IMG/VR virus record: IMGVR_UViG_3300028393_000213
Location: 1 to 33,314 of that record
DNA length: 33,314 nucleotides
DNA from: a virus
Strand: one strand, 5' to 3'
Part shown: positions 1 through 33,314 of the stretch, piece by piece
How positions within the stretch are numbered: the stretch's first letter is position 1
Layout: every line of letters starts with the position of its first letter
Made by a program: the position numbers and the translations under genes
The notes under the pieces: model-generated
Seen by the model: the letters and a program-made list of their open reading frames with translations, nothing else
What the model was told of the DNA's origin: nothing
Database searches by the model: none

Positions 1-564
1 AACAAAACTCTCGATGAGGTCCCGGCAGATGACTATTGGTCCGTGCCGGGCGATGCGCGGAGGTTTGGTTCTCCGCCGCCACCACCGCCCCCATCTTTGC
101 GATGGCTTCCCGAAATTGTTCCTGGCCAGCGCGGTATCCCCTATCGAGATTTCCACAACATGGTTGCCGGCGTCACCTTCGCAAATGGCAATGGAACGCG
201 CCGCCAAACAATAATCCGCCGAGACGTTCACCGTGCCATGAAGCTCCGCCTCGCCCATGAGGCCAATAATCCGGGTGACAGCCAGGCCGTCGCTGTATTC
301 ACGCCAGGCGGAATGCAGATTGGCTATTTGAAACGCTTCCTAAACTGCGATGTCCTTGAATGGTTAGAAAAAGGGCTTCAGGTGGAGATAATAGCCGCGG
401 ATTTAAGGCCCTCGCCCGACGGAGAAATCTGGGGCGTTCTAATCCACGTTTACGTGTTCGACCCGCGTCCGCCTGCTCCACCTCCGGAACCCAAAAAACC
501 GAAGGTGCCCAAGCCTCGCTCCAAAAAGGCCCAACCGATCGCCCCACCAGATATCGCCGCCTGA
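1..564 (+). CDS. HIRAN-domain protein, 5' end outside window
   Basis: The reading frame is open to the left edge, so the start is probably outside; an internal GTG at 43 has no convincing ribosome site. The core, from about base 155 to 420, reads as a HIRAN domain: a VAGVTF strand, the conserved LRLAHEANNPGDSQAVAV block (the family has an R/N-P-x-D-x-x-A-V signature), then GYLKR. HIRAN domains bind DNA, classically 3' single-stranded ends, in HLTF-type helicases; free-standing versions occur in phages and bacteria. The last 40 residues are a low-complexity Pro/Lys tail, which could contact nucleic acid or a partner. No helicase or nuclease domain is visible in the part present. It sits upstream of the operator-like repeats, so it may belong to a separate early transcript. 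The domain call is fairly firm; the role in the phage (recombination or repair) is inference. Confidence 0.72.
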   Translation, partial: NKTLDEVPADDYWSVPGDARRFGSPPPPPPPSLRWLPEIVPGQRGIPYRDFHNMVAGVTFANGNGTRRQTIIRRDVHRAMKLRLAHEANNPGDSQAVAVFTPGGMQIGYLKRFLNCDVLEWLEKGLQVEIIAADLRPSPDGEIWGVLIHVYVFDPRPPAPPPEPKKPKVPKPRSKKAQPIAPPDIAA

Positions 565-601
565 GCCGATCGCCTGACGACCAAAATAGACGTGTCCGTA
601 A

Positions 602-653
602 ATGCGCATAATTGCGCTTGACGCTTTCCGGGATATGCGCAGTAATGCGCTTG
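602..653. promoter_or_regulatory. Pair of operator-like dyads before the early operon
   Basis: Two 19-base copies, 602-620 and 635-653, match at 16 of 19 positions. Each contains the dyad GCGCA-N4-TGCGC (604-617 and 637-650). The copies start 33 bases apart, close to three helical turns, so two dimers could sit on one DNA face. A TTGACG hexamer at 618-623 overlaps the end of the first copy and could be a -35 element, but no good -10 follows. The position, in the 108-base gap before a long gene run, fits repressor binding. The XRE protein at 1066-1452 is the only candidate regulator nearby; that pairing is inference. Confidence 0.6.
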
Positions 654-660
654 TAACTCC

Positions 661-666
661 CGGAGG
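661..666 (+). promoter_or_regulatory. Ribosome binding site of the first operon gene
   Basis: CGGAGG lies six bases upstream of the ATG at 673. It is one of the strongest Shine-Dalgarno matches in the early region and fits the entry point of a translationally coupled operon. Confidence 0.6.
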
Positions 667-672
667 GCCACC

Positions 673-843
673 ATGGACATCCCCGCCACAATCGCAGCCG
701 CCGCGGCCAAAATACGCGAGGCCGTCGCCCTAGTCGCAGCCATCCCCGTGCCCACTGACCCATCCGAGCAGCGAGCGCAGCGCGGGTTCATCCTCGATGG
801 CGAGTGGCTGATAGAGGCGTATCTCGACGCCTGGAGCGCGTGA
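673..843 (+). CDS. Small hypothetical protein, 56 aa
   Basis: This short frame starts at ATG 673 behind a strong CGGAGG site and ends one base before the next gene's ATG at 845. The N-terminal half is an Ala-rich amphipathic helix (MDIPATIAAAAAKIREAVAL); the second half holds polar and acidic residues around a GEWLIEAYLDAW stretch. No family is recognised. Its reality rests on the ribosome site, the near-zero spacing to the next gene and the fact that it fills the gap after the operator-like repeats. As the first gene of the operon it could encode an early-expressed inhibitor or regulator, but nothing in the sequence shows a function. Confidence 0.6.
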   Translation: MDIPATIAAAAAKIREAVALVAAIPVPTDPSEQRAQRGFILDGEWLIEAYLDAWSA

Positions 844-844
844 C

Positions 845-1069
845 ATGACGATCGTGTACACCGCGACGCTCCCCACCGGCTGGAAAAAAGAGGTCGATGC
901 GACCGTCAACGGCCATGCCGGGACCCGGCCGATGGTCACCGTCACATTCAGCGCCAATCTTGGCCGGCAAGTGAACACGCAAATCCTCACGCCAGCCGAG
1001 ACCGCTGATCTCGCCGTGATGTTCACCGCCGCCGCCGCATCGCTTGTTGTTGAGGAAATCATCTCATGA
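845..1069 (+). CDS. Small hypothetical phage protein, 74 aa
   Basis: The protein begins MTIVYTATLPTGWKKEVDATV and looks mainly beta, with alternating hydrophobic and polar residues in its first 50 residues and an Ala-rich helix near the end. No signal peptide, cysteine pair or catalytic motif is seen. It starts one base after the preceding stop and its own stop overlaps the next gene's ATG as ATGA (1066-1069), so it is translationally coupled to the XRE regulator that follows. I do not recognise the family. Its coding status is well supported by these overlaps. Confidence 0.65.
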   Translation: MTIVYTATLPTGWKKEVDATVNGHAGTRPMVTVTFSANLGRQVNTQILTPAETADLAVMFTAAAASLVVEEIIS

Positions 1070-1452
1070 ACATCGGCACAGCAGTCCGCGCCGCACGGGC
1101 TACCCTCGGCATGCGCTCCACCGACGCAGCAGGGCGGATCGGGATCAGCCAGACCTGCCTGACGCGGATCGAAATCGGCCACCAGGCGCCGAGCCCTCAT
1201 GTGGCACACCAGATCGCCCGTGGCCTCAAGACGACAGTCCTCTCGCTCAAACTGCGCGCCACCGCTGAGCACCTCGCCGCCGACTGCCTGGCAGGTGAAT
1301 ACGCAGCCCTCGATGACGACGCCTCGGCCGGCCTCTTCGAGTTGTCGATGACGCTCGCCGAGCTGGCGGACGACGCAGCGGACCTCGACGAGCGGGCCCG
1401 TCCTCCTACCCACCGCGAGCGCGCCAGGCGCTTGTTTGGCGCAGCGCGGTGA
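1066..1452 (+). CDS. XRE-type helix-turn-helix regulator
   Basis: Residues 1-60 form a Cro/CI-like five-helix domain: GTAVRAARATLGMRSTDAA, then the turn and recognition helix around GISQTCLTRIEIGHQAPS. This is the usual XRE pattern, with Q/T residues at DNA-contacting positions. The C-terminal half is acidic and helical and may dimerise; there is no S24 peptidase (LexA/CI-type) domain, so it is not a RecA-cleavable repressor. At 128 aa it is longer than Cro and shorter than CI. It lies in an early operon with operator-like dyads upstream at 602-653, so autoregulation is a reasonable inference. It overlaps both neighbours (ATGA at 1066, GTGA at 1449). The family is firm; repressor or activator cannot be decided. 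Confidence 0.82.
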   Translation: MNIGTAVRAARATLGMRSTDAAGRIGISQTCLTRIEIGHQAPSPHVAHQIARGLKTTVLSLKLRATAEHLAADCLAGEYAALDDDASAGLFELSMTLAELADDAADLDERARPPTHRERARRLFGAAR

Positions 1453-1607
1453 CGCTCACGGTCTGCATGATCCCCGTCGCCGGCCGGTTCGCGGTCCAGG
1501 TCTCCGGCGACGGCTGGACGGCTGCCAGCCACATCACGTCACCGGACGGCGCAGTGGCCTGGGCGCGCGTGCAGATCGCCAGCCGCTCATCGAAGGACCA
1601 GATATGA
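1449..1607 (+). CDS. Small hypothetical protein, 52 aa, GTG start
   Basis: This short frame begins at GTG 1449, overlapping the XRE stop as GTGA, and its stop overlaps the exonuclease ATG as ATGA (1604-1607). The residues are a compact beta-looking module with spaced aromatics and glycines: VTLTVCMIPVAGRFAVQV, then GDGWTAASHITSPDG and AWARVQIAS. It resembles the small unnamed proteins that often precede phage recombination genes, but I cannot place it in a family. Overlaps on both sides and the exact filling of the space between two clear genes support it as real. Confidence 0.6.
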   Translation: MTLTVCMIPVAGRFAVQVSGDGWTAASHITSPDGAVAWARVQIASRSSKDQI

Positions 1608-2275
1608 AAATATACTCCACGCTGATCCAGGGCACCGACGAGTGGCTCGACGCGCGCTGCGGCCTGATCACTGCCAGCGAGATGAAGCTCATCGTCACGC
1701 CGACGTTCAAGCCGGCGAGCAATGACCGCGAGCGCGCTCACCTTTACGAACTCCTGGCCCAGCGGATCACCCGCTACGTCGAGCCGCGTTACGTCAACAG
1801 CGACATGCTCCGCGGTCACACAGACGAGATCGAGGCCCGCGCGCTGTATGCCCGGAATTACAATGAGGTCCAGGAGGTCGGGTTCATCACCAACGACGTC
1901 TGGGGATTCACGCTGGGATACAGCCCGGACGGCCTGGTGGGCGATGACGGCCTGATCGAAATCAAGTCACGCGCGCAGAAATTCCAGACTGAAACGATCA
2001 TCAGCGGAGAGATGCCCGCCGATTACTTGCTGCAGGTGCAGACAGGGATGCTGGTGAGCGGGCGCAGGTGGTGCGACTTCATCAGTTACTGCGGCGGCAT
2101 GCCCATGATGACGATCCGCGTCTATCCCGATCCCGTCATCCGCGCGGCGATCCTGAATGCTGCGGAGGCGTTCGAGGAGCGGCTGATCGAGCGGCTCCGG
2201 CAATACGAGGCCGCGATCGACGGACCGGGCCTGATCCCAACCGAACGTCTGGTTGAACTGGAGATGCACGCATGA
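1604..2275 (+). CDS. YqaJ-type phage recombination exonuclease
   Basis: This is a lambda-exonuclease-like PD-(D/E)XK nuclease (YqaJ viral recombinase family) that resects linear double-stranded DNA 5' to 3' in phage recombination. The family opening GTDEWLDARCGLITAS is near the N-terminus; the metal site is Asp109 (in SPDGLV) with Glu119-Ile-Lys121, and the glutamine motif YLLQVQTGM follows at residues 141-148. The 223-aa length fits the family. ATG 1604 is chosen because AAGGA lies 6 bases upstream and the ATG overlaps the previous stop; a longer frame upstream has no family similarity. The following gene overlaps by ATGA and may be a working partner, as exonucleases of this kind act with an annealing or binding protein. 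Confidence 0.9.
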   Translation: MKIYSTLIQGTDEWLDARCGLITASEMKLIVTPTFKPASNDRERAHLYELLAQRITRYVEPRYVNSDMLRGHTDEIEARALYARNYNEVQEVGFITNDVWGFTLGYSPDGLVGDDGLIEIKSRAQKFQTETIISGEMPADYLLQVQTGMLVSGRRWCDFISYCGGMPMMTIRVYPDPVIRAAILNAAEAFEERLIERLRQYEAAIDGPGLIPTERLVELEMHA

Positions 2276-2880
2276 GCGACATGAGCGACACCATCATCCC
2301 GAAATCTGACCAATTGAACGCAGACAGCCTGCTCGCCGGGCCGCTGACGATCCGGATCACCGGCGTGTCGATCGTGCTGAGTGAACAGCCCGCCACGATC
2401 AATTATGACGGCGACGGCGGTCGGCCATTCCGCCCTGGCCTGTCGATGCGCCGCGTGCTCGTCACTCTGTGGGGCCCGGACGCGAAGCTCTATGTCGGCC
2501 GGTCGCTCACCCTCTACACAGATCCATCTGTCGTTTTTGGTGGCATGGCCGTGGGCGGCATCAGGATCAGCCACGCCTCGCACATCGCCGAGCCGGTCAC
2601 GATGATGCTGACCTCCACGAAGGGGAAACGGAAGCCTTTCACGGTTCGCCCGCTCGTCGTCGACGACGCCGCGACCTCATGGGCTGATGCGACCGTGGCG
2701 TCGATTGCCGCCGCTGTCGATCACGCTGCGCTGGAGGAGATCACCAAACAGCCCTCCGTGGTGAAACGACGCGCGCAGCTCGCCGAGCGCCGGCCGGAAC
2801 TGGCTGAGCGGGTGTCCGATGCGATCGCGAGTGCGCTGGCGGTGTTCGATCGGGCTGAAGCTGGGGAAATGGAGGCATGA
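2272..2880 (+). CDS. Conserved phage protein next to exonuclease, 202 aa
   Basis: Function is not established. From memory, proteins with the core seen here (SMRRVLVTLWGPDAKLYVGR, then SLTLYTDPSV, GGMAVGGIRISH and TKGKRKPF) are widespread in phages of Proteobacteria, often beside a YqaJ nuclease, and are usually left as hypothetical. Residues 25-125 look mainly beta and could form an OB-like or annealing fold; the last 70 residues are helical, charged and Ala-rich, a plausible oligomerisation or protein-contact tail. The ATG overlaps the nuclease stop (2272-2275), so the two are made together. A role as single-strand binding or annealing partner is an inference from context only; I see no RecT, Erf or Red-beta motif. 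Confidence 0.7.
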   Translation: MSDMSDTIIPKSDQLNADSLLAGPLTIRITGVSIVLSEQPATINYDGDGGRPFRPGLSMRRVLVTLWGPDAKLYVGRSLTLYTDPSVVFGGMAVGGIRISHASHIAEPVTMMLTSTKGKRKPFTVRPLVVDDAATSWADATVASIAAAVDHAALEEITKQPSVVKRRAQLAERRPELAERVSDAIASALAVFDRAEAGEMEA

Positions 2881-3377
2881 CCTGGTCCCCCGTCGTCCTG
2901 AGTGCGTCGATCAATCATAACAGCAAGCCCGCCGTGCGCGTCGGTTGCATCCGCGCCGGCGGTAGGTTCCAGCAAGCGATGATGGTGACAATCGATTGTT
3001 CTGTGATCGACACCCCTCCGGAATGGCTTAAAATCGGGCAGCGTGTCGATGTGCTGCTGGGTCATGGCGAGCACGCGGGTTGGATACGCCTCGTCCCTGG
3101 AAATCAAGTCGCGATATCCACGCCCGGCGGCAAGAACGCCAGATCCAGTTTGCTTCTGCTGCGCCTGCCCGGTTTTCCGGGTTTGCCTCCCGCAGCCTGT
3201 AAAACCACAGAGGCCGAATTCGACCGTTCCGACGGCTGGCTGGAGATCAAGCTCCCAGGCTGGTTTGCCGCCAAAGCTCCGGTTGTCGCGGCCCCGGCAG
3301 CCGCGCCGGTCACGCGGTCAAACGGTCTTGCGCTGGCGAGACAGTCTCATACGTTTCCGAAGGGGGCGGTAGCATGA
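2877..3377 (+). CDS. Hypothetical phage protein, 166 aa
   Basis: No family is recognised. The first 85 residues look beta-rich (VVLSASINHNSKPAVRV, MMVTIDCSVI, QRVDVLLGHGEHAGWIRLV) and could be a small barrel; the middle carries a Pro/Leu-rich loop and an acidic strand ending WLEIKLPGWF; the end is an Ala/Pro-rich disordered tail. There is no signal peptide or membrane segment. It overlaps both neighbours by ATGA (2877-2880 and 3374-3377). Position straight after the recombination pair hints at DNA metabolism, but nothing in the sequence proves this. Confidence 0.65.
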   Translation: MTWSPVVLSASINHNSKPAVRVGCIRAGGRFQQAMMVTIDCSVIDTPPEWLKIGQRVDVLLGHGEHAGWIRLVPGNQVAISTPGGKNARSSLLLLRLPGFPGLPPAACKTTEAEFDRSDGWLEIKLPGWFAAKAPVVAAPAAAPVTRSNGLALARQSHTFPKGAVA

Positions 3378-3802
3378 GCCGTTACGACGTATCGCAAGAC
3401 ATGCGCGTGGTGTGGTTCTTGCTTGCGCCGGAGCGCGAAATGCTCGCCGCTGAAATGGTGGCGCGCAACCTGAATGCGCGGGCCGAGCATCCGATAGAAG
3501 GCTATGTCGGGTGGATGTCGTCGCTTGATTGGGAGCCCGACGAGCCCGACGACATTCCTCCCGACGACGTGGGCCGAATCATCACGGTTCACGCCACGAT
3601 CCCCAACCCTGAGTTTTTCGCTATCGCGGCGGCGCTCGGGGATGAGGGGATGATGGACGTGTCTCTCAATGGATCGGCGTTCAGTGCAGAAATACGAACC
3701 GGGATACCGCCTCAGATGGTGATCTACACCGATCGCCTTGAAAGCGCGCTGGGGTCCAGGATCGCAAAAGCGGTCAAGATTTTGGAGGGTGAAACGCCAT
3801 GA
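3374..3802 (+). CDS. Hypothetical phage protein, 142 aa
   Basis: No family is recognised. The protein begins with a helix-strand unit (MRVVWFLLAPEREMLAAEMVARNL), continues into a strongly acidic, proline-rich segment (about residues 53-68, with repeated EPDEPDD), and ends in a mixed alpha/beta half rich in hydrophobic residues. It is predicted soluble and acidic. The acidic stretch is the kind seen in DNA-mimic or binding proteins, but such stretches are common and this alone is not evidence of function. Start and stop overlap the neighbours by ATGA at 3374 and 3799. Confidence 0.62.
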   Translation: MSRYDVSQDMRVVWFLLAPEREMLAAEMVARNLNARAEHPIEGYVGWMSSLDWEPDEPDDIPPDDVGRIITVHATIPNPEFFAIAAALGDEGMMDVSLNGSAFSAEIRTGIPPQMVIYTDRLESALGSRIAKAVKILEGETP

Positions 3803-4302
3803 CCGACATTATCAAAGACGCGGTGCTGGCGGAGGATGCGCCCGGAATGTTTCAGATCAAACAGCGCTTTACCGGCGACGTGTTATTCGAGTGCAAACTG
3901 CCCGTCGAAGTTGAAACACAATCGTATGGATTGAAGCTTGGTTTTGCGGTCAATGCTGCGGTGAAAGCCGGCATCGATCTGACCCATGCCAATCTGGTCG
4001 GTGCCGTTCTGGCCGGTGCCAATCTGGCCTATGCCGATCTGGCCGGTGCCTATCTGGCCTATGCCGTTCTGGCCGGTGCCAATCTGGTCGATGCCGGGCA
4101 ACGCAGCGACGGTTACAGGTTCGTTGGCTGGGTCAAAGGCGGCGTTCTGCAAATTCGCGCTGGGTGCCGCAACTTGTCGATTACTGAAGCCCGCGAACAT
4201 TGGGCCAAGACTCGCGGCGGAACACAACTCGGTGACGAAACAATGGTCATCCTCGACCACATTGAGCAAGTGGCAAAAATTCGGGGGTTGTTGAAGGTAT
4301 GA
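3799..4302 (+). CDS. Pentapeptide-repeat protein, 167 aa
   Basis: Residues 59-98 are about eight consecutive pentapeptides of the A(N/D/V/Y)Lxx type (for example [20 protein letters not shown]), which would wind into two turns of a right-handed square beta-helix. Larger members of this fold include the DNA-mimicking gyrase inhibitors; two turns are too few to claim that role. The repeat is preceded by a 58-residue N-terminal domain beginning MTDIIKDAV and followed by a 67-residue C-terminal domain ([11 protein letters not shown], then a conserved-looking [14 protein letters not shown]), a tail often fused to short pentapeptide runs in phage proteins. Its start is nearly identical to that of the next gene. 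Bases 3978-4095 show 15-base periodicity, so copy number may vary. Confidence 0.78.
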
Positions 4303-4601
4303 CCGACATTATCCAAGACGCGGTGCGAGCGGGGTGCGCGTTTTCGCAATTCGGTGGGTGCCAGTATCCCGACAGGTGCGGTTGTCACAACCGGGCATGG
4401 GCGGAAAGAGCCGCCCGCCACGCGGCTGAGGCGATGCGTGAGGAAGCGGCGCAGAGTGTGGATTGCGGATGCGAGTGCCGTCCGATGGTGCTGATGGATT
4501 TGGCGACTAGTTACACTGCAAGTTGTTCATCATCCAACATTTGCGGCGCCATCGAAGCGGCACAAATCCGCGCCATCCCCATCGAAGGAGAGACGACATG
4601 A
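4299..4601 (+). CDS. Cys-rich small hypothetical protein, 100 aa
   Basis: The protein begins [13 protein letters not shown], matching the start of the preceding pentapeptide-repeat protein at protein and DNA level. It then has many cysteines (CQYPDRCGCH near residues 21-30 and CGCECRP near 56-62), plus further ones at about 76 and 82. The spacing could form a small zinc-binding knuckle, but no named zinc finger fits. An Ala/Glu-rich helix lies between the clusters. The ATG overlaps the previous stop (4299-4302) and its own stop overlaps the next ATG at 4598. Metal binding is an inference from cysteine spacing; the family is unknown. Confidence 0.62.
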   Translation: MTDIIQDAVRAGCAFSQFGGCQYPDRCGCHNRAWAERAARHAAEAMREEAAQSVDCGCECRPMVLMDLATSYTASCSSSNICGAIEAAQIRAIPIEGETT

Positions 4602-4777
4602 AACTGACCGATGATCCGCAGGTGGTGTTGATCGAAAAAATTCTTGCTCGCATCGACGACCGCGTTGCCGAGGCGGTGGCAAGGGAGCGGGAGGAAATAG
4701 CCGCGATGCTTGATGCGAACGACAACCCGCTTGGCAAGTTGCTCGCCGCCGCCGTCCGGGCGAGGAGCAAGACATGA
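4598..4777 (+). CDS. Small helical hypothetical protein, 59 aa
   Basis: The start at ATG 4598 is chosen over a further upstream start in the same frame because GGAG at 4588-4591 lies at good spacing and the ATG overlaps the previous stop. The protein is almost wholly helical and highly charged (EKILARIDDRVAEAVAREREE), with heptad-like spacing of Ile, Val and Ala that suggests a short coiled coil. No family is recognised. The stop overlaps the next ATG (4774-4777). Confidence 0.62.
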   Translation: MKLTDDPQVVLIEKILARIDDRVAEAVAREREEIAAMLDANDNPLGKLLAAAVRARSKT

Positions 4778-5124
4778 TCACGGATCAAATGGTTGAGGCG
4801 GCGTTGCAAGCGTATTGCGGCCAGGATCACCAATTGAATTTTGGTGTGCTGGGGGACCATCTTAAAGCCATGCGCGCCGCCCTTGAAGCCGCCGAGGCCG
4901 CAGCGTGGCAGCCAATTGGCGACGCACCTTGCGACGGAACAACAGTGCTGGTTTACGCGCCGCCACCCGATCCAGAAAAGTGGCACGAGTCAGTATGGGA
5001 TCTGCCCGCCATCATCTGCACAGCGGCATACCACGAGGACGCGGGTTTTTGCATTGACACCATCCGTGAGCCCACCCACTGGCGCCCCCTGCCCGCAGCA
5101 CAGAAGGAGACCAACAATGTCTAA
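4774..5124 (+). CDS. DUF551-like phage protein, 116 aa
   Basis: After an N-terminal helical segment of about 45 residues, the protein has the two features that define DUF551-like phage proteins: WQPIGDAPCDGTTVLVY in the middle and a closing THWRPLP. Proteins of this type are common in early regions of phages and prophages; their function is unknown. The domain probably is a small beta sheet with conserved Trp residues at both ends. The N-terminal extension (MITDQMVEAALQAY) is also frequent in phage early proteins. Start and stop overlap the neighbours (4774-4777 and 5117-5124). Confidence 0.75.
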   Translation: MITDQMVEAALQAYCGQDHQLNFGVLGDHLKAMRAALEAAEAAAWQPIGDAPCDGTTVLVYAPPPDPEKWHESVWDLPAIICTAAYHEDAGFCIDTIREPTHWRPLPAAQKETNNV

Positions 5125-5407
5125 CATCACTTTGAACGGCATCGAATACACCCCCGTCGTCAAAACCGAGGGTAACCGCGCCGTGATCGTTGTTGATCGC
5201 GGGTGGATTTTTGCCGGGGACGTGACTCGGAAAGATGGCCGCATCTTTCTTACAAACGCAGTCTGGTTGTTCAGATGGGAGAAAGTCGGCTTTTCCGGCG
5301 TGATTGCAGAGCCGAAAAACGCGGATATCCGCAGGATTGCCGACTTGGATATACCGGCGGGAGCAGAAGTTTTCTGTGTGCCGGTTCCGTCTGGGTGGGG
5401 TTTGTGA
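5117..5407 (+). CDS. Hypothetical phage protein, 96 aa
   Basis: ATG 5117 is preceded by AGAAGGA at a good distance, and the frame overlaps the previous stop by 8 bases. The protein looks beta-rich with alternating charged and hydrophobic residues (NGIEYTPVVKTEGN, AVIVVDRGWIFAGDVT) and ends in VPVPSGWGL. No cysteine cluster, membrane segment or catalytic motif is visible. From memory, short proteins with an RGWIFAGDV-like motif occur beside repeat-rich proteins like the next gene in other prophages, but I am not sure of this and assign no function. Confidence 0.65.
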   Translation: MSNITLNGIEYTPVVKTEGNRAVIVVDRGWIFAGDVTRKDGRIFLTNAVWLFRWEKVGFSGVIAEPKNADIRRIADLDIPAGAEVFCVPVPSGWGL

Positions 5408-5703
5408 TGGATACTGCCATCGTTCCGGTAGGCTACGGCTACGGCGACGGCTACGGCTACGGCGACGGCGACGGCTACGGCAACGGCTACGGCGACGGCG
5501 ACGGCGACGGCTACGGCGACGGCTACGGCGACGGCTACGGCAGCGGCTACGGCAACGGCTACGGCTACGGCAGCGGCTACGGCGACGGCGACGGCTACGG
5601 CAGCGGCTACGGCGACGGCAAAGGCTACGGCTCCATAAACACTAAACTACGCATCATTGCGGCAACCGATCTCGCACCGCTGAACCAGGAGATTGCGTCA
5701 TGA
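5407..5703 (+). CDS. Gly-X (Tyr/Asp/Ser/Asn) repeat protein, 98 aa
   Basis: After a short leader (MDTAIVPV) the protein is 34 consecutive Gly-X dipeptides, X being Tyr (about half), Asp, Ser, Asn and one Lys, followed by a 22-residue normal tail (INTKLRIIAATDLAPLNQ). Such a segment would be disordered and sticky and resembles Gly/Tyr-rich low-complexity domains; a role in condensation or binding is only a guess. The DNA is a degenerate hexanucleotide repeat at 5431-5634. ATG 5407 shares one base with the previous stop; the stop overlaps the next ATG at 5700. Two other frames are also open across the repeat because it has no stop triplets, so the frame choice rests on the overlaps and the normal-looking tail. 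Confidence 0.6.
   Translation: MDTAIVPVGYGYGDGYGYGDGDGYGNGYGDGDGDGYGDGYGDGYGSGYGNGYGYGSGYGDGDGYGSGYGDGKGYGSINTKLRIIAATDLAPLNQEIAS
5431..5634. repeat. Degenerate hexanucleotide tandem repeat, 34 units
   Basis: Thirty-four 6-base units each start with GGC followed by TAC, GAC, AAC, AGC or rarely another triplet. Most units differ by one base. The array stays in frame throughout and contains no stop codon. Length change by strand slippage in steps of two residues is expected. Confidence 0.9.
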
Positions 5704-5951
5704 GCACGACAAAAATAATCGATGCCCCACCGGCGCTCTGGCGACTTGAGCGCGTGCTTGAGATGACCGGCCTCGGTCGATCGACGATATATCGGCGAAT
5801 CGGGACACGAGAGTTCCCTGCGCCGCGCGATCTTGGCGGAGGGCCGGTAGCCTGGAGGTCGGATGAAATTATCGCTTGGATCGAATCGCGGCCAGTGGCG
5901 GCGGGACACAAGGTGGGACACATTATCAATTACTCTACTTTAATTAAGTGA
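5700..5951 (+). CDS. AlpA-family regulator / excisionase-like protein
   Basis: This 83-aa protein is a winged helix-turn-helix of the AlpA/MerR-like group: LERVLEMTGLGRSTIYRRIG forms the first helices and recognition helix, FPAPRDLGGGPVAWRSDEI is the wing with the typical Trp-Arg-x-x-Glu/Asp, and IIAWIESRP is the closing helix. AlpA-like proteins act as excisionases or as activators of the adjacent integrase gene. The integrase starts about 200 bases downstream on the same strand, in line with that role. A pair of GGGACA repeats 12 bases apart lies inside the 3' part of the gene (5903-5920) and recurs just before the integrase. It ends the chain of overlapping early genes. Confidence 0.85.
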   Translation: MSTTKIIDAPPALWRLERVLEMTGLGRSTIYRRIGTREFPAPRDLGGGPVAWRSDEIIAWIESRPVAAGHKVGHIINYSTLIK

Positions 5952-6011
5952 TTTCAATAAGTTATAGAGTATATTCGGTTCCTACTTCGGGAGCCATTGA
6001 CCCCGCCTACA

Positions 6012-6045
6012 TGATCCCGCGACGTGTCAAAACGTCGCGGGATCA
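6012..6045. terminator. 14-bp perfect hairpin, possible terminator or protein site
   Basis: Arms 6012-6025 (TGATCCCGCGACGT) and 6032-6045 are perfect complements around the six-base loop GTCAAA. The following bases (ATCGTTTAAG) hold only three consecutive T, so intrinsic termination of the early operon would be weak. Because the arms are long and exact, a protein-binding or recombination role is equally possible. Confidence 0.5.
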
Positions 6046-6123
6046 ATCGTTTAAGGGGTTGCGCGCGCCTCCTGCCATCCCGCATTGTCCCTACCCGACT
6101 CAACCCCAATCCGGGACATTGGT

Positions 6124-6139
6124 CGGGACACGTGTCCCG
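6124..6139. promoter_or_regulatory. 16-bp perfect palindrome before integrase
   Basis: CGGGACACGTGTCCCG is a perfect palindrome centred 21 bases before the integrase ATG. It is formed by one direct and one inverted GGGACA element; another direct copy sits 12 bases upstream (6113). Its closeness to the ribosome site suggests a binding site that represses or activates the integrase gene. Confidence 0.55.
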
Positions 6140-6152
6140 GCATGGAGAGACA

Positions 6153-7361
6153 ATGGTTTTGACGGTTTCCGCGATTCGCGCGGCGAAGGCCAGATCGACC
6201 CGGTATAAACTCACCGACGGCGATGGCCTGCATATTCTGGTGCTGCCGTCAGGTTCAAAATCTTGGCGCTGGCGATACCAGAAGGCTGGCGTCGAGCACC
6301 TCGTCACCCTGGGCACCTGGCCGGATTTAAGCGTGACGGATGCGCGGCGTGCGCGTGACGAAGGGAGGGCAGCCCTGTCGGCGCCAACGGTTGCACCGTC
6401 GCGCACCCTTGCCGAGGTCACTGCCGATTGGCTCGCGGCGCAAACGCCGCTCTGGAAACCGCACCATGCGGCCGACGTGAAAGCAAGCCTGGATCGAGAG
6501 ATACTCCCCGCCCTCGGCCATCGGCCGCTGGCGACGATCACTGCGCCAAATCTTCTCGTCGCACTGCGGCCGGTCCAGGACCGGGGAGCGATCGAACTCG
6601 CGCACCGGCTGCGGCAGCGGCTGGCCGGTGTGTGGACGTATGCGATCGCTGCGGGCGAGGCAACGGTGAACCCTGCTGCCGGCCTGGAGGCGGCGCTGAA
6701 GCCTGTTGTCCGGCAGGGTCGACAACCCGCAGTGGTGACGCTTGACGACGCCCGGGCGGCGCTGGCAGCCGCCGAGAGCATCCCGGCTCATCCGGTGACT
6801 CGTCTGGGCATGCGCCTGCTCGCCCTGACCGCTCTGAGGCCTGGCGAATTACGCGGTGGGCGCTGGCAGGAGATAGAAGGCTTGAATGGAACCGAGCCGG
6901 TCTGGCGCGTTCCGGCTGGGCGGATGAAACACATTCAAGCCCGAGCCGCGGTAACGTCCGACCACGTCGTGCCGCTCTCCCGCCAGGCCGTCGAAGCGCT
7001 GGCGGTGCTGCGGACAGTCGCGCCAGGCGATCTGCTGTTTCCGAGCTGGTCCGCGATAATGAGGCCGATGAGCGAGAATGCCCTCATATATCTGCTTCAG
7101 CGCGCTGGTCTCGGTGGCGTGCAGGTGCCGCACGGCTGGCGTGCGACATTCAGCACCGTCATGAACGAGACATACCCTGCCGATCGAGGAGCGATTGACT
7201 TGATGCTGGCGCACACTCCCGCCGGCGCAGTGGAAGCTGCCTATAATCGGGCGAAGCACATGACCAGGCGGCGTGAGTTGGCGCAGGCATGGGCTGATAT
7301 GCTGCTGCTCGACGCACGCCCTGTCGGCGAACTGGCGAGCGGCCCACGCAAAACACGATGA
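6153..7361 (+). CDS. int: P4-type tyrosine integrase
   Basis: This 402-aa recombinase would integrate and excise the phage at a host att site. The N-terminal DUF4102 arm-binding domain is clear (LTVSAIRAAKARS, YKLTDGDGLHILVLPSGSK, WRWRYQKAG). A core-binding domain spans about residues 80-180. The catalytic set is complete: Arg229 in TALRPGE, His327-x-x-Arg330 in PHGWRATFST, His354 in AHTPAG and nucleophile Tyr364 in AAYNRAKH. ATG 6153 is chosen because GGAGAGA lies just upstream and P4-type integrases begin at this point; a longer frame from 6024 would run through the hairpin. It converges with the lysis end of the late operon, with no host gene on either side. Confidence 0.95.
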   Translation: MVLTVSAIRAAKARSTRYKLTDGDGLHILVLPSGSKSWRWRYQKAGVEHLVTLGTWPDLSVTDARRARDEGRAALSAPTVAPSRTLAEVTADWLAAQTPLWKPHHAADVKASLDREILPALGHRPLATITAPNLLVALRPVQDRGAIELAHRLRQRLAGVWTYAIAAGEATVNPAAGLEAALKPVVRQGRQPAVVTLDDARAALAAAESIPAHPVTRLGMRLLALTALRPGELRGGRWQEIEGLNGTEPVWRVPAGRMKHIQARAAVTSDHVVPLSRQAVEALAVLRTVAPGDLLFPSWSAIMRPMSENALIYLLQRAGLGGVQVPHGWRATFSTVMNETYPADRGAIDLMLAHTPAGAVEAAYNRAKHMTRRRELAQAWADMLLLDARPVGELASGPRKTR

Positions 7362-7465
7362 TTTAAATCGGCCGGCCGGACCCGCACCAATGCAGCGCCC
7401 GGCCGACCCTCCCGCACCGCTGATCCAACGGACGATAAACGCCGGAGTCGCGGAGCAGTCGGAGG
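7362..7465. other. Gap between convergent integrase and late operon
   Basis: These 104 bases separate two convergent transcripts. The sequence holds a CCGGCCGGCC self-complementary run near 7370-7380 but no stem followed by a T run on either strand. I see no gene, terminator or attachment repeat in it. Confidence 0.5.
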
Positions 7466-7663
7466 CTATTGAAGCACCACACAAGGCGGCAGCACCGTCA
7501 GGGAGCAGTCCGGAGGCCGAGCCTCCCGCGCCGCCATATAATCGAGCACCGACGAGCCGAGCTTCATCTCGCCGGCCAGCAGCCCGACGCCGGCATACAC
7601 CGCAGCCACCGGCACAGCGTGGCACCCAGCGAGGAGCAGCAGCGCCATGCCGGCACGGATCAC
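7466..7663 (-). CDS. Small lipoprotein, 65 aa, possibly lysis-related
   Basis: The start is GTG 7663, overlapping the stop of the upstream lipoprotein gene as GTGA; an internal ATG at 7648 is the alternative. The protein opens VIRAGMALLLLAGC, a short signal with a lipobox ending at Cys14, and the mature part (HAVPVAAVYAGVGLLAGEMK) is 50 residues with two later cysteines and a Pro-rich end. Small lipoproteins at the end of a lysis cassette are often outer-membrane spanin subunits (Rz1-like), but this one is not especially proline-rich and no partner inner-membrane spanin with a coiled coil is evident. A lipoprotein is likely; spanin is a guess. Confidence 0.55.
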   Translation of the reverse strand: MIRAGMALLLLAGCHAVPVAAVYAGVGLLAGEMKLGSSVLDYMAAREARPPDCSLTVLPPCVVLQ

Positions 7664-7983
7664 GCCGCAGGGACCACCACAGCGATCGCAGGCACGGCGG
7701 AGGGGATTGCAGGCGGCACCACTGGCACCGTCCGCAGCCCTGCGACCAGCGGACATGTCGCGGCGACGACCGATGCGGCCTTGTTGGTGACGGTCACTGC
7801 CTTGGCGTCGAGCGCATCCACAATCGCAAACACGCCGGCGGAATTGGCGCAGAAGAGTTGACCGGCGGTGACGGCGGTGTTGAGCACCTGCACGCCGGTC
7901 GGGGTGAGCCCGCCAGTCGAGGTGCAAGCGGCGATGAGAAACGCGCAGCCGATAGCGGCCGCGAAAGCGGAGATGCGACGCAT
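7660..7983 (-). CDS. Lipoprotein, 107 aa, unknown function
   Basis: The N-terminus MRRISAFAAAIGCAFLIAAC is a lipoprotein signal with lipobox IAAC; the mature chain begins at Cys20 and is Ala/Val-rich with Thr/Gly near the start, two further cysteines and a Pro-rich hydrophobic end (VPVVPPAIPSAVPAI). From memory, lipoproteins of this size occur near the holin/endolysin genes of some alphaproteobacterial phages, where they are left unnamed. It lies downstream of holin and endolysin, and overlaps the next lipoprotein gene by GTGA. Possible roles are outer-membrane disruption at lysis or exclusion of other phages; the sequence does not decide. Confidence 0.65.
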   Translation of the reverse strand: MRRISAFAAAIGCAFLIAACTSTGGLTPTGVQVLNTAVTAGQLFCANSAGVFAIVDALDAKAVTVTNKAASVVAATCPLVAGLRTVPVVPPAIPSAVPAIAVVVPAA

Positions 7984-8020
7984 GGGGGAGTTTCCTTGAA
8001 CGGAGGGGGTGAACGAAGCG

Positions 8021-8290
8021 TCAGGCGCCGGGCGAAGTGGGGGGAGCGGCGGGGGGAGATGCTGGGATCATCTGTGCCAGGACATCAAGGGCGATCATGG
8101 CGTCAGATTTCGTGCCGCGCTCCCGGATCAGGACACCAAGAGCGCCCGCGACCATGACGCCGTAGAGCGTCACGTCCTGCCAGATGCCGGGATCGACTTT
8201 GATATGAGCGGCGGTGAGGAGGGCTGCGATCGTCGCCCATGTTGTCGCCTCACCCAGCCTGGTGGCGAGGTATTTGATTAGATCTGACAT
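8021..8290 (-). CDS. Holin-like membrane protein, 89 aa
   Basis: ATG 8290 has GAAAGG upstream, and a longer frame from 8452 overlaps the endolysin gene without similarity, so the shorter form is preferred. The protein has a helical N-terminus (MSDLIKYLATRLGEATTW), a first hydrophobic segment at about 19-32 (ATIAALLTAAHIKV), a second at about 40-54 (VTLYGVMVAGALGVLI), a charged RERG turn, and a proline-rich tail. Two membrane segments, small size and position just after the endolysin fit a phage holin, which forms the inner-membrane lesion that releases endolysin. Subfamily is uncertain. Confidence 0.75.
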   Translation of the reverse strand: MSDLIKYLATRLGEATTWATIAALLTAAHIKVDPGIWQDVTLYGVMVAGALGVLIRERGTKSDAMIALDVLAQMIPASPPAAPPTSPGA

Positions 8291-8300
8291 CGTTGGCCTT

Positions 8301-8816
8301 TCAGTTTGTCGCGGCGAGCTGCACGGCGAGATCTGTGCAGCGCGCGAGACGAGCGAGCCAGCCGTGGCCATACCGTGCGAAGCCTGGCCGGCTGCGATAG
8401 CGTGCCTCGTGGAGATCGTGGAGATTGCCGATGAGGGTGGCCCGGTCGGCACCCCTGGCAGCGAGGGCCGTCAGAGGACCGACCACGCCGTCAACCGACG
8501 CGCCGACCGCTTGCTGAAGCTCGACCGCGCTCTCGTGAGGTCCCGCGACCACGCCAAAATCGAAGGTCATGATCTCGACACCGGGCGGCAGCAGGTCGCA
8601 GCGCAGCGCGTGCCAATAGAGCGAGCGATAGATGGCGTCAGTCTCGGCCAGCGTGATCAGCCGCACATCGTCAGCAACGCACGCCAAGCCGCGCCAGTGA
8701 GTCAGCGTGGCGAGGGTGACGCCGTAGTTTGTGGGTCCGCCTGGGTCATGCGGGTCATCGCTGTAGCCGCCCTCCTCGCGCAGGGTGAAGGCGATGGCCG
8801 TGTCAAACGGGGTCAT
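8301..8816 (-). CDS. Endolysin, GH108 with peptidoglycan-binding domain
   Basis: This 171-aa muramidase-like lysin cleaves cell-wall glycan at the end of infection. Residues 1-90 match glycosyl hydrolase family 108: LREEGGYSDDPHDPGGPTNY places the catalytic Glu at residue 15, within the family EGGY/DPGG pattern. Residues 95-165 look like the associated peptidoglycan-binding domain 3 (QQAVGASVDGVVGP, then the closing GWLARLARC). ATG 8816 is chosen because the family starts here and it overlaps the upstream stop as ATGA; a longer frame from 8921 runs into the neighbour. No signal peptide is visible, so export needs a holin, one of which follows directly. Confidence 0.9.
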   Translation of the reverse strand: MTPFDTAIAFTLREEGGYSDDPHDPGGPTNYGVTLATLTHWRGLACVADDVRLITLAETDAIYRSLYWHALRCDLLPPGVEIMTFDFGVVAGPHESAVELQQAVGASVDGVVGPLTALAARGADRATLIGNLHDLHEARYRSRPGFARYGHGWLARLARCTDLAVQLAATN

Positions 8817-8980
8817 TTCGCCGACACGTGGAGCAGGGCGCCGACGATCACAGAAAAGAGCGCCGCCGCCAGGCCGCGAAGGGTCCATTTGCCAAGCTCC
8901 GCGAATTTCTTGTCGAGCCACTCGGCTGTGGCTTCTTTGAGCGCTGCTTTCATCACGTCGAGGGGGAGTTCATCTGGCAT
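8813..8980 (-). CDS. Single-span membrane protein, 55 aa
   Basis: The frame starts at ATG 8980 (sharing one base with the previous stop, TGATG) and its stop overlaps the endolysin ATG. The sequence is a charged amphipathic helix (MKAALKEATAEWLDKKFAEL) followed by one hydrophobic helix, about residues 33-51 (LRGLAAALFSVIVGALLHV), and a short basic end. A small one-span protein directly before an endolysin is a candidate holin or holin antagonist; a second candidate holin lies after the endolysin. No family name can be given with confidence. Confidence 0.7.
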   Translation of the reverse strand: MPDELPLDVMKAALKEATAEWLDKKFAELGKWTLRGLAAALFSVIVGALLHVSAK

Positions 8981-9336
8981 CAGTTGACGTCCTGAAACGC
9001 GATTACGGTCTTGGCCTGGCCGAACGTATCGGTGAACCGAACCTGCACTTGATACGTCTGTCCGGGTGTCCCGCCCGTCACCATCAGCGCGATGCGCGGG
9101 CCTGCGCTAACGACGGTGACGCCAGGCGAGAACACGACCGATTTCGGGCCGGTGTCCCAGGTCGGCGCAGTGGAAACCGTCAGTGGACTGGTATCGCCGG
9201 TGATTGGCACAATGGTGATCGTCGGGGTTCCAACCTGCACGTCGCCGGGAAGGAACCATGTCGTGAGATCGAAATACCGCAGCATATTGTCGGTCGACAT
9301 AATCGGTGACCAGTAGCGTGGGGCGAGATCGGTCAT
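8980..9336 (-). CDS. Fibre-tail adaptor-like protein, 118 aa
   Basis: The chain begins PRYWSPIMSTDNMLRYFDLT then FLPGD, followed by a beta-sandwich-like region ending in VTGGTPGQTYQVQVRFTDTF. This order (a short N-terminal aromatic block with a D-W/T-x-W-L-P-G-D-like segment, then an Ig-like strand set with GGTxGxxYxVxxR) resembles small phage proteins described as fibre-tail adaptors. The likeness is by pattern only. It sits downstream of the fibre genes and upstream of the lysis genes and overlaps both neighbours (ATGA at 9333-9336, TGATG at 8980). A structural role at the tail tip or fibre base is likely. Confidence 0.55.
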   Translation of the reverse strand: MTDLAPRYWSPIMSTDNMLRYFDLTTWFLPGDVQVGTPTITIVPITGDTSPLTVSTAPTWDTGPKSVVFSPGVTVVSAGPRIALMVTGGTPGQTYQVQVRFTDTFGQAKTVIAFQDVN

Positions 9337-9800
9337 GCTGACGGCTCCAGTGGGATGAGGATGGCGTTGGCGTCGAGCAGGATGCGGATGGCGTTGCGTG
9401 GCGCGAGGACTGCGATGGCGTTGGTGTCAGCGGGGATCAGCGCGACAGCACCGCGCGGCATTTGCAGCGGGATTACGGTGTAGCGTAGCCACGCCGGGAT
9501 GGCGTCGTCCCTGCGTGCCGTCGTCAGCCACTCAAGTGCATTGCTGGAATCGCCCGATAGCACAAACGTGTGCTGGGATATCTCGACCGGGACGGCTGTA
9601 ATACTTGATACGCTTCCGCCGATATCCGTAGGCGTATTTACGTCAGAGAATAATCTAGTTATTGCCGAGACCGGGACACCGGCGTCAGAGAATAATCTAG
9701 TTATTGCCGAGACCGGGACACCGGCGTCATACGTGATAACGACGACGCTAACGCCAACGCCGGAAATTGGCACGGTTCCAACAGGTGAAAACCCTAGCAT
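9333..9800 (-). CDS. Hypothetical tail-region protein with 14-aa duplication
   Basis: This 155-aa protein has no recognised family. Residues 25-53 hold two exact tandem copies of a 14-residue unit (DAGVPVSAITRLFS) followed by a diverged start of a third (DVNTPTDI). The C-terminal 75 residues alternate hydrophobic strands with Pro/Asn turns (AIPAWLRYTVIPL, GAVALIPADTNAIAVLAPRN), suggesting a beta structure. The start at ATG 9800 overlaps the end of the previous small gene by 7 bases; no good ribosome site is seen, which fits coupling. It lies between fibre and lysis genes, so it is probably a virion or fibre-associated component; this is context only. Confidence 0.55.
   Translation of the reverse strand: MLGFSPVGTVPISGVGVSVVVITYDAGVPVSAITRLFSDAGVPVSAITRLFSDVNTPTDIGGSVSSITAVPVEISQHTFVLSGDSSNALEWLTTARRDDAIPAWLRYTVIPLQMPRGAVALIPADTNAIAVLAPRNAIRILLDANAILIPLEPSA
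9641..9724. repeat. 42-bp perfect tandem duplication
   Basis: Copies 9641-9682 and 9683-9724 appear identical. The length is a multiple of three, so the reading frame of the minus-strand gene is kept and 14 residues are duplicated. Identity at every base suggests a recent event or continuing slippage. Confidence 0.9.
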
Positions 9801-9973
9801 TGAGGTGCGGGTTCAACCCTCGTGTTCTCAGGAGGCGCCCACTCGGCGACGCCGTCCCACAAGACGGTGTTGACCACCGATCCAGCAGGGATGGTGACGG
9901 TCGTTACCGTGCCGTCCTCGGCCATCTGCATCTGCTCAATGTCGATTGTCGTGATCACATTGTATCTGTTCAT
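9794..9973 (-). CDS. Small fibre-partner protein, 59 aa (copy B)
   Basis: The frame runs MNRYNVITTIDIEQMQMAED, then a threonine-rich strand (GTVTTVTIP), VLWDGVAEW and an ending rich in Pro/Glu. It is nearly identical to the 56-aa product at 11217-11387; the two differ in their last few residues and at scattered synonymous bases. Each lies directly downstream of a glycine-rich fibre gene, so it may be a small assembly or capping partner of that fibre. Spacing to the fibre stop is two bases. No family is recognised. The duplication and low number of amino-acid changes are evidence that it is really translated. Confidence 0.68.
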   Translation of the reverse strand: MNRYNVITTIDIEQMQMAEDGTVTTVTIPAGSVVNTVLWDGVAEWAPPENTRVEPAPQC

Positions 9974-9995
9974 CTTTACCACTCCACCACAATGA
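9815..9995. repeat. Duplicated segment, copy B (small gene and fibre 3' end)
   Basis: This stretch matches 11229-11409 with about ten differences. It spans most of the small partner gene and the last bases of the upstream fibre gene. The offset between copies is 1,414 bases. Confidence 0.8.
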
Positions 9996-11220
9996 CTACA
10001 CCTGCGCCGCCAGCGCCGCCAACGCCTCCCAAGAGAGAGTTCGTGCTGTTGCCAGCGCCCCCACCGCCGCCGCCTGCGCCATACGCACCGCCAGCACCAC
10101 CAGCACCACCAGCCACGGTTGTTGCAGACGACCCTCCACCTGCTCCACCCGCCGCGCCAGCTTCGTTCCACATAGCGCCGCCAGCAGAGCTGGTTGCAGT
10201 TCCAGCGGTCCCAGCACCACCGCCCGCCGCTCCTCCGGGCTGCGTCCAAGTCGTGCCATACAGAGCCGTCTGTGCCGCCCCAGCAATCGCGCCCGCAGCG
10301 GTTGCGCCGCCAACGGCGAAACCACCCCCCGATCCGCCGCCACTTGGTCCCGCGAGTAGATTGTTTCCCCCCCCAAAAGACGCACCAGTCGCGCTACTTC
10401 CGCCGCCTCCTGATCCACAGTGAGATACGCCTGCTCCGCCCCCAGCCACACCAAATCCACCGCTTGCAGCACCCCCCGATCCGCCGCCACCTGCTGCCGT
10501 ATTAGACCCGGCATTACCAGCGTTGGGGGTATCACCACCGCTCCCACCGCCGCCAGACGCAACGCTGACTGCGCCGCCAGCGCCACCGCCACCGCCACCG
10601 GCCATGACGGCATAAGAGGTGATGTTGATGACACCAAAACTTGAGTAGCCGCCGTTCCCGCCGACTGGAGTGCCGGATGTTCCGCCTGCACCGAACGACC
10701 CAACAGTGATTGTCACGCTGGTTGCAACAGCAGACGCTGCCATGTTGCGAAACCGCCAACCCGCCCCTCCGCCACCAGCACCACCAGAACCACCTGTGGC
10801 GGCAGCATAAGAGCCACCATATCCACCACCGCCACCACCACCGACAGCGAGCACTTGGACAACGGTGGATGTTGCCAATTTCGTGTAGGTGCCGGACGAC
10901 GTAAACGTCGTGATAGTCGGCGCAATCGGCAAGTTCCCCGTCACCGTGGGCAACGTCAGCGTGCCGGTGTTGACGATGGTGCCGATGATGGGGCTGGTAA
11001 GCGTGGGGCCGGTCCCTAGGACGACTGCACCGCTTCCTGTGCTTGTTGTGGCACCAGTGCCGCCCTGCGCCACGGGCAGCGCGCTTGCCAACGTCACGCC
11101 CGTGGACGTGACGGTGATCTGCGTCACGCCCGCCCCCTGAAGCGCCAGGTTGCCCGACGCATCGGCGGTCGTGACTACGCCACCGCCGCCCGTCGTCGTT
11201 GCGTTGATTGTGCTGGTCAT
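9976..11220 (-). CDS. Glycine-rich tail fibre protein, copy B, 414 aa
   Basis: The N-terminal 125 residues resemble trimeric fibre sequence (GVTLASALPVAQGGTGATTS, GPTLTSPIIG, TLTLPTVTGNLPIAPTITTF), with the AQGGTG motif common in phage tail fibres. From about residue 126 the chain is a glycine-rich domain of short GGGGxGG runs ending GGAGVVIVVEW, the pattern of glycine-rich receptor-binding tips that fold as polyglycine-II sandwiches. Such tips set host range and vary fast. It is paralogous to the gene at 11390-12439: 80 bases encoding the junction are identical, while the glycine-rich tips differ. Start ATG 11220 overlaps the small-gene stop (ATGA). Confidence 0.82.
   Translation of the reverse strand: MTSTINATTTGGGGVVTTADASGNLALQGAGVTQITVTSTGVTLASALPVAQGGTGATTSTGSGAVVLGTGPTLTSPIIGTIVNTGTLTLPTVTGNLPIAPTITTFTSSGTYTKLATSTVVQVLAVGGGGGGGYGGSYAAATGGSGGAGGGGAGWRFRNMAASAVATSVTITVGSFGAGGTSGTPVGGNGGYSSFGVINITSYAVMAGGGGGGAGGAVSVASGGGGSGGDTPNAGNAGSNTAAGGGGSGGAASGGFGVAGGGAGVSHCGSGGGGSSATGASFGGGNNLLAGPSGGGSGGGFAVGGATAAGAIAGAAQTALYGTTWTQPGGAAGGGAGTAGTATSSAGGAMWNEAGAAGGAGGGSSATTVAGGAGGAGGAYGAGGGGGGAGNSTNSLLGGVGGAGGAGVVIVVEW
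10883..10962. repeat. 80-bp exact repeat in fibre gene, copy B
   Basis: These 80 bases are identical by eye to 12285-12364. They encode the segment joining the fibre shaft to the glycine-rich tip. Together with the small-gene repeat they mark a tandem duplication with a period of about 1.4 kb. Confidence 0.88.
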
Positions 11221-11387
11221 GCGGGCTCTACCCTCGTGTTCTCAGGAGGCGCCCACTCGGCAACGCCGTCCCACAGGACGGTGTTAACCACCGATCCAGC
11301 AGGGATGGTGACGGTCGTTACCGTGCCGTCCTCGGCCATCTGCATCTGCTCAATGTCGATTGTCGTGATTACGTTGTATCGGTTCAT
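11217..11387 (-). CDS. Small fibre-partner protein, 56 aa (copy A)
   Basis: ATG 11387 begins two bases after the stop of the upstream fibre gene, and the stop overlaps the next fibre ATG as ATGA (11217-11220). The sequence is MNRYNVITTIDIEQMQMAED followed by a Thr/Val strand and a closing WAPPENTRVEPA, matching the copy at 9794-9973. Most base differences between the copies fall at third positions, which argues for selection on the protein. It would be predicted as a small beta protein. Function is unknown; the constant pairing with a glycine-rich fibre suggests a chaperone or tip-associated subunit. Confidence 0.68.
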   Translation of the reverse strand: MNRYNVITTIDIEQMQMAEDGTVTTVTIPAGSVVNTVLWDGVAEWAPPENTRVEPA

Positions 11388-11409
11388 CTTTACCACTCCA
11401 CTACTATGA
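11229..11409. repeat. Duplicated segment, copy A (small gene and fibre 3' end)
   Basis: Partner of 9815-9995. The two copies are in direct orientation, so homologous recombination between them would remove one fibre gene and one small gene exactly. Confidence 0.8.
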
Positions 11410-12439
11410 CTACACCTGCGCCACCAGCGCCACCAACACCGCCGACAAATGACGAAGTGCTGTTGCCTGCGCCGCCACCTCCGCCTGCCAACCCAAAACC
11501 AGTGCCAGCACCGCCTGCGCCACCGTTAGTTGCCGTGCCAGAGCCGCCACCGGCAGCAGCAGCCCCGATTTGAATAAGCCCAAACTTGAGCGGGGATGGC
11601 CGACCGCCAACACCGCCGACGCTCCCTACTAGGCCGCCAGATGAGTAATAAAAATTACCCTGGGACACTGAAGTGCCGCTGGCGCTACCATTCTGAGCAG
11701 CGCCCGCAACACTGAACCCGCCACCGCTGCCAGCGCTTGTGTAGCCCTGTGTATAATTTCCTCCCTGACCTGCAACTCCGATGGCGGATGTTCCCCCCCC
11801 TCCACTTGTTATAAAAGGCAAGAAGCTATTTACCCCACCTCCACCGACACCAAACCCGCCGCTGGCCGCCAAATTCATCCCAGCGCCGCCGATTGCATTT
11901 GTTCCGAATCCAGCCTGACCGTTTCCATTAGTTCCACCGCCACCGCCACCAGATGCGGTCCCAGCGATGCCAGGAGCGCCGCCTCCGCCGCCGCCGCCGT
12001 ACAAGAAAGCCCCAAACGACGATATACCTCCACGCCCACCCTGCCCTGAAATAGTGCCGCCTGCCGGTGTCACGCCGGATACTCCGGCAGCACCACCCGC
12101 GCCAACAATCACAGCGATTGACCCGGTTAAGTCAGATGCTAGGAACTGCTGAGCATCATACCCTCCAGAGCCGCCACCGCCACCACCTGATCCGCCGCCA
12201 ACGGCAGCATAGGTGCCGCCGAACCCGCCAGCGCCACCACCGCCAAAAATAAGCACCTGCACGATGGTAGATGTCGAGAGTTTGGTGTAGGTGCCGGACG
12301 ACGTAAACGTCGTGATAGTCGGCGCAATCGGCAAGTTCCCCGTCACCGTGGGCAACGTCAGCGTAGGAGAGCCCGCAATTGCAGGCGCCTGGAGCGTAAC
12401 GGAACCGGAAGTGTCGCCCGCGACGACGATTGAACTCAT
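11390..12439 (-). CDS. Glycine-rich tail fibre protein, copy A, 349 aa
   Basis: ATG 12439 is chosen because it overlaps the upstream stop as ATGA; a start at 12451 is possible but less likely. The short shaft (MSSIVVAGDTSGSVTLQAPA) is followed by the LTLPTVTGNLPIAPTITTF segment shared with copy B, then a glycine-rich tip from about residue 65 to the end, closing GGAGVVIVVEW. Compared with copy B it lacks about 60 N-terminal residues with the AQGGTG motif. The interior of the tip (for example YDAQQFLASDLTGS) is unlike copy B. The role is probably host receptor binding as part of the tail fibre; two versions may broaden host range. Confidence 0.8.
   Translation of the reverse strand: MSSIVVAGDTSGSVTLQAPAIAGSPTLTLPTVTGNLPIAPTITTFTSSGTYTKLSTSTIVQVLIFGGGGAGGFGGTYAAVGGGSGGGGGGSGGYDAQQFLASDLTGSIAVIVGAGGAAGVSGVTPAGGTISGQGGRGGISSFGAFLYGGGGGGGAPGIAGTASGGGGGGTNGNGQAGFGTNAIGGAGMNLAASGGFGVGGGGVNSFLPFITSGGGGTSAIGVAGQGGNYTQGYTSAGSGGGFSVAGAAQNGSASGTSVSQGNFYYSSGGLVGSVGGVGGRPSPLKFGLIQIGAAAAGGGSGTATNGGAGGAGTGFGLAGGGGGAGNSTSSFVGGVGGAGGAGVVIVVEW
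12285..12364. repeat. 80-bp exact repeat in fibre gene, copy A
   Basis: Partner of 10883-10962, direct orientation, offset 1,402 bases. Exact identity between otherwise diverged genes points to recent duplication, gene conversion or strong constraint on the joining segment. Confidence 0.88.
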
Positions 12440-13044
12440 ATTGTGATCCACCTCTGGCCAGATGTGACTGTTACGGTAACGCCACTGGCAAGGGTCATTG
12501 GCCCCACCGACATGCCATTAGTTCCCGCCGCAATCGTCGTGCTGGCCGTGATTGTGTTGTTGTTAAAAATAATCCCGTTGGTTGCGCGAACGGAGGCGCC
12601 TGACACCGCGCCAGTAGCTGCCAGGCTGGTGCCGGTGGCCGCGCCAATATTTGGCGTCGTCAGCGTCGGGCTAGTGGCGAGCACCAGGCTACCGGTGCCG
12701 GATACCGCGTAATTCTGGATAGCCCCCGTGTCGTTGATTTGAACGAAACCAGACGCTGGGGCGGTCAGGAAAATATCCGACGCTCCCGTCAGGGACACCA
12801 GGGCGTTCGCGTTGCTCGAAGCGGTTACTGTTGTGCGCGCCAGACCCGTTGCGCTCGCAAGCGTTCCAACACCGATCTCCCAGAACAAGCCCGACTGCGA
12901 GACGATCGCGTAATAACAGGTGTCTGAAATCGCCAGCACCGACGCAAACGTCCGAAAATTAGCCGCTGCCCCGGCGAGGGTGATACTCCCCGTGCCGACC
13001 GTAGCGGTCGTTTCTTTTACCCGGTCTTTGCTGACAAACGACAT
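12436..13044 (-). CDS. Tail fibre / virion attachment protein, 202 aa
   Basis: The start SKDRVKETTATVGTGSITLA, then CYYAIVSQSGLFWEIGVGTL and a run giving LARTTVTASSNAN, is the widespread N-terminal module of phage fibre proteins, in which a virion-binding domain is followed by a variable shaft. The second half (GTGSLVLATSPTLTTPNIG, SGASVRATNGIIF) is trimeric shaft-like sequence ending GVTVTVTSGQRWITI. The protein is shorter than most fibres, and two glycine-rich fibre genes follow with an ATGA overlap, so it may be the proximal segment to which those tips attach. This assembly order is inference. Confidence 0.78.
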   Translation of the reverse strand: MSFVSKDRVKETTATVGTGSITLAGAAANFRTFASVLAISDTCYYAIVSQSGLFWEIGVGTLASATGLARTTVTASSNANALVSLTGASDIFLTAPASGFVQINDTGAIQNYAVSGTGSLVLATSPTLTTPNIGAATGTSLAATGAVSGASVRATNGIIFNNNTITASTTIAAGTNGMSVGPMTLASGVTVTVTSGQRWITI

Positions 13045-13058
13045 TTTACATCACTCGC

Positions 13059-14150
13059 TTATGTGGTCAGACCGCTTGGGCGCAGCGTCCAGCTTCCGTT
13101 CGCTGGCGCCTGGCCTGCCGCGAGCGTCAGCCGGAGCCAGAGACCTTGAGCCTGCGCCGCGGTATTCGCAGCGGCCGATTGCTGAACAGGCGTGACGATC
13201 TGTGGCGCGGCGCCGGACGAGTATGAACCGACGCCAGATGCCGGAGCCGTCTGCCGGTTCGTCGCGGCCACGCTGTCGTTCAGCGTAGAGCACGGCGCCA
13301 GGTCGAGCGCCCCGCTGCCAGCATACAGCCCCGCCGGGTCGGTCTGCTTGGCCACCGTCATCGTCGTCAGCGCCGTAGTGCCGTCCGTATTGAGGGCGAA
13401 GATTTTCTCGTAATAAATCCGGGTCAAGCCACCGATCACGTCAGCCGACACGCCCGCGAATGGCCGGATCACCGCCGTGACAGGGTTGGGGAGGATTGGG
13501 AACAGGAAGCCGTTCGCCACTTCATAGGTCGAGGTGGCATCAGGCACCGTAGTCCATGCGCGGTTCACAGCCACGATGTCCGTCCCGTATTGGCCAGTGC
13601 CGGTGCCGGAGAGCGAGCAGACCTGCCGCAGTTGGCCCGAGCCTGTGCCGCCCGTGACGCGGATGATTTGGCCGAGGGTGACGCCGGCGCCGTCACCCGA
13701 TTGGAGTTTGAAGATCGGCGGCGTCACGCCCGTGGGGTTAGCCGACCCCGTTTGTGCCGTATGTACAGTGATCGACAGGGTGTGCGCCATCAGCGCGACA
13801 TCGCCCGTCGCAGCGGTGCCTGCGGGGTTCGCCAGCGGGCCGTTGGCAGTCGCACCAGAGAGCGCGCCATAGAGCAGGCGGGAGAGGGATTTGGCGCCTG
13901 AGACCTTGGTGGTGCCGGTCAGGGTCAGCGTCTCAGACTGCACGATGCCGCTGCTGTCTCGACCCGAGTAGACGATCTTGGTGGCGGTATCGCCAGCCGC
14001 AGACGACACAACATCCATCAGAGATGCGGCGCTCAGGTCCGCAAAACTGATAATTCGCGTGAGATCGACAGCGCCGCCGACTGTGGCGCTGTCGGCTTCG
14101 GGCATGGACGCAGACCCGTAGAAGATGACCTCTTGCGGCCAGACGCTCAT
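13059..14150 (-). CDS. Phage tail/baseplate structural protein, 363 aa
   Basis: The chain is low in cysteine and rich in Thr, Ser, Gly and Ala, typical of virion proteins, and starts VWPQEVIFYGSASMPEADSA. Beta-strand patterns dominate, with a segment TLTGTTKVSGAKSLSRLLYG around residues 75-95 and IRVTGGTGSGQLRQVCS near 165. The last 40 residues (RLTLAAGQAPANGSWTLRPS) form a compact end. I recognise it only as a conserved phage structural protein found between tip and fibre genes in alphaproteobacterial siphophages. It may be the adaptor that carries fibres on the tip complex. It is separated from neighbours by short gaps (14 and 30 bases). Confidence 0.62.
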   Translation of the reverse strand: MSVWPQEVIFYGSASMPEADSATVGGAVDLTRIISFADLSAASLMDVVSSAAGDTATKIVYSGRDSSGIVQSETLTLTGTTKVSGAKSLSRLLYGALSGATANGPLANPAGTAATGDVALMAHTLSITVHTAQTGSANPTGVTPPIFKLQSGDGAGVTLGQIIRVTGGTGSGQLRQVCSLSGTGTGQYGTDIVAVNRAWTTVPDATSTYEVANGFLFPILPNPVTAVIRPFAGVSADVIGGLTRIYYEKIFALNTDGTTALTTMTVAKQTDPAGLYAGSGALDLAPCSTLNDSVAATNRQTAPASGVGSYSSGAAPQIVTPVQQSAAANTAAQAQGLWLRLTLAAGQAPANGSWTLRPSGLTT

Positions 14151-14180
14151 GAAATAAATCCTCTGTGTATGGGGAGGCCG

Positions 14181-14768
14181 TCACCAGATGGCGGAGAGAA
14201 CCTGATCTTCGGTAGTGGCGCCCGCGACGACATCGAGAAGCTCGGCCAGCTTGGTCTGCGCGCCGACGATCATCGCCTTGCCGTCAGTCCCCACCTGCTG
14301 GATTCGCGCTGCAGTGTGAGAGCGAAACTCCCACACTCCAGCACCATCGGCGCACCAGAATGGCGTGGTCCAGTCGGCGGGGAGATTGGGAAACAAGCTG
14401 GCGCTGATCGAGGCGGTCATGTTTGCCTGGTCGGCCGGGCGGCTCGGATAAGTGCGGCCCGAAGATGCGAAACCGCCCGTAATTGTTGCAGCGCAGGTCG
14501 CTCGGAGCGATGCTACCCGACGTCTCTTCACCTCATCCAGCGGCAGCGATGACGCGACCACCAGGCCGTCGATCAGGGCGAATGGCGTGCCATGGCTGAA
14601 CAGTGCCGCCTGGTCCGGCATCACCGGCACGCTATTGATCGTGGCGGCGAGATGATCGGAGAGGACGTCGATCACGCAAGTGGTAAAGCCCGAAATCAGA
14701 CCGTCCGGGCCGATCGTGGCGACAAAAACGGTGCCTGTCGATGTCGCATAGGCGGCCCAATCGGTCAC
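14181..14768 (-). CDS. DUF4376-type tail protein, 195 aa, GTG start
   Basis: Residues 75-190 fit DUF4376, a domain common in phage tail and fibre-assembly proteins: a long basic helix (PLDEVKRRRVASLRATCAAT), GGFASSGRTYPSR, a QANMTASI segment, then an aromatic stretch and a final helix pair. The N-terminal 70 residues are a beta region that probably contacts the fibre. GTG 14768 is used because it overlaps the upstream stop as GTGA and gives the full domain. DUF4376 proteins are often annotated as tail fibre assembly or minor tail proteins, but no biochemical role is established. Confidence 0.72.
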   Translation of the reverse strand: MTDWAAYATSTGTVFVATIGPDGLISGFTTCVIDVLSDHLAATINSVPVMPDQAALFSHGTPFALIDGLVVASSLPLDEVKRRRVASLRATCAATITGGFASSGRTYPSRPADQANMTASISASLFPNLPADWTTPFWCADGAGVWEFRSHTAARIQQVGTDGKAMIVGAQTKLAELLDVVAGATTEDQVLSAIW

Positions 14769-14959
14769 TTCTTCACCAGGAGGGCGGTGATCATCGACAT
14801 GGTCCTAGTAGGGACCACGTTCGAATAAAGTTCCAGCGTGTAGGTATAAGTAGTCGCCGACGGGGGGGCGTCCATCATGGTCAGGGATGCGTCGGTCGCG
14901 TCCAGCCCCGTCACAATCACCACGCCGTCCGACCGCTTGATTCGATAGATGCTCGCCAT
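14765..14959 (-). CDS. Small tail-region protein, 64 aa
   Basis: ATG 14959 overlaps the last base of the tip-protein stop codon, and the stop overlaps the next gene's GTG. The protein (MASIYRIKRSDGVVIVTGLD ... TTYTYTLELYSN) is strand-rich with a long run of Thr, Ser and Tyr. No family is recognised. Its location immediately downstream of the tip protein suggests a small tip component, and overlaps on both sides support expression. A longer frame starting at 15262 exists but would overlap the tip gene by 300 bases. Confidence 0.62.
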   Translation of the reverse strand: MASIYRIKRSDGVVIVTGLDATDASLTMMDAPPSATTYTYTLELYSNVVPTRTMSMITALLVKK

Positions 14960-17067
14960 TATCCGCTCGTCCCCTCTGCGCCGCCGCCAGTGCCGCCGGG
15001 CGATGAGCCCGAAGTGTCCGACGTGATATTTCTGATCGAGATTTGCACGTTCGCGTTCGTCGAAACGGCCAATGTCACCGATGCCGCTACTGTCCATGTC
15101 GAAGCCGGCCAAGTCAGCGCGCCCGTCTGCGTGCTGGTCTGTGCACCGGACACACCGCCAGACGTAATATCGGCCGTCGCGATCTGCCCGGAGGCAGTCG
15201 AGGCAGGCCCGGCCAAGCTGCTGACACCGCCCGACAGGGTGACAGTCCGAATCCAATACCAAGCCGTTGTGCCGGGCGTCAGCGTGGCGCTGTCGGCGTC
15301 AACAGTCGATGTGCCCTTCACCACCATGGTCGGAGTGGTCGACGTGCTCGGCGCAGTCGAGGTCAGGGTCCGCCAGATATCGTAGTGTGCGACGTCCTGC
15401 GCGCTGACGCCCGCCCACGTCAGGTTCACAGATCTGTTGCCGGCCACTGCCGTCAGTCCGCCAGGCGCGGCTGGTGCAATCGCTGCAATCGTGATGCTCC
15501 GAGCCGTCACCGTCGAGATATCCGGCTGACCGCCTCCGTAGACGTTGATCGGCAGGATTTTGAAGTAGAGCGTCTGGCCAATCCGATCCGTCGTCAGGCC
15601 GAAGCGGAAAATGGTTCCGTCGTATATGCGGACGAACGGCGATCCGGAGGCGTGCGAATTGGGCGCGGTGTCATACATCCCGCGCCGGAGATAAGTCAGA
15701 GCATAGGCCGCGCCGCTGCCGAGGGTCGCGTTCTCATACGCCAGATATTCGCCGCCGCAGTAGCAGAGCGTGTTGCCCTGCTGCGCGTCAGTGAGCGAGC
15801 CGGAGATCAGCTGCTGCGCGGAGGCGGCGAGATCGACTGATAGCGTGTTGGTGTTGTCGATGATCGGCGCCGCCGTCACCGCCACAGAGGCAAGGCTGGC
15901 CGTGGTGGCACCAAGGCGGGCGATCCCGCTCTGCCGCCCGGCGTAGCGATAGGTGGCATTGTCGGTTGAGACCCAGAGATCGAAGCCGCCCCAGTTGGTC
16001 GGTCCGGCTGCTGCGATCCAGACCTCAAAGGCGCCGGCGACGGCGAACGTCGGCTGCCAGATCACCGCAGTCGTGGCACCAGGCGTGCCACCGTACGCCG
16101 GCTGATATCCTGCGCCCGTCTCCATCGAATAGCTCGGCGCCGAGCCGGTACCGGCCAGGTAGTCCTCGGCTTGGATCGAAAGGGTCGAGTCTGAATTCTC
16201 GGTGATCTCGGTGATCCGCACCCACTGGGCGGACAGACCGAGCGCGCTGTCGGTAATGGAGACGATGTCCATGGGGTCGAGCAGGATAAATTCGGCACCG
16301 AGGGTGAAGGCGTATGTGCCGCGAACCTGGGCGCGGCCCATTGTCAGCGAAGCGCTCATCACCGCGGCGGACTGGAGGCAGAAGAAGTGCGCTTGCTTGC
16401 GATCGGCCGGACGCAAGCCATAGATGGCGATCGCCGCGTCATCCTGGATTGAGGCGATGGCCGGATTGTAGTTGTTCCCGCGATCGAGATATTCGACCGT
16501 CCAGGCGTTCTGCTGGGTCGCCGGAGCCTTGCGCGTGTAGGCGACCGGACCGACGCCACCGCTGCCTGAACTGTTCGAATTGCCACCCTGTAGCGCCTTG
16601 AAGTCGGCGTCGGTCAAAGCATACAACGGGACTGACGGCGCCGTGTAGCTGGCCCCATTGGCGCTCAGATTGGCGTCGCCGTAACTGACGAAATTGAGAA
16701 CGCCCGAGGACCACACGGCTTCCGCATTCGTGGCGGCGAGCAGGTCCTTGATGAAACTCCGACCCTCAGCTTGGTCGATCAGGATCGGGGAAACCACCAG
16801 TCCAGATGCCCGCCAATATGACCGCACGGCGGACAGATCGCCGAGCATCGCCGACGGAAAGCCCGAGCCGTAGCTCGCATTGGTCAGATAGTCGGAGATC
16901 ACAGTCGCCGGATTGACGTCAGGCTGACCGGAAATGCCGTAAGCATCGCTGTTGAAAGTGATCTCGTAGGTGAGATTGGGTAGCGTCGGCGATGATCCGA
17001 GCGGCATAAGTCCGGCGGCGACATAAGCCAGACCGCGATAATTGAGAGCTTGATCGGGATGCGGCAT
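14959..17067 (-). CDS. Tail tip / host-specificity protein, C-terminal part, 702 aa
   Basis: This is the larger part of a gene-transfer-agent gp15-like tip protein. It opens HPDQALNYRGLAYVAA and LPNLTYEITF, a strand pattern that normally sits in the interior of related single-chain proteins, not at their start. Residues 55-210 carry the phage-tail_3-like region (VISDYLTNASYGSGFPSAML, then a conserved ADFKAL). A fibronectin type III-like domain lies near 530-620 (APGGLTAVAGNRSVNLTW), and the end is a Gly/Ser-rich tail. The tip protein sets tail closure and host contact. Its ATG overlaps the stop of the N-terminal part as TGATG in the -1 frame, so the two are either coupled subunits or one protein broken by a frameshift. 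Confidence 0.8.
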   Translation of the reverse strand: MPHPDQALNYRGLAYVAAGLMPLGSSPTLPNLTYEITFNSDAYGISGQPDVNPATVISDYLTNASYGSGFPSAMLGDLSAVRSYWRASGLVVSPILIDQAEGRSFIKDLLAATNAEAVWSSGVLNFVSYGDANLSANGASYTAPSVPLYALTDADFKALQGGNSNSSGSGGVGPVAYTRKAPATQQNAWTVEYLDRGNNYNPAIASIQDDAAIAIYGLRPADRKQAHFFCLQSAAVMSASLTMGRAQVRGTYAFTLGAEFILLDPMDIVSITDSALGLSAQWVRITEITENSDSTLSIQAEDYLAGTGSAPSYSMETGAGYQPAYGGTPGATTAVIWQPTFAVAGAFEVWIAAAGPTNWGGFDLWVSTDNATYRYAGRQSGIARLGATTASLASVAVTAAPIIDNTNTLSVDLAASAQQLISGSLTDAQQGNTLCYCGGEYLAYENATLGSGAAYALTYLRRGMYDTAPNSHASGSPFVRIYDGTIFRFGLTTDRIGQTLYFKILPINVYGGGQPDISTVTARSITIAAIAPAAPGGLTAVAGNRSVNLTWAGVSAQDVAHYDIWRTLTSTAPSTSTTPTMVVKGTSTVDADSATLTPGTTAWYWIRTVTLSGGVSSLAGPASTASGQIATADITSGGVSGAQTSTQTGALTWPASTWTVAASVTLAVSTNANVQISIRNITSDTSGSSPGGTGGGAEGTSG

Positions 17068-17525
17068 CAGTTGGGCCCCTCGACGCCGGAGCGGGTGTCA
17101 GACCAGACGTCAATAGTGGTCGCCGCCGGAACTGTGCTGAAATAGCCCCAGGCCGTCTGGCTGGTGGTCCCGAGGAACACGGTCAAGTTGTAGTCGGCGA
17201 GAACGCCAGCGATCTCGTTGGCCCAGAGCTTCCCGGTCAGACCGACAACAGGACCCTCGCACAGGCCGACGATCACAGCCGCAGAGTAGTCGTAGCTGCC
17301 GCCACCGCCGCCCTTACCGCCTCCGGTCGCGCCACCCTTGCCGCCACCGCCATTGTTGGAGGGGGAAGCGGTGAAGTCGTTATACCAGACAAGGTTGCCA
17401 GCGATCCGGTTGCGGCCCCAGCCGATCGGCCGCGCCTTCCCGGCGATTGCCGTCTGCACGCGCATCGCCGTTGCCGGCTGCGTCTTGGTGGTGAGTTTTC
17501 CGCCGCCGCCGAATAGCCCTGCCAT
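17067..17525 (-). CDS. Tail tip protein, N-terminal part, 152 aa
   Basis: The protein matches the start of tip proteins: MAGLFGGGGKLTTKTQPATA, AIAGKARPIGWGRNRIAGNL (a conserved IPIVYGRNRIxGN-like segment), a Gly-rich loop at residues 60-75, then SAAVIVGLCEGPVVGL and LTVFLGTTSQTAWGYF. In related phages the chain continues directly from the WGY segment to a HPxQAL segment, which here begins the next gene. This part ends with about 20 residues (TTIDVWSDTRSGVEGPN) not expected at that join. Either the gene is naturally split or a -1 change has separated the parts. It lies 3 bases after the NlpC/P60 stop. Confidence 0.75.
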   Translation of the reverse strand: MAGLFGGGGKLTTKTQPATAMRVQTAIAGKARPIGWGRNRIAGNLVWYNDFTASPSNNGGGGKGGATGGGKGGGGGSYDYSAAVIVGLCEGPVVGLTGKLWANEIAGVLADYNLTVFLGTTSQTAWGYFSTVPAATTIDVWSDTRSGVEGPN

Positions 17526-17528
17526 GGA

Positions 17529-18005
17529 TCACCACACCGTAAAAAAACGACGGTCATGGCCGGCGAGAACGCCACCCTCGCCGTGGTCGAGTTGCACAAG
17601 GCGCGAAGCGAAGAACGCATGCACGATCGACGGCCAGCCCGGCGGCATGAGAATGCCCGCGTGGCTGAACGAGTGGCCAAACCGATACATCACCACGTCA
17701 CCAGCCAGCGCGTCAGCCTGATCGATTTCCCGCGCGCGCTCGGTCACGGTGTCGGCATAGCGCTCGGTCTTGCGATGCATGTGCCAATCCGGCGGATAAC
17801 TCGGGATCGGAACCGGAGGAGTCAGGCCGACCGCCTCATAGACTTGGGCGAGCAGAGTGGCGCAGTCGACACCGCCAGGCGTCAGCCGCTCGCCGTCGGA
17901 CCAGGTTGCTTTGACTGCCGCGCGGTGATGATAAGACGTTCCGATCCAGGAGCGCGCCTCAGCCACCACGGCCTTGCGCTGGACCAGCTCGTCGGGATCA
18001 ATCAT
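17529..18005 (-). CDS. NlpC/P60-type tail peptidase, 158 aa
   Basis: This is the gp14-like member of the gene-transfer-agent tail block, a papain-like cysteine peptidase that probably cuts peptide cross-bridges of the cell wall during DNA entry. The nucleophile is Cys48 in GGVDCATLL and the base His115 in SFSHAGIL, with the usual GDVVMYRFG before it. The N-terminal helix (KAVVAEARSWIGTSYHHRA) fits the family. ATG 18005 is chosen because it overlaps the DUF2163 stop as ATGA and gives the normal family length; a longer upstream frame has no similarity. It is probably part of the tail tip, not the lysis system. Confidence 0.88.
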   Translation of the reverse strand: MIDPDELVQRKAVVAEARSWIGTSYHHRAAVKATWSDGERLTPGGVDCATLLAQVYEAVGLTPPVPIPSYPPDWHMHRKTERYADTVTERAREIDQADALAGDVVMYRFGHSFSHAGILMPPGWPSIVHAFFASRLVQLDHGEGGVLAGHDRRFFTVW

Positions 18006-18943
18006 GCAGCCGTCTCCGGAGAGGGGATGTAGGGCTCGCCGCCGAAATTGGCGATATTTCCCCAGGTGGTGCATGTCGCCATTTTCTTGTCGCAGCCGGG
18101 CCAGGCGGTGAACGCGTCTCCGGCCGTGACTGCGAATGGCATCGGGGCGATCAGAGCGAGCTGCAAGGTGGTGGTCACCTGCGTCATGCTGCGGACCGAG
18201 CGCGAAAAGCCGGAGTTGCGACCGCTGGTGAACAAGATGCGCCCGAGGGCATAGGTCCCCGAGCCACCAGGTAGCCCGCTGGTGGCGACGATCAGCGACT
18301 GCGTGCTGCCGCTGCCGACGGTGAGACTGGCGGCATAGGAAGAGGCGATGAGGCTGCATCCGGCGTCGAACAGCACCCGACTGCATCCGGCCTGATACAG
18401 ATTGCGCGGCATGCTCTGGTCGAGCAGTTCCAGGTGACTATTGACGGTGATTTCGACCGTCGCGCGGTCGACGTCGATCGCTGCGACCCGGCCGGTGAAA
18501 ATGTTCACCACGCCGGTTGGGGCCAGTATCAGAGCACGAGGATACGCTGGCCAGGCGGCGAGATAGGCGCGGTCGACCTGGACTATCGCGCCGTCCAGAG
18601 CACCCGCGCGAGCCGCTGCAAGCCAAGGCGTGCTGCCGATGGCGTCGGGATATGCGGCGTTGGTGATCGGATCTACTGAGCGCGGGATCACCGAGAATTG
18701 CCAGGTGTCGACATCGAGGCCGAGCTTCCAGTGGGCGGTTGGCTTGCGGTCCGGATGCTCGATGAACGGGCCGCTGTGGGACCAGGTGTTGCCTCCATAG
18801 GCCCAGTCGCTGTCGCCGGCCGCCAGGCGCAGCACCACGCCGGTCGCCAGCGTGATCGTGTAGAGATCAGCCCAGACGAAGGCGCGGGCCCCCAGCAGGG
18901 CTACCAGGGCGCCCGTCGAGGTCTCGTATTTCGCGGTTTTCAC
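18002..18943 (-). CDS. DUF2163/BR0599 tail protein, 313 aa
   Basis: The protein matches gp13 of the Rhodobacter gene transfer agent family: VKTAKYETSTGALVALL with ADLYTITLATGVVLRLAAGD at the start, a long middle of strands (GRVAAIDVDRATVEITV), and the BR0599 C-terminal pattern DAGCSL, then WPGCDKKMATCTTWGNIAN and FGGEPYIPSP with conserved cysteines. This protein forms the hub/adaptor region of the tail tip; the cysteines may bind an iron-sulphur cluster in relatives. GTG 18943 is preferred over an in-frame ATG at 18982 because it overlaps the upstream stop as GTGA and matches the family start (KTA...LVALL). Confidence 0.88.
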   Translation of the reverse strand: MKTAKYETSTGALVALLGARAFVWADLYTITLATGVVLRLAAGDSDWAYGGNTWSHSGPFIEHPDRKPTAHWKLGLDVDTWQFSVIPRSVDPITNAAYPDAIGSTPWLAAARAGALDGAIVQVDRAYLAAWPAYPRALILAPTGVVNIFTGRVAAIDVDRATVEITVNSHLELLDQSMPRNLYQAGCSRVLFDAGCSLIASSYAASLTVGSGSTQSLIVATSGLPGGSGTYALGRILFTSGRNSGFSRSVRSMTQVTTTLQLALIAPMPFAVTAGDAFTAWPGCDKKMATCTTWGNIANFGGEPYIPSPETAA

Positions 18944-19518
18944 AGTTTCACCGTCGAGAATTTGAGCGAGGACAGCGCCCATTGGGTCGCACCGAATTGT
19001 TCGAAATCAACGCTGTCGTCGTCAAAGGTGCACAACCAGTTGAACGTGCCGGTCCATGTCAAAACCGCCGCTGCGGCCGGTGCAACGGTGAAGGTCACAA
19101 CACCCGTCGCGCTAATCGTGAGGGCTGAGGTCGGCGTGCCATTGACGGAGATCACAGGCGATCCAGTCGGCAGAAACACCGGCTCGATGAACCCGCCATA
19201 GGACCGGACCAGCTGCCAAGCGCGGGTTGCACCGTCGCCTGTGCCGAAATTCTGAGCGGTCACGCTTCCGTCTGTGGGGTCGGCGTACTGGAACACGAGC
19301 GCCGAGCCGAGGGATGCATTGTAGAACCCGGCGAGGGTCGTCAGTTCAGTGCCATCGCGGAGCAGTTCGAACCCGAACTCATAGCGCCAGCGCGGCCACG
19401 ACCACAGCGAAAACCGGCTCTCCTGCCCGCCGACAGACGGCTGTTTGACGGTCGACCAGATCGGGGTGCGCTTCGGAAAGCCGATTGTCGTCAGCGCGGG
19501 GAATGTGGGAATGGTCAT
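18940..19518 (-). CDS. DUF2460 tail tip protein, 192 aa
   Basis: This is the gp12-like distal tail protein of gene-transfer-agent-type tails. The family signature is clear: PALTTIGFPKRTPIWSTVKQ, SVGGQESRFSLWSWPRWRYE, then LTTLAGFYNASLGSALVFQY and a core ending in FEQFGATQWALSSLKF. Relatives end in a similar W-x-L/C-x-x-V-x-L pattern. It is thought to connect the tail tube end to the hub. The ATG at 19518 shares one base with the tape-measure stop, and the stop overlaps the next gene. Confidence 0.9.
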   Translation of the reverse strand: MTIPTFPALTTIGFPKRTPIWSTVKQPSVGGQESRFSLWSWPRWRYEFGFELLRDGTELTTLAGFYNASLGSALVFQYADPTDGSVTAQNFGTGDGATRAWQLVRSYGGFIEPVFLPTGSPVISVNGTPTSALTISATGVVTFTVAPAAAAVLTWTGTFNWLCTFDDDSVDFEQFGATQWALSSLKFSTVKL

Positions 19519-22178
19519 TAATATGCCAGCCGCAGTGAGGGGTTGTTCTTCATCTGGGCGCTCACGATCCGGGCGAGTTCAGCACCGTTCGAGCGGAACA
19601 AGGCCGCAACAGACGAGGCGTCATTGGCGTGGACGTGGAGATGGACAGCACCGCCGCCACCAGCGGCGCCAGGCGCAGACGGGAATGGAGATGCGCCGCC
19701 TCGGATACCGGCCGCGACGTCGGCGGGGATGATCATTTCCCCGGCGTGAACCTGGGCGACCATGTCGGAGGGGAGCGACCAGGCGCCGACGTCGAACGAG
19801 GGCAGCATCCCGAACGCCGACACAGCGGCGAAGGCCACGCCGGCGGCGATGGGAGCGAGCACGGGGCCGACAATGGGAATTTCTACAATCGCCGCATACG
19901 CACCGGCAGCAGCCCTCGCTGCCTTTCCTCCGATGTCGCTGGCAGTCGTCGTCATGTTGATCGCCTTTGTCGCCCCCGCGGCCGATATCTCGGCGGCTTC
20001 TCGAACCGTGAGGCCAGTGACCGTCGCCGTCGTTTTTGTGGTCTCCATCCCCAGCCATGCCGCGATCTTGCTGGTGATCAGCGCGTCGAAGCCGGAGTCA
20101 CCGCGCGCGATGGCGGAGCGAACGGCGGTTGCAGTCGCCGACACTTCGTTTTTTGTCATCTCCATGGCAATCCACCGGCCGACCATGTGCATGCCCATGT
20201 TGACCGCGCTCTCAAGCACCGCGGTCGCCACCTTCTGCTGGGCCTTCCGCCATGTCTCAGTCCCGGTGATCAAGCCGGTGATGGTCGAACGACCAGCGCT
20301 GGCGATGCCGTCAAATGCCTGCTTGTAGACGCGCATCTGAGCCTCATTGGCCTTGATCACCTCTTCAGTGGCGCGTGACTGCTCCTGGATTTGACGGTCA
20401 GCCAACTCACGGGCGAGCTTCTCACGGGCGTGCATCGCCTCGCGTTCGGCCAGCGTGCCCTTTGCCAGCGTGGCGATCAGGTTGTCGAGTTGCCGCAGTT
20501 CCTGTTCGCCGATCAGAGCGGTTTGGTCGACAACGCCTTGCAGGATTTCGGCGTGAGACTTCTTGCGCTCGGCCTGCATCTGGGTCGCTGCCGCACGAAC
20601 CGCCTGAACGTCCTCGCGGGCCGCCTCCTCGACGAGACGGACTTGCTCCATCACTGCCGAGCGAACGACCTGCGTCTGAATTTTCAGTTCGTCTTTGTAG
20701 AGTTTTGAGTGCTCACCCTCGGCTGCGCGGATGATCGCTAGCTTCTGATTTTCAAGGTCCTGGACCATCCCCAGGTTATCGTGGTTCGCCGCTACTTCAG
20801 CCGCCAGGCCGGCCAGGTGCTCTTGCAAAGTGTGCTTGGCTGATCGCTCGGCCAGGCGCTGCATGATCATGTCACGCGCTTCTTCGGCCTGGACCAGCTT
20901 GTCCTCGGCCTCGATGCGGTTCTTGGTTCCTTCTTTGGTCTGGCCGACAACCCCCTGCCAGAACGTGACTGTCGCCTTGGCCTCCCCCTCGTGTGTCGCG
21001 CGCCAGTCTTTGCCCTGCGTCCGGGCTGCCATGCCAGCTTCGCGGGTGACAAGGTGCAGCTGCTCGGTCATCTGCTGCGACCAGGAGACCGGCGGAGGGG
21101 TCTTCATCTGGTCGGTCAGCGCGCCCAGGGCTGCCTTCGTGCGTTCGATCGCGGCGATTTGCTTCTTGGAAGGATCAACCTCACCCGAGGCCGGTCCAGT
21201 GCCCTGAAGGCCGGGCTGGCGCTTGGCCAGGTCCTGCTGCTGGCCGACTAGCGCCTTAAATGCATTGCCCTGGGCGCCAAGACTGGTCTGGGTGTTCACC
21301 TCGCGGGTGTTCCGCGCCAGTTCGTACAACAGGATCGACCGAGCCTTGATGGCGTCGTTGTCCTCCGCCGCTTTAGTGAAAGCCTTTATAGTCTCGGGGA
21401 GGGCGCGGGTCTTCTCCAACAGCTCGGCGCCAGCGCGCGCGTTGAGGTTCCAGGCCTCGACAATGCGTCCAGCCGCCTGCGGTACGTCATCGCCCATCCG
21501 CAGAGCGAGCTGCGACACGCCCGAAGTAAGTTCGTCGATAACAGGCTTTGATGTGCCGGGGATCGAGGCAAAAGCATGGACGACCTTACCGGCCACCTCG
21601 ACGCCGGTGTCGCCGATCTTCGCCAGTTTCTTGACCTGGGCATCTAGATCGGCATTGGAGACGCCGGACCCAATGCCACCGGCCTCGGCGAGCAGTTTGG
21701 CGTCATGCAGCTTATGCAGCCACTCGATCAAATGCATCGCGGCCATCGCGCCGACACCGAAGGCGCCAGCCAGCGCCATCATCGCCCCAGAATTGCCTGC
21801 CATGCGGCTGGTCAAAATCATCAGCGACCCGCCCATCTTGCTGAACCGGCCGGACATCGCCTCATGAACCAGCACCATGGCCTCGGTCGCCGCGCCGTGG
21901 TTGTGCGTCGCCTTTGTCAGCTCCTCCAGCGCAGGCTTGGCCGTCTTCAACTGCGTCGAATAGTTGGTGACCGACCCCTTGGCCGTATTCATCGCCGCCG
22001 ACGCTTTTTCGAGCGCCACGATCTGCTCAGCCGTCGCCTGATTGCCGGCGGTTCGGACCTCCTGCGCCGCCTTCCGCACCTCGGCCGAATAGTGCTTCAA
22101 GTCCTCCTGCGCCAACGCAAGCTGGGCGCGCAGCTTCGTGGCATCAGCGGTGATGTTTACGGAAATATTATCGGCCAT
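19518..22178 (-). CDS. Tail tape measure protein, 886 aa
   Basis: The protein starts with a coiled-coil region (MADNISVNITADATKLRAQL, then QEDLKHYSAEVRKAAQEVRT) and continues with long helical segments, a hydrophobic stretch near residues 125-150 (GAMMALAGAFGVGAMAAMHL) and a second near 750-790 (IVGPVLAPIAAGVAFAAVS). It ends GEMIIPADVAAGIRGG and a His/Val-rich tail, common in tape measure proteins of alphaproteobacterial phages. It sets tail length and is injected with DNA. AGGAAA before ATG 22178 supports the start. It follows the frameshifted chaperone, the standard position. No muralytic domain was seen. Confidence 0.9.
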   Translation of the reverse strand: MADNISVNITADATKLRAQLALAQEDLKHYSAEVRKAAQEVRTAGNQATAEQIVALEKASAAMNTAKGSVTNYSTQLKTAKPALEELTKATHNHGAATEAMVLVHEAMSGRFSKMGGSLMILTSRMAGNSGAMMALAGAFGVGAMAAMHLIEWLHKLHDAKLLAEAGGIGSGVSNADLDAQVKKLAKIGDTGVEVAGKVVHAFASIPGTSKPVIDELTSGVSQLALRMGDDVPQAAGRIVEAWNLNARAGAELLEKTRALPETIKAFTKAAEDNDAIKARSILLYELARNTREVNTQTSLGAQGNAFKALVGQQQDLAKRQPGLQGTGPASGEVDPSKKQIAAIERTKAALGALTDQMKTPPPVSWSQQMTEQLHLVTREAGMAARTQGKDWRATHEGEAKATVTFWQGVVGQTKEGTKNRIEAEDKLVQAEEARDMIMQRLAERSAKHTLQEHLAGLAAEVAANHDNLGMVQDLENQKLAIIRAAEGEHSKLYKDELKIQTQVVRSAVMEQVRLVEEAAREDVQAVRAAATQMQAERKKSHAEILQGVVDQTALIGEQELRQLDNLIATLAKGTLAEREAMHAREKLARELADRQIQEQSRATEEVIKANEAQMRVYKQAFDGIASAGRSTITGLITGTETWRKAQQKVATAVLESAVNMGMHMVGRWIAMEMTKNEVSATATAVRSAIARGDSGFDALITSKIAAWLGMETTKTTATVTGLTVREAAEISAAGATKAINMTTTASDIGGKAARAAAGAYAAIVEIPIVGPVLAPIAAGVAFAAVSAFGMLPSFDVGAWSLPSDMVAQVHAGEMIIPADVAAGIRGGASPFPSAPGAAGGGGAVHLHVHANDASSVAALFRSNGAELARIVSAQMKNNPSLRLAY

Positions 22179-22490
22179 TTTCCTGCTTCTCTTCTAGCAG
22201 AGACCAATCAACCGGCCGCTGCGGAGTAGATGGCGCATCACCCGAACGGGGCGGCCGGGGAGTCTTCTTCGCGGGTATTTTGAAATATGCCTGCACCAGC
22301 CACTGAACCGGCGGATGGTCTGTCCAGTAACGCCGCTGGGCGAGATACATCGGGAGCGACCAGCGCTCCCATATCGCCTCTGGCGAACCGCCCTCCATGC
22401 CGGCGGCAGCCAGTTCAGCAACGATATACTCTAAGTCGAGGTCGTCTCCGTTTCGGCCGCCGGGGTCTCCGGCGGCGCCGCTTCCCCCTC
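22168..22490 (-). CDS. Tail-assembly chaperone extension, probably made by -1 frameshift
   Basis: This frame overlaps the end of the chaperone gene in its -1 frame and is open through the region of the slip. Its clear part reads LDLEYIVAELAAAGMEGGS, AIWERWSLPMYLAQRRYW and HPPVQWLVQAYFKI, like second tail-assembly chaperones (lambda T-type). An ATG at 22398 has no ribosome site, and the gap from the upstream stop (33 bases) is unlike the tight spacing elsewhere, so translation by frameshift is preferred. A run of five G followed by AA (bases 22482-22488, read on the minus strand) is the best slip candidate but is not a perfect heptamer. The start given is the estimated upper limit of the frameshift zone. 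Confidence 0.6.
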
Positions 22491-22793
22491 GCGCACGAGC
22501 CCCGAGTCGACCATCAGGCGATGGACGGCTGCCGAGATGCCCGCACGCTCGTCGGTGCCGGCCACGCGATTGACCAGCAGGCGACGCTTAATCTCCGGCA
22601 CCGTCAGTTCAGGGCGCACGGTGACGACAGCAGCCGAGATGATGGCGATGTCGGCCGCGAGACCTTCCACCGGATCAGTGGCGATCGACGACGCCTTGAT
22701 CGCCGGCCAAGCACGCTCCAGGGCTGCGAAGTTCAGGATGGCGGGAACCACAACGCTCTCGCCACCGATAATGACGATGTTTTGTTGGGACAT
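22431..22793 (-). CDS. Tail-assembly chaperone (G-like), 120 aa
   Basis: This protein coats the tape measure protein before tube assembly. It starts MSQQNIVIIGGESVVVPAIL, continues with helical segments (AADIAIISAAVVTVRPELTV, IKRRLLVNRVAG) and ends in an acidic Pro/Thr-rich tail, which is typical of the G-like chaperone and is where frameshifting usually occurs. The position between the tail tube gene and tape measure gene is diagnostic. AAAAGG lies upstream of ATG 22793. It ends at a TAG at 22431; the alternative -1 frame continues to 22168. Confidence 0.8.
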   Translation of the reverse strand: MSQQNIVIIGGESVVVPAILNFAALERAWPAIKASSIATDPVEGLAADIAIISAAVVTVRPELTVPEIKRRLLVNRVAGTDERAGISAAVHRLMVDSGLVREGEAAPPETPAAETETTST

Positions 22794-22802
22794 TGGAACC
22801 TT

Positions 22803-23552
22803 TTACAGAGACGTGTTGATAAAGCCGATATTGCCGGCGACGTCGGCCGCGATCTGAAAGTCAATTTCAAGGATGGTAAAATCATCCTGTTTTGTCGGGA
22901 GACTCAACTTGCTCGCCTGGCAGTTATTGAACGAGTAAAGAGCCTGCCGACCGTCGTACGGCTGAGACAGGTTGATCGTGAATGCCGGACCAGAACCCAT
23001 GGCGAGGTTCGTGATCGGAATCTGAACACCGGCCACAGACGAGTAAGTGTAGCTGACGTAGACGGCGGCCGAGGCGTCGGCCACAGCGAACGTGTAGACG
23101 CCGGCAGAGACGCTGTATTGACCGACGGTCATGCCCGAGGCCACACGCTTGAGAGGCAGCCCGGTCAGCGCGTAATAAACACCCTGGTCGGCGAGGAAGG
23201 TAGCCGAGTTGGTCACCGTCACGGTGTAGGTGCTCACGGCGGGAACGGTCCCTGGCTCGCTGTCGGCGAACAGGGTTTGCGTTGCCGGGGTCGTCGCAGC
23301 GCCGAAGTAGATGTCGTTGAACAGGCTGCCACGGATCGAGGCGAATTTCGCCTTCAGGCTGACCTTCGTCTTCCCCGGAGCCAGCGCGATGGCGTAGCGT
23401 TTCTGGCCATACAACTCCTTCAGGTCGGCCGAGAAATCGAGCGTGGCGTCCTGCAAAATGCCGAAGCGTCGGGGTGTAGCAGGGCTGGCGGTGAGGCTGG
23501 TGCCGATGAGAACACCTGCGGCGAAACCGAGTTGGTCAGCGTATAGGGACAT
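22803..23552 (-). CDS. Major tail protein, copy B, 249 aa
   Basis: One of two adjacent paralogues of the tail tube subunit. The N-terminus MSLYADQLGFAAGVLIGTSL and the C-terminal block YDGRQALYSFNNCQASKLSL are shared with copy A; by eye roughly four residues in five agree. The differences cluster at about residues 20-26, 98-115 and 138-160, which may be surface loops. The chain is mainly beta, as expected for the tube fold. The stop is ten bases before the chaperone ATG. Its upstream region repeats AGCGAGGCCTGAC before the ATG, which includes the end of the gene before copy A, so this copy looks like the duplicate. Confidence 0.82.
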   Translation of the reverse strand: MSLYADQLGFAAGVLIGTSLTASPATPRRFGILQDATLDFSADLKELYGQKRYAIALAPGKTKVSLKAKFASIRGSLFNDIYFGAATTPATQTLFADSEPGTVPAVSTYTVTVTNSATFLADQGVYYALTGLPLKRVASGMTVGQYSVSAGVYTFAVADASAAVYVSYTYSSVAGVQIPITNLAMGSGPAFTINLSQPYDGRQALYSFNNCQASKLSLPTKQDDFTILEIDFQIAADVAGNIGFINTSL

Positions 23553-23569
23553 GTCAGGCCTCGCTTATA

Positions 23570-24313
23570 CTAGAGGGATGTGTTGATGCTACCGATGTTG
23601 CCGCTCAGGTCGGCGGCGATCATAAAATCGATCTCAGCGATCATGAAATCATCCTGCTTGGTGGGCAGAGACAGCTTCGACGCCTGGCAGTTATTGAACG
23701 AATACAGAGCCTGCCGACCGTCGTACGGCTGCGACAGGTTGATTGTGAACGCGGGACCGCTGCCCATGGCGAGGTTCGTGATCGGGATCTGAACACCGGC
23801 GGCGGACGAGTAAGTGTAGCTGATATAGACGGCCAGCGAGGCGTCGGCCGCAGCGAACGTGTAGGTGCCGCCGGTCAGTGAATATGTGCCGGTGGATGGC
23901 GCTGAGGCCACACGCCGGAGAGGCATGCCCGTCAGCGCGTAGTAGACGCCCTGGTCGGCCAGGAAGGTAGCCGAGTTGGCAACAGGCGCCGACCAGGGGG
24001 TCGACGCGGGGATCGTCACCGCCTCGCTATCGGCGAACAACGTCTGGGTCGCGGTGGAGGTCGCGCCGAAGTAGATGTCGTTGAACAGAGCACCACGGAT
24101 CGACGCGAATTTCGCCTTGATCGAGACCTTCGTCTTGCCGGGTGCCAGCGCGATGGCGTAGCGTTTCTGGCCATACAACTCCTTCAGGTCGGCCGAGAAA
24201 TCGAGCGTGGCGTCCTGCAAAATGCCGAACCGGCGCGGGGTGGAGTTCGCGGCCAGGCTGGTGCCGATGAGGACACCTGCGGCGAAACCGAGTTGGTCAG
24301 CGTATAGGGACAT
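23570..24313 (-). CDS. Major tail protein, copy A, 247 aa
   Basis: This is the upstream paralogue and probably the ancestral position. It matches copy B over nearly its whole length (for example TPRRFGILQDATLDFSADL and KTKVSIKAKFASIRG), with short divergent parts such as AVTIPASTPWSAPVAN. It follows the tail terminator and a small gene, as a tail tube gene should, and is followed by a second tube gene, then the chaperones. The ATG lies one base after the preceding stop. Which of the two copies makes the tube, or whether both mix, cannot be told from sequence. Confidence 0.82.
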   Translation of the reverse strand: MSLYADQLGFAAGVLIGTSLAANSTPRRFGILQDATLDFSADLKELYGQKRYAIALAPGKTKVSIKAKFASIRGALFNDIYFGATSTATQTLFADSEAVTIPASTPWSAPVANSATFLADQGVYYALTGMPLRRVASAPSTGTYSLTGGTYTFAAADASLAVYISYTYSSAAGVQIPITNLAMGSGPAFTINLSQPYDGRQALYSFNNCQASKLSLPTKQDDFMIAEIDFMIAADLSGNIGSINTSL

Positions 24314-24314
24314 G

Positions 24315-24518
24315 TCAGGCCTCGCTCAAAAGGCGCGCACGAAGGATCGGCAGCGCAGTGGCGGTCAGGAGATTATAGGCCTCAGTCGACCGGGAGACGG
24401 GGCCGTCGTTGATGAATTCGACCACCCAGGCCACGAACACTGCATCAATGGCGTCGGCGCGAGAATTAGGCAGCGGCGGCGGAGCATCGAGAGCGGGCGC
24501 TTCAATGGTGTCGGACAT
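24315..24518 (-). CDS. Small hypothetical protein, 67 aa
   Basis: The protein is acidic with a Pro-rich N-terminus (MSDTIEAPALDAPPPLPN) and a helical body (ADAIDAVFVAWVVEFINDGP, then AYNLLTATALPILRARLLSE). No family is recognised. It lies between the tail terminator-like gene (9 bases away) and the first major tail protein, one base before its ATG. Small genes of this position occur in other siphophages but are unnamed. The last 10 bases of this gene seem to have been copied in front of the second major tail gene. Confidence 0.65.
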   Translation of the reverse strand: MSDTIEAPALDAPPPLPNSRADAIDAVFVAWVVEFINDGPVSRSTEAYNLLTATALPILRARLLSEA

Positions 24519-24527
24519 GGGGGGTTC

Positions 24528-24956
24528 CTAATTCAGTGCAGGACAGAGAATTGAGACGGGAATGACGGCGATCGCCTGACCATCAAGGTCGCCGGGATAG
24601 ATCTCGATTTTCCCCTCGATCCATGCGTGCGTGACGGTGCCGCCGAGGGTCTGCACGACGCCAGGCGCCGGTTTCAGCAGCGCCTCGATCGTGTCGAGCA
24701 GCCCGTCCATCGCCACCGATGGCGCGACTTGGCTGTCCTTGCCGGACTGGCTGTAGACCCAGACTTCCGTCTCCATCGTGATCTTTGGAGGCATCCCGGT
24801 CGCACGCGCGGAGTAGTGGTCGCCGACGTGGCGGACAAAAACGGCCGGCTGGCTCCTCACCTCGGTCCAGGGCACCAGGCGCCGCCCGGAGGTGTTGAAT
24901 GCGCCGGTGCTGTTGAGCAGCTGGAGCACGGCGTCAACAATCGTGGACCGGCTCAT
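24528..24956 (-). CDS. Tail terminator-like protein, 142 aa
   Basis: The protein begins SRSTIVDAVLQLLNSTGAF and has alternating strands and helices (RSQPAVFVRHVGDHYS, ITMETEVWVYSQSGK, then DTIEALLKPAPGVVQTLG and an ending GQAIAVIPVSIL). The size, fold pattern and position just before the tail tube gene fit a tail terminator or tail completion protein (lambda U-like), which caps the tail and joins it to the connector. Identity is by position and general pattern, not a firm motif. ATG 24956 overlaps the upstream stop as ATGA. Confidence 0.65.
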   Translation of the reverse strand: MSRSTIVDAVLQLLNSTGAFNTSGRRLVPWTEVRSQPAVFVRHVGDHYSARATGMPPKITMETEVWVYSQSGKDSQVAPSVAMDGLLDTIEALLKPAPGVVQTLGGTVTHAWIEGKIEIYPGDLDGQAIAVIPVSILCPALN

Positions 24957-25456
24957 GCGTCGCTCTCCGCTGCTGCGAAGGCGATGGCTGCGCGCATTTC
25001 AGACAGCGCTGATTGTTGCAAGGATTTGATCGGACCGCGCAGGAAGTTCATGGCGCGCAGCGTCGGCGTGCGACTATACGTTCCGACGTCGACGGGCGCA
25101 CCCATACGCGCGCGCAGCCAGACGTGGTCGAGGCGCATCTTGTGGGCGCTTTGAGTGACTGCCACGCCTCGTGAACCGTATTCTAAGGCGGCAGCCTTGC
25201 GCGCTTTCGACTGAGATTGTGTTCTGACCCCGACCACGGCTGCAATGCGGTCGCCGTGGTCATAAACCCGGCCACCAGTCAGACTCTTGAGTTCTCCCGA
25301 CCGCTCGGGCTCCGCTGCCAGAACGGCAGCCTCCAAACGCCTCTCCAGGCTGGTCAGCGTGGCGAACAAACGGTCGTGCAGCACCGCTGGAAACTTATCG
25401 AACCGCAGGACGGCTCGAGTGTCGCCAGCGATATCTACAGCGAAAAAGTCGGTCAC
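24953..25456 (-). CDS. HK97-gp10-like head-tail joining protein, 167 aa
   Basis: The sequence FDKFPAVLHDRLFATLTSLE then RRLEAAVLAAEPERSGELK is like the N-terminal helices of HK97 gp10-type proteins, and the later RKAAALEYGSRG matches their conserved AxxxEYGT-like motif. The last part, NFLRGPIKSLQQSALSEMRA, is the usual C-terminal helix. Such proteins take part in joining the head-tail connector to the tail. It overlaps both neighbours by ATGA (25453-25456 and 24953-24956). The family call is good; exact function is by analogy. Confidence 0.78.
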   Translation of the reverse strand: MTDFFAVDIAGDTRAVLRFDKFPAVLHDRLFATLTSLERRLEAAVLAAEPERSGELKSLTGGRVYDHGDRIAAVVGVRTQSQSKARKAAALEYGSRGVAVTQSAHKMRLDHVWLRARMGAPVDVGTYSRTPTLRAMNFLRGPIKSLQQSALSEMRAAIAFAAAESDA

Positions 25457-26334
25457 GCCGTCACCGGCACGCGATAGCTGTCGAGCATGCCCGATATTTC
25501 TGTGGTGAACACGCCAGTCTGGCCAGGCGACCCGCCCACCCAGTAGCTCTGCTCACCGAGGCCAGGCTGGATCGAGGTCTTGAGGAGCGGATCACGGCCA
25601 CGACCGGCGACCCGCTGCGTGATAATGCGGAGCACGGCGTCAACGATGTCGGCCGGGATCGTGGCGTATCCGCCCTGATAGACCACGGATGTCGGCAGCG
25701 CGGACCAGGTGACCGGGTATCCTGTCACTGCATCGATCCGGATCAGCCAGCCCTTTTTGCTGTCGACCTGATAGTCGACGCCGGCCGTCAAAATGGTGAC
25801 GGCCCCACCAGCCGAAGTCTGGGTCACCGCCGGGCCGAACGCGATTGATGTGCCGGAGGCGATCGCGGCGGTCGTCGAGCGGCTGAGGGTGACGCTGACG
25901 TTGGCCGTGATGATGGTGATCACCGATCCGACAGCAACACCCACGCCAGTCACCGGCTGACCGACCGAGAGACCTGACGTCGAGGCGAATGGCAGGACGC
26001 TGGCACCGATCGCCGCGGCGCTCGATGTCGCCACCACCACCGATGTGCTGACCACTGGATAGCGGCTGAGTTGCACGACCGCCAGGCCACCAGGCGTCTG
26101 GAACGGATACGGGTCGCGGTCGGGAATGACCAGGTCCTGCACCGTCTCCAGCGAAAATGTCCGGTTGCAATAATTCGATGCCGCTGAAGATGCCTGCGTT
26201 ATTGCCCGACCAATGAAGGCGTCGTTCGACGTTTCACCGATAGCGATCGATAGTTCGCTCTTGGCGGTGGCGAGGTCCGTCAGGTCATAACTCGGCGCCG
26301 CGACCAGCGTGGTCGAGAGGATTTCGACGGTCAT
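25453..26334 (-). CDS. Head-tail connector protein with inserted domain, 293 aa
   Basis: The start (PSYDLTDLATAKSELSI, DAFIGRAITQASSAASNYCN) is the DNA-packaging/connector helical domain of gp6-like proteins. The core strands (YPVVSTSVVV and, later, TAGVDYQVDSKKGWLIR) are interrupted by about 75 residues, roughly 101-175, rich in Ala, Ser, Thr and Val with the pattern GLSVGQPVTGVGVAVGSVIT and VTLSRSTTAAIASG. The C-terminal helical part (PADIVDAVLRIITQRVAGRG) is standard. The protein joins the portal to the tail. The insertion resembles short beta modules in fibres and surface proteins. The ATG 26334 is 15 bases after the small gene upstream. Confidence 0.78.
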   Translation of the reverse strand: MTVEILSTTLVAAPSYDLTDLATAKSELSIAIGETSNDAFIGRAITQASSAASNYCNRTFSLETVQDLVIPDRDPYPFQTPGGLAVVQLSRYPVVSTSVVVATSSAAAIGASVLPFASTSGLSVGQPVTGVGVAVGSVITIITANVSVTLSRSTTAAIASGTSIAFGPAVTQTSAGGAVTILTAGVDYQVDSKKGWLIRIDAVTGYPVTWSALPTSVVYQGGYATIPADIVDAVLRIITQRVAGRGRDPLLKTSIQPGLGEQSYWVGGSPGQTGVFTTEISGMLDSYRVPVTA

Positions 26335-26349
26335 GCGGGCCTCGCGTCG

Positions 26350-26532
26350 TTAGGATTTGCGGCGAAGGACACGGCTCACCACGGAGGCAGGTGCAGTAGC
26401 AGTCGGAGGCCACGGGCGAGGGTTCTTTGCCTCGCCCGCGCCGACCAGACGATCAGCGATGTCGTCCGGCAACGCCGCGCTGTCGCCAGCACGCCACGGC
26501 CGGATGTCCCGCGTCAGGTCAACCAGCTTCAT
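26350..26532 (-). CDS. Small hypothetical protein, 60 aa
   Basis: The protein is KLVDLTRDIRPWRAGDSAAL followed by PDDIADRLVGAGEAK and a basic tail. The RPWRAGDxAxLPDDxAxRLVxxGxA pattern is common in short phage head-module proteins next to the connector gene, of unknown function. The ATG shares one base with the upstream stop (26532), and 15 bases follow before the connector ATG. The basic end (VSRVLRRKS) may bind nucleic acid; this is only a suggestion from charge. Confidence 0.68.
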   Translation of the reverse strand: MKLVDLTRDIRPWRAGDSAALPDDIADRLVGAGEAKNPRPWPPTATAPASVVSRVLRRKS

Positions 26533-26975
26533 CAGACAGCCGGGTCGAGGGTTTCGCCGGAGAGCATGACGATTGCGGACACCAGAGCGGTCGGCGAAGT
26601 GCCGCCGGTGAATGCTACAGTCGTGACGGCGCGGATGTAGCGACGCGCCGAGGACAGATTGACGTTGACGGAGTTGTCCGTGTTCGTCGCTGTCAGTGCG
26701 GTCGTCGCCTGGACCACCGAGAGGGCGGAGAGCGGGGCGTAGTCGGCAAAAGTGCTGCCGTCGGCGCTGTCCTGGACCTTAGTGATGACGCTGGTGGTCG
26801 TCGGGGCGCCGCCGAGGGCGCCGACGTTCTGATGAACAACGCAGGACAGCGGCATCTCGTGCGCCATGCGGTCGATCGTCGCGCCGTTGATGGCGCCGGC
26901 AGACGCGCTCTGCGGACGAACGCCCGACAGGGCGAACACAATGCCGCCAATATTGAACTGGGTAACCATTTCCAC
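26532..26975 (-). CDS. Possible capsid decoration protein, 147 aa
   Basis: The chain VTQFNIGGIVFALSGVRPQS and NGATIDRMAHEMPLSC are followed by a beta-rich region (TSVITKVQDSADGSTFADYA, DNSVNVNLSSARRYIRAVTT, PTALVSAIVMLSGETL) resembling proteins listed as phage head or structural proteins downstream of the capsid. A decoration or stabilising protein is a reasonable reading. The start is uncertain: GTG 26975 has AAGGAA nine bases upstream, ATG 26969 follows two codons later, and a longer form from GTG 27014 has no ribosome site. The stop shares one base with the next ATG. Confidence 0.6.
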   Translation of the reverse strand: MEMVTQFNIGGIVFALSGVRPQSASAGAINGATIDRMAHEMPLSCVVHQNVGALGGAPTTTSVITKVQDSADGSTFADYAPLSALSVVQATTALTATNTDNSVNVNLSSARRYIRAVTTVAFTGGTSPTALVSAIVMLSGETLDPAV

Positions 26976-27053
26976 GGGAGATTTTTCCTTGTGCGGAAGG
27001 TGAGCGCCGGCCACGGATTACCGTGACCGGCTGACGGGTCAGGCGGACGCGGA

Positions 27054-28427
27054 TCAGCTGATCGCGGGGGCCCAGCGGACGTTCTGGATCACCGCGACCG
27101 CAGCCGCATGACGCAGCTGGAAGTCGTGCTCGGCAATCGCGCGGATCAGCGTCTGGTCGTTCTGGAACACCGAGATCGTGTTGCCGCCGCCGTCGATGTA
27201 GGTCCCCTCTTTCGAGACCGCCAACTCAAGCTGCATGGAGTCGAGCACCATCGCCTCAGTCATCTCGGCGAGGAAAACGAAGCTCAGATCCTGGTTGGTG
27301 CTCGACGAGTCATAGATGTTGATCGGCAGCTGCGCCGTTTTCTTGAACGGGTAGCCCAGCAGGGTCCCGCGGCTCAGTTCGTCGCGGAACACGTAAATCG
27401 CCAGGCTGTTCTGCACGTTGTTCAGATAGTTAAAGGTCCGGGGATGCATAAACCAGACGCGCCGATTGTCGGGCACGAGCGCGACATCGAGGCGGTTGAT
27501 CGCGCCGCCGAGTTCGTTCGCCACGGTCGCCAGCGTGTAGACCATGTTGCTGGTGATGAACGTGCCGCCGACCGCGTAGACGGAGTTGCCGGAGGTCGAC
27601 CAGTTGCCGATGGTGCCGGCCGTCGCGCGGACATAGTCATTGGCGAAGCCCAGGAACCCCTTGGGAGTGTCCTGCGTGCCATCGCCGGTCAGGAACGCGA
27701 TGTCTTCACGCAGCGCCACGATCTTGACCAGGTCATCGCGCACGAATGCGTCGATGGCCGGATCAGCGTACCGCATCATGTCGTTGGACACCGGAACCAG
27801 GGCCGTCAGCTTCTTGTAGCTGGCCACGATCTGGTTGAAACCCTGCTGCGAGGTCGGGATTTTCTGGATTTCCGACCCGTAGGTGGCGCTCGCCGCGGAC
27901 GACTGACCGGGCAGACGCATCGTGCCGCGCGGCATCGGGATCACGCGAGGACCAGCCGAACGCACCACAGCGGCAGCGCGCAGGAGCGGGATGATCTCGG
28001 CCATGTAGTCCTCTGGGACCGCAAAGCCGCCGCTGGTGCCGGTCGTGGCAGCCAGAGCGCGCGTGACCGGGTGAGACTCGCCATAGGCCTCGTGCGCCGC
28101 GGTGCGAGCGTTGTAGATGCTGCCACCGCCAGCGCCGAGCATCTTGACGACGCCGCCGAGGACGAGGGACTTCTCGCGGACGTAGTGGTCTTTTTCGACC
28201 GAGGCCGAAACCGTGGGCTGACCGGCCACAGGCTGAGCGGTGCTGGCGGCGAGCTCCTGCGCGGCTTTGGCGCGAGTGATCTGGTCGTCGAGCGACCGGA
28301 CAGTCGCTTCCTTGCCGGTGAAATCGACCAGTTCGGGTTCAGTGAGATTCTCTTTTTGCGCCAACAAGTTGAACGCATCGAAGGCAGCAGAACGCTGCTT
28401 GCGGAGGTCCGCAATCTTGAAGTGCAT
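27054..28427 (-). CDS. HK97-fold major capsid protein, 457 aa
   Basis: Residues 1-100 form a helical delta domain (MHFKIADLRKQRSAAFDAFN, then SLDDQITRAKAAQELAA) that acts as internal scaffold and is removed by the protease. The mature part starts near residue 130 (ALAATTGTSGGFAVPEDY) and shows the family features: VIPMPRGTMRLPGQSS, REDIAFLTGDGTQDTPKGFL, RRVWFMHPRTFNYLNN and the C-terminal VFQNDQTLIRAIAEHDFQLR. ATG 28427 is chosen because the delta domain starts here; a longer frame adds basic residues. The gene follows the prohead protease at 95 bases with a small hairpin between. Confidence 0.93.
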   Translation of the reverse strand: MHFKIADLRKQRSAAFDAFNLLAQKENLTEPELVDFTGKEATVRSLDDQITRAKAAQELAASTAQPVAGQPTVSASVEKDHYVREKSLVLGGVVKMLGAGGGSIYNARTAAHEAYGESHPVTRALAATTGTSGGFAVPEDYMAEIIPLLRAAAVVRSAGPRVIPMPRGTMRLPGQSSAASATYGSEIQKIPTSQQGFNQIVASYKKLTALVPVSNDMMRYADPAIDAFVRDDLVKIVALREDIAFLTGDGTQDTPKGFLGFANDYVRATAGTIGNWSTSGNSVYAVGGTFITSNMVYTLATVANELGGAINRLDVALVPDNRRVWFMHPRTFNYLNNVQNSLAIYVFRDELSRGTLLGYPFKKTAQLPINIYDSSSTNQDLSFVFLAEMTEAMVLDSMQLELAVSKEGTYIDGGGNTISVFQNDQTLIRAIAEHDFQLRHAAAVAVIQNVRWAPAIS

Positions 28428-28499
28428 GAAAAGGGCTCCATCGAGGGAAAGCGGCGCCGTCCGGCGCTGCAAGCGGTTGCCCAAGCCGCGTATGGGGCG

Positions 28500-28515
28500 C
28501 CCGGCTTATGCCGGG
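28500..28515. promoter_or_regulatory. Small GC hairpin between protease and capsid
   Basis: Arms CCCGGC and GCCGGG enclose a TTAT loop. It lies in the 94-base gap between the protease stop and the capsid ATG, the longest gap within the head genes. No T run follows on the minus strand, so a full terminator is unlikely. It might modulate read-through or protect the abundant capsid message. Confidence 0.3.
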
Positions 28516-28521
28516 ATGGGG

Positions 28522-29247
28522 TCAGGCGGCGGCGAGGCTCAGAGCCACGGCGCGGCGGCGACGATGTTCGAGGGAGAGCGAGCGGCCATTGGCCGTTCCG
28601 TCGCTTTCGCCCTCGCCATCAGTCGTCTGGAATTCGGTTGTGTCGGTGTCGTCGAGCAGATCGCGGATCATGCAGCGCGCCTCGTCGATCTTGTTGTGGG
28701 CAGTGTCGAGCACATCGCGGGTGACGGACGAGATCGTCTTGCCGGCGCGCTTGCTGGGTCGTGACATGTCAGGCTCCTGGGGTTCAACAGATCGCGCGGT
28801 CACTACGGCGCCGGTGTCGGCCGGCACGCTGACGAACGAGAATTCGAGCAGGTCCCATCGGGTAAACCGCTGGCCACCGCGAGGCTTTGTCGGATCAAGC
28901 GGCTCACCGTCCAGCGGCTCAAACCCGACGCTCACCGCCTGGATAACGCCGCTCTTGACCAGGCCGCGCGTGCGATCGGCTACTTCTGAGATACCGAGGG
29001 GAGCGAACCGGACCCGAGCGATGATCTGGTCGCCCTCGATGCGGATGGCCTCTGCGTTGCCGACCGGCTCGTCCGGGTTGTGCTGCCACAAGACGACGGG
29101 GTTCCGGAGGTAGTTGGCCAGATCGACACCGCCGGGAACGAGGATGTGACCGTCGCGCGCGATGTCGCCTGTCATGATCACGGCCTCGATCTCGTCTTCG
29201 TCGAGCAGGCTGACGTGACTGGGAACGAGCTTTCGGATGATCGCCAT
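28522..29247 (-). CDS. HK97-family prohead protease, 241 aa
   Basis: This serine protease (herpes-protease fold) cleaves the capsid delta domain and itself during head maturation. The catalytic His is residue 56 in WQHNPDEPVG, and the serine is in LEFSFVSVPAD (Ser137 or Ser140, Ser137 favoured by family spacing). Residues 1-145 are the protease domain; the rest is a charged, low-complexity tail probably removed on maturation, which may have scaffold function. ATG 29247 shares one base with the upstream stop. It lies between portal and capsid, the standard place. Confidence 0.92.
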   Translation of the reverse strand: MAIIRKLVPSHVSLLDEDEIEAVIMTGDIARDGHILVPGGVDLANYLRNPVVLWQHNPDEPVGNAEAIRIEGDQIIARVRFAPLGISEVADRTRGLVKSGVIQAVSVGFEPLDGEPLDPTKPRGGQRFTRWDLLEFSFVSVPADTGAVVTARSVEPQEPDMSRPSKRAGKTISSVTRDVLDTAHNKIDEARCMIRDLLDDTDTTEFQTTDGEGESDGTANGRSLSLEHRRRRAVALSLAAA

Positions 29248-29525
29248 CAGGCGTAGCTCGCCGCGCCCGCAGCCACGAGCGCATCGGCCTCATGCTTGTG
29301 CAGAGACAAGGTCACGCCGCTGGCGATTGTTCGGGGATAGTCGAGCCCGGCTGAAGCACATCCCGTCATCGAGGGCGCGGACGGCGTGCCGGTCGAAGTT
29401 GCGCGGGCGTAAGAGGACGAGAGCACGACCTTGACCGAAGCGCTGCTCTCGATCCGGGCCATGTTCACCAGGATCGGAGTGGCGCCGACCAATCCGTGCG
29501 AGACGTTTTTCGCGTTGATCGCCAT
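29247..29525 (-). CDS. Small hypothetical head-module protein, 92 aa
   Basis: The protein is rich in Ala, Ser and Thr (IESSASVKVVLSSSYARATS) and ends in LSLHKHEADALVAAGAASY. The HxxEADALVAAGAA end is similar to the end of small phage proteins that describe a basic or acidic motif and are often annotated only as hypothetical. No domain is recognised. It is positioned between the portal stop (9 bases) and the protease ATG (one shared base). A head accessory role follows only from position. Confidence 0.6.
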   Translation of the reverse strand: MAINAKNVSHGLVGATPILVNMARIESSASVKVVLSSSYARATSTGTPSAPSMTGCASAGLDYPRTIASGVTLSLHKHEADALVAAGAASYA

Positions 29526-29534
29526 GTCATGCTC

Positions 29535-30842
29535 CTAAGCGTCTGGGGCCGACGTCGGAACGCCAGGCTCTGGGGGATGGCCATCTTTCGGATGACCGGC
29601 ACCGTCCGGCGCCTGGCCACTCATGTCGCTGCCGATTGCAGCCATGTTCACCGGCTGCATAATCGTATCGCCGCCGGGGACCGCCGGCAGTCGCTCGGCA
29701 CGGCGCCACTCGTTCGTGGAGATCAAGCCGGACAGCTTGCCGATCCGGCCCAGGTTGTAGCGGGTGAGCGGGTCGGCTCGGAGGAGAGCGTCTTCATTAA
29801 GGTCCAGTTCAAGACCCTCATCTTCGAGTCCGAATGCCCGCTCGAATTTCTGCTCCAGCATGTCCAGCAATGGGCTGACGGTGCTGTTCACGTAAGCCTG
29901 CTCCTCCTGGATCACAGTCGAGCCGCGCGTGGTGTCAGGCTGCATCAGCTTGCGCGTCGGCACACCAAAGAACCGGGCGATGTCCTGCACCGTCAGGTTC
30001 ACCTGCTCGATGAATTGCAGGTCCACCGAGGTCAGTGACAGCGCCTTCGCCTTCACCCCATGCTCCAGCACCGCAGTCCGGCCGACGTTCTGAATACCGG
30101 CCGAAAACTGCTCCCATCCCTGCTTGAGGCGGGCGGCGGACTGCTCGTTCAGGCTCTGGTCAGTCTCCAGCACCACAGATGGCCGGGCGCCGTTTCCGAC
30201 CCAGCGACTCTGCTGCTGAGACTGACCGATGGCCAGGCCGATCGCATCACGCGCCAGGCCGATTGTGGAAGCACCGACCAGCGTGTTGAACGATAGGCCG
30301 CGGAGGTGGAGCACGTCCTCGGCCGGGATCGCCAGCGGAAAGGATTGCAGCGCCGCGAACTGGAACAAACCCATCCGGGACACTTGATAAAATACCGACC
30401 CATCAACCGCCTCCAGGACGCTGACGGCGTCCGGGTTGATCAAGACCATCTCGGTCGGATCGCCCTGACTGTTCCGCAGGACGGCTGCATAGCCATTTCC
30501 GCGCAGCATATAGGCGGCGACCAGGTCGCGGGTGAATTCGTGCCAGGTCTGTGCCCGGTTCGGCGTCTTCAGCAGGCGCGCGACCGGATGATCCTTCGGC
30601 CGAATGTGGGCCCGCGAACCATCTTCCAGGCTGCGGAACAACGATGGCCGGCAGCGCGCGACGTCAGACGAGAGGATGCGAACCGAGGCATAGACGGCTG
30701 AAACCGTCATCGAGGTCGACTGCGACACCGGCATCCCGGAGGCGCTCGGCACCGATCCGATCCCGCCGAACATGCCACCAGGCGACACCGGCGAGGCCGA
30801 GCGTTGCTCTGCTGGCTTAAACAGACGAGAGAAAAAACTCAT
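29535..30842 (-). CDS. HK97-family phage portal protein, 435 aa
   Basis: The dodecameric portal forms the entrance for DNA at one capsid vertex. Features are FFSRLFKPAEQR at the start, TMTVSAVYASVRILSSDVAR, the conserved HPVARLLKTPNRAQTWHEFT, GNGYAAVLRNSQGDPTEMVL, and IPAEDVLHLRGLSFNTLVGA. The wing and stem part continues to RFFGVPTRKLMQPDT and EQAYVNSTVSPLLDMLEQKF. A Pro/Gly-rich tail follows. The ATG at 30842 shares a base with the terminase stop (TGATG). The length of 435 is normal. Confidence 0.94.
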   Translation of the reverse strand: MSFFSRLFKPAEQRSASPVSPGGMFGGIGSVPSASGMPVSQSTSMTVSAVYASVRILSSDVARCRPSLFRSLEDGSRAHIRPKDHPVARLLKTPNRAQTWHEFTRDLVAAYMLRGNGYAAVLRNSQGDPTEMVLINPDAVSVLEAVDGSVFYQVSRMGLFQFAALQSFPLAIPAEDVLHLRGLSFNTLVGASTIGLARDAIGLAIGQSQQQSRWVGNGARPSVVLETDQSLNEQSAARLKQGWEQFSAGIQNVGRTAVLEHGVKAKALSLTSVDLQFIEQVNLTVQDIARFFGVPTRKLMQPDTTRGSTVIQEEQAYVNSTVSPLLDMLEQKFERAFGLEDEGLELDLNEDALLRADPLTRYNLGRIGKLSGLISTNEWRRAERLPAVPGGDTIMQPVNMAAIGSDMSGQAPDGAGHPKDGHPPEPGVPTSAPDA

Positions 30843-32740
30843 CAGAATACCAGCAGACCACGGGTGTCATAGATCGAGCGGGACTCAATCGAACCGTTCA
30901 TGGTTGCCGCTCCTACTGCCATTGCCAGCGCCACAAGGGCGTCAATTCTGTTCACCGCCCGGCGCTTGCTGAACCAGCGGTTGTCGAATGGGTCGCGCTC
31001 AATCGCCGCCGACATGATCGCGGAAATGAGCACCGGGTTTCGGCGGATGCGTATCCGCCTCTCAAGGATCAGATTTTCGAGCATCGCCAGAGAGCCCGGC
31101 ATCCACAGGCCATCAACCGGCGGCTTGCCCGAGCGCTTCGCGTCCAGCAGCTGCTCGTCGGTGACCTTCGCCCGTCGCCGGCCGCCCTGAGGGTGCTCGA
31201 TCTGCGGCAGGGTCAGGCCCTGGGCGTCGAGTTCATCCTCCAGCTTGCGGTAGCTGTATCGGTCATAGGCCAGCGCCCGGACCCGATACTCTGAAGCGAT
31301 CTCACCAATGCGGGCGGCGACAAAATCGAGCCGGATCGTCTTGCCCGCCTCGGCCCGCAGGTGGCCCTGCTCGGCCCAGACGTCGTAAGGTTGCTGGTCG
31401 CGCAACGCCCGCTCGGTCATCGTGTCCCGAGGCGTCCAGGCTTCCACCCAGGCGTCGAAGGTCGGCAGCCTGGCAATCGTGCCATCGTCACGGACGACAT
31501 CAACCATGCCGGTCGGCTGCACCACAGCGAGCGCCGTCAAATCCTGGCTGCCCGATAGATCAAGGCCGCAGAACGCATCATCGCCGGACATGTCCAGCGG
31601 ATCGAAATCAGCGAGCACCGCCTCCAGCGCCGCGCGACCCATCCAACTCTCCTCGGCGTCCGTCCATTGGCAGAAGTGAAGCCGCAGGATGCCGTTGAGC
31701 TTGCCGGGGATCGCCGTCGCCTGGCGCACCACACTGGCGAGGTAGTGTTCCTTCACCGTCACGCCGAGCAGAGGGTTCGCCTTGATCCAGCACGTCGGAT
31801 CGGTCAGCGGATCGTCGTGAGCATCGAGGGCGCAGACGAACGAAAACGTCTCGTCGTCGATTATCTCGCCGACATAGGCGAATTCTGCATCCGGCGTCTT
31901 GGTGCCGGCAGCGACGCGAACGGCATGCTCGTGTTCCTGCCAGCAGATCGAGTTGCGGTCGGAGCCGCTGTTGGTGGCCATCACCAGCAATGGCTGGCGG
32001 CGCCATTTGAAGCCGCGCTCCAGCAGTTCAACCGTCCGCGCGTCACGATGCTCATGCACCTCGTCGCACAGCGCACAACTCGGTCGCGGGCCGGATTGGC
32101 CTTCGTCGGACGAGATCGGCCGGAAGAAACTGCCAGTTCGGAGATCTGCCAGGTTCCACACCGGATTGCCGCCCGACTTGGTGAGCCGTGCGGCCAGTGC
32201 CGGCGACTGGTCGACCATCGCCACCGCGTCACGGAATAAAACCATCGCCTGGTCTTTTTTGGACCCGGCCGCATATACCTCGGCGCGGGCCTCTCCGTCG
32301 GCGAGAAGGCAATAGAGACCGATCCCGGCGAGCATGGGCGACTTACCGTTGCCCTTGCCCTCCTCGTCGTAGAAGCGGCGGAACCGGCGGGTGCCGTCAG
32401 CCTTCATCCAGCCGAACAGCGAACCGATGCGGAACGCCTGCGAAGGGTGGAGTTCGAATTTTCGGCCTTCGAATTGGCCACCATTTAGCCGAAGAACATC
32501 AGGGAAGAAGTTGATGGCGTGGATCGCAGCGTCTCTGTCCCAAGTCAGGCCGCGGCCCGCACCATGCACCAGGTCGTCGAGGTGACGCTGGCAGGAGTTT
32601 CGGACGTGCGGGCCAACGATGCAGCGACCAGCGATGACCTCAGCGGCCCAGGCAGTGACGGGATCGTCAGGCGAAGTATTTGGCGGTCGGGTCTGCTTCT
32701 TGGTCGCCCGGCGGCGCCGCGGTGATCCGGCTGCGAGCAC
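30842..32740 (-). CDS. terL: Large terminase subunit, 632 aa
   Basis: This ATPase-nuclease drives DNA into the head and cuts it. Walker A is at residues 125-134 (DEEGKGNGKS), Walker B at about 221-227 (SCALCDEVHEH, with Asp226-Glu227). The nuclease part has Asp in FCGLDLSGSQDLTALAV near residue 392 and a later acidic site around ALAYDRYSYRKLEDEL. This is the Terminase_1/HK97-like group, which often uses cos ends. GTG 32740 overlaps the small subunit gene by 74 bases; GGAA is nine bases upstream, but other starts are possible since the first 25 residues are basic and not conserved. Confidence 0.94.
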   Translation of the reverse strand: MLAAGSPRRRRATKKQTRPPNTSPDDPVTAWAAEVIAGRCIVGPHVRNSCQRHLDDLVHGAGRGLTWDRDAAIHAINFFPDVLRLNGGQFEGRKFELHPSQAFRIGSLFGWMKADGTRRFRRFYDEEGKGNGKSPMLAGIGLYCLLADGEARAEVYAAGSKKDQAMVLFRDAVAMVDQSPALAARLTKSGGNPVWNLADLRTGSFFRPISSDEGQSGPRPSCALCDEVHEHRDARTVELLERGFKWRRQPLLVMATNSGSDRNSICWQEHEHAVRVAAGTKTPDAEFAYVGEIIDDETFSFVCALDAHDDPLTDPTCWIKANPLLGVTVKEHYLASVVRQATAIPGKLNGILRLHFCQWTDAEESWMGRAALEAVLADFDPLDMSGDDAFCGLDLSGSQDLTALAVVQPTGMVDVVRDDGTIARLPTFDAWVEAWTPRDTMTERALRDQQPYDVWAEQGHLRAEAGKTIRLDFVAARIGEIASEYRVRALAYDRYSYRKLEDELDAQGLTLPQIEHPQGGRRRAKVTDEQLLDAKRSGKPPVDGLWMPGSLAMLENLILERRIRIRRNPVLISAIMSAAIERDPFDNRWFSKRRAVNRIDALVALAMAVGAATMNGSIESRSIYDTRGLLVF

Positions 32741-33152
32741 TGGGCGTCATTCCAAATTCTGCGGCGTAGCGCACCATGTCGGCGGCTGCCTTGTTGGCCG
32801 TGCCCACCAGCGGGTTCTGGATTGCGTTCCCATTTGTGGTCTTGATCATCAGGCCGCCAGTGAGTTGATCGCGCTCGGCCATTTTCGATATTGCGGTCTC
32901 AGCCTTTACCCATCGCGCGTATGACTGGCAGTAGGCAGCGAGGGCCGCCCGATCGATACCGGATAACATGCCGATCTTGTAAAGCTCCTCCGAGATGCGT
33001 CCCCATTCGACCTTCGCTGTGTCGTCAAGGTGTGGCGGAGGCGTTGGCAGTGCGAGCGATGGCTTTGCCTCGCCGGGCAGGATTGGCCGCCTCCCAGGGT
33101 TCCCGGTGACTAGCTTCAAATGCGACGGCTTCGGTTTTCGTCCGGACACCAT
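32667..33152 (-). CDS. terS: Small terminase subunit, P27 family, 161 aa
   Basis: The protein starts MVSGRKPKPSHLKLVTGNPG, the classic P27-family opening, followed by the PPPHLDDTAKVEWGRISEEL and SGIDRAALAAYCQSYARWVK helices and the KTTNGNAIQNPLVGTANKAA segment. It recognises the packaging site and guides the large subunit. ATG 33152 is chosen because GAGGAA lies 8 bases upstream and the family starts here, rather than at 33188. It is the first gene of the late operon visible in the window. Confidence 0.93.
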   Translation of the reverse strand: MVSGRKPKPSHLKLVTGNPGRRPILPGEAKPSLALPTPPPHLDDTAKVEWGRISEELYKIGMLSGIDRAALAAYCQSYARWVKAETAISKMAERDQLTGGLMIKTTNGNAIQNPLVGTANKAAADMVRYAAEFGMTPSARSRITAAPPGDQEADPTAKYFA

Positions 33153-33314
33153 TTGTGATTTCCTCGAATGTTCGTCCGTCGCCCTCAAGGCATGGCAGGC
33201 TGCATCAGGGCGCCCGTCAAAATAGGCGCATCGGACGGAAATGGCATTCGAACCTCGATGAGCGGGGGGGGCGTTTGACCCCCGGTGCGGGTTTCGCGAC
33301 TCTGAAAGGCAATC
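33153..33314. other. Region upstream of terminase; possible packaging-site sequence
   Basis: These 162 bases hold no supported gene, though one minus frame stays open to the edge. A run of eight G at 33264-33271 is followed by CGTTTGA and five C at 33279-33283, giving a short dyad. Such GC-rich runs just upstream of a small terminase gene fit a cos or pac site. No cut site can be read from this sequence alone. Confidence 0.35.

Follow-up and report, generated by a model that had tools for sequence, protein, structure and literature searches.

A tandem pair of tail tube genes in a phage whose products differ mainly in a predicted decoration domain

Phages that carry paralogous major tail genes are already known, and two groups of sequenced phages offer close parallels to the locus described here. 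All 56 sequenced phages of Gordonia cluster DJ have two major tail protein genes, and genes 22 and 24 of the cluster member FortCran resemble our pair in being two related major tail genes of one tail operon (PMC12859696). However, the FortCran copies are described as 43% identical, separated by one gene, different in G+C content and unequal in length, one having a 51-residue C-terminal extension, and the authors inferred horizontal gain (PMC12859696), whereas our copies are 84% identical, directly adjacent, similar in G+C and most readily read as a tandem duplication. Two major tail genes are also reported for Damascus, a phage of Microbacterium cluster EL, (PMC11080557), and both Damascus and DizzyRudy (MK814756) resemble our locus in that a single operon holds a set of paralogues bearing the annotation major tail protein. 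The EL genes differ in their older divergence (by our computation, the three so annotated in DizzyRudy, genes 17, 19 and 20, have pairwise identities of 42-51%), in the roughly doubled length of one copy, and in the actinobacterial hosts of the phages. The available portions of these two accounts yielded no role for a second major tail gene in phages with paralogous pairs (PMC11080557, PMC12859696).

Other characterized tubes bear on the structural side of the comparison. Phage SPP1 builds its tube from two subunits that differ on the surface, gp17.1 and gp17.1*, mixed at 3:1 in one tube, and a tube made solely of gp17.1 is viable (PMC8718954, PMC6316719). The likeness lies in the two surface variants, which in our case are known from the genes alone; the difference is that the SPP1 forms come from one gene, a programmed +1 frameshift adding an FN3 domain, whereas the present locus has two complete genes, each with its own start and stop, and an internal decoration domain. 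JBD30 gp44 and YSD1_22 have the same core fold as our proteins, interrupted after the core helix by an inserted domain, but each is described as the product of a single gene and is 11-12% identical to our copies in fold alignments. The pair reported here is thus of a known kind, but it is younger, adjacent and simpler, and it belongs to another group of phages.

The two genes lie on the minus strand of the window (the whole stretch of DNA analysed, a virus record of 33,314 bases), where they run head to tail with a gap of 17 nt. Both are intact open frames with ATG starts, the upstream copy at 23570-24313 encoding 247 aa and the downstream copy at 22803-23552 encoding 249 aa. The first-pass annotation of this DNA had recognized adjacent, tandem paralogues with "about four residues in five alike", and that estimate was accurate: 208 of 247 aligned residues are identical (84%), as are 601 of the 741 nucleotides in aligned codons (81%), with two single-codon indels. 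One copy used as a tblastn query against the window recovers the other at E 1.9e-131, which excludes a chance likeness, and a blastn self-comparison matches 22804-23565 to 23571-24326, that is, from the 13 nt AGCGAGGCCTGAC to the end of the gene. The concern that the duplication might be an artefact of assembly was also addressed. The pair recurs in three sister contigs (IMGVR_UViG_3300010885_028299, 3300027749_000214 and 3300010157_000832) that are 99.98-100% identical to the window over the region, their three base differences all falling outside both tube genes. This recurrence excludes an artefact of a single assembly and, together with the 19% nucleotide divergence between the copies, rules out the artefact explanation. 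Both frames are intact in all four contigs.

Identification of the products rests on fold and gene order, since neither copy reached the cut-off of any Pfam family and searching the PDB by sequence profile gave no significant match for the tube protein. Both copies match PHROG 8234, a family without an assigned function. AlphaFold2, run for each copy on a 34-row alignment, gave models with a mean pLDDT of 79-80 and a pTM of 0.56, in which core beta strands, a hinge loop at about residues 45-56 and a helix at 74-82 are followed by an inserted decoration domain at about residues 90-172, itself predicted at pLDDT 95-98. The arrangement equals that of JBD30 gp44, in which the hinge loop spans residues 42-62, the helix 77-83 and the decoration domain 88-175 (PMC11445458). 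Foldseek placed tail tube proteins at the top for both models (best E 3e-11 to 5e-11, probability 1.00), the matches including the SPR/SPbeta tail tube protein (8ygm), which was best for the upstream copy at E 5e-11 and matched the downstream copy at E 2.8e-11, a further tail tube protein (8xkn), and the proteins of JBD30 (8rk3_f), YSD1 (6xgr), Chi and Mystique. With TM-scores of at most about 0.6 and the pTM of 0.56, the relative placement of the domains is uncertain, but the fold call is firm. On predicted fold and gene order, both products are siphophage major tail (tube) proteins, in agreement with the first-pass assignment. The predicted decoration domain occupies residues 91-172 of the upstream copy (23798-24043, minus strand) and about residues 92-174 of the downstream copy (23031-23279, minus strand), where it also matches a profile of the domain at E 7.6e-35.

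Matches to the decoration domain also occur outside tube genes of the usual form. The decoration-domain part of the tube profile matches, in locus L007, both a large protein encoded downstream of the tape measure gene (10842-13199) and a protein annotated as a head-tail connector, and in many loci (L023, L024, L026-L037, L039-L041 and L047) it matches a reading frame that lies some 1-2 kb upstream from the tube gene. In the window itself, a DUF2460 gene (18943-19578, minus strand) gives a weak match (E 0.0065) and is perhaps a distant copy of the surface domain. A related single-copy tube gene of 317 aa (L038, 2998-3948) has about 65-70 extra residues within its decoration domain, and by eye this insert resembles a loop in the connector-like protein of the window (25453-26334). 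From these sequence matches, the domain looks like a mobile one used in several probable virion parts.

The surrounding genes follow the order of a tail operon: a terminator-like gene of PHROG 8150, a gene of 67 aa, the tube pair, two small genes and the tape measure gene (PHROG 2854), all on the minus strand. By its PHROG and position, the gene at 24528-24956 encodes a probable tail terminator; the 67-aa open frame (24315-24518) lies directly upstream of the pair, and Brevundimonas phage Strzyga (L007, 4169-4477) has, by eye, a similar small gene at the same place. Downstream of the pair, 22431-22793 encodes a probable tail assembly chaperone, gpG-like by position, and 22168-22398 a second probable chaperone reading frame, again by position. 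Loci L006, L010 and L014 have the same gene order with a single tube gene, followed by homologues of both small genes. The tape measure gene (19518-22178; PHROG 2854, E 1.1e-15) encodes 886 aa. As a rough rule, each tape-measure residue corresponds to about 0.15 nm of tail and each ring to about 4.2 nm, which for this protein would give about 30 rings and near 190 tube subunits. A simple scan for sigma-70 promoters and terminators detected nothing on the minus strand between the two tube copies.

We gathered relatives by profile searches of viral contigs, named phages and prophages, which yielded 245 loci; these encode 156 distinct proteins, which fall into 112 clusters at 90% identity. Two full tube copies are present only in this phage and its sister contigs, and about 110 other clusters are single-copy, so the expectation that one copy is the norm held among these relatives, with one pair-bearing lineage; most loci were surveyed with flanks of 2.5-6 kb, a span in which a distant second copy could be missed. 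The seven named phage records that were searched whole have one tube-gene place each. One of these single-copy loci (L228, 2492-3265) has its tube gene in two frames, matching profile positions 1-41 and 43-247, through a frameshift mutation or a sequencing error. The nearest cellular relative lies in a Rhodospirillales genome, and a prophage survey across the order of that genome detected family members in 19 of the 43 genomes covered, none of them with two full-length copies side by side, short contigs being a limit of this survey. One Rhodospirillales genome, JAQGIC01 (G001), holds a broken tube-gene remnant with an internal TAG (contig C88, 71730-71939, locus L104) along with two intact tube genes (C88, 94701-95363, and C140, 34399-35115). 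A megablast search of window positions 1-25000 against named phages gave no match.

The 34-row tree groups the two copies with each other as sisters at support 100/99, and the nearest sampled relatives are 61-66% identical to them, a pattern that points to a likely tandem duplication within this lineage. An alternative origin, compatible with any function of the pair, is acquisition of the second copy by recombination from a near relative. For such an origin it may be said that the identity of the sampled relatives would leave room for an unsampled close donor, and that horizontal gain of one copy was inferred for Gordonia cluster DJ (PMC12859696). We consider it improbable in view of the sister relationship, the similar G+C contents (0.617 and 0.595, in a window of 0.630, giving no indication of foreign origin) and the start of the repeated unit within the last codons of the upstream gene, as a simple tandem duplication would produce. 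The window also contains a second neighbouring pair of paralogues, glycine-rich and tail-fibre-like, with related N- and C-terminal parts (9976-11220 and 11390-12451, minus strand). These share 54% amino-acid identity over 353 columns, a figure inflated by low-complexity glycine runs, and nucleotide identities of 82% over 194 nt and 78% over 139 nt.

The 13 nt of AGCGAGGCCTGAC stand directly before both ATGs, at 24314-24326 and 23553-23565 (minus strand). At the upstream site they cover the codons S-E-A-stop of the 67-aa gene, the stop having been noticed in the first reading of the sequence, and at the downstream site they form the left edge of the duplicated unit. They include a probable ribosome-binding site (GAGG, 6 nt before the ATG) and, with the first 41 coding nucleotides, make up a 54-nt tract identical in both copies. 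The first-pass annotation had further argued that the copy at 23570-24313, lying at the original junction, is the original. That argument fails, because the old upstream junction stays with the first copy, and the old downstream one with the second, whenever a gene is duplicated in tandem; moreover, as the 13 nt contain a probable ribosome-binding site and border on an identical tract, either selection or gene conversion could preserve their identity. Polarised amino-acid changes number 15 in the upstream copy and 13 in the downstream copy, with 13 ambiguous. Neither copy can be called the original, and the direction of the duplication cannot be told from the sequence.

The alignment and comparison of synonymous with nonsynonymous change that had been proposed for this pair gave, depending on method, an overall dN of 0.11-0.13, a dS of 0.58-0.86 and a dN/dS of about 0.14-0.22 (NG86, 0.22), values which, from two copies, are averages in which a recent relaxation in one copy could be hidden. 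The pair is under purifying selection, and the low dN/dS together with the intact frames rules out that either copy is a pseudogene. By NG86, dN/dS is 0.14 in the core and 0.40 in the decoration domain at near-equal dS (0.57 and 0.59). The observation that differences gather in a few short segments, probably on the surface, was accurate and can now be made specific: 26 of the 77 decoration-domain residues differ, compared with 13 of 170 elsewhere (Fisher 7e-7, with a domain boundary set after the data were seen that agrees with the predicted structure), and a second cluster of changes falls in the C-terminal strands at residues 224-242. Because the decoration domain evolves faster across the whole family (mean site rate 1.24 vs 0.91), the split was tested against site rates from relatives. 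The domain holds 67% of the differences (26/39) against 36-43% expected, an excess with p 0.0015-0.005 for rates from the whole family and 0.00015-0.0008 for those from near relatives, and we regard it as real but moderate. Synonymous differences within the domain (18/56) are like those in the rest of the core; synonymous divergence is therefore not raised there, so that a more distant donor is not needed and import of the domain from a more distant phage is ruled out. Either the decoration domain has been freer to change or selected to differ, or the core has been held alike more than usual, as is expected if both proteins must fit the same assembly.

A contrasting pattern is seen at codons 29-56, where none of 28 codons differs synonymously between the copies against 61 of 178 elsewhere (Fisher 3e-5; run-length permutation p 0.0014). 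Relatives compared with the window copies differ synonymously at 9-10 of 22-25 codons in this stretch, so the codons are not frozen, and a codon constraint common to all the phages is ruled out as the source of the identity. The tract comprises 86 identical nucleotides (24144-24229 in the upstream copy and 23380-23465 in the downstream copy, minus strand) encoding the predicted hinge loop and its flanking strands, and a recent gene conversion is the likely explanation on this sequence evidence. In JBD30 the hinge loop connects successive rings (PMC11445458), and the tract here includes the loop predicted to do so, although the location of the conversion at this loop may be a matter of chance.

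We favor, with a probability of roughly 0.55, the reading that both copies are kept as working structural genes whose products co-assemble into one tube bearing two kinds of decoration domain. Both genes would be expressed as parts of one operon, each with the same signals for translation, and their products would share hexameric rings or else a stack of rings, as a random mix, in alternate rings or with one subunit at one end; co-assembly is suggested by the assembly surfaces (hinge loop and core sheets), whose likeness selection and gene conversion appear to maintain. Such a tube would then carry two decoration domains on its surface, which may modify its weak interactions with host cells or make the rings more or less stable. 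Distinct roles for the two copies, as proposed in the first-pass annotation, are plausible. The mixed tube of SPP1 provides a precedent (PMC8718954, PMC6316719), and neither of our copies decays, with frames intact in four contigs and an overall dN/dS of 0.22. However, the inserted domain of YSD1 packs on its ring neighbour (PMC8718954), so that divergence in this domain could instead sort subunits into like-with-like rings, and relaxed constraint on one redundant copy would likewise place changes in the decoration domain. Relaxation of this sort is the essence of a rather unlikely alternative in which the second copy supplies extra tube protein or is a passing redundancy, to be lost in time, while its less constrained decoration domain drifts. 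The somewhat faster evolution of the domain family-wide, the identical ribosome-binding region before both copies and the restriction of the pair to one lineage, as a transient state predicts, all fit this alternative, but the changes are more concentrated than the rate pattern of the family itself would predict, and about 0.58-0.86 synonymous changes per site have accrued with neither frame lost.

The co-assembly reading can be taken further, although we hold the extension to be quite doubtful: gene conversion would keep the surfaces that join one ring to the next exchangeable, and selection would drive the decoration domains apart, so that a single virion would display two surface specificities over the length of its tail. 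Contact between the YSD1 inserted domain and the adjacent subunit within a ring (PMC8718954), along with the cluster of changes in the C-terminal strands, would also suit a division of labour in which one copy builds the bulk of the tube, the other supplies the initial or final rings beside the distal tail protein or the terminator, and like prefers like. The predicted ring-joining hinge region is nonetheless identical in both copies and gives no hint of different stacking partners, making such position-specific rings improbable. Finally, the closest solved structure is that of SPR, whose tail tube protein activates the defence sensor DSR2 (PMC11263360), and two variants might in principle dilute or alter the trigger of a DSR2-like host system; yet one recognised copy would be enough to set off the sensor, an added variant has no obvious benefit, and this phage is tied to no particular host or defence system, so this explanation seems to us very far-fetched.

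Compared with the sequenced examples of paralogous major tail genes, the present pair is younger and simpler, in that it retains the same neighbours, all sampled relatives have one copy, and its divergence falls mostly in one surface domain. It therefore constitutes a clean test case for distinguishing among mixed tubes, specialised rings and effects of dosage only, and also for the role of the decoration domain.
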